From positions 558,001-622,000 of the forward strand of contig JAMLGZ010000001.1 of the NCBI GenBank assembly GCA_023957385.1: a stretch of DNA of 64,000 nucleotides. Reading direction: 5' to 3'. The position numbers were made by a program, and so were the translations under genes. This document shows, piece after piece, positions 1 through 64,000 of this stretch. Below the pieces are notes generated by a model that saw nothing but the letters and a program-made list of their open reading frames with translations, had not been told where the DNA came from and did no database searches. Numbering within the stretch: the first letter of the stretch is position 1; every line of letters begins with the position of its first letter. The DNA comes from Brumimicrobium sp. (GTDB lineage Bacteria > Bacteroidota > Bacteroidia > Flavobacteriales_D > Crocinitomicaceae).

Positions 1-1
1 C

Positions 2-3000
2 GATACAGCCATCAATTGTAATACGAGCGTAGTTTTAGGAGAACCTGCGCCTTCCACTCCAAATCCACCAGATTTTACGATGGCTCCGACTTGTCAAAAA
101 ACAGCTATGAGTCAAAATGGACCCCTAACACAAGGAAGTGGGATTTATAACAACGGCGTTGTTACTACAGGAGGAACAACTAATATTAATAATACAAATA
201 CGTTAGTTGACGTGACACATACCGATCCAATGGGACCTAATGCATGGCAAACATTGTGGTATAGTGATTATTCTAACCAATTTGTAGAAGTTTGCCCAAA
301 TAACTCTTTCAATATTACGATTAATGCAAAATCATTATATAGCAATAGCCCTTACTTCTGCCAAATTTGGGTGGATTGGAATAATGATGGTGCTTTTGAT
401 GCAAGTGAGGTAGTTCATAACTCTGGTCCTTATACTACAAATACCTTTACAGTAAATGGAACTATCACTGTTCCTGCTGGTCAAAACGACGGAATGTTCC
501 GCATGAGAATTCGTTTTAAAGATAATGCACCATTTGTTCCTACAGATAATGCAGATGGATGTAAATTTAAAAACCCTGTAGGTATTCCTCCAGGTTATGG
601 TGGTTACACTGGAAATAACTACGGAAATTACTACTTCTCCGATGAAGTTGAAGATTATGCTGTAAAAGTAGATTGTGGAAATAACTCAGGTAATAGTGGA
701 GATATAACTTATCAATGGACTCCTCCAACTGGGCTAGATTATGATGATATTCCTAATCCAACAGCAACTCCAGATGAAACTACAACTTATACAGTAACCG
801 TAACAGATTCTGATAACGGTTGCGTTGTTACTGCACAAGTTACAGTTATTGTTGCTGGACATATTACCATTCAAGCTACTCCGGGAGATTGTGAGAACGG
901 AAAATATGATTTAACTGGTACTATTACTACTGATCAAGCACCTAGTACAGGTACTTTAATTGTTGAAGATTGTGATGGAAATGCTATAACTATAGCGACA
1001 GCTCCATTTAATGGAACGTCTTTCCCATTCACCATTACAGACTTGGATGCTAATGGAAACAATTGCAATTTACATGCTTATTTCTCAGATGCTAACTGTC
1101 CAGAAGATTATAGTTTTACGGCACCTGCACCATGCAATAACTGCGTTCCTCCTGTCTTGACTATTAATGACATTGTAAAATGTAATGATAATAATATAGA
1201 TTTAAACGATGCCGTTGATGCAAGTTCAGAACCAGCAGTAATCACTTTTTATAGCTCAGAAACAGATGCAGAGAATGCTACTAATCCAATTGGAAATAAT
1301 GTAACGACTTCAGGAACATATTGGGTAAGAGCTGAAGATACAGGTGGAGATACTGACTGCTATAATGTATATTCTGTAAATGTAACTATCAATATATTAA
1401 CTTATACTGCTAATATTACTGATGAAAATTGTGGTAGTGCAGATGGACAGATTGTATTAACTGAAAATGGAGGTGTTGCTCCTTATACATATACTCTTAA
1501 TGGAGGGTCACCTCAAAGTAATGGTACTTTCTCTAGCTTAGCTTCGGATTCTTATAACGTTACAATTACTGATGCAAATGGTTGTCAAGTAACTGGAGTT
1601 GAGATTGTAAATAGTATTGGAGGTCCTACAATTACTCAAGTTACGCCAGTTCCAGCAAGTTGCCCTACAGTATGTGATGGTTCTATTAGTGTTTCAGCAA
1701 CTGGAGGAACTACACCATATTCTTATATTTGGAAAGATGGAGGAGGTAATGTGATTGGAGGTAATGCAAATAGTGTTCAAGATTTATGCGAAGGAAATTA
1801 TACTGTTCAGGTGATTGATGCTATTGGCTGTAAAGCAAACGGAACAGCCATTATTACTGCTGGAAATAATCCGGTAATCTCACAAGTTACTACTGTAGAT
1901 GCAAGTTGTACGAATATATGTGATGGTGAAATTAGTGTAACGGTTAATGGGGGCACTGCGCCTTACACATACGCTTATACAGATAATAATGGTGTAGCAG
2001 CTGGAACAAATAGTGCTAACGTAAATGGAATATGTACAGGTACTTATGATATCTCTGTAACTGATGTAAACGGTTGCCCAGCTAATGGAACGGCTAATGT
2101 GGGTGTGCTTGATCCTGGGACATTTAGCGTAAGTTCAATAGACCCTACTTGCGGAAATGTAGATGGAAAGATTATAATTTCTGGATTAGTATCTAATACG
2201 GGGTATGATATTACTTATAATCAAAATGGTTCTCCAGTTACAATTTCAGGTACTTCTGATAATGCGGGTACTTTTACAATTGATCATCAAGAAGCAGGAA
2301 CATATAATAATTTCTCTGCAACCGAGAATGGAGGTTGTACTATCACTTCTACTTCATCAGTTGTGTTAACTGACCCAACTCCACCGACCGTTTCTGCACC
2401 AAGCGATATTGCAATTTGTGTAGGAGAGAGCGTTACATTAACAGCAAATGCACCAAATGGAGGTACAATATCATGGGATAATGGGGTTTCGAATGGTGTT
2501 GCGTTTGTACCTTCAACTCCTGGAACATATACCTATACTGTTACTTCAACTATTGATAATTGTGTTGCTACAGATGCTGTTGTTGTTACAGTAGAAGGAA
2601 TACCAACACCTGATTTTGTTGGAGATAAATTATATGGTTGCGAACCATTAACAGTGAATTTTATAAGCACAGGTTCTTCTGGAACTAATTGTATATGGAA
2701 TTTTGGAGATGGAACAACAGTTAATAGTTGTGGTGCTGTTACACATACCTATTCAAATGCAGGAATTTATACTGTTTCCTTAACAGTAACTTCTGCTGCT
2801 GGATGTACAGGAACTATAACAAAACACAATTATATTGAAGTAACTCCTAAACCAACAGCTGCTTTTACAGCAGATCCTATGGTAACGGATATATTTAATA
2901 CACAGGTTAATTTTACAAATGAGTCATCAAATGCACATGATTATATATGGGATTTTGGAGATGGTTCGGCTTTAAATTATCAAACAAATCCATCATATAC

Positions 3001-3388
3001 CTATTCTGATGAAGAACCTGGAAATTATATCGTTACTTTAATTGCAACTAACGGTGATGGATGTTCTGATACCGCACGAGCTGTTATTAAAATTAAAGAC
3101 GTGTTGATATTCTACGTTCCAAATGCATTCACCCCTGATCATGATCATTATAATGAGGTATTCAAACCGGTATTTGCATCAGGATATAATCCATACACAT
3201 ATACTCTTTTAATATTCGATAGATGGGGTGAGATTATTTTTGAATCTCATAATACGGATATTGGTTGGGATGGTACCTATGGAGGAAACATTGTTAAAGA
3301 TGGCGTTTATGTTTGGAAAATAGAATTTAAGGAAACAATGTCAGACAAACATCATAGGTATGTCGGACATGTAACGTTGATTAGATAG
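2..3388 (+). CDS. T9SS type B cargo protein with GEVED, SprB and PKD repeats (5' truncated by window)
   Basis: The frame is open to the window edge (no stop from base 2), so the start lies upstream and the Met codon at 80 is probably internal. Numbered from that Met: a GEVED-like domain at about 70-197, ending in the DEVEDYAV signature; three SprB-type repeats at about 440-690, each with a Cys-x-DG-x-I core and a TDxNGC-like end; two PKD modules near 872 (WNFGDG) and 956 (WDFGDG); and a gliding-motility-associated type B sorting domain from about 1011 (VPNAFTPD, then DRWGE and GWDG) to the end. In known families this means export across the outer membrane by the type IX system and display or release as an adhesin-like protein. 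It is a paralogue of the next two large genes, and its sorting domain is closest to that of the second. Substrate or ligand cannot be told. Confidence 0.9.
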   Translation, partial: DTAINCNTSVVLGEPAPSTPNPPDFTMAPTCQKTAMSQNGPLTQGSGIYNNGVVTTGGTTNINNTNTLVDVTHTDPMGPNAWQTLWYSDYSNQFVEVCPNNSFNITINAKSLYSNSPYFCQIWVDWNNDGAFDASEVVHNSGPYTTNTFTVNGTITVPAGQNDGMFRMRIRFKDNAPFVPTDNADGCKFKNPVGIPPGYGGYTGNNYGNYYFSDEVEDYAVKVDCGNNSGNSGDITYQWTPPTGLDYDDIPNPTATPDETTTYTVTVTDSDNGCVVTAQVTVIVAGHITIQATPGDCENGKYDLTGTITTDQAPSTGTLIVEDCDGNAITIATAPFNGTSFPFTITDLDANGNNCNLHAYFSDANCPEDYSFTAPAPCNNCVPPVLTINDIVKCNDNNIDLNDAVDASSEPAVITFYSSETDAENATNPIGNNVTTSGTYWVRAEDTGGDTDCYNVYSVNVTINILTYTANITDENCGSADGQIVLTENGGVAPYTYTLNGGSPQSNGTFSSLASDSYNVTITDANGCQVTGVEIVNSIGGPTITQVTPVPASCPTVCDGSISVSATGGTTPYSYIWKDGGGNVIGGNANSVQDLCEGNYTVQVIDAIGCKANGTAIITAGNNPVISQVTTVDASCTNICDGEISVTVNGGTAPYTYAYTDNNGVAAGTNSANVNGICTGTYDISVTDVNGCPANGTANVGVLDPGTFSVSSIDPTCGNVDGKIIISGLVSNTGYDITYNQNGSPVTISGTSDNAGTFTIDHQEAGTYNNFSATENGGCTITSTSSVVLTDPTPPTVSAPSDIAICVGESVTLTANAPNGGTISWDNGVSNGVAFVPSTPGTYTYTVTSTIDNCVATDAVVVTVEGIPTPDFVGDKLYGCEPLTVNFISTGSSGTNCIWNFGDGTTVNSCGAVTHTYSNAGIYTVSLTVTSAAGCTGTITKHNYIEVTPKPTAAFTADPMVTDIFNTQVNFTNESSNAHDYIWDFGDGSALNYQTNPSYTYSDEEPGNYIVTLIATNGDGCSDTARAVIKIKDVLIFYVPNAFTPDHDHYNEVFKPVFASGYNPYTYTLLIFDRWGEIIFESHNTDIGWDGTYGGNIVKDGVYVWKIEFKETMSDKHHRYVGHVTLIR

Positions 3389-3502
3389 AGTATAAGCCTT
3401 CCAAGTATTTCATAAACCGATAAAAAAAAAGATGTAAAGAATTCCAATAAATAAATAGAACTTTCGACTATTAAATCATGAAAAATCATATATAAGAAAT
3501 TA

Positions 3503-6304
3503 GTGAAAGTTGTATTTATTGGGATTCTTTTTAGTTTAAATTCATTTGCCCAATCTCCTATTCCATGTTCAAATCCAGCAGATCCTCCCGGTGAAACCGC
3601 TTGTCTAGCTACACCAATTTGTGACTTTAATGGATATTGTGGAAGAACCTTATCTTCCTATTCTTCAGACGCATGGACAGATTTAAAGAATGCCATCAAG
3701 GCTGCAACTATTGATCAATGGGGTATTGATTGGTTGACAATTGAAAATGACAGTTATCTTAAATTTATAGCATCTTCTTCTTCAATTACTTTCAACGTAT
3801 ATGTGTATGATTGTAATGGCGCTGGAACAAAAGCAATTCAAGTTGTATTCTTCAAAGCTGATAATTGCAGCGGTGGCCCTGTAACCGTTGTTTACGCAAA
3901 TAAAGAAATGGTTCAACAGGGCGCAGCTCATAATGTTACTGTAACGGGACTAACTCCAGGTGATGTTTATTATATTCTAATTGATGGATATAGTGGTAAA
4001 AATTGTGGATATACTTTTGAAGCAGTAGCGGGAGTACAATCTCCAGCAGTTCAGATTGATATTGCTCCACAAGTTACAGTTTGCCCAGGTGATCAAATTA
4101 CAGCAACTGCCTCAGGAGGTGATAATAGCTATCAATGGACAGGTACAGGATTGAGCTCAGCTACTGGAACAAGTGTTATTATCACAGCTCCAACAACTCC
4201 TGGCTCATACAGTTATGGGGTTGAAGCTACTGGAGGAACCGCATTTTGTCCACAAAGTAGTACAGCACAATTAACAGTAATTGTAGATAACTGTACCTCA
4301 TGTACTCCTCCTCACTTAAATATTGATAACCTTACAATATGCACTGGTTCCAACATTGATTTAAATACTGCTATAAATCCAAACTCTGATCAAGCAAATT
4401 TAAGCTTTTATAACTCACAAGCAGATGCAACTAGTGCAAGCTCGTCTATAAATAATATAACTTCTGTTGCTGGAACATATTGGGTTCGTGCAGAGAACCC
4501 CAATGATCCTACTTGTTTTGATGTTTATGCTATTACAATAACGGCAACTACAGTTTCCTATACAAGTTCTACAACAGATGCAAATTGTGGTTCAAATGAT
4601 GGGTCTCTTAATATAACCGCAACGGATGGAACAGCTCCTTATACTTTTTCTATCAATAATGGACCTACTCAATCAAATGGTACTTTTAGCAATTTAACTG
4701 CTGGATCATATTCAATATTAATTACTGATAATAATGGATGCCAAAAGTCTGGAACAATTTCTATCAATAATTTAAATGGTGTAACAATTATCCAGCTAAC
4801 AACCACAGATTCAAATTGCGGTGCATGTGATGGAGTAATTACGGTAAATGGAAGTGGTGGAACTCTACCATATACTTATAACTGGATGGATGCAAACGGT
4901 TTAGTAATAGGTGGAAATTCAGATCAAATCTCCAATATATGTTCGGGCAATTATTCGGTAGAAGTAACTGATGCCAATGGATGCTTAGCAAGTTCAGTTG
5001 TTACATTGGGAAATTTGAATGCTCCTACAATTTCATTGTCAGGGACTAATCCTACCTGTGGAAATGCAGATGGAAGTATAAAAATTAGTGGATTAAATAA
5101 TAATACTTCTTATGGTTTAACCTATCAACTTGGCAGTGAAACACCAATCCAAATAACTACAAATAGTGATAATAGTGGGAATATTAATATTATCAACCTT
5201 CAACAAGGAACATATAGCAATTTTAACGTGGTTGACCTTGGAGGTTGTGATATTGTTAGTTCTGATGTAATCACACTTTCTGAGCCAAATGCTCCTGTTC
5301 TTATAATGCCGGATAATATTACTGTTTGCGAAGGTGAAACTGTTACTTTAACTGCGAGTGCGTCAAGTGGTGCTGTTATTACATGGAATAATGGTATAAA
5401 TAACGGGGAGCCTTTCATACCAAACAATATTGGAGTAACTACTTATACTGCGACAGCCACTATAGATGGATGTTCATCAACTGGTACAACTCAAATTAGT
5501 GTAGAAGGAATGAGTAATATAAATTTTGAAGGAGATATATTAACTGGTTGTTCGCCTTTAACCGTCAACTTTAGCAATCTTACTTCTGGTTCTTTTAACG
5601 GAGTATGTAAATGGAATTTTGGGGATGGTTTAACCGCTTCTATTTGTGATAATGTATCACATACTTATTATGCTGTAGGAGATTACAGTGTGACATTGAC
5701 GATGGAGTCCTTGAGTGGATGTGCAAGTAGCTATTCTCAAACAAATTACATTCATGTTTCACCTTCGCCGATAGCAAGTTTTACTGCTGATCCAATGGTG
5801 ACAAATACCTTAAATCCAACTGTAAATTTTTATAACAACTCATCAAACGCAAGTTCCTATGAATGGGACTTTGGGGATTATTCAGTCACTAATACAGAGG
5901 ACAGCCCCTCACATACTTATGATGAGAATAATCCAGGAAGTTATATTGTAACTTTAGTGGCCTCAAATGGCAATGATTGTAACGATACTACGCGAATGAT
6001 TATTAAAATTGATGAAGAAGTTATTTTCTTTATTCCAAATACATTTACGCCTGATGGCAACATGTTTAATGAAATTTTTCAACCTATTTTCGCATCAGGG
6101 ATAGATCCAAATGATTTTTCTTTTATTATTTTTAATCGATGGGGAGAGGTGATATTTCAAACGAAGGATATACATGCTGGTTGGGATGGTTTATATAAAG
6201 GAAATATAGCGAAGGATGGTACTTATGTATGGAAATTAGAATTCATGGAAACCATTTCTGACAAGAGATATATTTTTAATGGTCATGTAAATATTATTAG
6301 ATAA
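3503..6304 (+). CDS. T9SS type B cargo protein with SprB and PKD repeats; start region possibly frameshifted
   Basis: Secreted protein of about 933 residues. A short signal-like N-terminus from a GTG at 3503 ends in SLNSFAQ. The N-terminal module has paired Cys (TACLATPICDFNGYCG) and is shared with the gene at 7009. SprB-type repeats lie at about 353-510, PKD modules near 703 (WNFGDG) and 786 (WDFGDY), and the type B sorting domain at about 842-933 (IPNTFTPDG, NRWGE, GWDG). An ATG at 3478 sits one base out of frame. Deleting one A from the five-A run after it would join it to this frame and give a longer, typical signal peptide beginning MKIIYKKLVK. The start is therefore either GTG 3503 or the gene carries a one-base indel. 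Likely surface or secreted adhesin exported by type IX secretion. Confidence 0.88.
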   Translation: MKVVFIGILFSLNSFAQSPIPCSNPADPPGETACLATPICDFNGYCGRTLSSYSSDAWTDLKNAIKAATIDQWGIDWLTIENDSYLKFIASSSSITFNVYVYDCNGAGTKAIQVVFFKADNCSGGPVTVVYANKEMVQQGAAHNVTVTGLTPGDVYYILIDGYSGKNCGYTFEAVAGVQSPAVQIDIAPQVTVCPGDQITATASGGDNSYQWTGTGLSSATGTSVIITAPTTPGSYSYGVEATGGTAFCPQSSTAQLTVIVDNCTSCTPPHLNIDNLTICTGSNIDLNTAINPNSDQANLSFYNSQADATSASSSINNITSVAGTYWVRAENPNDPTCFDVYAITITATTVSYTSSTTDANCGSNDGSLNITATDGTAPYTFSINNGPTQSNGTFSNLTAGSYSILITDNNGCQKSGTISINNLNGVTIIQLTTTDSNCGACDGVITVNGSGGTLPYTYNWMDANGLVIGGNSDQISNICSGNYSVEVTDANGCLASSVVTLGNLNAPTISLSGTNPTCGNADGSIKISGLNNNTSYGLTYQLGSETPIQITTNSDNSGNINIINLQQGTYSNFNVVDLGGCDIVSSDVITLSEPNAPVLIMPDNITVCEGETVTLTASASSGAVITWNNGINNGEPFIPNNIGVTTYTATATIDGCSSTGTTQISVEGMSNINFEGDILTGCSPLTVNFSNLTSGSFNGVCKWNFGDGLTASICDNVSHTYYAVGDYSVTLTMESLSGCASSYSQTNYIHVSPSPIASFTADPMVTNTLNPTVNFYNNSSNASSYEWDFGDYSVTNTEDSPSHTYDENNPGSYIVTLVASNGNDCNDTTRMIIKIDEEVIFFIPNTFTPDGNMFNEIFQPIFASGIDPNDFSFIIFNRWGEVIFQTKDIHAGWDGLYKGNIAKDGTYVWKLEFMETISDKRYIFNGHVNIIR

Positions 6305-6341
6305 TCTGCATTGCATTTACAGAAAAACAATTAGAATAAAA

Positions 6342-6370
6342 ATTGAATACCGACACTATCGGTGTTCAAT
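6342..6370. repeat. Intergenic hairpin downstream of the second adhesin gene
   Basis: Inverted repeat with arms ATTGAATACCGA and TCGGTGTTCAAT around a CACTA loop; one position is a T-G wobble. It starts 38 bases after the upstream stop. No T-run follows, so it may be an mRNA 3' end structure rather than a classical terminator. Confidence 0.55.
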
Positions 6371-6594
6371 CTCTTACTATTCCTAATCTGTTAAATTGAT
6401 TATTGCTTGTGTTGTAAAACCTAGTTTTTTTTCATCAAAAGGAGAAAGATGCCCGCCCTGAGTACACCGAAGGATAAAACCATGATCTGTATATTTTCTA
6501 AATACTCTATAAGTTAGTTAAAAATATATTTATATATTCGTGCAACCTTTTTTTGATAAAGGAAGTCTATGCCTATAATGTTAAAACTATTATT

Positions 6595-6975
6595 ATGAAT
6601 AAAAAATCTTTGTTAACCTTTTTTGTTGTACTTGCCACCCTATTTTTCTCTCAAATAAGTTATTCTCAGGTTACTTCTGCTTTACAAGGAAGATATCAAG
6701 TTATTTCTCCGTCTAATGCTGATATTACTGAAATTTCTGCAAATGAAATTATTGTTCGGGCAGGAGAGTCTGTTGTAGAACAGTACAATCTCATAGAGAC
6801 AAAAGATGATGTGTATTATTTTGCGAAAGTTAATTTAAGAACTCCTTCTAAAGCAAATTCAGAAGAAAAGAGAATATATCAATTTAAGATAATTGAGGTA
6901 AAAGATAATGAATATACAATCCATGTTCTTATACCAAATGGTAAGGAAATGGAGATCCAATTAAGAAAATTATAA
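6595..6975 (+). CDS. Small secreted protein of unknown function
   Basis: A 126-residue protein with a clear signal peptide (MNKKSLLTFFVVLATLFFSQ, cut after about ISYSQ). I prefer the ATG at 6595 over an in-frame TTG at 6553, which would put 14 polar residues before the signal peptide. The mature part is about 100 residues, short beta-like stretches rich in Glu, Lys and Ile (YQVISPSNADITEISANEI; YQFKIIEVKDNEYTI), resembling the small lipocalin-like or DUF-type domains of Bacteroidota, but I do not recognise the family. It lies between two large type IX cargo genes, 33 bases before the third, so co-transcription with it is likely. A near-consensus -7 box (TATATTCG, 6533-6540) lies upstream. It has no sorting domain of its own. 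Confidence 0.75.
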   Translation: MNKKSLLTFFVVLATLFFSQISYSQVTSALQGRYQVISPSNADITEISANEIIVRAGESVVEQYNLIETKDDVYYFAKVNLRTPSKANSEEKRIYQFKIIEVKDNEYTIHVLIPNGKEMEIQLRKL

Positions 6976-7008
6976 ACTATTATAACCAATACTATTAAAC
7001 AAGTCTTT

Positions 7009-9531
7009 ATGAAAAATCTACTTATTTTAATTTTAACGCTATTTTTTCTTTTTGCTTTTAAAAACGAAACCCTCGCAATTGGTGGTGGTGATTGGGTAGA
7101 TCCACCTGCAGGGATGCCTAGTTGCGCAGGTCAAGATGCTCCTGGAAACACAGCATGTATTGCCACGCCCATTTGTGATTTAAATGGATACTGTGGTACT
7201 ACTTCCTCTTCTTATGGCGCTAATACTTGGAGTCAGTTGACAAGTGCTTTCTGTGGTTCCATTGAGAATAATGCTTTCTTATCATTCACTGCTATTAATA
7301 GTAGTATAAGCTTTGATGCATACGTATATAATTGTTATGATGATGAAGCTATCCAAGTATTTATTTTTAGCGCAGCTAGCTGTAATAGTGGTCCTGTAAC
7401 AGCTCATGTATGTGTAAATGAAATGTATGCACAGAATAGTACATATAATGTCTCTGCGTCAGGTTTAATTCCAGGCAACCAATATTACATCATGATTGAT
7501 GGATTTGGAGGAGATGTCTGTGATTATACCTTTGTTGCTACATCTGGGGTTGCAACACCGGTAAGTTCCCAAGGTGCAGAAGTTTCAATAGATCCTAGTA
7601 ATAACTATACGTTATGTGAAGGTGGAAGTTTAACTGTTACTGCTTCTGGTGGTTATGGTGGTTATGCTTGGTCTGGAGATCCTGGATTAGGTGGTACTAC
7701 TGGAACAACAGTAGTTATTACTCCACCTAGTACACCTGGTGTATATAATTATCATATTGAATCTACAGGTATGCAAGGAATGTGTCCTGGTAGTGAAGAT
7801 TATGATTTTACTATAACTGTAGTTCCTGCAAATCAACCAACATTATCTTCAACAGATCCTACCTGCAATGCTTGTGATGGTACTGTTTCGGCTAGTATGT
7901 CTGGAGCTACTTTCTCTTGGGAAGATATCAATGGAACTGCTCTAGGAAATACGAGTTCCTTATCTAACCTTTGTGCAGGAAGTTATATTGTGACTACTAG
8001 TTATGGTGGCGGTTCATGTAATATAATTGACACTATTTCTATTTTTGCACCTGGTGCTGATGATCCAAGTTTTAACTTTGCTAATTTTTGTATCGAATCT
8101 TCAAACGGTCCTACTGGAATAGTTAGCTCGGGTGGAAGCTTTAGCTTTAATCCAGCGCCAAGTGATGGTGCGACTATAAATTCAAGCACGGGAGTTATTT
8201 CGAATCCTACAGTTGGAACAACATATACTGTTGAGCATACAACTACGGGAGTTTGCCCTCAAACAAGTTCTCAAAATGTTACAGCTAATGGATTCACGAT
8301 TTCTTCTAACTCTACGAATGCTAACTGTGGAGCAGCCGATGGAAGTATTACAGTTACCCCAACAGGTAATGGTTCTACGTATAATTATTCTTTAAATGGA
8401 GGTACATCTCAAGCAAGTGGAAATTTTGCTAATCTATCTGCTGGCTCCTACTCAATTTCTGTTACAGATAACAATGGTTGTACGGCTACTGGTTCTGCTT
8501 CTATTGGAAATATTGGTGCGCCTTATTTTGAAGCACCTCAAGATGCTTCTATTTGTTTAGGCCAGAATGTTACACTTACAGCAAATAATCCTAATGGGGC
8601 AACTATTACATGGGATAATGGGATTACTGATGGGGTTGCTTTTACACCAAGTTCTGCTGGAACTACGGTTTATACTGTAACCGCCACAGCGTCTAATGGA
8701 TGTGATACAACTGCTACTGTATCAGTTACAGTGTATGATAATCCTACTCCATCGTTTACAGCAGATGTAACAAAAGGATGTAACCCTTTAACAGTAACTT
8801 TTACAGATAATTCAGGAATAACTTCTACTGACTGTTTATGGGACTTAGGTGATGGAAATTCAAGTACAGATTGTAATTCTGTAACTCACGTTTATGATCA
8901 ATCTGGAACATATACGGTTACCCTAACTATAACCGATAATAATACGTGTTCTGGTACAGCAAGTCAAACTAATTATATTGAAGTAATTGATGCTGTAGTG
9001 GCTAATTTTACTGCTAATCCGATGGAAACTACAACTAAAGATCCAGAAGTTGACTTTACAAATGCTTCTTCCAATGCTACAGATTATATATGGGATTTTG
9101 GAGATGGTTCTTCTAATAGTACAGATTTAAATCCAACACATTTATTTCCTAGTGATGAACCAGGAACGTATATTGTAACTCTATATGCAAGTAATGAGAG
9201 TTGTATGGATTCTGCCCAAGTAACAATCAATATAATTTATCCAGACCCTGAGTATGAGCTTCCAAATGTCTTTACGCCAAATGGAGATGGAGATAATGAT
9301 TTCTTTAAATTTATATACTATAATAACATTAAGAAGATTGATTTGGTTATTGTAAATCGCTGGGGTAATGCTGTGTTTACAAGTGATAAACCAGATTTCA
9401 ATTGGAATGGTAAAGTGAATAACTCTGGAGGGCTATGTTCTGAGGGAGTATATTTCTACAAGATGACTATATATGACTTTACAGATAATGAATATCCTGT
9501 GCATGGATTTGTTCATCTAGCAGGAAAGTAA
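7009..9531 (+). CDS. T9SS type B cargo protein with SprB and PKD repeats
   Basis: An 840-residue secreted protein with a signal peptide at about 1-24 (LFFLFAFKNETLAI). The N-terminal Cys-rich module (TACIATPICDLNGYCG) is shared with the gene at 3503. One clear SprB-type repeat lies at about 427-502 (NANCGAADGSITV to TDNNGC), PKD modules near 608 (WDLGDG) and 692 (WDFGDG), and the type B sorting domain at about 748-840 (LPNVFTPNGDGDNDFF, NRWGN, GVYFYK). The sorting domain is nearer the family consensus than those of the two upstream paralogues, which suggests an older duplication. Expected to be exported by type IX secretion and to act outside the cell as an adhesin or matrix protein; the ligand is unknown. 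It ends the adhesin run and is followed by a good terminator. Confidence 0.92.
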   Translation: MKNLLILILTLFFLFAFKNETLAIGGGDWVDPPAGMPSCAGQDAPGNTACIATPICDLNGYCGTTSSSYGANTWSQLTSAFCGSIENNAFLSFTAINSSISFDAYVYNCYDDEAIQVFIFSAASCNSGPVTAHVCVNEMYAQNSTYNVSASGLIPGNQYYIMIDGFGGDVCDYTFVATSGVATPVSSQGAEVSIDPSNNYTLCEGGSLTVTASGGYGGYAWSGDPGLGGTTGTTVVITPPSTPGVYNYHIESTGMQGMCPGSEDYDFTITVVPANQPTLSSTDPTCNACDGTVSASMSGATFSWEDINGTALGNTSSLSNLCAGSYIVTTSYGGGSCNIIDTISIFAPGADDPSFNFANFCIESSNGPTGIVSSGGSFSFNPAPSDGATINSSTGVISNPTVGTTYTVEHTTTGVCPQTSSQNVTANGFTISSNSTNANCGAADGSITVTPTGNGSTYNYSLNGGTSQASGNFANLSAGSYSISVTDNNGCTATGSASIGNIGAPYFEAPQDASICLGQNVTLTANNPNGATITWDNGITDGVAFTPSSAGTTVYTVTATASNGCDTTATVSVTVYDNPTPSFTADVTKGCNPLTVTFTDNSGITSTDCLWDLGDGNSSTDCNSVTHVYDQSGTYTVTLTITDNNTCSGTASQTNYIEVIDAVVANFTANPMETTTKDPEVDFTNASSNATDYIWDFGDGSSNSTDLNPTHLFPSDEPGTYIVTLYASNESCMDSAQVTINIIYPDPEYELPNVFTPNGDGDNDFFKFIYYNNIKKIDLVIVNRWGNAVFTSDKPDFNWNGKVNNSGGLCSEGVYFYKMTIYDFTDNEYPVHGFVHLAGK

Positions 9532-9550
9532 TTCAGGTAACTAGCTATTT

Positions 9551-9580
9551 AAAAAGGCGTGACTTTGTCATGCCTTTTTT
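9551..9580 (+). terminator. Rho-independent terminator after the adhesin cluster
   Basis: Stem AAAAAGGCGTGA / TCATGCCTTTTTT with a CTTTG loop and one G-T pair, ending in a T-run, 19 bases after the stop of the third large cargo gene. Confidence 0.85.
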
Positions 9581-9611
9581 GTAATCTTTAATAAATGAAT
9601 CTTGTTTTAAA

Positions 9612-9645
9612 AAAAAATCCCGATAGTTCGCTATCAGGATTTTGA
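9612..9645 (-). terminator. Terminator of the tRNA-Val transcript
   Basis: Hairpin with arms AAATCCCGATAG and CTATCAGGATTT around TTCG, one mismatch. On the minus strand it is followed by a run of T, placing it just after the tRNA gene. It may also act on plus-strand transcription. Confidence 0.75.
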
Positions 9646-9653
9646 TTTTTACG

Positions 9654-9728
9654 TGGGCCCTACAGGATTCGAACCTGTGACCCCCTGCTTGTAAGGCAGG
9701 TGCTCTGAACCAGCTGAGCTAAGAGCCC
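9654..9728 (-). tRNA. tRNA-Val (anticodon TAC)
   Basis: The minus strand folds into a complete 75-nt cloverleaf: 7-bp acceptor stem GGGCTCT/AGGGCCC with one G-T pair, D arm GCTC...GAGC, anticodon stem CCTGC/GCAGG with loop CTTACAA (anticodon TAC, valine), T arm ACAGG TTCGAAT CCTGT, and discriminator A. The 3' CCA is not encoded. A TAnnTTTG box lies upstream and a hairpin terminator downstream, so it is probably transcribed alone. Confidence 0.97.
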
Positions 9729-9738
9729 TATTTTTTTA

Positions 9739-9760
9739 ATTGCTATTCGTTAATAGCAAT
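9739..9760 (-). other. Hairpin in the leader of tRNA-Val
   Basis: Inverted repeat ATTGCTATT / AATAGCAAT with a short loop, lying between the putative promoter and the tRNA 5' end. No T-run follows on the minus strand. It may be the end structure of folC mRNA or a processing signal in the precursor tRNA. Confidence 0.5.
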
Positions 9761-9767
9761 GCGGGGG

Positions 9768-9775
9768 CAAATATA
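9768..9775 (-). promoter_or_regulatory. Putative -7 promoter box for tRNA-Val
   Basis: TATATTTG on the minus strand matches the Bacteroidota -7 consensus TAnnTTTG and lies 40 bases before the tRNA. No TTG box is seen at the usual distance. Confidence 0.5.
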
Positions 9776-9815
9776 ATCACATTTTTTAAATAGATACCTA
9801 GTTTTCTTATTTTTT

Positions 9816-11027
9816 TTAAATAATTTCTTCTAATAAATAGAAACTCCCAAAGACAAGAAGTAATTCATCCTCCAGTGTACTTTCTTTTGCTATTTGAAAA
9901 GCTTTCTTTACATCATTGAAATAGCTGATATTCAATTGATTTAGATGTTCTATTTGCTTAAATTCTTCTATTGTTGTAGAACGTTTGTTTTTAAATTCAG
10001 AAATGTAGTATATCCAGCCTTTGGGAAATAATTGAATAATTTTTAATATGTTTTTGTCATTAGATGCTCCATAAAGTGCACGAATTTGTTTGGTAGGGTA
10101 TTCCATCTGAATATCATGAATAAGTCGTTCAACCCCCATTTGATTGTGAGCTACATCCAAAATGATTAGTGGATTTATACTATATATCTGTTTACGCACT
10201 ATCCATCCACTATTTTTCCATAGATTGTCAATAGCTCTTTTTTTAAAATTATTCCGAATAAGTTTTGGTGTGTCTTTGAGTAGAAAATCATCTATGGCAG
10301 TGAATGCTACTTGTTTGTTATGTTCAAAAACTGTTGAATCGGTTTCTTTTGATATAAATGAGATTGGAGCTTTTTCTTTCTTAGCTTTATTTCTAAAGAT
10401 TTGATCCAGCTCTTTATCGCTTTCTCCAATAATTATGGGAATCTTTGCTTTGATAATTCCTGCTTTTTCATTGGCTATCTGCTCGCGTGTATCTCCTAAT
10501 ATCGCTGTATGGTCTAATCCAATATTTGTTATGATTGTTAAAATGGGATGTATGATATTGGTTGCGTCTAATCTTCCTCCTAATCCTGTCTCTACAACAA
10601 TAATATCACATTTCTTTTGATAAAAATAGGAGAGAGCCATAACCCAACTCATCTCAAAAAAGGAGGGCGAAATAGTAAACTTTAATTCCTGAAATTTAGA
10701 AATATAATTTACCACTTCTTCTTCAGAGATCATTTCTCCATTTATACGAATACGCTCACGAAAATCTTTGATATGTGGTGATGTGAATAACCCAACTTTC
10801 TTCCCTGATTCAGTTAATGTACTGGCAATAATGCTACAAGTTGTTCCTTTACCATTTGTACCCGCTATATGTATGAACTTCATTTTTTCAATAGGCACAT
10901 TGAGAACGGACACTAATTTTCTAGTGTTATCTAATGTCGGTTTAAATGCAGTATTACCAATTTTTTGAAAAGCTGGAAACTGATTGAACAACCAATCCAC
11001 CTTTTTTTTGTATAAAGAATCATCCAT
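9816..11027 (-). CDS. folC: Bifunctional folylpolyglutamate synthase / dihydrofolate synthase
   Basis: A 403-residue Mur-ligase-fold enzyme that adds glutamate to dihydropteroate and to folates with ATP, in the cytoplasm. The ATP loop HIAGTNGKGT is at residues 53-62, followed by LFTSPHIKDFRERI, the central VVETGLGGRLDATN motif and the C-terminal ligase motif LDVAHNQMG. Length and motif order fit FolC. The ATG is 1 base after the stop of the TonB-like gene, so it is translated from the tail of the exb-tonB transcript. FolC next to exbBD-tonB is, as far as I recall, common in Flavobacteriia and does not imply a shared function. Confidence 0.96.
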   Translation of the reverse strand: MDDSLYKKKVDWLFNQFPAFQKIGNTAFKPTLDNTRKLVSVLNVPIEKMKFIHIAGTNGKGTTCSIIASTLTESGKKVGLFTSPHIKDFRERIRINGEMISEEEVVNYISKFQELKFTISPSFFEMSWVMALSYFYQKKCDIIVVETGLGGRLDATNIIHPILTIITNIGLDHTAILGDTREQIANEKAGIIKAKIPIIIGESDKELDQIFRNKAKKEKAPISFISKETDSTVFEHNKQVAFTAIDDFLLKDTPKLIRNNFKKRAIDNLWKNSGWIVRKQIYSINPLIILDVAHNQMGVERLIHDIQMEYPTKQIRALYGASNDKNILKIIQLFPKGWIYYISEFKNKRSTTIEEFKQIEHLNQLNISYFNDVKKAFQIAKESTLEDELLLVFGSFYLLEEII

Positions 11028-11028
11028 C

Positions 11029-11760
11029 TTAGCTTGGGCGCACAGTAACCGTATAATAAGCTATTTCATTTTGAGCACCATCTTTTGCCTCATAACGAAC
11101 TTCTTGCTTAGCAAGTTCCACTACTTCGTCTATTAGCTTTTGATTAGTAGTGGTTGTTTTATCACGAATAACATCTACACGCACTACTTTACCTTGCGCA
11201 TCTATGGTTAATTTAAGTGCAACTTCACATTTCTCGTTGTTTATGGTGTGAGGCTTAGATGTAATATTTTTTGTTCTTATCCGAGTTTTTCCTTTTGAGC
11301 CAGTGCCAGGATCTCCTGCACCTGAACCAGGACCATTATCAGAACCTAATCCAGGTCCAGTACCATCCTTACCTTGTCCACCAGTTCCAGTTCCAGAAAA
11401 AGGGTTTGGAGCACTTGTATTTTCAGTATTGGATTGTTTTCCTTCTGTTTTCCCTTTTCCAGAAGTGACTTTTACAGGGGAATCCTCCTTTTGAGTAGCT
11501 TGTTCTTTAGGCTCATTTTTAGTTGGTTGTGGAAGAGGATTTACTTGTTCGCTTGGAGAACCTCCGCCACCATTATTGATATCAAAATCGGTAATTCCTT
11601 CTTCTCCTAATATAATAGGAATAGGTACTGTTATTTTTGGAGGATCAGGCTCACTATACTTAATAAAGAAAAGAATAAAGAGAAGTGATAATACATATAT
11701 TATCGCTATAATAATCCCATTGCGATTATCGGACTTATCAACTATCGGAACTACAGCCAT
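11029..11760 (-). CDS. TonB-like energy transducer
   Basis: A 243-residue inner-membrane protein. A short cytoplasmic N-terminus is followed by one membrane helix at about 15-34 (IIIAIIYVLSLLFILFF). A long periplasmic linker rich in Gly, Pro, Ser and Lys runs to about residue 165, with GTGTGGQGKDGTGPGLGS-like repeats. The C-terminal domain (about 175-243) has the TonB-like pattern of a KLTIDAQGKVVRV strand and an EVVELAKQEV helix. It follows exbD closely and should couple the proton gradient from ExbBD to outer-membrane receptors or to a Tol-like task. The linker is Gly-rich rather than the Pro-Lys type of E. coli TonB, so TolA-like or gliding-related use is also possible. Confidence 0.8.
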   Translation of the reverse strand: MAVVPIVDKSDNRNGIIIAIIYVLSLLFILFFIKYSEPDPPKITVPIPIILGEEGITDFDINNGGGGSPSEQVNPLPQPTKNEPKEQATQKEDSPVKVTSGKGKTEGKQSNTENTSAPNPFSGTGTGGQGKDGTGPGLGSDNGPGSGAGDPGTGSKGKTRIRTKNITSKPHTINNEKCEVALKLTIDAQGKVVRVDVIRDKTTTTNQKLIDEVVELAKQEVRYEAKDGAQNEIAYYTVTVRPS

Positions 11761-11779
11761 AACGCACTATTTTAAGTTA

Positions 11780-12214
11780 TTAATCATAGGCAAGAACTGG
11801 TTTCCAGCCTCTAGACTTTGATAAAGCCAGAATCTGGAAAACAGCTTCATAAGATGCCTTTCGAGCACCTGCAATTTTAACTTTCATTTCAGGGGTCTTC
11901 TCAACCTCCTGAATTAAGAAATCATGAATCTGATCATAAGTTGCGCCATCTGTTTTTATGCCAAATGGATTCTGTGTATTTTTTTCATCACTTAACATAA
12001 TCTGATACAAGTCATTCTCAGTAACCACAATAGTTGTTGTTGTATTTTCTTTTGAAGTCTCTAATGTTTCATTCGGTTGGGGTAACTCAACAGGAGTGTT
12101 CTTTTCTGACATGGTGCTCATAATAATGAAGAATACCAACAACAAGAACACTAAATCTGTCATAGAGGCCATTCCCCCTTCTACCTTTACCTTATTTTGA
12201 GATCTAAGATTCAT
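11780..12214 (-). CDS. exbD: ExbD/TolR-family proton-channel protein
   Basis: A 144-residue protein with a single N-terminal membrane helix at about 20-36 (MTDLVFLLLVFFIIMSTM). Asp20 at its cytoplasmic side is the conserved proton-carrying residue of ExbD/TolR. The periplasmic part ends in the usual TolR-like fold (PFGIKTDGATYDQIHDFL ... KVKIAGARKASYEAVFQIL). It lies 11 bases after exbB, and the TonB-like gene follows, so the three form one unit energising outer-membrane processes. Whether it works as Exb or Tol cannot be settled from sequence alone. Confidence 0.92.
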   Translation of the reverse strand: MNLRSQNKVKVEGGMASMTDLVFLLLVFFIIMSTMSEKNTPVELPQPNETLETSKENTTTTIVVTENDLYQIMLSDEKNTQNPFGIKTDGATYDQIHDFLIQEVEKTPEMKVKIAGARKASYEAVFQILALSKSRGWKPVLAYD

Positions 12215-12225
12215 TCTTTATCTTT

Positions 12226-12930
12226 CTATTTTGAAGGAGTATTTAAAACATCCATAAATTCCATAGCGTCATTTTCCATACGGTAAACTACTTTTGAAAT
12301 TTGAGAAACTAAATAGTTATATCCCATAAACGCTACAATACCTACAATTAATCCAGCTACAGTTGTAATCATTGCAGTCATAATACCTGGTGCGATAGTG
12401 CCCAGATCAAGAGTGTCTAGGAATTTCATAGCATTAAATGTCTGAACCATACCGATAACTGTTCCCAAGAAACCAATCATAGGACCAGAACCAGAAGCAC
12501 TCGCTAAAAAACTTAATCTTTGCTCTAGTCGAGCAATTTCTAACTTTCCTGTATTTTCAATAGTAGATGAAATAATATCGATAGGTTTTCCTATGCGATC
12601 TATTCCTTTTTCCAACATTCTAGCAGATGGGGAATCCGTACGGATACACAGATTCTTTGCTTCATCTATTTTCCCTTCGGATAGAAATCTTTTTATTTCA
12701 GAAATAAAGTTAGGTTGTGCTTTAGAGGCTCTTCTTAAAGCTAAAAATCGTTCCACAAACACATATACTGCATACACGGACATAATAGCCAACACGACCA
12801 TAATGATTAATCCTATTGCAGTGTTGCATGCCTCAGCGACAGCTTCCCAAATAGCCACTTCTTTATAACCCTCATTTACTCCTGTAGAAACAGAGTCATT
12901 TGCGATTTGTAATAAAAATGAAATTCCCAT
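12226..12930 (-). CDS. exbB: ExbB/TolQ/MotA-family proton-channel protein
   Basis: A 234-residue inner-membrane protein with three helices at about 36-60, 143-168 and 182-208. The family core GSGPMIGFLGTVIGMVQTF spans the second helix, and GTIAPGIMTAMITTVAGLIVGI starts the third. A cytoplasmic loop of about 80 residues separates helices 1 and 2, as in ExbB/TolQ. It forms the channel with the ExbD protein that follows. The gene lies 41 bases after the antiporter gene and may share its promoter. Confidence 0.93.
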   Translation of the reverse strand: MGISFLLQIANDSVSTGVNEGYKEVAIWEAVAEACNTAIGLIIMVVLAIMSVYAVYVFVERFLALRRASKAQPNFISEIKRFLSEGKIDEAKNLCIRTDSPSARMLEKGIDRIGKPIDIISSTIENTGKLEIARLEQRLSFLASASGSGPMIGFLGTVIGMVQTFNAMKFLDTLDLGTIAPGIMTAMITTVAGLIVGIVAFMGYNYLVSQISKVVYRMENDAMEFMDVLNTPSK

Positions 12931-12971
12931 ACTTATATCAACGAAATAAAAATTGTTTTGTTATATACGAA

Positions 12972-14330
12972 CTATCCAAAAATAGCTCTTTCCATTAAGT
13001 ACCATCCTGCTCCTCCAAAAAATCCTAACATGGCTAATAGAGAAATATTCTTTACATACCAAAAGAAATTGATTTTCTCCATTCCCATAGCCACAACTCC
13101 TGCTGCAGAACCAATGATCAAAATGGAACCTCCAGTACCTGCACTGTATGCAATAAAATGCCATACCAATTCATCTATACCTTCGGTAAACATTCCCATA
13201 CTAGCCGCTACTAATGGAACGTTATCAATTACAGCTGAAGCCAAACCTAGTACAATAATAAAAGGAGATTCGCCCATGCTTGCGCTTACTGTTTGTCCAA
13301 AGTTAAAGATTACACCGATAGATTCAAGAGCGCCAACAGTTAACAAGATACCTAAGAAGAATAGTATAGATGGCATTTCGATTCTTGAAAGCGCTCCTAC
13401 TAATGGACCTTTTCCTGCGTGATGGTCTTCGTCATTTGCGTCACCTGACATAGAAAGTGCTTTCAATTGTTTGTGAGCTTTTAATTCAGCTACTATAGCT
13501 ACAATAGCTAAAGAGAACATCATTCCCATAAAAGGAGGCAAACCAATAACTGTTTTCAATACCGGAACCATCACAATCATTATCAAACCTAGATACATCA
13601 TAGTTGAAGCATTTGGGTCAACCTTCTCTTCTTGTGGTAAATCAAAAGTTCCTTTAAATGGTTTCATGAAACTTGCAATAGCGGTAGGGATTATAAAACA
13701 TATTAAAGAAGGAATAAATAAATACTCCATTAATTTAGGTGCTGTTACTTTGTTTCCAATCCAAAGCATAGTAGTAGTTACATCACCAATTGGGGACCAA
13801 GCACCCCCTGCATTTGCAGCAATAACAATAAGACCAGCATACCAGATTCTATCTTCATTCTTATCTAATAATTTTCTCAGTATAGAAATCAATACGATAG
13901 TTGAGGTTAAATTATCAATAATAGAAGATAAAACAAAGGCCAAAAATGCGATAATCCAAAGTAAAGATCTTTTTGAATGTGTTTTTACAAATTTCTTAAT
14001 AGTAGAGAAGCCATCGAAATGCTCAATGATTTCAACGATTGTCATTGCTCCTAGAAGAAAGATTAGAATTTCAGCAGTTTCCTCAAAATGATGCGCTAAA
14101 GATTCATGTACTAGATCCATTCGTGCAGCTTCTCCTAGACCAGTAATATCAATGAGAGCCTTTTCACCTGAGTTAAACCATTCAGTAAAAGCGCTTACAT
14201 CTAAAAATATAGCAGCCCAAGCGACCACCATCATTAAAAGTGCAGGGATTAATTTATCTAATTTTAATTTATCCTCAAGAGTTATAGCTGTATAACCGAT
14301 AACGAAGACAAGGACAATGAAAGTAATCAT
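12972..14330 (-). CDS. nhaD: NhaD-type sodium:proton antiporter
   Basis: A 452-residue ion-transporter-superfamily protein with about ten or more hydrophobic segments. Motifs typical of NhaD include IFLLGAMTIVEIIEHFDGF, FVLSSIIDNLTSTIVL (membrane Asp-Asn), IVIAANAGGAWSPIGDVTTT and AVIDNVPLVAA, which contains the second conserved Asp-Asn. It exchanges Na+ or Li+ for protons across the inner membrane, fitting a marine or saline life style (inference). A TAnnTTTG box lies upstream, so it probably opens the transcript that continues to exbB. Confidence 0.94.
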   Translation of the reverse strand: MITFIVLVFVIGYTAITLEDKLKLDKLIPALLMMVVAWAAIFLDVSAFTEWFNSGEKALIDITGLGEAARMDLVHESLAHHFEETAEILIFLLGAMTIVEIIEHFDGFSTIKKFVKTHSKRSLLWIIAFLAFVLSSIIDNLTSTIVLISILRKLLDKNEDRIWYAGLIVIAANAGGAWSPIGDVTTTMLWIGNKVTAPKLMEYLFIPSLICFIIPTAIASFMKPFKGTFDLPQEEKVDPNASTMMYLGLIMIVMVPVLKTVIGLPPFMGMMFSLAIVAIVAELKAHKQLKALSMSGDANDEDHHAGKGPLVGALSRIEMPSILFFLGILLTVGALESIGVIFNFGQTVSASMGESPFIIVLGLASAVIDNVPLVAASMGMFTEGIDELVWHFIAYSAGTGGSILIIGSAAGVVAMGMEKINFFWYVKNISLLAMLGFFGGAGWYLMERAIFG

Positions 14331-14371
14331 TTTCTTATAGTTTAGTTTTTAAATAATGTTAATTTACTGAA

Positions 14372-14379
14372 CAAATTTA
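14372..14379 (-). promoter_or_regulatory. Putative -7 box for nhaD-exbBD-tonB-folC
   Basis: TAAATTTG on the minus strand, 41 bases before the nhaD ATG, matches TAnnTTTG. No clear TTG element is seen at the usual distance. Confidence 0.4.
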
Positions 14380-14461
14380 GAAATAATTTGATACTGATAT
14401 TCTTTTCAGCAAAATAAATGATAAACGGTTGAATGTGCATAAATCTCCATATTCAGATCAC

Positions 14462-15541
14462 CTATGGTATTACAATATTTCCCGAACATGAATCTCTCCT
14501 TGCTCCTGTTACACTTGCCCATACATTTGTTTCATTTCTCCAACGTAAAAGTCCAAGAAAAGCAAAACCAATCGCTTCTTTAAAATCAATGATTCTACTG
14601 TCAGGTAAAATAATTTTACTTTTAGTATTTGATTGAATACGTTCTATGAGAAAATTGTTTTTTGCACCACCTCCTGTGACTAAGGTTGTTTTTGCATGTG
14701 TATCATCTAATGATTTTCCTATCTGATTTGCAAAATGTTCGTACAGGGTTCGAACCTGGTTCTGAATGTTTGGTTCCAAAGAAAGTAAAGGTAATATATG
14801 TTCTTCTACCCATTCCCAACCTAAAGATTTTGGAAAGGATTGTTGATAATAATTGAGTCTATTTAATTTTTGTAATAATTCCTGATTAATAATTCCTGTT
14901 TTTCCAAAATTCCCTCTATCATCATATTCTTTACCTTGTTCCTGCATAATTTTATTAATTACGATATTAACTGGACAGATATCATAAGAATAAACTTGAT
15001 TCTCTTTCAGAAATGAAAAATTACTAAAGCCTCCTAGATTTAAAAAAGTATCAGCATATTGTTTGAACAACAAGAAATCAGCCACTGGAATTAATGGTGC
15101 TCCATTTCCTCCTAAAGCAACATCTTTTGTGCGAAAATCAACTACTGTTGGTAGATTAGTGGTAACAGCTAATTCTGGTCCATTTCCAATTTGAAGTGTA
15201 TATCCTTTATCAGGTTGATGGAAAATGGTTTGCCCATGACTAGCAATAAAATCAATAGTATTCTTGTCAATGGAATATTGGTCAATGAAGTCATTTACTA
15301 TTTCGCCATAATACTTTCCCAACTTAGAACTAAGTTCAAGAATTTCAGGAGTTTTAAATGAATAGGCCTCTTTTAATTCTAAATAAGTCATCTTATTATA
15401 TGGAAATAAATGGCAGTTTAAAACTTTAAACTCCCATCGATTTTTATCATTCAGAAAAAACTCAACTTCTACAACATCCACTCCATCTAAAGAAGTTCCT
15501 GACATTAAACCAATAACATGATATTTACCCACTATTGACAA
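14462..15541 (-). CDS. anmK: Anhydro-N-acetylmuramic acid kinase
   Basis: A 359-residue enzyme of the AnmK family (usual length 350-390) that phosphorylates and hydrates 1,6-anhydro-MurNAc to MurNAc-6-phosphate in cell-wall recycling. Visible motifs: the N-terminal phosphate loop GLMSGTSLDGVDV (11-23), DFIASHGQTIFHQP, TLQIGNGPELA, FLNLGGFSNFSFL, and VTGGGAKNNFLIERI near the C-terminus. Cytoplasmic. It is transcribed divergently from the acyl-CoA dehydrogenase across a 112-base gap. The usual partner murQ is not in this window. Confidence 0.95.
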   Translation of the reverse strand: MSIVGKYHVIGLMSGTSLDGVDVVEVEFFLNDKNRWEFKVLNCHLFPYNKMTYLELKEAYSFKTPEILELSSKLGKYYGEIVNDFIDQYSIDKNTIDFIASHGQTIFHQPDKGYTLQIGNGPELAVTTNLPTVVDFRTKDVALGGNGAPLIPVADFLLFKQYADTFLNLGGFSNFSFLKENQVYSYDICPVNIVINKIMQEQGKEYDDRGNFGKTGIINQELLQKLNRLNYYQQSFPKSLGWEWVEEHILPLLSLEPNIQNQVRTLYEHFANQIGKSLDDTHAKTTLVTGGGAKNNFLIERIQSNTKSKIILPDSRIIDFKEAIGFAFLGLLRWRNETNVWASVTGARRDSCSGNIVIP

Positions 15542-15653
15542 ATTATTTAACAGAGTTTAAATATTTCAATTATTTTTGTGAAAAATCAAATTATTATGAA
15601 AATCTTTTTTCATGAATAAGATAAATTAAGCTATTTAAATTAAAATACGTAAA

Positions 15654-16796
15654 ATGAATTTTGAATTAACCGAGGAGCAAAAAGCAGTACGTGATGCGGC
15701 ACGTGACTTTGCACAGAATGTATTAAAACCAACAGTTATTGAGCGAGATGATAATCAGAGAGTAGCTCATGAAGAATTGAAACAATTGGGAGAACTTGGA
15801 TTCTTAGGAATGATGGTCGACCCTAAATATGGTGGTGGTGGTATGGATACTATTTCGTATGCATTAGCAATGGAAGAGATATCTAAGGTTGATGCTTCAG
15901 TATCCGTTTGCATGAGTGTAAATAACTCATTGGTTTGTTGGGGATTAGAGATGTTTGGAACAGAAGAACAAAAACAAAAATATTTAGTTCCACTTGCAAA
16001 AGGAGAAAAAATTGGCGCTTTTTGTCTTTCAGAACCAGAAGCAGGATCAGATGCTACTTCACAACGTACAACAGCAGAAGATAAAGGTGATTATTATCTT
16101 CTAAATGGCACTAAAAACTGGATTACAAATGGTTCTACAGCATCTATTTATTTAGTGGTTGCACAAACACATCCAGAAAAAGGTCACCACGGAATTAATG
16201 TCCTAATCGTTGAAAGAGGAATGGAAGGATTTGAAGTAGGTCCAAAAGAAAATAAAATGGGTATCCGTGGAAGTGATACGCATAGTCTAGGGTTCACAAA
16301 TGTAAAAGTACCAAAGGAAAATCGAATTGGAGAAGACGGATTTGGATTCAAATTTGCCATGAAGACATTATCTGGTGGTAGAATAGGTATTGCAGCTCAA
16401 GCCTTAGGTATTGCAGCAGGAGCTTTGGATTTAGCTGTTGCTTACTCTAAAGAAAGGCAAGCATTTGGAAAACCGATTAATGAGCACCAAGCTGTTGCTT
16501 TTAAATTAGCTGACATGGCCACACAAGTAGAGACAGCACGTTTAATGGTTCATAAAGCGGCTTGGGAGAAAGATCAGCATGTGAATTTTGACACTTCCAG
16601 TGCTATGGCAAAATTGTATGCTTCCGAAATCGCACAAACTGTAACAAGTGAAGCTGTTCAGATTCATGGAGGTTATGGATATGTAAAAGAGTACCATGTA
16701 GAGCGATTGATGCGTGACGCTAAAATCACACAAATTTATGAAGGAACATCTGAAATTCAGAAGATTGTAATCTCTCGTAATGTTATAAAAGGATAA
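15654..16796 (+). CDS. Acyl-CoA dehydrogenase (short-/medium-chain type)
   Basis: A 380-residue flavoenzyme making trans-2-enoyl-CoA in fatty-acid or branched-chain acyl-CoA breakdown, passing electrons to ETF. Signatures: GAFCLSEPEAGSDATSQ, NGTKNWITNG, SLGFTNVKVPKENRIGE, the ERQAFGKPI region, and IHGGYGYVKEYHVERLMRDA. The catalytic base is Glu363 in IYEGTSEIQ, the position used by short- and medium-chain enzymes rather than by isovaleryl- or long-chain ones. Length matches the family. Stand-alone gene; the exact chain-length preference is not readable. Confidence 0.95.
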   Translation: MNFELTEEQKAVRDAARDFAQNVLKPTVIERDDNQRVAHEELKQLGELGFLGMMVDPKYGGGGMDTISYALAMEEISKVDASVSVCMSVNNSLVCWGLEMFGTEEQKQKYLVPLAKGEKIGAFCLSEPEAGSDATSQRTTAEDKGDYYLLNGTKNWITNGSTASIYLVVAQTHPEKGHHGINVLIVERGMEGFEVGPKENKMGIRGSDTHSLGFTNVKVPKENRIGEDGFGFKFAMKTLSGGRIGIAAQALGIAAGALDLAVAYSKERQAFGKPINEHQAVAFKLADMATQVETARLMVHKAAWEKDQHVNFDTSSAMAKLYASEIAQTVTSEAVQIHGGYGYVKEYHVERLMRDAKITQIYEGTSEIQKIVISRNVIKG

Positions 16797-16800
16797 TTAT

Positions 16801-16831
16801 TTGGCATTATTAATAAATTGTCTTAAATTTG
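16801..16831 (+). promoter_or_regulatory. Promoter of the type A T9SS protein gene
   Basis: TTG at 16801-16803, a 20-base spacer and TAAATTTG at 16824-16831 fit the Bacteroidota sigma-A pattern TTG-N17-23-TAnnTTTG. The ATG follows 25 bases later. Confidence 0.6.
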
Positions 16832-16855
16832 AAATTCAATTAAAAAAAACAAAAT

Positions 16856-18604
16856 ATGAAAAGAATTTATTTAGGTTTAATTACTATTATGGGTAGCGGC
16901 CTCGTTTTGGCACAAAATTACCCAACAATGAGCGTAGCTAAGAATAAAACTGTTGTAGAAGCAACAGCGAGTGATGTTACAAATAAAGCAGAGGGAGATA
17001 TTATTTGGCAAAATGATTTTTCTAATGCTACAGATTGGACAAAAGTAGCTGTAGTTGGAATGGATAACTGGGTGATTGGAACAGCAGTCCCTTCAGGAGA
17101 TTTCCCAATAGATCCAATCAATTCCACTTCAAAAGCAAATGGATATGCATTATTTGATTCTGACTTAATGTGTTCTGGAAATCAAAATGCTTATATATAC
17201 AATACAACTCCAATTGATTTATCCGGATTTGCTAATGCAAACCTTACTTTTGAGTCATATTATAGAAAGTTTCAAGGTCAATGTTTCGTAGGATTCTCTA
17301 CAGATGCAACTAATTGGGCATGGGTTGAAGTACATACATCACTTGTTGTAAATGAAAGTTCGGCTAATCCAACAATTGTTTCTATTCCTACAGTAGGTAT
17401 AGGTGGGTCTTCTACAGCGTATGTAGCTTTTAGATACGTAGGTGGATGTGATTATGCTTGGATGGTGGATGATGTAAAACTTGTTGAGCCATTTGATAAT
17501 AATGTTGAAATCTCAAAACTTTTCCAAGCTACAGAAATAGGAACAACTGAAGGCTTAGATTATTTCTATATTCCTGCTTCTCAAGCTAGTTTTCCTGGAT
17601 TAACTTTTGGTATTTATGCTAGTAATGTTGGTGGTCAATCACAAACAGTTACAATAGATGCTACAGGACCTTCTTACACTGAAAGCAGTAACTCAAAAGT
17701 TATTGCACCAGGAGCAATGGATTCATTATCAATTGCGGAACCATTTATGATTCCAACTGCTGTAGGTGCTTATACAGTTAATTTCGTAGCTTCTCTCTCT
17801 GGAGGCGCAAATAATTATACTGGAATTAATAAATATGAAATCAACAGAACTCAATTTGTTTACGGAAGAGATAACGGAACAGCAAAGAGTGCAATTTCAA
17901 ACTTTTCTAGTAATGGAGGGAAAGAATTTAAAATTGGTAATGTCATGGAAATATTTGATGATATGACTATTACTGGTGTTCAAGTGGCTTTAGCAAATAA
18001 CCAACCAAATGCTGTTGGACAATTATTTGATGCTTCTATCGAAATCTTAAATAGTACAGGAGATGATTTTGAATATTTAGTTGATTCTGATGTACATACT
18101 ATTGCTACTGAAGATTTAGGTGCTTTTGTTACCCTTCCACTAGATGGAGGTCCTGTAACTATTCCAGCGGGATCTGTTGTATTGGTAATGGCTCACCACT
18201 TTGGTGATGGAGGTACTGGTAATGATGATGTTGCATTCCTAGGTGCTCAATCTACAACAGAGCAAACTGTTTTAGGTTACGATGCAGGCGGAACAAGATA
18301 TTATTTAGGTAGCCCAAGCGCACTTATGGTTCGTTTAACTGAAGAAGTAACAAATGGATTGAATAGTAATGAATTAACTGGAGTAAGTGTCTATCCAAAC
18401 CCAACATCAGGTATTATTACTGTTACAAACGATGCTAATGCTCGTAATACAATTGTAATTACAGATGTTACAGGAAAGAATATTTTAACAACAGCTTCAA
18501 CTACAAATGAAGTTATTGATTTAAGTTCTTTTGGTGCTGGTATTTACTTTGTAAATGTTTCAAACGAAAACGGAAGAATAGTTAAAAAGATTATTGTAGA
18601 TTAA
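16856..18604 (+). CDS. T9SS type A secreted protein with cleaved-adhesin-like domain
   Basis: A 582-residue secreted protein. The signal peptide (MKRIYLGLITIMGSGLVLAQ) is followed at about 45-210 by a jelly-roll region of the cleaved-adhesin/choice-of-anchor type (IIWQNDFSNATDW, FSTDATNWAWVEV, YAWMVDDVKLVEP). A long beta-rich middle has no motif I recognise. The last 80 residues are a type A sorting domain (VYPNPTSGIITV, DVTGKNI, DLSSFGAGIYFVNV, KKIIVD). Proteins of this kind are exported by type IX secretion and anchored or released; substrate and enzyme activity cannot be stated. It has its own promoter and terminator, so it is a single-gene unit. Confidence 0.93.
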   Translation: MKRIYLGLITIMGSGLVLAQNYPTMSVAKNKTVVEATASDVTNKAEGDIIWQNDFSNATDWTKVAVVGMDNWVIGTAVPSGDFPIDPINSTSKANGYALFDSDLMCSGNQNAYIYNTTPIDLSGFANANLTFESYYRKFQGQCFVGFSTDATNWAWVEVHTSLVVNESSANPTIVSIPTVGIGGSSTAYVAFRYVGGCDYAWMVDDVKLVEPFDNNVEISKLFQATEIGTTEGLDYFYIPASQASFPGLTFGIYASNVGGQSQTVTIDATGPSYTESSNSKVIAPGAMDSLSIAEPFMIPTAVGAYTVNFVASLSGGANNYTGINKYEINRTQFVYGRDNGTAKSAISNFSSNGGKEFKIGNVMEIFDDMTITGVQVALANNQPNAVGQLFDASIEILNSTGDDFEYLVDSDVHTIATEDLGAFVTLPLDGGPVTIPAGSVVLVMAHHFGDGGTGNDDVAFLGAQSTTEQTVLGYDAGGTRYYLGSPSALMVRLTEEVTNGLNSNELTGVSVYPNPTSGIITVTNDANARNTIVITDVTGKNILTTASTTNEVIDLSSFGAGIYFVNVSNENGRIVKKIIVD

Positions 18605-18624
18605 TAATTACAATTATAAATTTT

Positions 18625-18660
18625 AAATGGAGCATTCAGTGAGTGCTCCATTTTTTTTTG
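18625..18660 (+). terminator. Rho-independent terminator
   Basis: Stem AAATGGAGCA / TGCTCCATTT with a 9-base loop and a long T-run, 20 bases after the type A cargo gene and just before the adenosyltransferase gene. Confidence 0.88.
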
Positions 18661-18690
18661 TACTTTCATCATCTAAATTTTAGATATATC

Positions 18691-19242
18691 ATGAAAGTAT
18701 ATACAAAAACAGGAGATAAGGGAACAACGGCATTAATCGGAGGAAAAAGAGTAGCTAAAAATGATATTCGTGTAGAAACTTATGGCACCGTTGATGAATT
18801 GAATTCATGGGTGGGTTTACTAAGAGATCATCGTGAAATACTACCTGAGCAATACAATCAATTAATAGAAATTCAAGACAGATTATTTACCATTGAAACA
18901 ATTTTTGCATCTCAGCCAGAAGGAGTGAAAATGAGTCTACCACCTGTTTTTGAAAATGATATTATTTTTCTCGAAAATGCAATTGATGAAATGAATGATA
19001 CGTTGCCTCCTCTTACAAAATTTGTATTACCCGGGGGTTCAAAATTACTTTCATTCTGTCATATTGCCAGATGTGTATGTAGAAGAGCTGAAAGATTGGC
19101 TGTAGGTATAGAAGATGAGAGTGAACAATATAGAATCAGCCTCAAATATCTTAATAGATTAAGTGATTATCTCTTTGTATTGACTCGAAAAATCGCCTTT
19201 GATAATAATATAAAAGAGGTAGAATGGCAAGCAAGAAAATAA
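18691..19242 (+). CDS. Cob(I)yrinic acid a,c-diamide adenosyltransferase (PduO type)
   Basis: A 183-residue enzyme transferring adenosyl from ATP to cob(I)alamin to make coenzyme B12. Signatures are KVYTKTGDKGTTALIGGKRV at the N-terminus (ATP site), YGTVDELNSWVG, FVLPGGSKL, and RCVCRRAERLAV with the conserved Arg residues, then YLNRLSDYLFVLTR. I chose the ATG at 18691. An upstream in-frame TTG at 18643 would start inside the preceding terminator and add 16 residues the family lacks. No other cobalamin gene is nearby; the role is probably salvage for methylmalonyl-CoA mutase or another B12 enzyme. Confidence 0.94.
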   Translation: MKVYTKTGDKGTTALIGGKRVAKNDIRVETYGTVDELNSWVGLLRDHREILPEQYNQLIEIQDRLFTIETIFASQPEGVKMSLPPVFENDIIFLENAIDEMNDTLPPLTKFVLPGGSKLLSFCHIARCVCRRAERLAVGIEDESEQYRISLKYLNRLSDYLFVLTRKIAFDNNIKEVEWQARK

Positions 19243-19256
19243 TTGTGTAACTATAA

Positions 19257-19287
19257 TTTGTATTTAATAAAAATAATTATATTTTTG
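19257..19287 (+). promoter_or_regulatory. Promoter of the DUF2795 gene
   Basis: TTTG at 19257-19260, a 19-base spacer and TATTTTTG at 19280-19287 form a full match to the Bacteroidota promoter consensus. It leaves a leader of about 57 bases. Confidence 0.7.
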
Positions 19288-19350
19288 CGCTCCTGATAAA
19301 AAAGGAAACAACAAATTATAAGATAATAACCTATTAAAAATTAAGATAAT

Positions 19351-19572
19351 ATGTACTGGACACTAGAATTAGCTTCTTATTTAGAAGATGCTCCATGGCC
19401 GGCAGCAAAAGATGAGTTAATTGATTATGCAATTAGAACAGGAGCTCCTCTTGAAGTAGTTGAAAGTTTGCAGAGCCTTGAGGATGAAGGAGAAATTTAT
19501 GAAAGTATGGAAGATATCTGGCCTGATTATCCATCTAAAGAAGATTTTTTCTTTAATGAAGATGAATATTAA
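19351..19572 (+). CDS. DUF2795 family protein
   Basis: A 73-residue acidic protein (MYWTLELASYLEDAPWPAAK at the N-terminus, a helical GAPLEVVESLQSLEDEGEIY stretch, and a tail rich in Asp, Glu and Phe). It matches the small DUF2795 proteins of Bacteroidota as I remember them: short, cytoplasmic, no catalytic motif. A complete promoter and a strong terminator make it a single-gene unit with the layout of a well-expressed gene. Function unknown. Confidence 0.85.
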   Translation: MYWTLELASYLEDAPWPAAKDELIDYAIRTGAPLEVVESLQSLEDEGEIYESMEDIWPDYPSKEDFFFNEDEY

Positions 19573-19580
19573 AATCCCAT

Positions 19581-19609
19581 AAAAAAAGCCTTGCACAAGG
19601 CTTTTTTTG
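19581..19609 (+). terminator. Rho-independent terminator after the DUF2795 gene
   Basis: Near-perfect stem AAAAAAAGCCTT / AAGGCTTTTTTT with a GCAC loop, 8 bases after the stop codon. Confidence 0.92.
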
Positions 19610-19713
19610 TTTATATACGACAGTTTGACAGTTAGGATGTTATTGGAATAATTTGTGCTACTAAAAAACTGTTAATTTTATTATCTTATGCTTCAAAGAC
19701 AGTATTATTATTT

Positions 19714-19721
19714 TAATTTTG
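19714..19721 (+). promoter_or_regulatory. Putative -7 box for secA
   Basis: TAATTTTG, 22 bases before the secA ATG, matches TAnnTTTG. No TTG is clear at the right distance. Confidence 0.45.
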
Positions 19722-19743
19722 AAGCCTTAAACAAAAATACAAA

Positions 19744-22700
19744 ATGGTAGTAGGACTATTAAAGAAATTATTAGGAGATAAGTCAGCAAAAGATAGAAAG
19801 ACTTTCCAACCCATCATAGATGCAGTAAACCAGATTCATTCATCTATTATGCATATTAGCGATGATGATCTTAGGAAAAGAACTACTACTTTTAAAGAGA
19901 AAATTCAATCTGAAACAAAAGGTATCGGGGATCAAATTGCAGAACTTGAAGCGAAAGGAAATCATCCAGATACGAATGTAACAGACAAAGAAGAGATATT
20001 TGCCGAAGTAGATAAATTGAAAGAGGAGTTAGATAGTAAAATAGAAGAGGTTCTTAAAGATATTTTGCCTGATGCTTTTGCTACTGTTAGAGAAACTGCT
20101 AGAAGATGGACGGAAAATAAGCAACTGGTTGTTACTGCTACTGATTATGATAGAGATATGGCAAAACACTTCGATGGCTTAACGATTGAAGGTGATAAGG
20201 CTATTTGGAAAAATTCATGGACAGCAGCTGGGAATAAGGTAGAATGGAACATGGTGCATTACGATGTTCAGATTATGGGAGGTGCTGTTTTGCATGAAGG
20301 AAGTATTGCAGAAATGCAGACAGGAGAAGGAAAAACGTTGGTAGCTACTCTTCCCGTATATTTGAATGCACTTGCAGAGAAAGGAGTACATCTGGTAACT
20401 GTAAATGATTACCTAGCACGACGTGATAGTGAATGGATGGGCCCTCTTTACCAATTTCATGGTTTAACCGTTGATTGTATAGATAAACATAAGCCTAATT
20501 CTGAATCAAGGAGACAGGCATATTTGGCTAATATTACTTTTGGAACAAATAATGAATTTGGTTTTGACTATTTGCGCGATAATATGTCAGGAGATGTGGA
20601 AAGTTTGGTTCAAAAGAAACACCACTATGCTATTGTCGATGAGGTTGACTCTGTATTGATTGACGATGCACGAACTCCTTTGATTATATCAGGACCTACT
20701 CCTAGAGGTGATGAACAAGAATATGTAGCATTAAAACCTGTTGTGGAAAGAGTTGTCAATGCACAACGACAGTTAATCAATAAGATTTTGGCCGAAGCTA
20801 AAAAAGATTTAGCAGTAATAAATGAACCTATCGAAGATAAGAAGGAGATGAAAAGACTCCTAGATGAGGGTGGTCAGAAATTATTACGTGCTCACAGAGG
20901 TCTTCCAAAAAATAAAGCACTTATTAAATTCCTTTCTGAGCCTGGAATCAAAGCCCATTTACAAAAAACAGAGAATTTCTATATGGCTGAGCAGAATAAA
21001 CACATGCCTATTATTGATAATGAACTTTATTTTGTAATTGACGAAAAAAACAATACAATTGATCTGACAGATAGAGGAATTGATTTAATGTCAGGAACTG
21101 ACGATCCTACATTTTATATCATGCCTGATTTTGGAGCAGAAATGGCGAAAATTGAAAATGCTGATATAAACATAGAAGAAAAGGCTAATAAGAAAGAAGA
21201 ATTGATTCGTGAATATGGTATTAAGTCTGAAAGAATTCATAGTGTGAATCAATTACTAAAGGCTTATACACTGTTTGAAATTGAAGTTGAATACGTCATT
21301 GCCGATGGGAAAGTAAAAATTGTGGATGAATCTACCGGTCGTATTATGGAAGGTCGTAGATATTCAGATGGATTACATCAAGCAATCGAGGCTAAAGAGA
21401 ATGTAAAGGTAGAAGACGCCACTCAAACCTATGCAACGATTTCTCTTCAAAACTATTTTAGAATGTACCACAAACTTGCAGGTATGACTGGTACAGCTGA
21501 AACAGAGGCAAAAGAGTTTTGGGATATCTATAAATTAGATGTCGTAGTTATTCCTACGAATAAACCAATAGCAAGAGCAGATGAAGAAGATTTAGTATTT
21601 AAAACTGCAAGAGAAAAATATAATGCTGTTATTGATGAGATTGAACGTTTGGTGGGAATTGGCAGACCAGTTCTCGTAGGAACAACAACAGTTGAGATTT
21701 CTGAATTATTGAGCAGAATGTTGAAAATGAAAGGAATCCCTCACAACGTATTAAATGCGAAACATCACCAACAAGAATCTGAAATTGTTGCAGAAGCAGG
21801 TAAAGCTGGCAAAGTTACCATTGCAACAAACATGGCTGGTCGAGGTACCGACATTAAGTTAGGAGAAGGCGTAAGAGAAGCAGGAGGATTAGCTATTATT
21901 GGTACAGAACGACACGATTCTAGAAGGGTAGATAGACAGTTACGCGGACGTTCTGGTCGTCAGGGAGATCCAGGTTCTTCTCAATTCTTTGTGTCTCTGG
22001 AAGATGATTTAATGCGTAAATTCGGTTCTGAGCGAATTGCTAAAGTAATGGATAGTAGAATGGTAAGGTTAAAAGATGGGGAAGTTATTCAACATAGTTT
22101 AATTACTAAATCTATTGAAAGAGCACAGAAAAAGGTTGAAGAGAATAACTTTGGTATGCGTAAGCATTTATTGGAATATGACGATGTAATGAATGCTCAA
22201 CGTAAGGCTATATATAGAAAACGTAAGAATGCTTTGTTTGGAGAGCGTTTGGATTTAGATATCGCTAATATGTTCTATGACTCCGTAGAGGAAATTGTTA
22301 ATAGTTACAGTGGAAAAGAAGGGTTTAAAGACTTTGAAATTGAATTAATTCGCATTTTAGGATTACAGTCTCCAATAACAGTTGATGAATTCTCAGGTAA
22401 GAACAAAGAAGAGGTTGTTAATAAAGTCTATAACGCTGCTTTGGATAAATACGATGCTAAGAATAAGAGAATTGCGGATTTAGTATATCAGAATGTAGAG
22501 GTTCATTATGGACAGCCAGAAAATAGAACCCGACATATTCGTGTGCCATTTACTGATGGACAAAAAGGCATTGAAGTATCTACAACCATCCAAGAAGGGC
22601 ATGATACACATGGACATTCTATTATCAAACAATTTGAGAAAGCTGTTACATTAGGCTTAATTGACAATGAGTGGAAAGAGCATCTTAGAGAGATGGATGA

Positions 22701-23118
22701 TTTGAAACAATCTGTTCAGCAAGCGCGTCACGAACAAAAAGATCCTCTTCTAGTATATAAATTGGAATCTTATAATCTATTCAGAGATATGATGAATAGA
22801 TTAAATAAAGATACGGCAGAGTTTCTGATTAAAGGAATTATTCCTGTTCAAGATAGTACTCCTTCTGTTCAAAGTAATGCAACTAAACAGAGCAATAGTT
22901 ATGCGCAGGCTAGAGTGAATCAGCAAGCGCAAGCTGGAGGAGGAACTCCGCAACGCTTTCAAGGAAGTCAGGGATATGAAGAAGCAATTGCTCAATCTCA
23001 GCAACAGAGTATGCCAAAGCAACAACCTATTGTTGCAGAGAAGAAGATAAATCGTAATGACGAATGCCCTTGTGGAAGTGGTAAAAAATATAAGAATTGC
23101 CACGGAAAGAACGCTTAA
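19744..23118 (+). CDS. secA: Preprotein translocase ATPase SecA
   Basis: A 1124-residue SecA, longer than the E. coli protein (901) as is usual in Bacteroidota. It drives unfolded preproteins through SecYEG with ATP. Motifs: Walker A MQTGEGKTLVAT near residues 190-200, VTVNDYLARRD, DEVDS at 299-303, the preprotein-binding region, GMTGTAETEAKEF, TNMAGRGTDIKL, RQLRGRSGRQGDPGSSQFF, GLIDNEWKEHL, then a Gln-rich linker and a C-terminal SEC-C zinc motif (CPCGSGKKYKNCHG). It feeds the periplasm with the signal-peptide proteins seen here, including the type IX cargo. Stop codons of secA and the convergent kinase gene overlap. Confidence 0.98.
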   Translation: MVVGLLKKLLGDKSAKDRKTFQPIIDAVNQIHSSIMHISDDDLRKRTTTFKEKIQSETKGIGDQIAELEAKGNHPDTNVTDKEEIFAEVDKLKEELDSKIEEVLKDILPDAFATVRETARRWTENKQLVVTATDYDRDMAKHFDGLTIEGDKAIWKNSWTAAGNKVEWNMVHYDVQIMGGAVLHEGSIAEMQTGEGKTLVATLPVYLNALAEKGVHLVTVNDYLARRDSEWMGPLYQFHGLTVDCIDKHKPNSESRRQAYLANITFGTNNEFGFDYLRDNMSGDVESLVQKKHHYAIVDEVDSVLIDDARTPLIISGPTPRGDEQEYVALKPVVERVVNAQRQLINKILAEAKKDLAVINEPIEDKKEMKRLLDEGGQKLLRAHRGLPKNKALIKFLSEPGIKAHLQKTENFYMAEQNKHMPIIDNELYFVIDEKNNTIDLTDRGIDLMSGTDDPTFYIMPDFGAEMAKIENADINIEEKANKKEELIREYGIKSERIHSVNQLLKAYTLFEIEVEYVIADGKVKIVDESTGRIMEGRRYSDGLHQAIEAKENVKVEDATQTYATISLQNYFRMYHKLAGMTGTAETEAKEFWDIYKLDVVVIPTNKPIARADEEDLVFKTAREKYNAVIDEIERLVGIGRPVLVGTTTVEISELLSRMLKMKGIPHNVLNAKHHQQESEIVAEAGKAGKVTIATNMAGRGTDIKLGEGVREAGGLAIIGTERHDSRRVDRQLRGRSGRQGDPGSSQFFVSLEDDLMRKFGSERIAKVMDSRMVRLKDGEVIQHSLITKSIERAQKKVEENNFGMRKHLLEYDDVMNAQRKAIYRKRKNALFGERLDLDIANMFYDSVEEIVNSYSGKEGFKDFEIELIRILGLQSPITVDEFSGKNKEEVVNKVYNAALDKYDAKNKRIADLVYQNVEVHYGQPENRTRHIRVPFTDGQKGIEVSTTIQEGHDTHGHSIIKQFEKAVTLGLIDNEWKEHLREMDDLKQSVQQARHEQKDPLLVYKLESYNLFRDMMNRLNKDTAEFLIKGIIPVQDSTPSVQSNATKQSNSYAQARVNQQAQAGGGTPQRFQGSQGYEEAIAQSQQQSMPKQQPIVAEKKINRNDECPCGSGKKYKNCHGKNA

Positions 23119-24326
23119 TCCATTATATTTTCTAAAGGAAAACGTATAAGATAGGAAACTCCGTTTTGGGAAACAACATCCATAGACCCTTCTAGTTGTT
23201 CTACAAGAGATTCTATTAGTTGTAATCCTACAGTTTCTGAATTGTTAAAGTTAGGAGTAAAGCCTATCCCGTTATCTTTAATGGTTAGATGAACTAGCTT
23301 GTCTTTTTCTTCAACTCGTACACAAATCTTACCCTCGGTTCTATTTTTAAATGCATATTTAACTGCATTAGTAAAAATTTCATTAACGAGTAATCCACAC
23401 GGTATGGCTTGATTAATATTGAGGCAGAAGGAATCGATTTCTGTGTTTATCTCTATATGAAGGTTGGGGTCACTTTTATAAGTTTGTATAATGTTTGAAA
23501 TTAATTCGGAGAGATAACTTTTAAAATCAATAGATGCAAAGTTTTTTGAAGTATATAATTTCTCGTGTATGGCAGACATACTATTGATTCTAGAAACACT
23601 GTCACTTAGAGCTCCTTTAATGGTTTCATCCTTAATGTATGAATTTTGAATTCTAAGAATACTTGAAATAATTTGCATATTATTTTTCACGCGGTGATGT
23701 ATTTCTTTTAATAAGGTTTCTTTTTCTTTAAGAGATTCTTCTAATTGTAAATTTACCTGCATTACTTGTTCTGCTTTTTGTATATCAAGTACCATAGTAG
23801 CGCTATACATAGCTCTTTTCATACGTAAGATACCTAAGATAATCATAACAATAACTAAAGCTATATAAAGAATCCCGCCATTTGCTAAGATAAAGGAGAC
23901 GCCTGCAATTCCAAAGAGGAGAATGAGCGGAAAACAAATTAAATTAATAATACTGAAAATAATAATTTCTTGCACTCTATAGTTTAGGATGTAGCTTATT
24001 CCTAGCATCATTATAATCATATTATTGAAGTAGAGACCTACATGCTCCTTATCCGTATAGATCATCATATATGTTCCAGCTCCTATAAAACTCAGATAAA
24101 TACATGATATAATTATAGTTTCAGAAGTGTTAGTTCTCTTAATAAGGTAAAGTAAGAGAAAAGAAACCAGCATCCCAATAAGTCTTGTAGGCAGAAATTG
24201 ATAAAAAATGTATGGAGCATAGAAATAATCAAAAATAGTTGCAAGTCCCCATAAAGGTGCGGAAACTATACATATGTAATAGACATATTCACGAAGTCTC
24301 TTTTGGATGATCTCTTCAATTCTCAA
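23115..24326 (-). CDS. Membrane sensor histidine kinase, HisKA_2/HWE type
   Basis: A 403-residue kinase. About six hydrophobic helices fill residues 15-170, followed by a short coiled coil (DIQKAEQVMQVNLQLEESLKEKE). The phosphoacceptor block KEIHHRVKNNMQIISSIL (His near residue 210) is typical of HisKA_2, and the ATPase domain has NEIFTNAVKYAF (N box), IKDNGIGF (G1) and GLQLIESLVEQL. No sensory PAS or periplasmic domain is seen, so the signal is probably read in the membrane. No response regulator is adjacent, making it an orphan. The start is TTG at 24326; no ATG is available. The gene converges on secA, overlapping by 4 bases. Confidence 0.88.
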   Translation of the reverse strand: MRIEEIIQKRLREYVYYICIVSAPLWGLATIFDYFYAPYIFYQFLPTRLIGMLVSFLLLYLIKRTNTSETIIISCIYLSFIGAGTYMMIYTDKEHVGLYFNNMIIMMLGISYILNYRVQEIIIFSIINLICFPLILLFGIAGVSFILANGGILYIALVIVMIILGILRMKRAMYSATMVLDIQKAEQVMQVNLQLEESLKEKETLLKEIHHRVKNNMQIISSILRIQNSYIKDETIKGALSDSVSRINSMSAIHEKLYTSKNFASIDFKSYLSELISNIIQTYKSDPNLHIEINTEIDSFCLNINQAIPCGLLVNEIFTNAVKYAFKNRTEGKICVRVEEKDKLVHLTIKDNGIGFTPNFNNSETVGLQLIESLVEQLEGSMDVVSQNGVSYLIRFPLENIMD

Positions 24327-24490
24327 TGGTAAGTAGTTAAAGTTTATACTAAGATAAATAAAATTATGTAATCACCAAATAAGGAGAAATGTAGCTCTGA
24401 GAATTAAATTTGATGATAAAATAGATTGGATTGAATATTTTTTATTAACTTAAATGGAAATTTGATGAATAACCACCTAAATTAAATAAA

Positions 24491-26794
24491 ATGAAAATGA
24501 TGATGAGAGACATTCAGTCACCTGCAGAATTTGTAGAAAAATTTATTAATCAGACGAATCAGTCTATATTCTTAACAGGGAAGGCGGGCACGGGAAAAAC
24601 TACCTTATTAAAGAAAATAATTGATACTACTCATAAGAACACTGTAGTAGTTGCCCCTACAGGTATTGCTGCATTGAATGCAGGAGGAGTAACTATTCAT
24701 TCATTCTTTCAATTGCCTTTTGGAGGATTTATTCCAATTGATGGACAAGCTCCATTTACACCAGGAAATCGACAGTTTAATACCAAAACAACTCTTCAAA
24801 CACAGCATATTCGTGTAAATAAGAGGCGTAGAGCTATTTTTCAAGAAATAGAATTGCTGATAATTGATGAGGTAAGTATGTTGCGTGCAGACCTGCTGGA
24901 TGCAATGGATTTTACCCTGCGTAGAATTCGTCGAAATGATACTCCGTATGGTGGGGTACAAGTACTTTTTATTGGAGACTTGTTGCAATTACCACCTATC
25001 ATCAAAGGAGAAGAAGAAGAAATCTTTCGTCGTTATTATAATGGAAGTTTTTTCTTTCATGCAAAAGTGGTAGAAGAGCAAGCTCCTCTTTATATTGAAT
25101 TAGATAAAATTTATCGCCAAAGTGACCCTGTGTTTATTGATATTTTAGAAGAGCTTAGAAATAACCGTATTTCTGATAAAAGTTTGGATTTATTAAATCA
25201 ATATGTGCAACCTCATTTTGATTCAACAAAGCAAGATGGTTTTATTACAATCACTACACATAATGCTTTGGCAGATGAAATAAATGAGAAATCTTTACGG
25301 GCTCTTGAAGGTAAAGAATTATCATACGAAGCTAAGATTGAAAAAGATTTTTTAGAAAACATCTATCCTATTCCTTCTACATTAAAGTTAAAGGTAGGCG
25401 CTCAAATTATGTTTTTGAAAAATGATACATCTTTCGAACGAAAATATTATAATGGTAAAATCGGAAGAATAGTTGAATTATCTCCAAACGAAATTAAAGT
25501 GCTTTTTCCGGAGGAAAACAAAATTATTAAAGTTGATGCCTATGTTTGGGAGAATATTAAGTATAACCTCAACGAGTTATCAGGACAGATTGAAGAAGAT
25601 GTAATTGGAACTTTTACACATTTCCCTATAAAATTGGCTTGGGCAATTACTGTACACAAGAGTCAAGGGTTAACTTTTGATAAAGCAGTATTGGATTTAT
25701 CACAAGTATTTGCACCTGGACAAGCGTATGTAGCACTTTCCCGCTTAACTGGTTTAAAGGGCTTGGTACTTAAAACCCCTATACGGTTCAATGGATTACG
25801 TAATGACCAAGATGTCATGAATTATGCCCAAAATAAGGCAGATAGTTCCACCTTACAGAACAATTTAGAGGTTAACTCCATCCAGTATATACAACAGCGC
25901 CTACAGCGTGCTTTTAACTGGGAAGGGGTAGTAAGTAAATGGTTTGCTTTGGAGGCTGAGCATAAATCAGCAGGATTAAAAAGTGAAATGGGGAAAAATA
26001 GAGAATGGGTTACGGAACAAGTAAATATACTTACTTCTACTCTCGAACCAGCTAAGAAATTTAGAGATTGGATACTTAAGTATTGCCTGCCTGGACGTAT
26101 GGACCCAAACTATTTAAGCGAACGTATAGAAGCAGCATATAGCTATTTTATAGAACCTCTTGATAAAGTATTCAAAAACAATTTGAAACAAATAATTCTA
26201 TTACAGCAGAAGACAAATGTTAAACAATACGTAGAGAGTTTAATCGAAGTGGATGATCTTATGACTAAGGAAATCACTGAACTAAAAAAAATGCGAAAGT
26301 TTATTCAAAATTTTGCAAATGGAGAAGAACTTTCGAAAGAGGCTATATGGAATGAGCAGATTAAAAATTTTAAAATTATAAAGGTACAGACTGTAAAAGA
26401 AGAGTTACGTAGAGAATTGCCTGAACAAACTGCAGAGATAGATACACGTATGCTTTTAAAAACACAGAAAAAGGAACGTAAATCTAAAGAAAGAAAACCT
26501 AAAGGACCTTCTACTTATGAGCAAACGTTAGAAATGTTTAAGTCTGGAATGTCTGTCTTTGAAATTGCTGATCAACGTATTCTTCAAACAGAAACGGTGT
26601 ATAATCATTTGGCTAAATTGGTTAAAGAGGAGCAAATACGAGTAGAGGAAGTATTGGATAGAGAGAAGCTTACTTATCTCAAAGAGATATTAGGAAATTC
26701 TATCGACACTTCACTATCAGAGGCAAAAGTAAAAGTTGGAGATACAATTACTTGGGAGGAATTGAAGGTCTATCATGCAAGCTTGCTTAAATGA
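24491..26794 (+). CDS. Pif1/RecD-like superfamily 1 helicase with C-terminal HTH
   Basis: A 767-residue ATP-dependent DNA helicase. Walker A is GKAGTGKTT (30-38), followed by VVAPTGIAALNAGG, IHSFFQLPFG, Walker B LLIIDEVSMLRADLLD, VLFIGDLLQLPP, VHKSQGLTFDKAVLDL and YVALSR (motif VI). The region from about 470 carries a conserved accessory helical part (WRDWILKYCLPG-like). Residues about 680-735 form a helix-turn-helix (STYEQTLEMFKSGMSVFEIA ... TVYNHLAKLV) of the type found at the end of Bacteroidota helicases. Probable role: unwinding DNA forks or G-quadruplexes in replication and repair, by analogy with Pif1. Convergent with the RNA methyltransferase gene, stops 6 bases apart. Confidence 0.92.
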   Translation: MKMMMRDIQSPAEFVEKFINQTNQSIFLTGKAGTGKTTLLKKIIDTTHKNTVVVAPTGIAALNAGGVTIHSFFQLPFGGFIPIDGQAPFTPGNRQFNTKTTLQTQHIRVNKRRRAIFQEIELLIIDEVSMLRADLLDAMDFTLRRIRRNDTPYGGVQVLFIGDLLQLPPIIKGEEEEIFRRYYNGSFFFHAKVVEEQAPLYIELDKIYRQSDPVFIDILEELRNNRISDKSLDLLNQYVQPHFDSTKQDGFITITTHNALADEINEKSLRALEGKELSYEAKIEKDFLENIYPIPSTLKLKVGAQIMFLKNDTSFERKYYNGKIGRIVELSPNEIKVLFPEENKIIKVDAYVWENIKYNLNELSGQIEEDVIGTFTHFPIKLAWAITVHKSQGLTFDKAVLDLSQVFAPGQAYVALSRLTGLKGLVLKTPIRFNGLRNDQDVMNYAQNKADSSTLQNNLEVNSIQYIQQRLQRAFNWEGVVSKWFALEAEHKSAGLKSEMGKNREWVTEQVNILTSTLEPAKKFRDWILKYCLPGRMDPNYLSERIEAAYSYFIEPLDKVFKNNLKQIILLQQKTNVKQYVESLIEVDDLMTKEITELKKMRKFIQNFANGEELSKEAIWNEQIKNFKIIKVQTVKEELRRELPEQTAEIDTRMLLKTQKKERKSKERKPKGPSTYEQTLEMFKSGMSVFEIADQRILQTETVYNHLAKLVKEEQIRVEEVLDREKLTYLKEILGNSIDTSLSEAKVKVGDTITWEELKVYHASLLK

Positions 26795-26800
26795 CTTCAT

Positions 26801-28276
26801 TTATTTTCTTTCCTTCTTTAACTCTTCAATTTTGTCTTTAAATGAGTATTTATCAGATTGCTTAGGGAGTATTGGAGTAATCTCTTCTTTTTTTGTAGCT
26901 TCTTTTCTAATTTTTGTTTCACTTTCTTTTTGAATTTCTGATTTCGGTTCCTTTAAGTTTTTCGGTTTCTCAGAGAACGAGTATTTATTGTTACCTTGAT
27001 TAGTATTTGTTCTTGATTTAGAAGTCTTTTCTTTCTCTTTTAGTCTAGAAGTATCAGCTTGTTTTGGCGTATGAATCTCTTTCTTATCTTTTATTGGTAT
27101 AAGGGGTTTTTCTTTATCGCCCTCTTTTCCTTCTTTGAACTCTTTGAAACTTCCCTCGAACATACTATACTGCCGAAAGCTACATTCTAGGTTTCCATTG
27201 AAGACTTTCATTTTCTGACTTGGCTTTAATCCTATGTTTTTGAGCGCCTCTTCGTTTGAAGAAATAAGCCAGCAGTTATACCCACTAAATGCATGCTTTA
27301 AATGATCCCCAATTCCTTGGTATAGTTCAGAAACGTCTTCTCCAATACGTTCTCCATACGGAGGATTACAGATGATAGTCCCTTTCTCTACTGGAGCTTC
27401 AAGTGTTAAGAAATCTTGTCTTCCAAAGGAGACCATATTTCCAATAGGGGCCATTCTACTATTGCGTTTGGCCTTTTGAACCATTTCGGCATCTATATCA
27501 TAAGCAAAAATGTCAAAGCCTAAATTCTTAGGTCTATTGTTTGCCTCGTTTCTAACCTTTTCCCAAATTTCTTCATCAAATGAATTGAAATTTTTAAAAG
27601 CATAATGTGTTCTCTCTATCATGGCAGGAATATCAGCAGCCAGTAAAGCAGCTTCAATAGCAATTGTTCCTGAGCCACACATAGGATCAATCAACGTAGA
27701 TTTCTTATCCCATCCAGATAAACGAAGGAGACCTGCTGCTAATACCTCATTCATTGGTGCTTCCCCTGTTTCTTGTCGATAACCCCGTTGAAAGAGTGGT
27801 AATCCACTTGTATTTAAAGAGATAGTAACAGTTTTATCTTTAATATATACGTCAAACATTACTTGAGGTGATTTAATGTTTACGTCTGGTCGTTCATTAT
27901 ATTTATCTCGAAAAGTGTCTGCAATAGCATCCTTAATCAGCAACATTGGGAATTGGGTGTGCTTAAAGAAATTAGAAAATACAGCCCCTTTAACTGCAAA
28001 AGTTTTATCTAATTTAAAATAAGATGTCCAATCAATCTTACGTGCTTCTTTATATAAATCATCTTCCTTGTGGATAAAGAATGTTTTAATTTCTACTAGT
28101 ACAGAGATAGCTAATCTGCAGCGAAAATTCAATCTATACACATCTTCCCATGTTCCTTTAATTCGAACAGCTCTGTTTAAGATTTCAATATTATTATAAC
28201 CTAATTCAATGAGCTCTTCTTTCAGGATTTCCTCAAATCCAAAGAGTGTTTTTATGGTAATTAATTCTTGTTGCAT
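26801..28276 (-). CDS. THUMP-domain class I SAM-dependent RNA methyltransferase (RlmL/YpsC-like)
   Basis: A 491-residue protein that probably methylates guanine N2 in 23S rRNA. The THUMP domain covers about residues 45-160 (LNFRCRLAISVLVEI ... VMFDVYIKDKTVTISLN). RGYRQETGEAPMNEVLAAGLL follows, then the Rossmann methyltransferase with LIDPMCGSGTIAIEAALLA (SAM site) and CNPPYGERIG near 303 (catalytic NPPY). From about residue 385 it has a long Lys/Glu/Ser-rich tail of some 105 residues, with KYSFSEK and KYSFKDK echoing each other, beyond the length of the YpsC-type enzyme (about 380). The tail is probably disordered and RNA-binding (inference). The RlmK half of E. coli RlmKL is absent. Confidence 0.92.
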   Translation of the reverse strand: MQQELITIKTLFGFEEILKEELIELGYNNIEILNRAVRIKGTWEDVYRLNFRCRLAISVLVEIKTFFIHKEDDLYKEARKIDWTSYFKLDKTFAVKGAVFSNFFKHTQFPMLLIKDAIADTFRDKYNERPDVNIKSPQVMFDVYIKDKTVTISLNTSGLPLFQRGYRQETGEAPMNEVLAAGLLRLSGWDKKSTLIDPMCGSGTIAIEAALLAADIPAMIERTHYAFKNFNSFDEEIWEKVRNEANNRPKNLGFDIFAYDIDAEMVQKAKRNSRMAPIGNMVSFGRQDFLTLEAPVEKGTIICNPPYGERIGEDVSELYQGIGDHLKHAFSGYNCWLISSNEEALKNIGLKPSQKMKVFNGNLECSFRQYSMFEGSFKEFKEGKEGDKEKPLIPIKDKKEIHTPKQADTSRLKEKEKTSKSRTNTNQGNNKYSFSEKPKNLKEPKSEIQKESETKIRKEATKKEEITPILPKQSDKYSFKDKIEELKKERK

Positions 28277-28293
28277 GAAGTCTTTCTATTTTG

Positions 28294-28301
28294 CAAATAT
28301 A
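28294..28301 (-). promoter_or_regulatory. Putative -7 box for the THUMP methyltransferase gene
   Basis: TATATTTG on the minus strand, 17 bases before the ATG, matches TAnnTTTG. The spacing gives a very short leader. No TTG box at the right distance. Confidence 0.4.
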
Positions 28302-28386
28302 GGGTAGGTTTTCAAAAAACTCTCCCAAATTTTTATAATTCCATAAAAATCGCATACTTTGTAGAAATTATTAATCCAACCAAAAG

Positions 28387-30675
28387 TTGAAAGGGAGAAT
28401 AGGGTTTATTTTCATTGTTCTGTTTTTGATTCATACTTCATTGACATATAGTCAACGGGTGGGGGTTGTGTTGAGCGGTGGTGGAGCTGCTGGATTAGCA
28501 CATGTTGGTTTATTAAAAGCCTTAGAAGAAGCTCATATCCCTATTGATTATATCGTAGGCTCAAGTGCGGGAGCTTTAGTAGGTGCTATGTATGCATCCG
28601 GAATGTCTCCTATAGATATTGAAGAATACATACTTTCCGGAGCTTTTGAGAAATTAGTTTCAGGTAAACCAGCTAGAGAAGAGCGATTTTTTTTACGGGA
28701 GCGTTCAGAAGATGCTTCTATGTTTAGGTTTAGCTTTAGATTTGATAGTTTATTATATAATTCACTTCCTACTAACTATTTGACACCTGCTTTCTTGGAT
28801 TTTGAGATTTTACGACTTATTGGAGTTGTTGGAGCTTCAAAGGGAAATGATTTTGATTCCTTATTTGTACCTTTCCGTTGTGTTGCTTCGGATGTTTATA
28901 ATAAAAAATCCATACTTTTTAAGGATGGAGACCTCAATGAGGCGGTTAGGGCATCTATGACTTTCCCCTTTTTTGTGAACCCAATTCGTGTGGATGGTAA
29001 ATTGTTATTTGATGGTGGACTTTATAATAACTTCCCTTCAGATATCATGTATAGTGAATTCTCTTCGGATTATATTATAGGAAGTAATGTTTCAGGGAAT
29101 GACCCACCACCTAAAGAAGAAGACATTATTAGCCAAATAACTACACTTTTCTCACATCAAAGTGATTATGAAATACCTTGTGAGACTGGTATTATGATTG
29201 AACCTCAGATAGATATTGGGACATTTGAATTTTATCGAATGAGAGAAGCAATTAATGCAGGATATAACTCCACAAAAAAATACATAGATAGCATCCGTCA
29301 GTTTGTTCATAGAATTGAAGATACTCAAACTATAAATGCAAGAAGAGCATCTTTTAAAACAACTATTCCAGCTGTGTATATTACGGAAGTCAATGTACAA
29401 GGAGTAAATGCGAAGGATGTTTCCTTTGTAAAAGATAATTTTGTTCGTGACTCACTGAGGAAACCTATGCCATTTCATACCTTTGAGAAACGATATTTTC
29501 GTGCATATTCTACCGAACAAGTTAAATATATATATCCTACATTGAGAAAGGAGAAAGATTCTTTATACTCTTTACACCTCAAAGTTACCAAGCAAAAGCC
29601 ATTTACTATAAGTATTGGAGGGCATTTATCAACACGTCCTATTAATACAGGTTACATTGGACTTTCATATACCGATATAGGTAAAGGTGCCATTGGCGTT
29701 TTTGGAGAGGCTTATTTCGGGAAATTTTATACTTCCACCAAATTAAAAATAGATTATGATTTACCAACCTTATTTCCTCTTAGATTGAGTCCCTATTTTG
29801 TATTGAATAGATGGGATTTTTATGAAAATTCTACAACATTTTTTGCAACAGCCAAACCATCTTATGTAACACAAAACGAGATATATTATGGATTTTCTTT
29901 AGAGGCTGCTAACCAGCGAAATGGAAAGTATGGAATAGATTTCAGAAAGTTTAAAAATAAGGATCAATATTATCAAGTAGCCGACTTTAAAGATGGAGAC
30001 ACTTCTGATATAACATTCTTTCAAGGAGAATCCGTTCAACTGAGATATGAATTCAATACCCTAAATAGAAAACAATTTGCATCAGAAGGAGCTCTTTTAC
30101 GTGCAACCTTACGTTATATCCAAGGAAAAGAAATCAGTTTGTCTGGGAGTACAATTAAAACTCCTTACGATATCCGAAGATGGCATAATTGGGTGAATTT
30201 TTCTATTGAAGGTCAGAAATATTTTAATATGGCATCTTTCTTTAAAATTGGTATTTATGGAGAGTTGAATTTTAGTTCCAATGCCTTGTTTTCAAATTAT
30301 ATGGCATCTATTTTGAATACTTCGGATTTCTCTCCTATTCCTGATAGTAAGACCATATTTATGACAGAGTATCGCGCACCTCAATTCTTGGGTACAGGAT
30401 TAGATATAGTATTTAACTATAGAAAATCATTTGAATTTAGATTTTCTCCTTATTACTTCTTACCCCTTAGACAAATTGTGTCACCTAATGAGAATACCTT
30501 TGGATATTCAGATTTGATTGGAAATGGAATGATGATGGCTAGTTCATCCCTTATTTATCACTCTCCTTTTGGCCCTTTACGCTTAACTGCAAATTATTTC
30601 CCTATGCAAAAGCATCCATTTATTGTACAATTAAGTTTTGGCTACATAATCTTTAATAAACATTCAATTCGATAA
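28387..30675 (+). CDS. Patatin-like phospholipase with outer-membrane beta-barrel domain
   Basis: A 762-residue exported protein with a signal peptide (FIFIVLFLIHTSLTYSQ). The patatin domain (about 24-310) has the oxyanion loop GGGAAG (31-36), the nucleophile elbow GSSAG (58-62, Ser60) and the catalytic FDGG (Asp209), all intact. A linker (about 320-390) resembles a POTRA module (ITEVNVQGVNAKDVSFVKDN). The C-terminal half is a BamA/Omp85-like barrel with alternating aromatic strands (LRLTANYFPMQKHPFIVQLS near the end). This domain order is that of the PlpD type of autotransported lipase (Patatin-POTRA-barrel, type Vd). The start is TTG at 28387. Its lipid substrate is unknown. Confidence 0.93.
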   Translation: MKGRIGFIFIVLFLIHTSLTYSQRVGVVLSGGGAAGLAHVGLLKALEEAHIPIDYIVGSSAGALVGAMYASGMSPIDIEEYILSGAFEKLVSGKPAREERFFLRERSEDASMFRFSFRFDSLLYNSLPTNYLTPAFLDFEILRLIGVVGASKGNDFDSLFVPFRCVASDVYNKKSILFKDGDLNEAVRASMTFPFFVNPIRVDGKLLFDGGLYNNFPSDIMYSEFSSDYIIGSNVSGNDPPPKEEDIISQITTLFSHQSDYEIPCETGIMIEPQIDIGTFEFYRMREAINAGYNSTKKYIDSIRQFVHRIEDTQTINARRASFKTTIPAVYITEVNVQGVNAKDVSFVKDNFVRDSLRKPMPFHTFEKRYFRAYSTEQVKYIYPTLRKEKDSLYSLHLKVTKQKPFTISIGGHLSTRPINTGYIGLSYTDIGKGAIGVFGEAYFGKFYTSTKLKIDYDLPTLFPLRLSPYFVLNRWDFYENSTTFFATAKPSYVTQNEIYYGFSLEAANQRNGKYGIDFRKFKNKDQYYQVADFKDGDTSDITFFQGESVQLRYEFNTLNRKQFASEGALLRATLRYIQGKEISLSGSTIKTPYDIRRWHNWVNFSIEGQKYFNMASFFKIGIYGELNFSSNALFSNYMASILNTSDFSPIPDSKTIFMTEYRAPQFLGTGLDIVFNYRKSFEFRFSPYYFLPLRQIVSPNENTFGYSDLIGNGMMMASSSLIYHSPFGPLRLTANYFPMQKHPFIVQLSFGYIIFNKHSIR

Positions 30676-30704
30676 TGAACTATTAGTAATTAAACGTTGT
30701 TTAT

Positions 30705-30712
30705 TATCTTTG
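30705..30712 (+). promoter_or_regulatory. Putative -7 box for def
   Basis: TATCTTTG, 16 bases before the def ATG, matches TAnnTTTG; no well-spaced TTG. Confidence 0.45.
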
Positions 30713-30728
30713 TAAAAATTTCTAATAT

Positions 30729-31325
30729 ATGATATTACCTATTGTGGCGTATGGCGACCCAGTATTGAAAAAGGAAGGGGAGGAGATAAATAAAGATTAT
30801 AAAGGTCTAAAAGAATTGATTGAGAATATGTGGGAGACTATGTATAATGCAAGTGGTGTTGGATTAGCCGCCCCCCAAATAGGTAAATCAATTCGCTTAT
30901 TTATTGTAGATGCTTCTCCATTTGCAGATGACGACGATGAAGAAAACCCTGATCCGAAAGCAAAAGGATTGGAAAATTTTAAAAAAGTTTTTATAAACCC
31001 AATTATTGAGGAAGAAACAGGAGAGGAATGGGCCTTTCAAGAAGGTTGCTTATCTATTCCAACAATACGAGAAGATGTCTATCGGAAAGAGAAAATAACG
31101 ATCTCCTATTATGATGAGAATTTCAAACTGCATGAAGAAACATATGATGGCTATGCTGCACGTGTTATTCAACATGAATATGACCACATTGAGGGCGTAC
31201 TGTTTACAGACCATATTTCACCTTTGAAAAAGAAACTTTTGACTAAAAAACTGGTGAATATTTCCAAAGGAGATATAGATGTGAATTACAAAATGGTGTT
31301 TCCTTCACAAAAGAAAAAGAGATGA
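30729..31325 (+). CDS. def: Peptide deformylase
   Basis: A 198-residue metalloenzyme removing the formyl group from nascent N-terminal Met. All three motifs are present: GVGLAAPQIG (43-52), EGCLS (105-109, Cys107 metal ligand) and HEYDH (149-153, two His ligands and the catalytic Glu). An acidic insertion of about 15 residues (FADDDDEENPDPKAKG, about 65-80) lies between the first two motifs, seemingly longer than in E. coli Def but as in other Bacteroidota. The next lipoprotein gene starts at an ATGA overlap, so the two are co-translated. Confidence 0.97.
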   Translation: MILPIVAYGDPVLKKEGEEINKDYKGLKELIENMWETMYNASGVGLAAPQIGKSIRLFIVDASPFADDDDEENPDPKAKGLENFKKVFINPIIEEETGEEWAFQEGCLSIPTIREDVYRKEKITISYYDENFKLHEETYDGYAARVIQHEYDHIEGVLFTDHISPLKKKLLTKKLVNISKGDIDVNYKMVFPSQKKKR

Positions 31326-31879
31326 AATTTATATATCTTATAGGCATATCTTTATTTCTTTTTTCTTGTAATACTTCCTCTAAAGATATGAGTAAAGAGT
31401 ATTGGGAGGAATTGATTCAAAAAACAGATGATACTATCAAACTGGATTTCCAACAAGCTACGAAAAATCAGAATTTCCAGATAAATACTGCGCTTTATCA
31501 AAGAGCCATTGAGAGAAACTTAAATTTCTATCAGAGATTCCCAACAGATACTTTTTCTGAGGTGGCTTTAGATAAGGTAGCAGCACTCTTTCTACAAATA
31601 AATCAGGAAAGTGAGGCAGTTAAATGGAGAGATACTTTATTGATTAAATTCCCAAATACTAGAAATAGAATAGGTTTGCTTGAACTTCAGATGAATTACT
31701 ATGATTTTAACCAATATAATAAAGAAAAGATTAACTTTTACTTAGAACAATTACTCGCTAGTAAAGAACTTACGGAGGAGCAAAGGCAATCTTATGAATA
31801 CAGATTAAAACATATTGATTTGACTTTTGAAGAGCTCATTCTTTTACAATCTCAAGACGCTGAAGATTCTGTTAAATAA
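31322..31879 (+). CDS. Lipoprotein of unknown function with helical repeats
   Basis: A 185-residue protein with a lipoprotein signal (FLFSC, Cys16). The rest is alpha-helical with repeating aromatic/Leu pairs (ALYQRAIERNLNFYQRFPTD, SEVALDKVAALFLQINQESE, RIGLLELQMNYYDFNQYNKE) that look like TPR-type helix hairpins, as in small outer-membrane assembly or tol-pal accessory lipoproteins. Family not recognised. The start overlaps the def stop by 4 bases (ATGA), which points to a stable pairing. Likely attached to the inner face of the outer membrane (inference). Confidence 0.75.
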   Translation: MKFIYLIGISLFLFSCNTSSKDMSKEYWEELIQKTDDTIKLDFQQATKNQNFQINTALYQRAIERNLNFYQRFPTDTFSEVALDKVAALFLQINQESEAVKWRDTLLIKFPNTRNRIGLLELQMNYYDFNQYNKEKINFYLEQLLASKELTEEQRQSYEYRLKHIDLTFEELILLQSQDAEDSVK

Positions 31880-31936
31880 GTTTTTGTTAAGTTGTTAAAG
31901 GTTTGTTAAAAAAAAACAGGCACGATTTTTTCATTC

Positions 31937-31944
31937 TATATTTG
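31937..31944 (+). promoter_or_regulatory. Putative -7 box for the first DUF1573 gene
   Basis: TATATTTG, 23 bases before the chosen ATG at 31968. It places the transcription start near 31951, downstream of an alternative ATG at 31947, and so decides in favour of 31968. Confidence 0.5.
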
Positions 31945-31967
31945 AAATGAAATTAAAATATATTACC

Positions 31968-32435
31968 ATGAAAAAAATACTATTAAGTTTGAGTGTGTCA
32001 TTTGTAATGATGATGGGACTTAACACAATGTTTGCTCAAGAAACAACAAAAACTCCTGCAGTAGGAGAGAATGGAGCTAAAATCGTTTTTGAAAAAGAAG
32101 TTCATGATTATGGTACAATCAATCAGTATGCTGATGGTACTTGTGAATTCGTTTTCAAAAATACAGGAAATGAACCTTTAGTTATTTCTAATGCACAAGG
32201 ATCTTGCGGATGTACAGTTCCTGAATGGCCAAAAGAACCAATTGCTCCTGGAAAAACAGGTGTTATTAAAGTAAAATATGACACAAAAAGAGTTGGAGTT
32301 ATTGGAAAGAGCGTTACTTTACAATCTAATGCTATCAATGAGCCAACTAAAACAATCAGAATTAAAGGTAATGTGCTTGCAAAACCTTCTGGAGAAGCAC
32401 CAGTTAACAATAGTGGAGCTCCAGCTTCAAACTAG
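31968..32435 (+). CDS. DUF1573 domain protein, exported
   Basis: A 155-residue protein with a signal peptide (MMMGLNTMFAQ) and one DUF1573 immunoglobulin-like domain (VFKNTGNEPLVISNAQGSC, CGCTVPEWPKEPIAPGKTG, RIKGNVL). The C-G-C pair is the family mark. I use the ATG at 31968, since the ATG at 31947 would come before the predicted transcription start. Known DUF1573 proteins are periplasmic or outer-membrane in Bacteroidota, without a firm function. A second copy follows 4 bases later. Confidence 0.9.
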   Translation: MKKILLSLSVSFVMMMGLNTMFAQETTKTPAVGENGAKIVFEKEVHDYGTINQYADGTCEFVFKNTGNEPLVISNAQGSCGCTVPEWPKEPIAPGKTGVIKVKYDTKRVGVIGKSVTLQSNAINEPTKTIRIKGNVLAKPSGEAPVNNSGAPASN

Positions 32436-32439
32436 TTGA

Positions 32440-32817
32440 ATGATAAGATTAATTTTTAGTTTATTCATATTAAATTCCGCTTTTGGCTTTGCTCAAAAAG
32501 CGGAATTTAAGTTTTTAACCCCTACCATTCATGATTGGGGAAAAGTAAAAGAAGGAGGTATCTTAGAACATTATTTTGTTTTCCAAAATATTGGACAAGA
32601 ACCTTTAGTTATTAATGAAACTATGGTTGCTTGTCATTGTACTACTGTGAAATTTCCTACTTATCCAATTTTACCTCAAAAAACCGACTCTATCCTTGTG
32701 CAATTTGATACTAATAAAACGTATTATCGACAAAATAGAGCTATTATCATCAAGTCAAATACAAAAAAGAACGAAAAATTGGTGATTAAAACTTTTGTGA
32801 TTCCGAAAGAAGATTGA
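32440..32817 (+). CDS. DUF1573 domain protein, exported (second copy)
   Basis: A 125-residue protein with signal peptide (LIFSLFILNSAFGFAQ) and a DUF1573 domain (WGKVKEGGILEHYFVFQNIG, MVACHCTTVKFPTYPILPQK). The domain has C-H-C where the neighbour has C-G-C. It is shorter than the first copy and lacks its Ser/Ala-rich tail. Four bases separate the two genes, so they are almost certainly co-transcribed and may act as a pair. Function unknown. Confidence 0.88.
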   Translation: MIRLIFSLFILNSAFGFAQKAEFKFLTPTIHDWGKVKEGGILEHYFVFQNIGQEPLVINETMVACHCTTVKFPTYPILPQKTDSILVQFDTNKTYYRQNRAIIIKSNTKKNEKLVIKTFVIPKED

Positions 32818-32874
32818 TACATTATCCTCTTTTGAAATATGAATCTGCCTAAAGTAAAAAACCTATATATTTTA

Positions 32875-32903
32875 TTGTTTACCAAATAATTTATGTACAT
32901 TTG
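32875..32903 (+). promoter_or_regulatory. Promoter of prs
   Basis: TTG at 32875-32877, an 18-base spacer and TACATTTG at 32896-32903. It overlaps an upstream in-frame GTG at 32903, so translation must start at the ATG at 32924. Confidence 0.65.
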
Positions 32904-32923
32904 TGCCCTCAAAATATAAAAGG

Positions 32924-33862
32924 ATGTCAAACGGAGTTAAAATATTCGCAGGTAGAGTTTCTCACACATTTGGAGAAGCTGTTGCTAAAGAATTTGGAAC
33001 AACACTAGGAAGTGTAACGGTTGAAACTTTTAGTGACGGAGAAATTCAGACATCTTTTGAAGAAACCGTTAGGGGTCAAGATGTTTTTATAGTTCAATCA
33101 ACTATTCCGCCAACGGATAACATTATGGAATTACTACTTATGGTAGATGCTGCAAAACGTGCTTCTGCTAATAAGATTATTGCTGTGATTCCCTATTTTG
33201 GTTATGCTAGACAAGATAGAAAAGACAAGCCAAGAGTTGCAATTGGAGCAAAATTAGTTGCCAATATGTTAATGGCTGCAGGTGTAGATAGACTAATGAC
33301 TATGGACTTACATGCTGATCAGATTCAAGGTTTTTTTGAGTTTCCAGTTGACCATTTGTATGCTTCTACTGTTTTCTATCCTATTCTTAAGGATATGGCA
33401 GAGAGTGGGAATTTAATCATGGCAGCTCCTGATGTTGGGGGTGCAAAACGAGCCAATTCTTATGCAAAGAAATTAAACTTAGGTTTGGCTATTTGTCATA
33501 AACAACGTAAGAAAGCAAATGAAATTGCTGAAATGACAGTGATAGGAGATATTGAAGGGAAAGATGTTGTTTTAGTGGATGATATGATTGATACGGCTGG
33601 AACTTTAACCAAAGCAGCAGATCTATTTATGGAAAAAGGAGCCAAAAGCGTGAGAGCTTTTTGTACACACGCTGTATTATCTGGCCCAGCGTATGATCGT
33701 ATCAATGCATCAAAAATTACAGAACTTATTGTTACCGATACAATTCCTTTGAAACAGAAAAGTGACAAAATCAGAGTTGTGTCTGTAGCTCCGTTATTTG
33801 GAGATATTATTGAAAAACTTCAGAATAACCAATCAATTAGTAAACACTTTATAATATCATAA
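32924..33862 (+). CDS. prs: Ribose-phosphate pyrophosphokinase
   Basis: A 312-residue enzyme making PRPP from ribose-5-phosphate and ATP for purine, pyrimidine, His and Trp synthesis. Signatures: GRVSHTFGEAVAKEFG, FSDGEIQTSFEETVRGQDVF, YARQDRKDKPR (catalytic flexible loop), DLHADQIQGFF, and the PRPP loop VLVDDMIDTAGTL. ATG 32924 is used because the promoter box covers the alternative GTG. The L25 gene follows in 11 bases, the same neighbour pair as in many bacteria (prs-rplY). Confidence 0.97.
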   Translation: MSNGVKIFAGRVSHTFGEAVAKEFGTTLGSVTVETFSDGEIQTSFEETVRGQDVFIVQSTIPPTDNIMELLLMVDAAKRASANKIIAVIPYFGYARQDRKDKPRVAIGAKLVANMLMAAGVDRLMTMDLHADQIQGFFEFPVDHLYASTVFYPILKDMAESGNLIMAAPDVGGAKRANSYAKKLNLGLAICHKQRKKANEIAEMTVIGDIEGKDVVLVDDMIDTAGTLTKAADLFMEKGAKSVRAFCTHAVLSGPAYDRINASKITELIVTDTIPLKQKSDKIRVVSVAPLFGDIIEKLQNNQSISKHFIIS

Positions 33863-33873
33863 ATTAAATAAAA

Positions 33874-34503
33874 ATGAAAAAAGCACAGTTGAGCGGTTCG
33901 CTTAGAGCGAACGTAGGGAAAAAGGATGCTAAAGCTATCAGAGTAGCTGAGAGAGTTCCTTGTGTACTTTATGGATCAGGAGAACAAACTTACTTCTCAG
34001 TTCGTTCCATAGATGTAGAGAAAATCATATTTTCACCAGATGTATATCAAGTAGAATTGGATATTGATGGAACAAAAAAGAGAGCGATTGTTCAAGATAA
34101 GCAAATCCATCCATTAACAGATAAGCCAGTTCACGTTGACTTCCTTGAATTAGTAGATAATAAGAACATTAAGGTTGGTATTCCAATTAGAATTACAGGA
34201 CGTGCACGTGGAGTTATCAATGGTGGTAAAATGTACACTGTATTCCGTACAATGAAAGTTGAAGGTTTGCCAAATGACGTGCCTGCTGAGGTAGAAATCG
34301 ATGTTACAAACTTACGTATTGGTCAATCTATCCGTGTTAGAGACGTGAAGGTTCCAGGAGTTAAATTATTAAATGATGAAAATGCAGTTATAGTTTCAAT
34401 TAAAATGGCTCGTGGAGCTGTTGCAGATTCTCATGATGAGGCTGAGTCTAGTGAAGAAGCACCAGCTGCAACTGAAGCACCTGCAGAAGGAGCCGCAGAA
34501 TAA
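33874..34503 (+). CDS. rplY: 50S ribosomal protein L25/general stress protein Ctc
   Basis: A 209-residue L25 of the long (Ctc/TL5) type: the N-terminal 5S rRNA-binding domain (SGSLRANVGKKDAKAIR, RVPCVLYG), then the beta TL5-like domain (KDKQIHPLTDKPVHVDFLEL, VPAEVEIDVTNLRIGQSIRV). An acidic Glu/Ala tail of about 30 residues ends it. It belongs to the large ribosomal subunit. Co-transcribed with prs and closed by a strong terminator. Confidence 0.96.
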   Translation: MKKAQLSGSLRANVGKKDAKAIRVAERVPCVLYGSGEQTYFSVRSIDVEKIIFSPDVYQVELDIDGTKKRAIVQDKQIHPLTDKPVHVDFLELVDNKNIKVGIPIRITGRARGVINGGKMYTVFRTMKVEGLPNDVPAEVEIDVTNLRIGQSIRVRDVKVPGVKLLNDENAVIVSIKMARGAVADSHDEAESSEEAPAATEAPAEGAAE

Positions 34504-34527
34504 CAAGCTTAAAATTAATTTAGATAA

Positions 34528-34560
34528 GAGGCTGTTACAATTTGTGACAGCCTCTTTTTT
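34528..34560 (+). terminator. Rho-independent terminator of prs-rplY
   Basis: 13-bp stem AGAGGCTGTTACA / TGTGACAGCCTCT with one wobble pair, followed by six T. Confidence 0.92.
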
Positions 34561-34660
34561 ATACTTATTGGCTTTATTGACCCTCTTATTGAGGCATGAC
34601 AGGTAAACTTTATCTTTCATAAAACGTTATATTTATAAAATAACTTGACAGGTTTTTACG

Positions 34661-34668
34661 TAGATTTG
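34661..34668 (+). promoter_or_regulatory. Putative -7 box for gap
   Basis: TAGATTTG, 19 bases before the ATG. A TTG lies only 13 bases upstream (34645-34647), shorter than the usual spacing. Confidence 0.4.
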
Positions 34669-34687
34669 TTACTATAAATTTTAGACT

Positions 34688-35680
34688 ATGAAAAAGATTG
34701 GAGTGAATGGATTTGGTAGAATAGGTAGATATTTTACTCGAATGAGTTTGGAACAAAATGATATAGAAGTAGCAGTGGTTAATGATTTAGCAGATATTCA
34801 TACGCTAGCACATCTCTTAAAATATGATTCGGTACATCGTAAAATAAAATATAATTTTACGATACAAGGAGATACACTCACTTTTGAGAATGGAAGAAAG
34901 ATAGTTTTCACTCAATACAAAGATCCAAAAGAAATTCCATGGAAAAAACTGGGTGTAGATTATGTGTTGGAATCAACCGGAATTTTTCGCACAAAAGAAA
35001 CTGCATCCGCTCATTTCGTAGGTGGAGCTAAAAAAATAGTTTTGAGTGCTCCTGCTAAAGGTGATGGTTTTAAATCTATTGTAATTGGTGTTAATGAAAA
35101 TGAATTGACTGAAGCAGACACCTTGATTAGTAATGCTTCTTGTACAACTAACTCAGCTGCTCCGTTAGTTCGATTATTAAAGACTATGTGTACTATTGAC
35201 AGTGCATATATCACCACTGTTCATAGCTATACTTCCGATCAACGTTTACATGATGCTCCTCACAGTGATTTAAGAAGAGCACGCGCAGCTGCTGAATCTA
35301 TTGTGCCAACATCTACTGGAGCAGCCAAAGCGCTATCCAAAGTCTTTCCTGAATTAGAAGGGAAAATGGGAGGTTGTGGGATACGTGTTCCGGTAGCAGA
35401 TGGCTCTTTAACCGATATGACGTTTACTGTATCTGGAAATATTCCTACAGTAGAACAAATCAATGCTGAATTTAAGCGTGCTAGCGAGAATGAATTAAAA
35501 GGAATTCTTGAATATACTGAGGAACCTCTGGTTTCCGTAGATATTATAGGAAATCCTCATAGTTGTATTTTTGATAGTCAGCTTACTTCAGTTATAGGAA
35601 GACAAATAAAATTAGTTGGTTGGTATGATAACGAAGCGGGTTATTCCAATCGTTTAATTGACTTATTTAAAATCATTTAA
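34688..35680 (+). CDS. gap: Glyceraldehyde-3-phosphate dehydrogenase, type I
   Basis: A 330-residue NAD-dependent glycolytic enzyme. It has the NAD loop GVNGFGRIGR, VVNDLADIHTLAHLLKYDS, the catalytic SNASCTTNS (Cys152) and HSYTSDQRLHD with the catalytic His, then HSDLRRARAAAESIVPTSTG and WYDNEAGYSNRL. The Ser-Ala-Ala after CTTN replaces the common Cys-Leu-Ala, which I do not regard as inactivating. A CYTH gene follows 1 base after the stop. Confidence 0.96.
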   Translation: MKKIGVNGFGRIGRYFTRMSLEQNDIEVAVVNDLADIHTLAHLLKYDSVHRKIKYNFTIQGDTLTFENGRKIVFTQYKDPKEIPWKKLGVDYVLESTGIFRTKETASAHFVGGAKKIVLSAPAKGDGFKSIVIGVNENELTEADTLISNASCTTNSAAPLVRLLKTMCTIDSAYITTVHSYTSDQRLHDAPHSDLRRARAAAESIVPTSTGAAKALSKVFPELEGKMGGCGIRVPVADGSLTDMTFTVSGNIPTVEQINAEFKRASENELKGILEYTEEPLVSVDIIGNPHSCIFDSQLTSVIGRQIKLVGWYDNEAGYSNRLIDLFKII

Positions 35681-35681
35681 A

Positions 35682-36131
35682 TTGGGAGTAGAAATAGAGC
35701 GAAAATTCCTTGTACATAAGGAAAAATGGGAACAGATTAAACCTAAAGTGGGAAAACAAATCTCACAAGGATATTTAATGAATACACCTGAATTGGTCGT
35801 TCGCATACGTACGAAAGGAGATAAGGGATTTGTCACTATTAAAGGGCATTTAAATACTATTTCTCGGACGGAATATGAGTATGAAATTCCATATAATGAA
35901 GCAATGGAAATGCTCCAACAATATTGTCCAAAAAGGATAGAAAAAACACGATTTGAGATAAGAATGGGAAATCATCTTTGGGAAGTTGATGAATTTGTAC
36001 AACCCCTGACAGGACTTATCTTAGCCGAGATCGAATTACAAGATGAAATGGATCAGTTTGAAATCCCTGACTGGATTAAAGAGGAGGTAACACATTTGCC
36101 AGAATATTACAATGCTAATATGCTAAAATAA
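35682..36131 (+). CDS. CYTH domain protein
   Basis: A 149-residue protein with the N-terminal ExExK signature (GVEIERKFLV) and the basic/acidic tunnel residues of CYTH enzymes (VVRIRTKGDKGFVTIKG, EYEYEIPYNEAM, FEIRMGNHLWEVDEF, LAEIELQDE). Close in shape to YgiF/NE1496-type small proteins acting on triphosphates (tripolyphosphatase-like); substrate unproven. The start is TTG at 35682, 1 base after the gap stop, aligning with the usual Met before GVEIERKF. An alternative TTG at 35658 inside gap would add eight residues not expected in the family. Translation is probably coupled to gap. Confidence 0.9.
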   Translation: MGVEIERKFLVHKEKWEQIKPKVGKQISQGYLMNTPELVVRIRTKGDKGFVTIKGHLNTISRTEYEYEIPYNEAMEMLQQYCPKRIEKTRFEIRMGNHLWEVDEFVQPLTGLILAEIELQDEMDQFEIPDWIKEEVTHLPEYYNANMLK

Positions 36132-36142
36132 TTTATTAGTTT

Positions 36143-36157
36143 ACCCGTTGTGCATTT
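36143..36157 (-). repeat. Short dispersed repeat, copy A
   Basis: ACCCGTTGTGCATTT; its complement AAATGCACAACGGGT matches copy B (36383-36397) at 14 of 15 bases, in opposite orientation. A and B flank the palindromic element between them. Confidence 0.6.
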
Positions 36158-36180
36158 AGCTAAAATGCATGATATCATCT

Positions 36181-36305
36181 TAGACCCCGACACTCTTTCG
36201 TCCGTCGGGGTGACAATACATAGAGAGGGTAAAGCGGTCGGCTTTGCCGACCGATAGTAGCCCCCAACAATTGTCACCCCGAGAACCTTGGTTGCTCGGG
36301 GTCTA
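36181..36305. repeat. Nested palindromic intergenic element
   Basis: 125 bases with perfect 10-bp ends (TAGACCCCGA and its complement). Inside are three hairpins: ACCCCGA/TCGGGGT (36184-36211), CGGTCGGC/GCCGACCG with a TTT loop (36235-36253) and ACCCCGAG/CTCGGGGT (36276-36302). A second perfect pairing, 13 bp, links 36205-36217 with 36270-36282, so the ends can pair either locally or across the element. It is GC-rich in AT-rich surroundings and sits between convergent genes. Could be a REP-like unit or a non-autonomous mobile element. Confidence 0.85.
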
Positions 36306-36312
36306 TTTTTTT
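36276..36312 (+). terminator. Terminator formed by the right hairpin of the element
   Basis: Stem ACCCCGAG / CTCGGGGT, loop of 11 bases, then CTA and seven T. It can end transcripts from gap and the CYTH gene. Confidence 0.65.
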
Positions 36313-36382
36313 AAATAATTTCTATTTTCTTACATCCTCGCAGAGTAAACACAATCCATATATAGTAGAGATTATTTTTTGT

Positions 36383-36403
36383 AAATGCACAATGGGTTAT
36401 TAG
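36383..36403 (+). repeat. Short dispersed repeat, copy B
   Basis: AAATGCACAATGGGTTATTAG; 18 of 21 bases match copy C at 62151-62171. It lies just beyond the stop of the DUF4296 gene. Confidence 0.6.
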
Positions 36404-36407
36404 TTTA

Positions 36408-36767
36408 CTATTGTGTATTCTCCAATCTCACTGCCTCTAGCGTTAAACTATCTTGTATTTTATTATATATATCCAATAGTTTCTCTTGGTGATAAGAATA
36501 ATAATCCATAGAATGTTGATAGCGGATACTATCTATGGCATATTTCTGAAGAATTGTATCCATTACATACGGAAGTTGAGCATACTGGTTTATATTGGTT
36601 TCATTTAATGATTGATAATAAGCCTCTACCACCATCATATCATATAAAATAATACGAAAAGAGTCTTCGGGAATTAAATCCTTAGGGATATCAGTATTAT
36701 CTATCTGGTATGAACAGCCAGCAAAAGAGAATACACTAAGCAAGAAAAATACTATTCTTTTAAGCAT
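36408..36767 (-). CDS. DUF4296 family lipoprotein
   Basis: A 119-residue lipoprotein (signal LSVFSFAGC, Cys18) with a helical body carrying the DUF4296 pattern as I recall it (PEDSFRIILYDMMVVEAYYQ, YAIDSIRYQHSMDYYSYHQE). I set the start at the ATG at 36767, forming TGATG with the pyrC stop. A TTG one codon upstream is the alternative. It follows pyrC and the mannosyltransferase gene in one transcript, a neighbour order I remember from other Flavobacteriales. Function unknown. Confidence 0.82.
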   Translation of the reverse strand: MLKRIVFFLLSVFSFAGCSYQIDNTDIPKDLIPEDSFRIILYDMMVVEAYYQSLNETNINQYAQLPYVMDTILQKYAIDSIRYQHSMDYYSYHQEKLLDIYNKIQDSLTLEAVRLENTQ

Positions 36768-38104
36768 CAATCAAAACGATTAAAAGTGAGACGTCTTCCG
36801 GTAGCTTCTGAAACAATTTTATCTTGGTCATAAACTAAATTTCCATTTACAAAAGTTTTTTCAATCTTATGAGAAAAAGTGGTTCCTTCAAATGGCGACC
36901 AACCACATTTGTAAAGTATATTTTCTTTAGTTACAGTTGTTGTTTGAGTTGGATCAATTAATACCAAATCAGCAAAATAACCTTCTCGAATAAAGCCTCT
37001 ATTTTTTACGCCAAACAAAGTAGCTGGTGCATGAGCAGTTTTTTCGATAATCCTTTCTTTAGAGATTACTCCTTGTAAAGATTTTTCAAAGAGTGCTAAG
37101 AGCGCATGTTGTACTAAAGGTCCGCCTGAAGGTGCTTTAAAATACGATTGTTCTTTTTCTTCTATGGTATGTGGCGCATGATCTGTAGCAATTACATCAA
37201 TACGATTATCTAATACTGCTTTCCAGATGGCCTCTCTATCACTTGCTTTCTTTACCGCAGGATTCCATTTGATATATGTTCCTTTTGCTGCATAATCCTC
37301 TTCTGAAAACCAAAGATGATGTACACAAGCCTCTGCTGTAATTCGTTTTTGAGCAAGTGGAGTTATATTCTCAAATAGAGAAAGTTCCTTTGCTGTAGAA
37401 ATATGTAAAACATGTAAACGAGCTCCGTGCTTTTTAGCTAAGGAAACAGCCAAAGAAGAGGATAAATAGCATGCTTCATCACTTCGAATTTCTGGGTGGT
37501 ACTGAATAGGCACATTCTCTCCGTATTTTTCACGGAATAATTCCATATTTCTACGGATTGTAGCTTCATCTTCACAATGTGTTGCTATAAGCATAGGAAC
37601 TTTACTAAAGATATTATTCAAAGTAGTTGGATTATCAACCAACATATTTCCTGTACTAGAACCCATAAATACTTTTACACCACAAACATCTTTAGGATTA
37701 GTTTTGAGCACTTCCTCAATATTATCATTGGAAGCTCCCATAAAAAAACTATAATTAGCAGCACTAGTTTTTGCAGCAGTTGCATATTTATCTGCTAATA
37801 ATTCCTGAGTTAAGGCCTGTGGTACAGTATTAGGCATTTCCATAAAAGAAGTTACGCCACCTGCCACGGCAGCTCTACTCTCTGTAAAAATTGTGGCTTT
37901 ATGTGTGAGTCCTGGTTCTCTAAAATGAACTTGGTCATCAATACTACCTGGAACTAAATATTTACCTTCACAATTGATTTCTTGAGCAGAAACATCTGCT
38001 ACATGTGAATCTATTTTAGCAATCCTATCTCCGTCAATTAACACATCACCTACAAAGGATTTCCCTTCATTAATAATGGTCGCTTGTTTTAAAACATATT
38101 TCAT
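36767..38104 (-). CDS. pyrC: Dihydroorotase
   Basis: A 445-residue amidohydrolase closing carbamoyl-aspartate to dihydroorotate in pyrimidine synthesis. The fold signatures are present: [20 protein letters not shown] (58-60 read Q-V-H), [24 protein letters not shown] with the bridging Lys region, [16 protein letters not shown] and IATDHAPHT. The first His of the usual H-x-H metal pair is Gln; I recall this in other Bacteroidota dihydroorotases, so it may not mean loss of function. The start is the ATG at 38104, within the ATGA overlap with the upstream stop. An earlier in-frame start would overlap the mannosyltransferase gene further. Confidence 0.94.
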
Positions 38105-38817
38105 AAATCCATTTTTCTCATCTTCCAAACGCCATATATAGCTTCTTTGAAGATGCTAATATCCATTTTTGATGTTCCTTTTTGTCTGTCCACAAAGGTA
38201 ATTGGAACTTCGACAATTCCCAAACCATGTCTTCGAACACCATACTTCATACAAATCTGGAATGCATAACCTTTAAATGGGATATTATTGTATTTCACCG
38301 TTGATAAGGCTTCTCTGGAATAACACTTAAATCCAGCAGTGGTATCTTTGATTCCTATCCAAAGAATCATACGCACATAGATAGAAGCAAAGTAGGACAT
38401 CAAAATACGTGAGAGTGGCCAATTTTTTACTTTTCCTCCCTTACAATAGCGAGAACCTATAGCTAAATGCACTCCTTCTTGATTGCAAGCATCATACAAA
38501 CGAATCAAATCGTCCGGATTATGGGAAAAATCAGCATCCATTTCAAAGATAAATGCATAACCAACTCCCAATGCCCAATCAAAACCAGCTTTATAGGCTG
38601 TTCCTAATCCATTTTTTCCTTGCCTTTCTAATAAATGTAAACGATTGGGATATTCTTCTTGGAGTTCTTTCACTTTTGAACCAGTTCCATCAGGAGAATT
38701 ATCATCGACGATTAATAGATGGAAATCTTTTGCATAGCCTAACACCTTACGCGTAATGCGCTCGATGTTTTCAATCTCGTTGTATGTAGGGATTATAACT
38801 ATGCTGTCTGATGTCAT
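38101..38817 (-). CDS. Polyprenol-phosphate mannosyltransferase (GT2)
   Basis: A 238-residue GT2 enzyme of the DPM1-type: [24 protein letters not shown] (nucleotide-sugar site), [14 protein letters not shown] (metal Asp pair), [14 protein letters not shown] and [30 protein letters not shown]. Likely transfers mannose from GDP-mannose to a polyprenol phosphate, the donor for O-mannosylation of exported proteins, a known feature of some Bacteroidota. No C-terminal membrane helices, as in the short bacterial type. The next gene is pyrC by an ATGA overlap. Confidence 0.92.
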
Positions 38818-38899
38818 TCGCTACTTTTTAAATGCTAATATACAGGAAAATTTATATTTTAATTTGTTCAATATGTATAAAAACCCATCAAATTAATAC

Positions 38900-39583
38900 T
38901 TAGAAGTTCGGGGTTAATTGATTTGTTTTAAAGAAATCATCAATATATTTTATAACCTCTTCTTCATCATCCGAAATCTTAATTAAATCCAAATCTTCTG
39001 GACTGATATTTCCAAAAGAAAGCATGGTCCCTTTGATCCATTCAAATAAACCAGACCAATATTCTGAACCAACTAAAATAATTGGTTTTTTAGTAATCTT
39101 ATTTGTTTGCACCAGAGTCATGGCTTCAAACAACTCATCCATTGTTCCAAAACCACCTGGAAGTACAACAAATGCTTGAGAATATTTTACAAAAATAACT
39201 TTGCGTACAAAGAAATAATCAAATTTTAAATTGGATTCGGGATCTATATACGGATTATCGTGTTGCTCAAAAGGTAAATCGATATTTAATCCAATTGATT
39301 GACCTCCGCCAAGTTGAGCTCCCTTATTTCCTGCTTCCATAATTCCAGGTCCTCCTCCAGTTATAACTCCGTATCCTCTTTCTCCTAATAATTGAGAAAT
39401 TCTAACAGCTTTCTCATAATATACAGAACCTGGTTTTACCCTTGCCGAACCAAATACGGAGATACTAGGTCCAATCTTTGCCATTTTTTCATAGCCACTT
39501 ACAAATTCAGCCATGATTTTAAATAAGGCCCAGCTATCATTTGACTTTATTTCACTCCAATTTTTTCCTGGTTTATAACTCAT
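38900..39583 (-). CDS. LOG-family (TIGR00730-type) nucleoside 5'-monophosphate phosphoribohydrolase-like protein
   Basis: A 227-residue Rossmann-fold protein with the marks of the family: SVFGSARVKPGSVYYEKA, GYGVITGGGPGIMEAGNKGA and VVLPGGFGTMDELFEAMTLVQT, containing the PGGxGTxxE motif. Such proteins are often annotated lysine decarboxylases, but family members studied cleave ribose-5-phosphate from cytokinin nucleotides or AMP. The real substrate here is unknown. It follows uvrA with a 1-base gap, so it is co-transcribed. Confidence 0.9.
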   Translation of the reverse strand: MSYKPGKNWSEIKSNDSWALFKIMAEFVSGYEKMAKIGPSISVFGSARVKPGSVYYEKAVRISQLLGERGYGVITGGGPGIMEAGNKGAQLGGGQSIGLNIDLPFEQHDNPYIDPESNLKFDYFFVRKVIFVKYSQAFVVLPGGFGTMDELFEAMTLVQTNKITKKPIILVGSEYWSGLFEWIKGTMLSFGNISPEDLDLIKISDDEEEVIKYIDDFFKTNQLTPNF

Positions 39584-39584
39584 A

Positions 39585-42383
39585 TTATCTTTTTAATTCA
39601 ATTTCTAAATATTTTCCTGTTATAGATTTTTTATCCTTTGCAATTTGTTCAGGTGTTCCAACGGCTACAACCTCTCCTCCTAATCTTCCTCCTTCTGGAC
39701 CAATGTCTATAACATAATCTGCCATTTTTACTATATCCAGATTATGTTCTATTACTAATACAGTATTTCCTTCTTCTACTAATCTATTTAGCACCTCCAA
39801 CAGCATACGTATGTCCTCAAAATGTAATCCCGTAGAAGGCTCATCCAAAATATAAATGGTCTTTCCCGTGCTTCTTTTTGCTAGTTCAGACGCTAATTTT
39901 ATACGTTGTGCTTCTCCTCCAGATAGTGTTGTAGAAGGCTGTCCCAACTTCACATAACCCAAACCTACCGATAATAAAGTGGACAAAATACGATGAATTT
40001 TTGGAATAGGCTCAAAAAATTCGGTTGCTTTTTCAATCGTCATGTCCAGTACATCAAAAATAGATTTCCCTTTATAAAAGACATCCAAAGTTTCTCGGTT
40101 GTATCGCTTCCCTCCACAAGTCTCACATTCGACATATACATCAGGAAGGAAATTCATTTCAATTTGGCGCAATCCTGCTCCTTTACATGTTTCGCAGCGA
40201 CCTCCGCTTACATTAAAAGAAAATCTTCCTGGCTTATATCCTCGGATTTGTGCTTCAGGGAGACTAGCAAACAAACTACGGATTTCATCAAATAATTTAG
40301 TGTAGGTTGCAGGATTGGATCGTGGTGTTCTTCCAATTGGTTCTTGATTTATTTCAATGACTTTATCTAAGTTTTCCAATCCTTCAACTTTTTTGTACGG
40401 CAAAGGAACTTGTACACCATTATAAAAATGTTGATTCAGTATAGGATACAAAGTTTGATTAATCAATGTTGATTTCCCACTTCCCGAAACACCTGTTACG
40501 CATATGAGTGTACCTAAAGGAAAACTAATGCTAACATTTTTTAGGTTATTCCCAGAAGCTCCTTTCAGGGTTAAGATATGTCCATTGCCTTTGCGTCTGG
40601 TTTTGGGAATCTCTATTTTGCGCTTATCATTCAAATACTGAGCTGTTAGAGAATTTCCCTTTAACATCTCTTTATAAGTAGAAGCAGTTACAATTTCGCC
40701 CCCATTCACACCTGCTCCCGGACCAATATCTACAATAAAATCGGCAGACTCTATCATTTCTCTATCGTGCTCAACCACAATCACTGAATTACCTGTGTCT
40801 CGTAATTGTTTTAAAGAATTAATCAGACGCGTGTTATCACGTTGGTGTAATCCAATACTTGGTTCATCCAATACATACAAAACATTCATCAGTTCCGAAC
40901 CAATCTGAGTAGCCAATCGGATGCGCTGCCCTTCTCCTCCAGAAAGTGTTCGAGCAGGTCTATCCAATTTTAAATATTTTAATCCTACTGATAAAATAAA
41001 TGATAAACGACTGTTAATCTCTTTCAAAATTTCTTCAGCGATTTTGAATTCACTCTTCGATAACTTTTTAGGAAGTTCTTTAAAGAATTCAGCCAATTCA
41101 TCGATATCCATTTGCACCAATTCTCGGATATTTTTCTCATCAATTTTAAAGTAGAGTGCTTCTTTCTTCAAACGAGAACCTTCACAAGTAGGGCATGTCT
41201 TTTTTTCCATAAATGATCTTGCCCAACGCGAAATCTGAATAGATGAGCCATCACTGATATGTCGTTCTAAAAAATTAATAATTCCTTCAAAAGCGAAAAC
41301 ATTTTTTCCTTGTTCGGAAACTCCAGCATCTTGGCCATAAAGAATTGCATTTAAAAGTTCTTCTGGGAAATCTTTTATGGGAGTAGTAAGAGAGAATCCT
41401 TCATTTTCTAAAAATTCTTCTAACTCTTCAAAAATCCAATTTCGTTTATATTCTCCTAAAGGCTCTAAACCACCTTTCTTGATGGATAAGTTCCTATCAG
41501 GTATAATTTTATTGATATCTGCCACAGAAATCTCACCTAAACCACTACAAGTAGGACACGCGCCATACGGAGAATTGAAAGAAAATAAATTAGGCTCAGG
41601 TTCAGCATAACTTATTCCCGAAGTTGGACACATCAAAGCGCGGCTATAATAGCTAACTGTTTGAGTATCCGCATTAAATATCATCATGGTTTTCTCACCA
41701 AGTTCCATACTTAATTCAACAGCTTTTTTAAGTCTTTTCTTATCTTTTGCATCTGCCTTCAAGCGGTCAACAACCAACTCGATATCATGGATTTTATATC
41801 GATCCAAGCGCATTTCAGGAACGATATCTATCAGCTCTCCATCAACTCTCATTTTGGTATAGCCCTTTTTAAGCATACGCTCAAAGAGTTCTCGGTAGTG
41901 ACCTTTTCTACCTTTTACCAAAGGAGCTAAAAAGATTAATTTGTTTCCATCGAGTTTTTGCAGAATAAGTTCTACAATCTGGTCATCAGAATACTTCACC
42001 ATCTCTTCACCTGTCACATACGAATAGGCTTTTCCTATACGAGCATATAGCAAACGCATAAAGTCGTATATCTCCGTAATGGTTCCAACTGAAGATCGAG
42101 GATTTTTAGATACTGTCTTTTGCTCAATTGAGATTACTGGAGAAAGACCTTCAATCTTATCCACATTGGGTCTATCTAACCCCGAAAGAAACTGGCGTGC
42201 ATAGGCAGAGAAAGTTTCAATATATCTCCGTTGGCCTTCAGCAAAAATCGTATCAAAAGCCAACGAAGATTTTCCACTACCACTCAATCCTGTAAATACG
42301 ACCAATTGATTACGAGGAATCGTAATGTCAATATTTTTAAGGTTATGCTCTTTCGCACCAAAAACTTCTATTACTTCTTTCAT
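39585..42383 (-). CDS. uvrA: Excinuclease ABC subunit A
   Basis: A 932-residue DNA damage-recognition ATPase of nucleotide excision repair. Two ABC modules: Walker A GLSGSGKSS (32-40) and GVSGSGKST in the second half; signature loops TLSGGEGQRIRLA and TLSGGEAQRIKLA; Walker B VLDEPSIGLHQRD and LDEPSTGLHFEDI. Zinc clusters use CPTCSG, CPTCEG, CETCKG and CETCGG. The ATG at 42383 is chosen, since the frame runs upstream but a -7 box lies at 42405-42412, so a start at 42434 would precede transcription. uvrB and uvrC are not here. Confidence 0.97.
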   Translation of the reverse strand: MKEVIEVFGAKEHNLKNIDITIPRNQLVVFTGLSGSGKSSLAFDTIFAEGQRRYIETFSAYARQFLSGLDRPNVDKIEGLSPVISIEQKTVSKNPRSSVGTITEIYDFMRLLYARIGKAYSYVTGEEMVKYSDDQIVELILQKLDGNKLIFLAPLVKGRKGHYRELFERMLKKGYTKMRVDGELIDIVPEMRLDRYKIHDIELVVDRLKADAKDKKRLKKAVELSMELGEKTMMIFNADTQTVSYYSRALMCPTSGISYAEPEPNLFSFNSPYGACPTCSGLGEISVADINKIIPDRNLSIKKGGLEPLGEYKRNWIFEELEEFLENEGFSLTTPIKDFPEELLNAILYGQDAGVSEQGKNVFAFEGIINFLERHISDGSSIQISRWARSFMEKKTCPTCEGSRLKKEALYFKIDEKNIRELVQMDIDELAEFFKELPKKLSKSEFKIAEEILKEINSRLSFILSVGLKYLKLDRPARTLSGGEGQRIRLATQIGSELMNVLYVLDEPSIGLHQRDNTRLINSLKQLRDTGNSVIVVEHDREMIESADFIVDIGPGAGVNGGEIVTASTYKEMLKGNSLTAQYLNDKRKIEIPKTRRKGNGHILTLKGASGNNLKNVSISFPLGTLICVTGVSGSGKSTLINQTLYPILNQHFYNGVQVPLPYKKVEGLENLDKVIEINQEPIGRTPRSNPATYTKLFDEIRSLFASLPEAQIRGYKPGRFSFNVSGGRCETCKGAGLRQIEMNFLPDVYVECETCGGKRYNRETLDVFYKGKSIFDVLDMTIEKATEFFEPIPKIHRILSTLLSVGLGYVKLGQPSTTLSGGEAQRIKLASELAKRSTGKTIYILDEPSTGLHFEDIRMLLEVLNRLVEEGNTVLVIEHNLDIVKMADYVIDIGPEGGRLGGEVVAVGTPEQIAKDKKSITGKYLEIELKR

Positions 42384-42404
42384 TTGTATCAAATCCGAGG
42401 TATG

Positions 42405-42412
42405 CAAAGGTA
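42405..42412 (-). promoter_or_regulatory. Putative -7 box for uvrA
   Basis: TACCTTTG on the minus strand matches TAnnTTTG, 21 bases before the chosen ATG. It excludes the longer frame start at 42434. Confidence 0.45.
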
Positions 42413-42515
42413 AGAAAATCAAATTCTTTTTCACCTTAGTTCAGTCTAAACAAAAGTTTATTTATAATGTTTCAATCTTGACACTGAAAGAAATACAATT
42501 GTGATAGGAACATTC

Positions 42516-43589
42516 CTAATCATTCTTAGGTGCTGGGTATTTCAATGTATTCCTATACAATGGTATAAATACTGAAAGGAAGAATAATAAACCAAGGAAG
42601 GATGTATAGTAATACCCTCTAATTGCTAACCATCCTAATAGAATGGCATATATAGCAGAAAAACAACTAATTATTAAAAATATAACCCAAACTTTAAAAT
42701 CAGAATGACCTTTATATACCAAGTGGTGGGTGGTGTGATCTTTTCCTCCTACCATCACAGAAGAGCCTTTTCTTTTACGATTAATAGTTACTGTTAAAGT
42801 GTCAGCGATAGTTGGTGTAAAAGCTGTAAGAATTAGGAATATACTTATCCAAGATGGAATTTCAAGTGTAGCAGGTAAATTCCATATTGCTTTAATACCA
42901 AAATAACCTACATAGAGTCCAATAAATTGACTACCCGAATCTCCCATAAACATTTTGGAAGGATTTATATTAAAAATTAGAAATCCAATGATACCTCCTA
43001 CCTGAGCCAGAATAATTAGAGTCCAAATAAATAAGTTTTGGTTACCTGAGAATAGGAGGCAAAATAAACAAGTGAGTAATATAAATAAAGATACTGTTGC
43101 GGTAATTCCATCCATATTATCCAACATATTTAGACTATTCATAATGGCAACAATCCAAAAAACAGTTAACGCACTATCCAACCAGAATGAATGAAAAAAA
43201 TCAATATTGTTGTCAGTAAAGACAAGCACTAAACCACATGAAATTTGCCCAAATAATTTAAGAAAAGGCCTTGTATTATATGCATCATCCATCACACCAA
43301 TTCCAAAAGCAAGGATACTGGCAGCTATCAACCCCACAAATTTTATGTTTAGGAATATGTTTTGAGTTGGGTAGATAGAAGCTATTGCTAAAATAACGGC
43401 AATAAAAACGAAGAATAAACTAATTCCTCCTAAAGAAGGCTTTGAAGAGCTACTCCAACGTACGATAATATCATTTTTATTACGAATACCTAAACTTTCT
43501 GAGAAACGTAATAATAAGGTGTTTACAACTAAGGAAATTGCAAAACCACCTATAAAGAATGATATGATTATTAGGATGTTAGTATCCAA
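42516..43589 (-). CDS. Undecaprenyl-phosphate sugar-1-phosphate transferase (WecA/MraY family)
   Basis: A 357-residue polytopic inner-membrane protein with about ten hydrophobic helices. Conserved motifs are LGGISLFF, GVMDDAYNTRPFLKLFGQI, NSLNMLDNMDGITATVSLF (Asp cluster), FMGDSGSQFIGLYVGYF and the HTTHHLV His motif near the end. It would start polysaccharide repeat-unit synthesis by moving a HexNAc-1-phosphate to undecaprenyl phosphate. A MraY role is unlikely because it sits in an exopolysaccharide block. The start codon is TTG at 43589. Last gene of the minus-strand run. Confidence 0.88.
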   Translation of the reverse strand: MDTNILIIISFFIGGFAISLVVNTLLLRFSESLGIRNKNDIIVRWSSSSKPSLGGISLFFVFIAVILAIASIYPTQNIFLNIKFVGLIAASILAFGIGVMDDAYNTRPFLKLFGQISCGLVLVFTDNNIDFFHSFWLDSALTVFWIVAIMNSLNMLDNMDGITATVSLFILLTCLFCLLFSGNQNLFIWTLIILAQVGGIIGFLIFNINPSKMFMGDSGSQFIGLYVGYFGIKAIWNLPATLEIPSWISIFLILTAFTPTIADTLTVTINRKRKGSSVMVGGKDHTTHHLVYKGHSDFKVWVIFLIISCFSAIYAILLGWLAIRGYYYTSFLGLLFFLSVFIPLYRNTLKYPAPKND

Positions 43590-43619
43590 TATAAATGTTG
43601 TTTTGTGTAGAATACCTTT

Positions 43620-44165
43620 TTAAAAAGGTGAAGCAAAGTTACAAAAGTTTTGACAATATTGGTCTTTTTCGGATAAAATTGGTTGAGTAATATCCCAGTC
43701 AATAGCTAAATCTTTGTCATTCCACATAATCCCCCGTTCAGACTCTTTATTGTAAAATTGAGAACATTTGTAGCTGAAGATAGTATCTTCTTCCAAGGTT
43801 AAGAATCCATGAGCAAATCCCTCAGGAATAAAAAATTGTTTCTTATTTTCTTCGGATAAGATAATTTTATAATGTTGACCGAATGTTGGTGAATTTTTTC
43901 TCAAGTCCACTGCAACATCTAATACTGCTCCGCGAATTACACGAACCAATTTGGCTTGAGCAAATGGTGGGGTTTGATAGTGAAGTCCTCTCAGAACATT
44001 ACTGGCAGACTTGGATTCATTATCTTGTACAAAAGTGAGAGTTGATCCTACTAGCTCTTGAAATAATTTAGTATTAAAAGATTCCATAAAATACCCTCGC
44101 TCATCTTCATAAATTTTGGGTTCTAAAATAAATAAACCTTCTATATCTGTTTCAATTAGTTTCAT
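43620..44165 (-). CDS. rfbC: dTDP-4-dehydrorhamnose 3,5-epimerase
   Basis: A 181-residue cupin enzyme (usual length 180-190) of dTDP-L-rhamnose synthesis. Visible motifs: DERGYFMESFN, FVQDNESKSASNVLRGLHYQ (catalytic His), VRVIRGAVLDVAVDLRKNSPTFGQ, IPEGFAHGFLTLEED and TIFSYKCSQFYNKESERGI. The partner genes rfbA, rfbB and rfbD are not in the window and may lie elsewhere. It sits 6 bases after the stop of the tyrosine kinase gene. Confidence 0.93.
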   Translation of the reverse strand: MKLIETDIEGLFILEPKIYEDERGYFMESFNTKLFQELVGSTLTFVQDNESKSASNVLRGLHYQTPPFAQAKLVRVIRGAVLDVAVDLRKNSPTFGQHYKIILSEENKKQFFIPEGFAHGFLTLEEDTIFSYKCSQFYNKESERGIMWNDKDLAIDWDITQPILSEKDQYCQNFCNFASPF

Positions 44166-44171
44166 ACCAAT

Positions 44172-46478
44172 TTATTCTGTATAATAGTTGTTTTTATAAT
44201 AGGATGATTTCGTTAGGCTAACCCCGTTTAGGATAACATTTAGATTTTTTATATCATTCAACTTAGATAACTCTTCTAATTTTTCAATAAATACACGTTT
44301 AGAGTATTCGGCTCTAAAAATGTAAATTGGAATATCGGATTTAGACATTACCTGAAGGCCATCAGCAACTACTCCCACAGGTGGATTGTCAATTATAATG
44401 ATATCATATTTTAGTTTTAAATTTTCAAGAATCTCATCAAATATGGGGTTTATAATTAATTCAGCCGGATTAGGAGGTATTGGACCAGCCGGTATGAAAT
44501 CAAAATTATTCATTCCAGTATTCTGAATGGCTTCCTCAATTGTGCAATGTTTAGCTAAAATATTGCTCATACCTATTGTATTTGATTTATCTAATCCTAA
44601 ATGCACCTTGGGTTTACGCATATCTAAATCTATTAAAATGACTCGTTTTCCTGTTAATGCATATACTCCTCCAATATTCAAAGCGACAAAGGTTTTCCCT
44701 TCTCCAGATACAGTAGATGTAATGGCGATTGTCTTTGCGTCCTTATTAATAAAAGTTAGATTGGTCCGTAGCAAACGGAAATATTCACTCACTGCTGTTC
44801 GAGAAGAATTCTCTACTACCAATCTGGAATATTTTTCTGGAAGTTTTATTTTGGGTATAATACCTAAGATATGTGTATTAAATGGGGCTAAGTTCTGTAG
44901 ATCAAATAACTGATTTATCTTGTTATAGGTTAAATATCTCAATAATAAGAAGGATAGAGAGATAGAAAAGGAAAAGAAGAGTGCAATCCCATATACTATC
45001 GCCTTTTTGGGAAAAATTGATTGAGAAGAATTTATAGCTGGATTTAGAACTTTATTATTTGTTGTATATCCAGCATTTGAGATGGAGTACATTACCTGTT
45101 TCTCTGTAAAAAGAGAGAAGTATTTTTCATTCAGATCCTTAATATTTATGAGTTTAGATAATTCTAACTCTTTCTCTGGTAGATAATTAAACTGCCCTTG
45201 AATTTGACTTAATTCGGAGTTTACAAATTTGAGTTGTTCGTTTTCACCTTTTATGAGATTACTAATAAACTCACGTATATTATCTTTTCTAATAGCAATC
45301 TTTTTATTAACTCGCTTAACTACTTCATTGTCTGTTGTTACCTTGTATAGTAAATCTTCTCTACTTTCGGCTAAAGTATATAACTCATTAATCTGTTCTC
45401 CTAAGGTTGTACTGTATGATTTCCCTATTAGATCGGGTAAGAGTCTATAAATTTCAATACTCTCTGGATTACCTTGTATCTTTTGATCAATTTTATTTAA
45501 AACTCTCAATTCATCTATGATTACTCGCTCCTTCTCTTTGAGTTCAATAATTTTCTCGTTTAATGCAGAGCTTAAAATAGTGGGGTCTGAAACACCTTCT
45601 GTACGTTGATAATTGATAATCTGATTTTTAGATTCATTAAGAGATTTTGAAAGTGAATCAAGCTGTGCATCAATAAACTTGAGAATTCGCTCATTACTTT
45701 CTTTTTTTACGGTCTCATCATAATTAAAAAATTCATCTGTTAAAGTTGTAACAATGTCGTATGCTAATATTGAATTATTACCTTGATAACTTATTTCAAT
45801 AGTTTGTGCAGAATAATCTATGACCTCAACCGATAAGCCATCATAAAAAAGATTGGCAATATCCTCTGGTTTGTTAATTTGAAAATACAATTGATTAGAC
45901 TGACATTCTTCTTCAAAATTTATTACATCTTCTACCTTCATTTTTATTGAAAAATAGTCTGAGTGTATTGTATCTTCAGTATATGGAATCTGATAATCTT
46001 TTCCTTCACACGTATAATTAAGTATTACTCCTTCGTCTTTTATATACTCTAAATAAATGGGCACATTATAAATGACTGGATTTTTCACCTCAATTAATTG
46101 AATATAAAAACCACCTTGTTTATAGTGTAGTTCTGTAAGAATATCCCCTTTGGCGTAGCTAAGAATTTTCAAAGGGAGTTTCTCAATTGCTTTACTAAAT
46201 AACATTCTAGATCTCAATAACTCAAGCTCTTTAGCAATCGTATTGTCTTTTTGGAATCCTTGGAAACCGAGTACTTCGGCACCTTGGTCTTCATCACTAA
46301 TTTGTATAAGTATGCTTGATTTATAAATAGGTTTAGTATAACGTAAATATAAAAAGGCTAATGTTATAAATAGAGAAGTTACAAGAACGCACCAATACCA
46401 ATTCTTCTTTACTACAGCCTTTAAGATGTGAACATCAAAAGTTGTATTAATAAAAATCTTATTTCGTTGTGCTGCCAT
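44172..46478 (-). CDS. Wzc-like polysaccharide co-polymerase/tyrosine kinase
   Basis: A 768-residue inner-membrane protein. Two membrane helices (about 27-46 and 495-515) frame a periplasmic Wzz-type domain with long coiled coils (EKIIELKEKERVIIDELRVLNK). The C-terminal BY-kinase has Walker A TVSGEGKTFVALNIG, Walker A' RVILIDLDMRKPKVH and Walker B YDIIIIDNPPVGVVADG. A short Tyr-rich tail (SSYYKNNYYTE) offers four phosphorylatable tyrosines. In the family this protein controls chain length and export together with the Wza-like lipoprotein, which is encoded 3 bases upstream. Confidence 0.94.
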   Translation of the reverse strand: MAAQRNKIFINTTFDVHILKAVVKKNWYWCVLVTSLFITLAFLYLRYTKPIYKSSILIQISDEDQGAEVLGFQGFQKDNTIAKELELLRSRMLFSKAIEKLPLKILSYAKGDILTELHYKQGGFYIQLIEVKNPVIYNVPIYLEYIKDEGVILNYTCEGKDYQIPYTEDTIHSDYFSIKMKVEDVINFEEECQSNQLYFQINKPEDIANLFYDGLSVEVIDYSAQTIEISYQGNNSILAYDIVTTLTDEFFNYDETVKKESNERILKFIDAQLDSLSKSLNESKNQIINYQRTEGVSDPTILSSALNEKIIELKEKERVIIDELRVLNKIDQKIQGNPESIEIYRLLPDLIGKSYSTTLGEQINELYTLAESREDLLYKVTTDNEVVKRVNKKIAIRKDNIREFISNLIKGENEQLKFVNSELSQIQGQFNYLPEKELELSKLINIKDLNEKYFSLFTEKQVMYSISNAGYTTNNKVLNPAINSSQSIFPKKAIVYGIALFFSFSISLSFLLLRYLTYNKINQLFDLQNLAPFNTHILGIIPKIKLPEKYSRLVVENSSRTAVSEYFRLLRTNLTFINKDAKTIAITSTVSGEGKTFVALNIGGVYALTGKRVILIDLDMRKPKVHLGLDKSNTIGMSNILAKHCTIEEAIQNTGMNNFDFIPAGPIPPNPAELIINPIFDEILENLKLKYDIIIIDNPPVGVVADGLQVMSKSDIPIYIFRAEYSKRVFIEKLEELSKLNDIKNLNVILNGVSLTKSSYYKNNYYTE

Positions 46479-46481
46479 TCG

Positions 46482-47246
46482 CTATTTAATAGACAAAATT
46501 ACGGTAATTACTACAATTACAGAAGAAATTAAAGAAACAAGAGGAGCTACCTCTTTTAAGAATTCTTTAGTAAGTTGTTTAGTAGGTTCAATATAAATAT
46601 AATCATTAGATTGAACTATCATATCTGCATACGCTAAACCATCTAAAGTGCTTAAATCAACTTGATAAACTTTTCTACCTTCGTCAGTCATACGCATGAC
46701 TTTAATAATCTTAGCCCTTCCTCGTTCTGTAATTCCTCCTGCCAAAGCAATAGCTTCCATTAGCGTTGTGTTTTCATTCTCTAGTGCAATTACCTTTGCA
46801 TCACTCCCTGAACCAGGAAACACAACTACTCTTCTATTGATAACTCGTATCTGAATATACGGATTATTATAGTATTGTCCATATAATTCTTTTAGCTTCT
46901 CTTGGGCTTCAATGATACTTAAACCTGCTAAAGGTACCCAAGATAACATTGGAAGCTCCACCTGTCCATCTTTTCTAATAAGATATTCTATATTAGTAGC
47001 ACTATGCTCCTCTCTGTCAATAGCAGCCGCATTGTCAATTATTTGCTTACCATCTTCAGTATATAGTATGAATGAAATTTTATCATCAGCAGCAAGACGA
47101 TATGCATCAGAAGGAGACATGGGGATATCATCAGAAATTACATCGACATTTTTTGTTCGAAACATAATAGAACTATTTACCCCACATGAACTGAATAGGA
47201 ATGTCATGCACCCTAGTATAAGAATTAGTAAATATTTTCTATTCAT
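46482..47246 (-). CDS. Wza-like polysaccharide export outer-membrane lipoprotein
   Basis: A 254-residue lipoprotein (signal LFSSC, Cys21) with a poly_export domain (about 50-130: YRLAADDKISFILYTEDG, EYLIRKDGQVELPMLSWV) and a SLBB segment (VVVFPGSGSDAKVIALENEN, LMEAIALAGGI). A C-terminal hydrophobic helix (VSLISSVIVVITVILSIK) at the very end is typical of the Bacteroidota members. It forms the outer-membrane channel for polysaccharide with the following kinase. The start overlaps the stop of the GT4 gene as ATGA. Confidence 0.92.
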   Translation of the reverse strand: MNRKYLLILILGCMTFLFSSCGVNSSIMFRTKNVDVISDDIPMSPSDAYRLAADDKISFILYTEDGKQIIDNAAAIDREEHSATNIEYLIRKDGQVELPMLSWVPLAGLSIIEAQEKLKELYGQYYNNPYIQIRVINRRVVVFPGSGSDAKVIALENENTTLMEAIALAGGITERGRAKIIKVMRMTDEGRKVYQVDLSTLDGLAYADMIVQSNDYIYIEPTKQLTKEFLKEVAPLVSLISSVIVVITVILSIK

Positions 47247-48415
47247 TTCTTTAACAGTGATTTATATAATTTATCCATATCCGAAATCAAACGCTTATAT
47301 CCGAAATTCATTAACACTTTTTGTTGGCCATATAGAGCGAATTCTTTTCTCATATCTGAATTGTCAACCAATAAACGTAGTTTATCAATATAAGTTTCAA
47401 TATTTTCTCTTTTAATCACAAAACCTGATGCACCATCATCCAAGATATCACGAACTCCACCAACATCAGTTGTAATAACAGGAATTCCAGCAGCTTGTGC
47501 TTCAATAACACTTACTGGAGTACCTTCGTTAAGTGATGTTAAGCACATAATATCCACTCCTTGATTGAAGGAGGCAATATCATATATCCAAGAAGTCATG
47601 GTAATTACATTCGGGTATTGTTGATTAATTTTTTCTACGCGATGTTTGATCATAGCCTTTTCACTTCCATCTCCAACGATGAAAATTCTGCAAGGTGTAT
47701 GGGTTGATTGTAACATGGCTTCAATTACATCTAAGAAATAGCCATGATCTTTAATTGGAGCAAGTCTTCCTACAATAGCAATCGCAACTTCGTTCTCTTG
47801 TATGTTGTATTTTGCTCGAATCTCCCGACGTATGCTTTCATCATGTTTAGCAAAACGCTCTAAATCAAAACCTAATGGAATAACCGCTATTTTATCTTTA
47901 GATGCAATATGAAATTCATTTGCTAACTCTTCTTTTTGTATAGGACTTATGGCGATGATACCTGAGGTACGCCGTGCTAAGTATCTTTCTATTTGTTTAA
48001 AGACTTGTGTTTTTATCTTTCCAAAATAAGAGTGAAATACATGTCCATGAAAAGTGTGAAGCACAACAGGGACGTTTAATTGAATTGCAGCATATCTACC
48101 AAGAAAACCTGCTTTTGATGCATGTGTGTGTACAATATCCGGTTGAAATTCTCGTATGATTTGCTTAATCTTTTTAAGTGCTATTCGATCATTTTTGAAA
48201 TTAATTTCACGTTTGATTTCTGGAATGATAACCGGTTTTACCCCATATTCTTCCAAGATATGAAGTGAATCAGCTTCATCTTCATCATGTACTCCTCCAA
48301 TTAGAAGCGTTTCATACTCATCACTCATAAAACGAGTCAGAAAAGTTGCATTATAGGTTGGTCCACCTAAATTAAAGCGATTGATAATGCGCAATATTTT
48401 TATTTTTCTATCCAT
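47243..48415 (-). CDS. Glycosyltransferase family 4
   Basis: A 390-residue GT-B glycosyltransferase: N-terminal acceptor half (INRFNLGGPTYNATFLTRFM, DIVHTHASKAGFLGR, LHTFHGHVF) and C-terminal donor half (VGRLAPIKDHGYFLDVIEAM, IVGDGSEK, SLNEGTPVSVIEAQAAGIPV with the E-x7-E pair, TTDVGGVRDIL). The donor sugar is unknown. It adds a sugar to the lipid-linked unit of the exopolysaccharide made here. It overlaps the end of the asparagine-synthase-like gene by 16 bases. Confidence 0.92.
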   Translation of the reverse strand: MDRKIKILRIINRFNLGGPTYNATFLTRFMSDEYETLLIGGVHDEDEADSLHILEEYGVKPVIIPEIKREINFKNDRIALKKIKQIIREFQPDIVHTHASKAGFLGRYAAIQLNVPVVLHTFHGHVFHSYFGKIKTQVFKQIERYLARRTSGIIAISPIQKEELANEFHIASKDKIAVIPLGFDLERFAKHDESIRREIRAKYNIQENEVAIAIVGRLAPIKDHGYFLDVIEAMLQSTHTPCRIFIVGDGSEKAMIKHRVEKINQQYPNVITMTSWIYDIASFNQGVDIMCLTSLNEGTPVSVIEAQAAGIPVITTDVGGVRDILDDGASGFVIKRENIETYIDKLRLLVDNSDMRKEFALYGQQKVLMNFGYKRLISDMDKLYKSLLKK

Positions 48416-50229
48416 CGTTTATACCAATTCTGAAAAACAATAAATGCCCAAAAACTCATAACAGCATCCTGTGATCCTTTCTTAAAATCAACTACCATTT
48501 TCTCTACCCCTTTTGGATTAAATAAAGCTTGAGAATTTAAAAATTCTTCTGTCCAATAATCCTCTTCTTGGAGTATCTCAAAAATAGATTTTAACCAATT
48601 ATATAAAGGAATTTCAAAACCTCTTTTAGAGCGATTGAATATTTCTGCGGGCAATCTATCTTTATATGCTTCGCGTAGAATATATTTTCCTTGATTCCCC
48701 TTTAATTTGTATTCTTGTTTTAAACGATTTGCAAGGTTTACTACTTCAATATCCAGAAAAGGAGCTCGAATCTCAACTCCAAATTTCCTTCCGATAACAT
48801 CTACCTTTTTAAGCATATCATAAGGTAATACGAATTGCTGATCTAACAAGAGTACATTATTTAATAATTCTTCGGATTCTGGAACTGGAAAAGATACATT
48901 TTCTTCGTGTAATAGTAACGATTTTCGCCTTTCTTGGGGAATGAAAGCAGCTAACATCCAATAATTATTTGGCCATTCTTTACTTAAAAACTGCTGAAAT
49001 CTTTTTAATTGGCGAATTTTGTTTGAAAACTTACTATTTCTCGTCCCGTTAGGTAGTAACCGTACCAACCCTAAGAGATACCGCATAATGGGATTTAGTT
49101 GATTACCCTTTTGAAATGCTTTATGTTTAAAGTAGCCAGCGAATAATTCATCTGCTCCATCTCCTGATAAGAAGATAGAGGTATGTTTACTAGCTTCCTG
49201 TACTAAAAAATAAAGTGCAACAGCGCTTGAGTCTGCATAGGGTTCATCCATTGTATCTAAGATATCTTGGAATGAAGTGATAAAGTCCTTAGCTGTTAGT
49301 TTTACAACAGAGTGGTGAGATTTAATTCGCTCTGAAACTAATTGTGCATACTTTGTTTCATCAAAGAAAATATCTTCATGGAAACCAACCGAAAAAGTAG
49401 ATAAATCATCCTTATTTTGAGAGCTTAAAAGAGAAATAATAGATGAATCTATTCCACCACTCAGAAACGTTACAGCTTTATTGGATTCATCTAAACGTTC
49501 TATAAGTGAATTTTCAATTGTTTCTTTTAACTCTTGTAAAGCGTCAGGGAAAGATAAATCTGAATGAACATCCATTTTTATCTTTTCATATGAAACAATT
49601 TGGTAATCACTTTTTTTTATCTTTAGATAATGACCAGGTAATAGTTTGTTTATTTCTTGAATGATCGTATAGGGCGCTGGTATATATGAGAATGTGAAGT
49701 AGGTATTTACAGCACTTGGATTAATATTCCAAGAGGTTAATAAATGCTTTAATGGCATTACTTCCGAAGAGAAAATAATTTCATCTTCTTGTATAGCATA
49801 GACTAAGGGTTTAATACCTAGAATATCTCGAGCTAGTAGTAATTCATCTTCTTGGTTATCATAAAAAGCAAGTGCAAATTCTCCCCTCAACTGCCGAATG
49901 CCATTCTCTTTATTTTCAATCAAAAACTTCAAAAGAACCTCTATTTCAGCTGAACTTTGGAATTGAGCACCTTTTTTTAGCAATCCATTCTTAAGCTCAG
50001 GATAGTTATATATTTTTCCATCTAAAATGAGAGAATATCTATCTGTTTCATCACTTAATAAACTAGTTGAGGTCTGCTTGCCCGAATAACTAAGAAGATA
50101 TCTATCCGTATGTAGAGATGTGAAATCTGAAGGATCTGGAGAATACCATCTTAGCCCATTTTCTATACCAGTTTGGTCTGATTTTTTCAATGGATTTAAA
50201 AATTTTTTGATTCCGATGATGTTTCCCAC
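48400..50229 (-). CDS. Asparagine synthase-like protein with degenerate glutaminase domain
   Basis: About 609 residues. The C-terminal synthetase half keeps the ATP loop FLSGGIDSSIISLL, a SVGFHEDIFFDETKYA block and FLSGDGADELFAGY, as in AsnB. In the N-terminal glutaminase half, the family's Met-Cys start is Met-Gly (GTG at 50229, then GNIIGI), RHRGPD reads RWYSPD, and the NGEIYN motif reads DGKIYN. Without the Cys nucleophile it cannot use glutamine as AsnB does, so ammonia or a modified partner, or another ligation, is possible. A TTG at 50253 is an alternative start, but a -7 box lies at 50251-50258. First gene of the exopolysaccharide block. Confidence 0.88.
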   Translation of the reverse strand: MGNIIGIKKFLNPLKKSDQTGIENGLRWYSPDPSDFTSLHTDRYLLSYSGKQTSTSLLSDETDRYSLILDGKIYNYPELKNGLLKKGAQFQSSAEIEVLLKFLIENKENGIRQLRGEFALAFYDNQEDELLLARDILGIKPLVYAIQEDEIIFSSEVMPLKHLLTSWNINPSAVNTYFTFSYIPAPYTIIQEINKLLPGHYLKIKKSDYQIVSYEKIKMDVHSDLSFPDALQELKETIENSLIERLDESNKAVTFLSGGIDSSIISLLSSQNKDDLSTFSVGFHEDIFFDETKYAQLVSERIKSHHSVVKLTAKDFITSFQDILDTMDEPYADSSAVALYFLVQEASKHTSIFLSGDGADELFAGYFKHKAFQKGNQLNPIMRYLLGLVRLLPNGTRNSKFSNKIRQLKRFQQFLSKEWPNNYWMLAAFIPQERRKSLLLHEENVSFPVPESEELLNNVLLLDQQFVLPYDMLKKVDVIGRKFGVEIRAPFLDIEVVNLANRLKQEYKLKGNQGKYILREAYKDRLPAEIFNRSKRGFEIPLYNWLKSIFEILQEEDYWTEEFLNSQALFNPKGVEKMVVDFKKGSQDAVMSFWAFIVFQNWYKRWIEK

Positions 50230-50250
50230 AATAAAATACCGAATTTTATA

Positions 50251-50258
50251 CAAAAATA
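50251..50258 (-). promoter_or_regulatory. Putative -7 box for the exopolysaccharide block
   Basis: TATTTTTG on the minus strand, 21 bases before the GTG at 50229. It overlaps the alternative TTG start. No TTG element is seen upstream. Confidence 0.35.
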
Positions 50259-50269
50259 ATTTTTATCTC

Positions 50270-51757
50270 ATGAAGATTGTAACGATTATATTATTTTATC
50301 TCTTCTTCTCATATATTTCATTTGCTCAAACTGCAAATTACAAGATTCAACAGGCGATAGAGGCATTTTCAAAAGAAGAGGGATTGGAGAATGCAGCTAT
50401 TAGTTTTATGGCATACAATCTGAAAAAAGATAGTGTGATTGCTTCATTCAATTCACAGATGGCTATTCCTTCAGCTTCTATTACCAAATTATTTTCTACA
50501 GCTTTAGCATTAGAAGTCTTAGGAAAGAATTATCGACCTAAAACAGAGATTTATTACGATGGAGAAATTGATTCTTTGGGAATTTTACATGGAAATATTA
50601 TCGTCAGAGGCTTGGGAGACCCAACACTTGGAAGTCGTTTTTTCTATAAAAGAGAAGAACGTGATACCTTTTTATCGGATTGGGTACTCGCTCTTTCAAA
50701 ATTGGGAATTCAATCTATTGATGGACGTATTATTGCAGATGGCTCCGCCTTTGGTTATATGGGTGTGCCAGATGGATGGACTTGGTCAGATATGGGGAAT
50801 TATTATGGTGCAGGAGCTAGTGCTTGTGCAATATACGACAACATGACATATCTTCATTTCTCGACTAGTAATGAAGTGAATGGTACAACATCTATAGATT
50901 CTTTATCTCCGCCTATATCAGGCTTACGTATATTTAATCAAGTGACCACTTCCAATGCAAGTGGCGACAATTCATACATTTATGGCGCGCCTTATTCATT
51001 AGATTGGATAGCAATTGGCAATTTGCCGCGTAATAAAACCAATTTTGAGGTAAAAGCAAGCATTCCCGATCCAGAGTTACTCTTAGCACAAGTTTTTCAA
51101 GATGCAATGACTAAAAGTGGAATTTCAGTAGCATATCCTGCTATTGGTTGGAGGAGTGTTTTAACAGATTCCGAAGATAGCTTAAAGATAGGTTCTATCT
51201 TAGATTATACAAAGCTCAAATTGCTTCTTACCTATTCAGGAAAATCTATTGAAGAAATTGTACGGTGGACTAATTTGCAAAGTGTTAATTTCTTTGCAGA
51301 GCAATTACTTAATTTAGTGGCATTTGAAAAATTAAAGAAAACTAATTTTAGTACAAGTGCTAGCTACGCAAACAACTATTGGAGCGGTCGTTTAGATGTG
51401 ACAATGTTTCAAACAGATGGAAGTGGATTATCTCGTAATAATGCTTTTAGTGCCAATCATTTTGTACAATTGTTGAAGTATATGTATAAATCAAAGAACT
51501 TTGTTGACTTTGAAAATTCTTTACCTGTAGCTGGAAAAAGTGGAACATTGACTAGTGTGTGTAGAGGGCAAGTCGCACAAGGTAAACTGAAAGCAAAGAG
51601 TGGCACACTAAATCGAGTAAAATCCTATGCGGGATATATAGATAATATTTCAGGTGATAAAATAGCCTTTTCAATCACTGTAAATAATTTTAACATACCT
51701 AGTAGTCAGATGGTTAAAAAAATGGAACGAATTTTCAATCTATTAACAGAAATGTAA
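50270..51757 (+). CDS. dacB: D-alanyl-D-alanine carboxypeptidase/endopeptidase (PBP4 type)
   Basis: A 495-residue class C penicillin-binding protein (peptidase S13) trimming peptidoglycan in the periplasm. Signal peptide at 1-19 (LFYLFFSYISFAQ). The three active-site motifs are SITK (Ser70-Lys73), SVN (about 338) and KSGT (about 423), all in order, and the usual extra domain lies between the first two. The ATG at 50270 is preferred; the frame is open upstream across the divergent gene but without a signal peptide at its start. The two divergent genes are about 40 bases apart. Confidence 0.95.
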   Translation: MKIVTIILFYLFFSYISFAQTANYKIQQAIEAFSKEEGLENAAISFMAYNLKKDSVIASFNSQMAIPSASITKLFSTALALEVLGKNYRPKTEIYYDGEIDSLGILHGNIIVRGLGDPTLGSRFFYKREERDTFLSDWVLALSKLGIQSIDGRIIADGSAFGYMGVPDGWTWSDMGNYYGAGASACAIYDNMTYLHFSTSNEVNGTTSIDSLSPPISGLRIFNQVTTSNASGDNSYIYGAPYSLDWIAIGNLPRNKTNFEVKASIPDPELLLAQVFQDAMTKSGISVAYPAIGWRSVLTDSEDSLKIGSILDYTKLKLLLTYSGKSIEEIVRWTNLQSVNFFAEQLLNLVAFEKLKKTNFSTSASYANNYWSGRLDVTMFQTDGSGLSRNNAFSANHFVQLLKYMYKSKNFVDFENSLPVAGKSGTLTSVCRGQVAQGKLKAKSGTLNRVKSYAGYIDNISGDKIAFSITVNNFNIPSSQMVKKMERIFNLLTEM

Positions 51758-51884
51758 TATTTAGTTTCATTAAATTTTTAGCAATATATCTTACATTAAA
51801 TTTGTCAAAATTCGATTTTTATTATACTTTGGTAACCTATTTATCAATTTGTCGTATTACTATACTCCAAAGAAAGCATTGCTT

Positions 51885-53900
51885 ATGTTTAAATCAATAC
51901 AAAACCTTTTCACTTCTATATCTCTCGTATGCTTATTTGCAAGTTCCATTTTTGCTCATGTGAATGTGACTTCTAAGTATTATTTCGATGAATATGAATT
52001 AGTAACTCCTAATGGTGCGGGAATCATTTCGGGTCCTCCAGCAATTTGTGTTGGCGAAACGGCACAACTTATAACAAATGGTGATAACGGAGGAAGTTGG
52101 ATTTCATTAAATCCTGCCGTTGCTAGTATTGATAATACAGGAAAAGTTACAGGTTTAACCGCAGGGTCAGCCACTATCCAATATGTAATTGGAGGAGATA
52201 TAGCTTCTTTTTCATTAACAGTAAAACCTCGACCTGATTCACCAGAAGTAACTAATTATATTCAATCTTTATGTACTCCTGCAAAAATTAGTGACTTAGA
52301 ACCTTCTGCGGCAAATATTTATTGGTATTCTTCTGTAACGAATGTAATTCCACTTCCTCTAAATTCTAATCTAATTAGTGGAGAAAAATATTATGTATCT
52401 CAAGTGGTAAATGGATGTGAGAGTAAAAGAGATTCAGCCATTGCAGTTGTTCATTCAGCACCAACACTTTCTGTCATAAAAGAAAATCCTGTATGCCATG
52501 GCGAGTCAACTGGCGAAATATTCGTTGCTGCTTCTGGAAATATGCCTATGACCTATGTTTGGAGTCCCAATGTGAGTGATAGTTCTACCGCTCAAAACCT
52601 GCCTGTGGGAACGTATTCAGTAACAGTTATTGATAATAATAGTTGTTCACAGAACATAGTAGTTAATATTACTGAACCAAGCGAATTAATGGTAAGTACT
52701 TCCACCACTCCAGCAAATTGCAACCAAAGTAATGGAACAGCCACTGTTAACGCTACAGGTGGAGGAGGTAGCTATACTTATGTGTGGATACCTACAAATC
52801 TCACTTCTCCAACAATTATTGGATTAAGTGGAGGTTCTTATGATGTTACTGTAACAGATGATAAAGGATGTAGCAAAACTGTTACTGCGCTAGTAGCTAG
52901 TGAAGATACACCGGTTGTTACAATTACTAGCTCTCAAGATGTAACTTGTCATGGAGCAAACGATGGTTCAGCAAATATTAGTGTGACAGGTGGTATGCCT
53001 GCATATACGTATGAATGGTTACCAAGTCTCATAACTACAGCTAATGTGAATAATTTTTCTCCGGGGATTCATACAATTACCGTAACTGACAACAATGGAT
53101 GTAAAGGAAGTGCTTCAGTAACTATTTCACAACCTGATCAATTACAATCACATCCAGTGGTTATCTCCTCGGTATGTGGAACAATCAGTGGTTCGATAGA
53201 ACTAAATGTAACTGGAGGAACACCAAATTATACCTATCAATGGAATCCAAATATTTCAAATACAGCTACGATAGGCCCAATTGGAGGTGGAGATTATCAT
53301 GTAATTATTAAGGATGCTAAAAATTGTATTTTGGATACGATTATCGCTGTTTCGGTAATCGGAAGCTTTAGTACAGAAATATCAGCAACGCCAAATGAGA
53401 TTAATATTAGTGATATTCCTGTTACTACTCCATTACTTTCTGTTGAAACTGATACCAATTTTAATGTGGTTTCATACCAATGGTTTCCAACAGATGGACT
53501 TTCATGTACGGATTGTCCTAATCCAATAGCAAGCCCCGATCATTCAACTCAATATATTTTGGTTGTAACTGCGAGTGATGGATGTAAGGGAACTGACACT
53601 ATTCAAATTAATTTGGTAGAAACTTGTCGTGAAATATTTGTTCCTAATATTTTTAGTCCTAATAGAGATGGTGAAAATGATGAATTCCAAGTATTTGGTA
53701 GTTGTATTTCTAAATTTGAATTGAATATATTTGATCGTTGGGGGATGATGATTTTCCAATCATTTGACCAAGATAATCATTGGGATGGGAAGGTGAACGG
53801 TTCGGATGTAAATACAGGTACTTATGCTTATCAAGTCCGTATTATTACAACGTATGGAGAAGAAATTGAGAAATCAGGCACATTCACATTAGTACGTTAA
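51885..53900 (+). CDS. T9SS type B cargo protein with Big-2-like and SprB repeats
   Basis: A 671-residue secreted protein. Signal peptide LVCLFASSIFAH. A bacterial Ig-like (Big_2-type) domain at about 70-113 (NPAVASIDNTGKVTGLTAGS), then four SprB-type repeats (about 195-490), each with a Cys near its start and most ending in a TDxxGC-like strand (VTVTDDKGC, ITVTDNNGC). The type B sorting domain is at about 580-671 (IFVPNIFSPNRDGENDEF, DRWGM, YAYQVRI). The ATG at 51885 is used in place of an upstream TTG. A PorP/SprF-family gene follows 17 bases later, the known pairing for SprB-like type IX cargo. Confidence 0.92.
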   Translation: MFKSIQNLFTSISLVCLFASSIFAHVNVTSKYYFDEYELVTPNGAGIISGPPAICVGETAQLITNGDNGGSWISLNPAVASIDNTGKVTGLTAGSATIQYVIGGDIASFSLTVKPRPDSPEVTNYIQSLCTPAKISDLEPSAANIYWYSSVTNVIPLPLNSNLISGEKYYVSQVVNGCESKRDSAIAVVHSAPTLSVIKENPVCHGESTGEIFVAASGNMPMTYVWSPNVSDSSTAQNLPVGTYSVTVIDNNSCSQNIVVNITEPSELMVSTSTTPANCNQSNGTATVNATGGGGSYTYVWIPTNLTSPTIIGLSGGSYDVTVTDDKGCSKTVTALVASEDTPVVTITSSQDVTCHGANDGSANISVTGGMPAYTYEWLPSLITTANVNNFSPGIHTITVTDNNGCKGSASVTISQPDQLQSHPVVISSVCGTISGSIELNVTGGTPNYTYQWNPNISNTATIGPIGGGDYHVIIKDAKNCILDTIIAVSVIGSFSTEISATPNEINISDIPVTTPLLSVETDTNFNVVSYQWFPTDGLSCTDCPNPIASPDHSTQYILVVTASDGCKGTDTIQINLVETCREIFVPNIFSPNRDGENDEFQVFGSCISKFELNIFDRWGMMIFQSFDQDNHWDGKVNGSDVNTGTYAYQVRIITTYGEEIEKSGTFTLVR

Positions 53901-53917
53901 ACTAAATCAACATTGAA

Positions 53918-54949
53918 ATGAAATTTATATATATAATCATAGTGTTATTTATTTTGTGCGGTAGTAATATCCTAGCTCAGGATCCGCACTTCTCTGCCAT
54001 GGATTATTCATCGCAGAATTTAAGTCCTGCCTTGGTCGGCGCTAAATATGATGTGCAAGCAAATATAAACTACAGAAACCAATGGAGTTCTTTTTCTAAA
54101 CCATTTCAAACTGTAGGAGCTGCCGTAGATGCTAGAATTAATCCGAAAGGAACTAAGAATAAAGGATATTTTGCTGCAGGTATAAATTTTCTGAGCGATA
54201 AGGCAGGTGAAAATAATTTTGAAACTAATAATTTCGGTATAACTTTAGGATACCATATTAAACTAGCAGACGAACATATTCTTGGCGTTGGATTACAGTT
54301 TGGTTATGGAGAAAGAAACTTTGGATTTGGAACAGGTCAATGGGGAAACCAATATAATGGATATGCTTATGACTCCAATTTACCAAGTGGAGAATCATTT
54401 GCAAGAAGCCATTTTGGGTACTTTGATATGGGTTCTGGGCTCTCATATATTTTCCGAAAAGAGGCTTCTCATGATGCGCATCATAATGGATTCTTATTGA
54501 ATATCGGATTTGCTGCATATCATAATAATACCCCGGCTATCTCTTTTATGGATAGTAAAATTGATCCTTTGTACACTCGTTGGGTTGGTTTTTTGAATGC
54601 AGAAGTTGGATTAGGGAAATCTAATATGGCCTTAGAACCTTTAATCATTATTCAAGCACAAGGACCATTTGTTCAAACATTTGTGGGAACTAGTTTTAGA
54701 TTCTATTTCGGGGATGATTATAGCTTCTATAATGTACCTTCTTTTGCACTAGGTATATTTTACCGTGATTTAGACGCAATGGTGACTCGAATGTCTGTCC
54801 GTTATAAAGGAGCGGAAATTGGGGCAGCTTATGATATCAATATGTTATCTTCTTTAAAACGGTCGTCTAAGTCTCAAGGAGCATTTGAGATCTTTGTACG
54901 CTATGTTTTGAATTATAAAAAACCATCCTCACAAAAGTACGACGATTAG
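53918..54949 (+). CDS. PorP/SprF family type IX secretion outer-membrane protein
   Basis: A 343-residue outer-membrane protein with signal peptide (LFILCGSNILAQ) followed by the family's DPHFSAMDYSSQNLSPALVG opening and alternating aromatic barrel strands (FFAAGINFLSDKAG-like, LGVGLQFGYGERNFGF, HNGFLLNIGFAAYHN). PorP/SprF proteins act with type IX secretion and help specific SprB-like adhesins to reach the surface. The pairing with the cargo gene just upstream supports that job here. Its stop lies inside a small palindrome shared with the next gene's start. Confidence 0.93.
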   Translation: MKFIYIIIVLFILCGSNILAQDPHFSAMDYSSQNLSPALVGAKYDVQANINYRNQWSSFSKPFQTVGAAVDARINPKGTKNKGYFAAGINFLSDKAGENNFETNNFGITLGYHIKLADEHILGVGLQFGYGERNFGFGTGQWGNQYNGYAYDSNLPSGESFARSHFGYFDMGSGLSYIFRKEASHDAHHNGFLLNIGFAAYHNNTPAISFMDSKIDPLYTRWVGFLNAEVGLGKSNMALEPLIIIQAQGPFVQTFVGTSFRFYFGDDYSFYNVPSFALGIFYRDLDAMVTRMSVRYKGAEIGAAYDINMLSSLKRSSKSQGAFEIFVRYVLNYKKPSSQKYDD

Positions 54950-54959
54950 TACTACTAAT
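54945..54959. repeat. Small palindrome at the PorP stop and next start
   Basis: ATTAGTA-C-TACTAAT, 7-bp arms around one base. It holds the TAG stop of the PorP gene and overlaps the ATG at 54958. Too small a spacer to fold well in RNA; perhaps an operator, perhaps chance. Confidence 0.3.
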
Positions 54960-55326
54960 GAAAATGGAAGCTAGATTATGTTTGGAATGTAAAACAGAAT
55001 TACATGGTCGTAAAGACCAAAAATTCTGTGGGGATTATTGTAGAAATACATTTAATAACAGACTTAATGAAGATGCCAACAAATATGTTCGCCGCATCAA
55101 TAATATACTAAGAAAAAACAGACGTATTCTAAGTGAACTTAATCCTGATGGGAAAAGAACTGTTGATGGAATTATTCTGGCTGAAGAGGGGTTTAATTTT
55201 CATTATTATACAAATATTTATACCACTAAAAAAGGAAGCCAATATTTCTTCTGTTATGACCATGGCTATCTAAAGATGGATGATAATCAGTATATGTTGG
55301 TGCAAAAGCAAGATTACGTGAAGTGA
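54958..55326 (+). CDS. Small Cys4 zinc-ribbon-like protein of unknown function
   Basis: A 122-residue, probably cytoplasmic protein. The N-terminus holds four cysteines (C8, C11, C24, C28: CLEC ... KFCGDYCRNTFNNR), the spacing of a treble-clef/MYND-like or DUF2116-type zinc knuckle. Lys/Arg-rich helices follow (KYVRRINNILRKNRRILSEL), then a C-terminal beta part (FHYYTNIYTTKKGSQYFFCY). I have seen small proteins of this shape in Bacteroidota but cannot name a function. It starts 8 bases after the PorP stop, so it is expressed with the type IX pair. Nucleic-acid binding is a reasonable guess from the basic middle. Confidence 0.75.
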   Translation: MKMEARLCLECKTELHGRKDQKFCGDYCRNTFNNRLNEDANKYVRRINNILRKNRRILSELNPDGKRTVDGIILAEEGFNFHYYTNIYTTKKGSQYFFCYDHGYLKMDDNQYMLVQKQDYVK

Positions 55327-55401
55327 GTCAACTACCACTCTCCAAAAATACAATTCCAACATTTATCCATCGCTTATTCTAGAATAATTCAATCTTCTTC
55401 C

Positions 55402-55409
55402 TATTTTTG
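55402..55409 (+). promoter_or_regulatory. Putative -7 box for aspS
   Basis: TATTTTTG, 20 bases before the ATG, matches TAnnTTTG. Confidence 0.45.
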
Positions 55410-55429
55410 CAGAGATAAAAATTTAAAAT

Positions 55430-57184
55430 ATGTTTAGAACGCATACATGTGGGGAATTAAGATTAGCAGATGCAGGAAAAGAAGTAACACTCAGCGGTTG
55501 GGTACAACGTTCCCGAGAAATGGGAGGAATGACCTTTATTGATTTACGTGATCGCTATGGTATTACTCAATTAGCCTTTAATGATACGATTAACGCAGAA
55601 CTTAATGAGAATGCACGAAAATTAGGAAGAGAATTTGTCATTCAGGTAAAAGGGAAAGTAATTGAGCGCTCCAGCAAGAACAAACAAATTGATACCGGAG
55701 AAATTGAAATCGAGGTTGCTGTTTTAACTATTTTGAATACGGCTAAAACTCCTCCATTCACTGTTGTGGATGAAACCGATGGGGGTGAAGAATTACGTAT
55801 GAAATATCGTTATATCGACATACGACGAAACCCAGTTATAGAAAAATTAAAACTTCGCAATAAAGTAGCTTTAGAAACTCGGAAATATTTGGATAGTGTT
55901 GGATTTATGGATGTTGAGACACCTTACTTGATTAAGTCAACTCCTGAGGGAGCAAGAGATTTTGTGGTGCCAAGCCGAATGAATCCAGGAGAATTTTATG
56001 CTTTACCGCAATCTCCACAAACTTTCAAACAATTATTGATGGTTTCGGGAATAGATAGATATTATCAAATTGTGAAATGTTTCCGAGATGAGGATTTAAG
56101 AGCCGATAGACAACCTGAATTTACGCAGATTGACTGCGAAATGTCCTTTATAGAACAAGAAGATGTTTTAAATACATTTGAGGGTATGATAAAACATCTC
56201 TTTAAAGCTTGTATTGGGGTAGAGTTTGATGGAGATTTTCCTCGCATGACTTACCAAGATGCAATGCGTTTATATGGTTCTGATAAACCAGATTTACGTT
56301 TTGGAATGGAGTTTAAAGAGTTTAATTCTTTAGCTAAAAATAAAGGATTTAAGGTGTTTGATGATGCAGAAACTGTATTAGGAATAGTTGTCCCCAATTG
56401 TGCAGAATATTCTAGAAAGCAGTTGGATGAATTAACTCTTTGGGTACAAAGACCTCAAATTGGAGCCAAGGGGTTAGTATATGTAAAATATAATGCAGAT
56501 GGCACTTTTAAAAGTTCTGTAGATAAATTTTATACGCAAGAAGAGCTAAAATCTTGGGCTGATTTTGCTGAAGCTAAAGAAGGAGATTTACTTTTGATTT
56601 TGAGTGGTAACGATGATAAAACACGCAACCAACTCAATAATTTACGTTTACACATGGGAAGTCAATTAGGATTACGAGATCCAAAGGTATTTAAGCCAGT
56701 TTGGATATTGGATTTCCCTCTATTAGAATGGGATGAGGAAGCAGGAAGATATATGGCAATGCATCATCCATTTACCTCTCCGAAAGTTGAAGATATTGCA
56801 CTTATTGATACAGATCCAGGGAAAGTAAGAGCTAATGCTTATGATTTAGCTATGAATGGTGTAGAGTTAGGTGGGGGGTCTATTCGTATCCACGACAGAA
56901 AAGTGCAAGAAAAAATGTTTGATTTACTAGGATTTACCCCAGAAGAAGCTAGAAGACAGTTTGGTTTCTTGATGGAAGCCTTTGAATATGGTGCGCCTCC
57001 TCATGGAGGATTGGCTTTTGGTTTAGACCGATTAACAGCCACAATGGGTGGTTCTGATTCTATTAGAGATTATATTGCATTCCCGAAAAACAATGCCGGA
57101 AAAGATGTTATGATAGATGCTCCAGCGACAATAGATAATGCTCAGCTAATAGAATTAGGGTTAAAAGTGGACATTCAGAGATAA
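55430..57184 (+). CDS. aspS: Aspartyl-tRNA synthetase
   Basis: A 584-residue class IIb synthetase of the bacterial type. N-terminal OB fold ([20 protein letters not shown]), class II motif 1/2 ([34 protein letters not shown]), the bacterial GAD insertion (about 290-420) and motif 3 [15 protein letters not shown]. Length matches the bacterial enzyme (580-600). Whether it is discriminating or also serves Asn cannot be settled here. The heme-O synthase gene follows 71 bases later and may share the transcript. Confidence 0.97.
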
Positions 57185-57255
57185 TATACATATTCCCTCT
57201 ATTTTTCTTTAAAATAATCTGTAGTTTTACAGGTTTAGGACAAAACTAGCAATTC

Positions 57256-58131
57256 ATGAATATAGGAGATAAGATAAAAGACTACGGAAGCATTTCTAAA
57301 TTTAGATTATCCTTTTCGGTGATTATCTCTGCATGGGCGGGATATCTATTTATGGGGGGAGGAAGTTTCTTAGATACTATCTATTTACTAGTTGGAGGTA
57401 TACTTGTAACGGGTTCAAGCAATGCTTCCAACCAAATATGGGAGAGAAACTTGGACGCTAAGATGAGTAGAACCTCTCATCGCCCAATAGCAAGTGGAAA
57501 AATGAGTGTTAAGGAAGCAGTTATTACAATTGCTGTTGCATTAACTATCGGGTTTTGGATGCTGTATCAACTTAATTTTAATGCTATGATTCTTGGAATG
57601 ATAGCATACACTTCTTACACCTTTGTTTACACGCCTTCTAAAAGAGTAACTCCTTGGGCTGTTGTAATAGGTGCATTTCCAGGAGCTATTCCACCAATGA
57701 TTGGTGTGGTAGCAGCTGATCCTGAAGGTCGGTTTACAGCTATTGCAGGTGCATTATTCTTCGTACAGTTTGTATGGCAATTACCTCATTTTTGGGCAAT
57801 TGCATGGGTAGCTCACGATGATTATCAGAAAGCAGGATTTTTCTTATTACCTTCCCGTACAGGGCGTTCTAAAACTTCTGCTTTTAGAATTGCATTATCT
57901 TGCCTTATCCTAATTCCTTTCTCTCTCTTCCCTTGGGCAATGGATATTGAAGGTTTGGGATTGTTTACGCTAATGATGGCATCCATTTTTGGTTTAATTT
58001 TCTTCCTATATTCTTATAAATTATATTTAACTTTGGAAATTAAAGATGCTAAAGTGTTAATGTTTGCTTCTTTTTTCTATTTACCATTAGTTCAATTTAC
58101 GTATGTAATTGATAAATTCTTATTCCATTAA
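57256..58131 (+). CDS. ctaB: Protoheme IX farnesyltransferase (heme O synthase)
   Basis: A 291-residue polytopic UbiA-family enzyme attaching farnesyl to heme B for the oxidase. The first Asp-rich motif NQIWERNLDAKMSRTSHRP is intact, and a second conserved segment (ARDDYQKAGFFLLP-like, here HDDYQKAGFFLLPSRTGRS) follows, with eight or nine hydrophobic helices. It opens the oxidase accessory run; 23 bases to the next gene. Confidence 0.95.
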   Translation: MNIGDKIKDYGSISKFRLSFSVIISAWAGYLFMGGGSFLDTIYLLVGGILVTGSSNASNQIWERNLDAKMSRTSHRPIASGKMSVKEAVITIAVALTIGFWMLYQLNFNAMILGMIAYTSYTFVYTPSKRVTPWAVVIGAFPGAIPPMIGVVAADPEGRFTAIAGALFFVQFVWQLPHFWAIAWVAHDDYQKAGFFLLPSRTGRSKTSAFRIALSCLILIPFSLFPWAMDIEGLGLFTLMMASIFGLIFFLYSYKLYLTLEIKDAKVLMFASFFYLPLVQFTYVIDKFLFH

Positions 58132-58154
58132 TAAACTCCTGAAAATAAGTTCCC

Positions 58155-59213
58155 ATGAAACAGAATTTCACCGAAAGTTATCCTTTAGAAACGCAAAAGA
58201 AAGTCAGAAAACATCTTGTTTGGATGTTTATCCTAAGTGTTACCATGATTTTTGCGGGACTTACCTCTGCATATATTGTTTCTATGGGAGACAATTTCTG
58301 GGTTAAAATTAATCTACCTATTCCTTTTTACATTAGCACGGCCCTAATTATTATCAGTAGTATTCTCCTGATAATTGGAGCAATAGCATTAAAGAAGGGA
58401 AATATTTCACTTACCCGATTATCTGTACAAGGAGCATTAATTCTGGGAATTGGATTTGGCGTATTTCAATTCCTAGGTTATCGAGCATTAGTTAAAAGTG
58501 GAGCACATTTCGTGAGTAGTATTATTGTTAGTGACGGGCGTTATGGAGATTATTTTGAATTGAAAAAAGATGGAGAATACTTAACTGTAGAGAACAACCA
58601 ATTCTTCTACAAAGGAAAGCAAGTGCAAGGAACTGATAAAACAGAAATTCAAAACTTTGCAAAAGAATTAATGGTTAACAATGCCGAAGAATTAAAGAAA
58701 AAGAAAATAGATTATAGCCACTACACTCTTCTCTATAAAGGAGAACCCCTTTCATTTATCAATGGTGAATTTATTCGCCCTAATGGGGAGAAATTGCAAG
58801 AACTTGACTTTCAGAGATTATATACATTCTCTCAAAATATAATAGACGATCGTGTAGATTTTTTTGTAAGAGGGGAAATGGGAAAAGATTTTAAGCTATT
58901 CTATAATGGAAATCAATTGGATTATCAAGAAAGAACATTAATGTATAAAGGCAAACCGTTGAGTGCTAATTTACAAAATAAATTATTGAGAGGTAATTCA
59001 GATAAAAGTACTTCCTACTTTTATATTATTACAATTCTGCATCTACTTCATGTAATAGGAGGAATTATTGCTTTAATTTCTTTGTCTATCAAGACTTATA
59101 CTATTCAAAATCAAGAAAAATTAGCTATTACTTTAAATGCAAATTCTTTATTTTGGCACTTTTTAGGTATTTTGTGGATATATTTATTGCTATTTTTAGT
59201 TTTTATTCATTAG
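58155..59213 (+). CDS. Cytochrome c oxidase subunit III-like protein with large soluble insertion
   Basis: A 352-residue protein with five helices typical of the short subunit III paralogue of Bacteroidota (about 22-44, 56-78, 90-108, 283-305, 330-350). The fourth contains TILHLLHVIGGIIALI. Between helices 3 and 4 (about 112-280) is a soluble, Lys/Glu-rich insertion that flavobacterial relatives of about 195 residues, as I recall them, lack. Four similar Tyr-Lys-Gly-like turns recur in it (FFYKGKQV, LLYKGEPLS, LFYNGNQLD, LMYKGKPLS). By topology it should face the periplasm or cytoplasm as one domain. Part of the caa3-type oxidase. Confidence 0.85.
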   Translation: MKQNFTESYPLETQKKVRKHLVWMFILSVTMIFAGLTSAYIVSMGDNFWVKINLPIPFYISTALIIISSILLIIGAIALKKGNISLTRLSVQGALILGIGFGVFQFLGYRALVKSGAHFVSSIIVSDGRYGDYFELKKDGEYLTVENNQFFYKGKQVQGTDKTEIQNFAKELMVNNAEELKKKKIDYSHYTLLYKGEPLSFINGEFIRPNGEKLQELDFQRLYTFSQNIIDDRVDFFVRGEMGKDFKLFYNGNQLDYQERTLMYKGKPLSANLQNKLLRGNSDKSTSYFYIITILHLLHVIGGIIALISLSIKTYTIQNQEKLAITLNANSLFWHFLGILWIYLLLFLVFIH

Positions 59214-59239
59214 ATTCGCAAAATAAAATTTAAAAAACG

Positions 59240-60310
59240 ATGACTGAAACTTCTAATGAAATGAAACCTTCTATTAGTTTAGATGGGAAATCATCTCCAT
59301 TTGGCGTAGGCTATGGAAAAATTATGATGTGGTTTTTTCTGGTGTCAGATGCTTTGACATTCGGTGGATTCTTAACTGGCCTTGGCTTTGTTAGACATTC
59401 TTATCCTTTTGTTTGGCCTATCGGGGAAGAAACCTTTGAACGACTTCCATTCTTAGATGGAATTTATCCTCTTTATTATGTAGCATTCATGACTTTTGTC
59501 TTGATTATTAGCTCTGTAACTATGGTGTTAGCTGTTGAAGCTGGTCATAGAATGAGTAGAAAAGGTGTTACAAGATGGTTACTCGCAACCATTATTGGTG
59601 GTATTATTTTCGTTGGCTCTCAAGCATGGGAATGGTCCCACTTTATACACGGAACTGAGTTTGGACGTGTTACTTTAAGTGATGGTGCAGAAGCTAATGT
59701 AAAAGGAGAATTTGGGGCTATCCAGAATTTCCAAGTTATTACAGCTGGAAAAAGCTATCAAAATGGTGAAATAATCACTAATGAGAATATCTCTAGAGCT
59801 GATAAAGATTTGATGCATGCATTTCAACACGCTGCAGAACACAGAAAATTAGCTGGAACTGCTAGTGGATTGACTATCACTTTACATGATGGTACTGTTG
59901 CTAAGGTTAATAAAGCCGCAGATACTGACCTTCAATTATTAATTAAGGTTCCTGGAAAAGATCACGCTATGTCTGTACCTGCAGATAAGAGCACTTGGTT
60001 AAATGAAAGCAACAATTCTGTTGACTTATATTATGAAGCACTTACTAATGGCCGTGTGGTTTATGGTGCAAATCTAAAAGGAAATGAATATGGACCACAA
60101 ACGTATTCACAATTATTCTTCTTTATTACTGGATTCCATGGATTCCACGTTAGTATAGGTATTATTATTTTGATTATAATATTTATTAATGTCCTAAAAG
60201 GGACTTATGAAAGAAGAGGTCATTACGAAATGATAGAAAAAGGAGGTTTATACTGGCACTTTGTTGATTTAGTGTGGGTGTTTGTATTTACATTCTTCTA
60301 CTTAATATAA
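59240..60310 (+). CDS. Cytochrome c oxidase subunit III
   Basis: A 356-residue subunit III. Helices at about 28-50, 78-100, 112-135 (AWEWSHFI), 284-310 (LFFFITGFHGFHVSIGIIIL) and 335-356 (YWHFVDLVWVFVFTFFYLI). The FxxGFHGxHV and WHFVD motifs are those of the oxidase family. An insertion of about 150 residues (136-282) lies between helices 3 and 4, unrelated in sequence to that of the preceding gene. As I recall, the Flavobacteriia paralogue also carries one. Works with the other subunits outside this window. Confidence 0.92.
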   Translation: MTETSNEMKPSISLDGKSSPFGVGYGKIMMWFFLVSDALTFGGFLTGLGFVRHSYPFVWPIGEETFERLPFLDGIYPLYYVAFMTFVLIISSVTMVLAVEAGHRMSRKGVTRWLLATIIGGIIFVGSQAWEWSHFIHGTEFGRVTLSDGAEANVKGEFGAIQNFQVITAGKSYQNGEIITNENISRADKDLMHAFQHAAEHRKLAGTASGLTITLHDGTVAKVNKAADTDLQLLIKVPGKDHAMSVPADKSTWLNESNNSVDLYYEALTNGRVVYGANLKGNEYGPQTYSQLFFFITGFHGFHVSIGIIILIIIFINVLKGTYERRGHYEMIEKGGLYWHFVDLVWVFVFTFFYLI

Positions 60311-60341
60311 GAAATTATTAATCATTATAAAACTGTGAATT

Positions 60342-60716
60342 ATGTCAGCAGAAAGAGACGATATTATAGAATATTCCTTATATAATCACCATACTGAGGA
60401 AGAAGGAAAGATTAAACGTAAAAAAATATGGATGGTAACTGCCATCTTAACTGTAGTAACTGCTATTGAAGTTGCTTGTGGTATGTACGTTGGTCAAGGA
60501 AGTAGCATTTGGCCAACTGTAAAAGTTCTTTTCATTGCGCTTACAGTAGTTAAAGCATATTTTATTGTAATGACTTTTATGCACCTAGGTGATGAGGTAA
60601 AGATATTTAGACAAACTGTCCTTTATATATATCTTATCTTTATAATTTATTTAGTTGTTTTATGCCTAATTGAAGGTACTGCCGTAGGTGAGAAAATGAA
60701 CTTTATGAATTTCTAA
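60342..60716 (+). CDS. Cytochrome c oxidase subunit IV-like protein
   Basis: A 124-residue inner-membrane protein with three helices (about 30-48, 58-78, 88-110), of the prokaryotic subunit IV type of caa3/quinol oxidases (WMVTAILTVVTAIEVACGMY, VVKAYFIVMTFMHLGDEVK). 31 bases after subunit III. Confidence 0.9.
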   Translation: MSAERDDIIEYSLYNHHTEEEGKIKRKKIWMVTAILTVVTAIEVACGMYVGQGSSIWPTVKVLFIALTVVKAYFIVMTFMHLGDEVKIFRQTVLYIYLIFIIYLVVLCLIEGTAVGEKMNFMNF

Positions 60717-60730
60717 AAGAATATTAAATT

Positions 60731-61411
60731 TTGGAAAAAAAAGAAAATAAAGGAGGAAAGAAAAAATCCATTTTAATGATATTGCTGGCTTTTGGGCCAG
60801 CAATTTTATTATTTCTTGTCTCTTTGGGAAAGTGCTCTAATAATTATCAGCAACTACCTGTTTTTAGTGAAATTCCTTCGTATAAGTTTATCGGAGCTAA
60901 TGGTAAAGAAATAACAGAAAAAACTCAAGCAGGATATATTACGATATTTACAACGATCCAAGTTTCTTGCCCTACTTCTTGTGCAATTGATTTGTTTAAA
61001 TTTAATATGGGATTATACCAAGAATACAGAAAAGATCAAAAAGAATTTAAAGATGTTAAGATACTCTCCATTGTTACAGATGAACAGGGAAATCCAGTAG
61101 ATAATATCGATGAGATTATATATACTTTGAGTGATATGGTTGTTGGTTATGACTCCACTATCTGGAATTTAGTAACTGGAGATCCTGCTCAGGTATATAA
61201 CGTTGAAAACGATAAGGGTGTAAATCTTTACATGCAGGAAAATCAGGAGGCTTTTGCTCAAAAACCTTATTTAAGTGTACTTTTACTAGCTGATAAGAAA
61301 AATCAATTACGTTATGTTGGATTAGGTAATCAAGAAGGCTATATTCGTGACTTCAAACAGCACATTGCTTTGTTGAGACAGGAATATAAAAAACAAAATG
61401 AGAAGAAATAG
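60731..61411 (+). CDS. SCO-like thioredoxin-fold protein, possibly lacking the copper-ligand His
   Basis: A 226-residue membrane-anchored protein (helix about 13-32) with a SCO1/SenC fold start: TIQVSCPTSCAID (Cys80, Cys84, the CxxxC copper site). The stretch where SCO proteins have their His (EAFAQKPYLSVLLLADKKNQ) shows no His, so copper binding may differ. The start is TTG at 60731. It sits between subunit IV and a canonical SCO gene that overlaps its end by 14 bases. Perhaps a thiol oxidoreductase or partner of the next protein in CuA assembly. Confidence 0.85.
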   Translation: MEKKENKGGKKKSILMILLAFGPAILLFLVSLGKCSNNYQQLPVFSEIPSYKFIGANGKEITEKTQAGYITIFTTIQVSCPTSCAIDLFKFNMGLYQEYRKDQKEFKDVKILSIVTDEQGNPVDNIDEIIYTLSDMVVGYDSTIWNLVTGDPAQVYNVENDKGVNLYMQENQEAFAQKPYLSVLLLADKKNQLRYVGLGNQEGYIRDFKQHIALLRQEYKKQNEKK

Positions 61412-62078
61412 ATTTCATAATGCCTTAGGTACATTCATTCTAGCATTCATTCTTTTATATAGTTGTACAGAAACCCCTAAAGTTCGTACTAAAAATGATT
61501 TGCCTAAATATGGAGCATTCGACATTGTAACATTAGCAACTGATTCATTTAAAGTAGGGGATACTATTTTTCATACGGTAGAAGAATGGTCGTATCTTAA
61601 CCAAGACTCCATTTGGATAAACTCTGAAGATCTAAAAGGAAAAATTTGGCTAGCAGATTTTATTTTTACCCATTGCCCTTCTGTCTGTTCACCCATGACG
61701 GAACGTATGAAAGAAATTAATCAAGAACTAACTTCTTTATCAGATAAAATTGAATTCCTTTCTTTTAGTATAGATCCCAAAAGAGATTCTGTAGCACGTT
61801 TAAAAGAATATATCCAAGAACACAGTATTACAGCAAAAAACTGGCAGTTTTTAACGGGAGACCAAGAGGAAACTAATCAGATGGCATTTAATAGCTTCTT
61901 AGTTTTTGCCAATGAGGATAGCAAATCTCCTGGTGGATTTGCACATAGCCCAAATTTCATATTAGTGGATGAGAATAGACATGTGAGAGGAGTTTATAAC
62001 GGTTTAAATGAGACTGGAAGAAAACAGTTGATTGCAGATATTAAACTCTTACTCGAAGTTCAAGGTTCTTCCAAATAG
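61398..62078 (+). CDS. SCO family copper chaperone
   Basis: A 226-residue lipoprotein (signal ILLYSC, Cys23) with the full SCO signature: FIFTHCPSVCSPMTERM (Cys93, Cys97) and the ligand His183 in GGFAHSPNFILVDENR. It delivers copper to the CuA site of cytochrome oxidase, in line with its place at the end of the oxidase cluster. The start is the ATG at 61398, inside the previous gene (14-base overlap), so translation is likely coupled. Confidence 0.94.
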   Translation: MRRNRFHNALGTFILAFILLYSCTETPKVRTKNDLPKYGAFDIVTLATDSFKVGDTIFHTVEEWSYLNQDSIWINSEDLKGKIWLADFIFTHCPSVCSPMTERMKEINQELTSLSDKIEFLSFSIDPKRDSVARLKEYIQEHSITAKNWQFLTGDQEETNQMAFNSFLVFANEDSKSPGGFAHSPNFILVDENRHVRGVYNGLNETGRKQLIADIKLLLEVQGSSK

Positions 62079-62150
62079 TACTTATTCTAGAGTAGCAGCT
62101 TGTTATGCATTTAAAATAAGATGCAAATTATTGAATCTATTGGTTTTCAT

Positions 62151-62171
62151 AAATACACGATGGGTTAGTAG
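62151..62171 (+). repeat. Short dispersed repeat, copy C
   Basis: AAATACACGATGGGTTAGTAG; 18 of 21 bases match copy B at 36383-36403. Like A and B, it lies in a gap between convergent genes. Confidence 0.5.
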
Positions 62172-62194
62172 CTAATATTCCCTAGTTATTAAAT

Positions 62195-62229
62195 CAAAAA
62201 AAAACTACCTTTTAACAGGCAGCTTCTTG
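62195..62229 (-). terminator. Rho-independent terminator of yceI
   Basis: On the minus strand a stem AAGCTGCC / GGTAGTTT (with G-T pairs) around an 8-base loop runs into a T-run, 28 bases or more after the stop. Confidence 0.7.
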
Positions 62230-62256
62230 TGGTTATGTGTACTAAAAGGTTTGTTA

Positions 62257-62805
62257 TTATAATCTTGTCAAGTTTTGTGAATTAAGTACACAATTGATAT
62301 CAAGGTAAATAATTTCTCCAGCTCGGAATGTACCATAGCTTTCTCCTACTTTGTAATCTAATCTTTTTACCTCCAAAGTTCCTTTTAAGGTATTATTCTG
62401 ATAAGTTAAAGGAATCTTTACAGTTTTTGTTACGCCATGTAATGTTAATTTCCCTTCTGCGATATAGTTATTTCCATCGGCTTTAATAGATGAAGAGGTG
62501 AAGCATATTTTTCCATACTTTTCTGAATCTATAAAATCTGCAGATCGTATGTGATTATCTCTCTGAGTATTTCCTGTATTTACACTACTTGCGTTAATAC
62601 AAACATCTATAGAAGACGAGCTTAAGTTCTTAGAGTCAAATTTAACATCTCCTGAAAAACCTGTGAATGTTCCTTCTACATTCATCATTCCCATAGCTTT
62701 AATTTTAAAATTAACTACAGAAGATTTTTTATCAATTGTTTGAGCGTTTGTAATTACAACTAGCATTGTTAAGGCAAACATCATAAGTATCCATTTTGTT
62801 TTCAT
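62257..62805 (-). CDS. YceI family periplasmic protein
   Basis: A 182-residue exported protein with signal peptide (MFALTMLVVITNAQ) and the YceI lipocalin-like beta barrel: SVVNFKIKAMGMMNVEGTFT, VCINASSVNTGNTQRDNHIR, KLTLHGVTKTVKIPL, EVKRLDYKVGESYGT. Family members bind isoprenoid lipids, and most have no firm role. Single gene, with its own terminator. Confidence 0.93.
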   Translation of the reverse strand: MKTKWILMMFALTMLVVITNAQTIDKKSSVVNFKIKAMGMMNVEGTFTGFSGDVKFDSKNLSSSSIDVCINASSVNTGNTQRDNHIRSADFIDSEKYGKICFTSSSIKADGNNYIAEGKLTLHGVTKTVKIPLTYQNNTLKGTLEVKRLDYKVGESYGTFRAGEIIYLDINCVLNSQNLTRL

Positions 62806-62950
62806 TTCTTTCGTTTTTAAAGGTTATACCCAAATAGAGAGATGAACACCGAAAAGGTTACAAAGAAAATGCAAATAGAATTCTATTTGCATAAAAATTT
62901 AGGTATCAACAAAATACAATATACTTCTATAAGTAAATAATATCAATGTA

Positions 62951-64000
62951 TTAACGTACTATTGAACCAACTTCTAAGCTCTGGTCTGGTAAAAGAAAAC
63001 TTAGTTTTCCTTGTGCGTTCTCGGCCATTAAAACCATCCCATTTGAGATTACACCACGTAATTTCCTAGGAGGTAAATTCAATAAAACGGTTATTTTCTT
63101 CCCAATAATATCTTCAGGCTTAAATTGCTCAGCTATACCCGAAACAATAGTTCTCTTATCGATGCCCACATCAATCAATAATTCTAATAATTTGTCTGCA
63201 CCTTGAACAGGTTTTGCTTCTACAATCTGGCCTACACGTATATCCATTTTCAAGAATTCATCAAATTGAATATGTTCTTTCTGAGGAATATGTTCAGTGG
63301 GCTGAGTCAATCCAACAGTATCTTGTTGGGTAGAAGCTAAGATTGCTCTTTCTTTTTCCACGAAATCATCTTCAATTTTTTGGAAAAGAATTGATGGAGT
63401 TTGAAGAATATCGCCGATCTGTAATATATTGCTAGAGCCTGCTTCTTCCCAATTACATTCTGATATATTTAAGAAACCTCTTAACTTGGCAGCAGTATTT
63501 GGTAAAAATAGATCAAATAGAATTGCTAAGTTTGCTGTTAGTTGTAAAGCAATATGTAGAATAGTTTCTACTCTATTCATATCTGTTTTTGCTAACTTCC
63601 AAGGTTCAGTTTCTGCCAAATAACGATTCCCAATTCTGGCTAAATTCATTACTTCGGCTTGTGCTTCCCGCATCTTATAATTGTATAGTAACTCTTCAAT
63701 CTTTTTTGGCGAAGCTTGAATTGCCTCAATAACCTTCTTATCTTCCTCTGTTAATGCATGTGGGGTAGGGACCTTGCCTTCAAAATATTTTTGATTTAAA
63801 ACTAAAGCTCGGTTGACAAAATTTCCAAAAATATCTGCTAATTCATTATTTACGCGCGCTTGATAATCCGCCCATGTAAATTCACTGTCCTTATTTTCAG
63901 GTGCAATCGAAGTTAATACATACTTCAACTCATCAACTTTATCAGGATATCTATCGAGATATTCGTGTAGCCATACTGCCCAATTACGAGAAGTAGAAAA
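62951..64000 (-). CDS. metG: Methionyl-tRNA synthetase, C-terminal part (5' end outside window)
   Basis: The minus-strand frame is open to the window edge and begins inside the KMSKS-like motif (FSTSRNWAVWLHEYL), so only the last 350 residues are seen. An anticodon-binding helical domain (VNRALVLNQKYFEG; RYLAETEPWKL) is followed by a C-terminal tRNA-binding domain (FLKMDIRVGQIVEAKPVQGA, NLPPRKLRGVISNGMVLMAE), as in long bacterial MetRS that dimerise. No sign of a defect in the seen part. Confidence 0.97.
   Translation of the reverse strand, partial: FSTSRNWAVWLHEYLDRYPDKVDELKYVLTSIAPENKDSEFTWADYQARVNNELADIFGNFVNRALVLNQKYFEGKVPTPHALTEEDKKVIEAIQASPKKIEELLYNYKMREAQAEVMNLARIGNRYLAETEPWKLAKTDMNRVETILHIALQLTANLAILFDLFLPNTAAKLRGFLNISECNWEEAGSSNILQIGDILQTPSILFQKIEDDFVEKERAILASTQQDTVGLTQPTEHIPQKEHIQFDEFLKMDIRVGQIVEAKPVQGADKLLELLIDVGIDKRTIVSGIAEQFKPEDIIGKKITVLLNLPPRKLRGVISNGMVLMAENAQGKLSFLLPDQSLEVGSIVR

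Follow-up and report, generated by a model that had tools for sequence, protein, structure and literature searches.

The palindromic sequence at positions 36143–36397 of the window, by which we mean the whole 64,000-nucleotide stretch of DNA that was analysed, is very probably (we would put it at about 93%) a full-length IS982-type MITE that was moved in trans by an IS982-family transposase, belongs to a family now orphaned in its genome, and carries a cassette of three hairpins inside. This reading is carried by multiple copies, terminal inverted repeats (TIRs) held in common with elements of relatives that encode a transposase of this family, target-site duplications, the absence of such a transposase here, conserved hairpins, and a hairpin loop that inverts as a block. 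What was an unexplained palindrome becomes a transposon family that can be defined and counted, and whose class of motor is known; the family is new to the literature searched and belongs to a known class.

The copy in the window occupies the gap between convergent CYTH-like (+) and lipoprotein-like (−) genes, and its parts and surroundings are as follows.

36143–36397: full-length MITE copy, 255 bp, bounded by the outer inverted repeat
36134–36142 (unstranded): left target-site duplication, TATTAGTTT, 9 bp
36133–36143: alternative left duplication, TTATTAGTTTA, with the element end taken at CCC
36143–36158 (+): left TIR, ACCCGTTGTGCATTTA, equal to the ends of IS982-family elements
36159–36181 (+): left subterminal spacer, AT-rich and little conserved (mean identity 81%)
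36182–36217 (+): hairpin B, AGACCCCGA-loop-TCGGGGTGACAAT
36235–36253 (+): central hairpin C, CGGTCGGC-TTT-GCCGACCG; the loop is AAA in other copies
36270–36305 (+): hairpin D, ATTGTCACCCCGAG-loop-CTCGGGGTCTA, inverted relative to B; a 13-bp repeat also pairs D with B
36306–36312 (+): T tract of seven T, 3' of hairpin D
36313–36381 (+): right AT-rich subterminal region
36382–36397 (−): right TIR, TAAATGCACAATGGGT, with one mismatch to the consensus
36398–36406 (unstranded): right target-site duplication, TATTAGTTT
stop at 36131 (+): CYTH-like ORF, its name read from the translation
stop at 36408 (−): small lipoprotein-like ORF, its name read from the translation

All of the symmetries described in the initial annotation exist: the perfect 10-bp inverted ends of a 125-bp unit (36181–36190 and 36296–36305), a perfect 13-bp pairing (36205–36217 with 36270–36282), an outer 15-bp pair (36143–36157 and 36383–36397) that matches at 14 of 15 positions and at 83% over 24 nt, and the central hairpin. 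Its description of the sequence as GC-rich in an AT-rich region is likewise accurate: GC content is 56% for the 125-bp core and 42% for the complete element, against 34% for the whole window. RNA folding of 36143–36403 yields −97.3 kcal/mol, compared with −56.8 ± 5.3 for 200 shuffles (z = −7.6), and is thus far beyond chance. The inner 125-bp unit comprises two inverted GTCA-stem-loop-stem-TCT hairpins flanking a GC hairpin, in which hairpin D, when reverse-complemented, is the same unit as hairpin B with a different loop. This inner unit is present, but the biologically relevant limits of the element are set by the outer repeat together with the target duplication. What moves is the outer unit, 36143–36397, and the 125 bp inside it are cargo.

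With the element ends taken as ACCC...GGGT, both ends are present in 35 copies, and 18 of these are flanked by a clean duplication (score of at least 6), a score reached by 0.5% of mismatched flank pairs; an earlier scan that placed the end at CCC had given 11 of 41 at the same score. The duplications are mostly AT-rich, are 7–9 bp long in 17 of the 20 copies scoring at least 5, and adjoin the outer TIR, not the hairpins. Such flanking duplications are the signature of transposon insertion. Among congeners a clean empty allele was not found: the upstream gene pair is conserved, and the downstream gene was not found next to it.

A non-autonomous transposable unit had been among the initial suggestions, with a single copy in the genome named among the findings that would together speak against it. 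Interior-bearing copies instead occupy ~40 distinct loci of the same genome, on two contigs and both strands (the search gave 51 matches, of which those in excess are self-matches in inverted orientation or second pieces), and the suggestion is borne out by this copy number together with TIRs common to an IS982-family element and target-site duplications. The other copies in the genome are 73–92% identical to the window element; full-length copies measure 255–271 bp, with a mean pairwise divergence of 16%. Searching with the TIR 18-mer at up to three mismatches located 77 sites in the genome, against 2 for the reversed control, and these sites additionally yield shorter, variant and TIR-only elements. 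No ORF of at least 80 aa lies within the element. It therefore shows what defines a MITE, namely a length under ~500 bp without a transposase gene, TIRs, a target duplication and dispersed multiple copies. The whole element had no match in nine congeners or 30 further relatives, and an order-wide search of 399 genomes returned, outside its own genome, only 22–29-bp matches at chance level.

The ends of the element connect it to a transposase family. In a scan of public genomes, the 18-base end was found in many Flavobacteriia, often close to contig ends, as is expected of multicopy ISs. In loci of Galbibacter, Flavivirga and Salegentibacter, exact TIR pairs are separated by 964–969 bp and the ISs are flanked by AT-rich duplications of the target like those of the MITE, and a genome of the same bacterial family (G231) contains a 984-bp IS with exactly the MITE's ends and an intact 301-aa transposase. 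The transposases of Galbibacter and Flavivirga, in which the ORF was read (Salegentibacter contributes end pairs), and that of G231 score 225–235 bits on NF033520 (IS982; cutoff 130). IS982 elements have AC ends and generate direct repeats that vary in length, with 7, 8 and 9 bp among the examples (PMC7335449); compared with the published IS982 end consensus, AC(N)6T(N)5TT, our ends agree at AC, T9 and T15, and have A at position 16 where the consensus has T. The NF033520 search found no match in the element's own genome, an assembly of 99% completeness, and the family is therefore an orphan in it. The congeners gave no match over the cutoff (one reaches 20.9 bits), and the same search returned 21 matches in G261, 8 in G021 and 1 in G231. 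Because the ends are shared with ISs that encode an IS982 transposase elsewhere, and its own genome is without that transposase, we conclude that the element is a non-autonomous IS982-type MITE, orphaned here. Outside the TIRs, no convincing sequence common to any IS982 element was found, so that an origin by simple internal deletion of an IS is no more than a possibility.

We infer that mobilisation occurred in trans; the lack of an autonomous partner in the same genome weighs against this. The elements would have been carried into AT-rich intergenic sites, with 7–9 bp of target duplicated on insertion, by a DDE transposase of the IS982 family encoded by an autonomous IS that had the same 16-bp ends, and this IS would then have been lost from the genome. 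The orphan family is decaying in place, to its present divergence, with hairpins that withstand decay better than the spacers and that now and then flip as a block, probably through template switching during replication at the hairpin. Hairpin D and its T tract could, in addition, exert a one-way effect as a transcription terminator.

An IS982-derived MITE of ~240 bp, MITECca01, has been published from a Bacteroidota genome, that of Cardinium cOegib, alongside ISCca4 of the IS982 family (PMC9769881). As far as the relevant passages of that paper describe it, MITECca01 resembles our element in being gene-less, bounded by IS982 ends, lineage-specific, present in many copies and mostly intergenic; unlike our genome, in which no IS982 transposase was found, Cardinium keeps the parental IS in intact copies (PMC9769881). 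The three-hairpin cassette and the flipping of hairpins are features of the present family, of which those same passages make no mention for MITECca01 (PMC9769881). The ISs of Galbibacter orientalis, Flavivirga jejuensis and G231 share with the MITE the terminal 15–16 bp, an AT-rich target and a duplication of ~8 bp, but encode a transposase of ~292–301 aa and lack the hairpin cassette. Our genome thus presents a case in which the motor is gone and the passengers alone remain.

Similar ends were seen on other small elements. In an uncultured Maribacter sp. (L135:2331–2416), an 86-bp element consists solely of the left end of an IS982-type IS and stops at a ATGCACAAC motif resembling a TIR; in the IS of Galbibacter, this motif and the start of the transposase overlap. 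The 86-bp element looks like a MITE caught at birth. Near-identical 150-bp elements with the same IS982-type ends and a CCCTAAAGGG hairpin interior occur at three loci (L119, L130 and L140) of uncultured Dokdonia sp. isolate 807, and are a different and younger MITE that uses these ends. In G021, the IS982 copies examined (L292 and L295) end in ACCCGTTTAGTGGATTAAA, whereas the MITEs of that genome end in ACCCGTTGTGCATTTAG, so these MITEs may also be without an exact IS982 partner.

Within our family, mean identity to the consensus is 96% for the left TIR and hairpin B, 94% for hairpin D, 92–93% for the right TIR and hairpin C, and 81–86% for the subterminal spacers. The stems, being of higher identity than the spacers, therefore decay more slowly. 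They are mostly invariant, and compensated pairs are few (5 cells over five stems), a pattern of conservation, not covariation. The loop of hairpin C reads TTT in 20 and AAA in 14 of the 36 own-genome copies compared (L009–L045), with TCT and AAG in one copy each; mixed T/A forms were found in 0 of 36, and on a tree of the copies, itself weakly resolved, the loop switches state 12 times or more. Since point mutation would leave intermediates, the alternation of TTT and AAA without them points to repeated inversion of the 19-bp hairpin C as a block. In four copies the loop of hairpin D also looks flipped. The block-wise inversion described here is a bacterial case resembling the small inversions at hairpins that chloroplast genomes are known to show.

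The initial annotation also spoke of a REP/BIME-like unit, in which case a RAYT (Y1 tyrosine transposase) would have spread the paired GTCACCCCGA hairpins as REP units, and the outer repeats would be incidental. As to interior shape the comparison is apt, as the hairpins form an inverted pair about a centre and, like enterobacterial and pseudomonad REP/BIME, are short, intergenic and joined by a linker. As to mobility it is not. The genome does encode a RAYT-like ORF of 282 aa (L050:958–1806, at ~2.55 Mb on contig C1 of G000; the only one found), which scores 57.5 bits on NF047646 (E 1.4e-15), below the cutoff of 80, but this ORF is flanked by an unrelated palindrome, CGTGCGATTCTACGGTATCCCC, with none of hairpins B, C and D nearby, so RAYT-driven spread of the MITE hairpins is not supported. 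A stem variant of the three-hairpin cassette at L176 does lie outside a complete frame; yet 56 of the 61 GTCACCCCGA sites in the fetched loci fall within 300 bp of an IS982-type TIR, making them almost confined to the transposon frame, and it is the outer TIR that the target duplications abut. REP units are GTAG-tagged and RAYT-linked, whereas the MITE has GTCA-footed hairpins inside a DDE-type transposon frame; the GTAG tag is absent from the hairpin feet of the window copy, which read TTGTCA and TCTA. We regard spread by a RAYT as highly improbable, and for the CCCC-type unit the REP/BIME assignment is largely refuted. The low-complexity middle of the RAYT-like ORF and its downstream flank carry a palindrome of their own, CGTGCG[AG]TTCTAC..TATCCCC, one copy of which is in the coding frame. 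It is also unlikely that the sequence is a host-selected structured RNA, or a terminator for the convergent genes, kept here for that function. Its strong folding (z = −7.6) and the greater conservation of hairpins than of spacers would suit such a role, as would hairpin D with its seven T, the sole terminator-like site in 35900–36800; at least four T occur in the next eight bases in 35 of the 38 copies with a recognisable hairpin end, and one-way termination at this site is plausible from its sequence. This signature, however, is present on the + strand only, and the ~40 copies are dispersed over all gap types (9 in convergent, 10 in divergent and 19 in tandem gaps, as judged from simple ORF calling), with no clear preference for convergent genes or 3' ends found; termination would therefore be at most a side effect of insertion. 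Hairpin D points in the direction of the genes in 14 of the 19 tandem-gap copies, a 14:5 ratio that falls short of significance (binomial about 0.06). Rfam 15 gave no family above its gathering score, compensatory changes within the family are few, and the target-site duplications indicate insertion.

Within the preferred reading of an IS982-type MITE, and compatible with it, a refinement to which we would give somewhat less than even odds is that two histories are nested here, that of the MITE frame and that of a hairpin cassette that moves independently in and out of different frames. At L178 in the same genome, the same TIR frame surrounds a three-hairpin cassette with GATTCC/GGAATC stems, to which the cassette at L176 is homologous. 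A GTCAG(C/T)CCTCGATA motif occurs in 16 fetched loci of this genome and, in the loci read, marks a long hairpin that replaces unit B, one example of which folds at −65 kcal/mol. The MITEs of G021, from another genus of the same family, keep the same hairpin order with GATTCC-type stems and central hairpins of their own. Similar GTCA..CGAG palindromes, which the initial annotation had mentioned for other Bacteroidota, were indeed found there: in two Flavobacteriia genomes (G255 and G256, loci L240–L289, reached via CANMLX010000004 and NZ_OMKA01000020), a GTCA[AG]TTCGAGTG hairpin lies 26–38 bases inside IS982-type ends at 20 of 33 and 9 of 27 sites, and other sites have a AACCTGAGTTCG end or a TACGATTTACGATTAAAA / TACGATTTACGATTAAAATTTTCGTATAT frame. 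Such marine flavobacteria, Aquimarina sp. Aq78 and a Flavobacteriaceae genome, hold this hairpin within no fewer than three terminal frames. Unrelated frames thus have the hairpin class in common, through capture, exchange or convergence. Weighing against nested histories, neither a recombination breakpoint nor a cassette-only insertion with an empty site was found, and the different stems could also be explained by repeated divergence of one ancestral interior.

To our knowledge, the GTCA-footed paired hairpins, a REP-like class, have no dedicated transposase. We suggest, quite tentatively, that in Bacteroidota they may be interchangeable cargo in MITEs of several DDE families, in which the plan is kept, stems are rewritten, hairpins flip and the structure itself is retained. 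CGTC-tagged palindromic repeats, which also occur in Bacteroidetes, are likewise without a dedicated transposase, and how REP-like palindromes spread without one is a question left by their description (PMC3733652). Our hairpins and those repeats are alike in that they are palindromes, have (C)GTC at the foot and mostly stand head to head in pairs, and in Aquimarina sp. Aq78 the CGTC tag is present on the GCGTCAATTCGAG hairpins; the window copy has TGTC in place of CGTC, and the comparison with those repeats covers foot and pairing (PMC3733652). The three-hairpin plan, found across genera while stems and frames differ, offers a testable route by which transposase-less REP-like palindromes could spread in Bacteroidota, and the recurrence of the cassette with rewritten stems in different frames is the part most worth following. 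Beside an apparent tRNA at L176:880–1330 (~1.147 Mb on contig C1 of G000), four to five tandem ~50-bp repeats, each containing half of a AGATTCCGTTCGCTTCG hairpin, run into a complete three-hairpin cassette.
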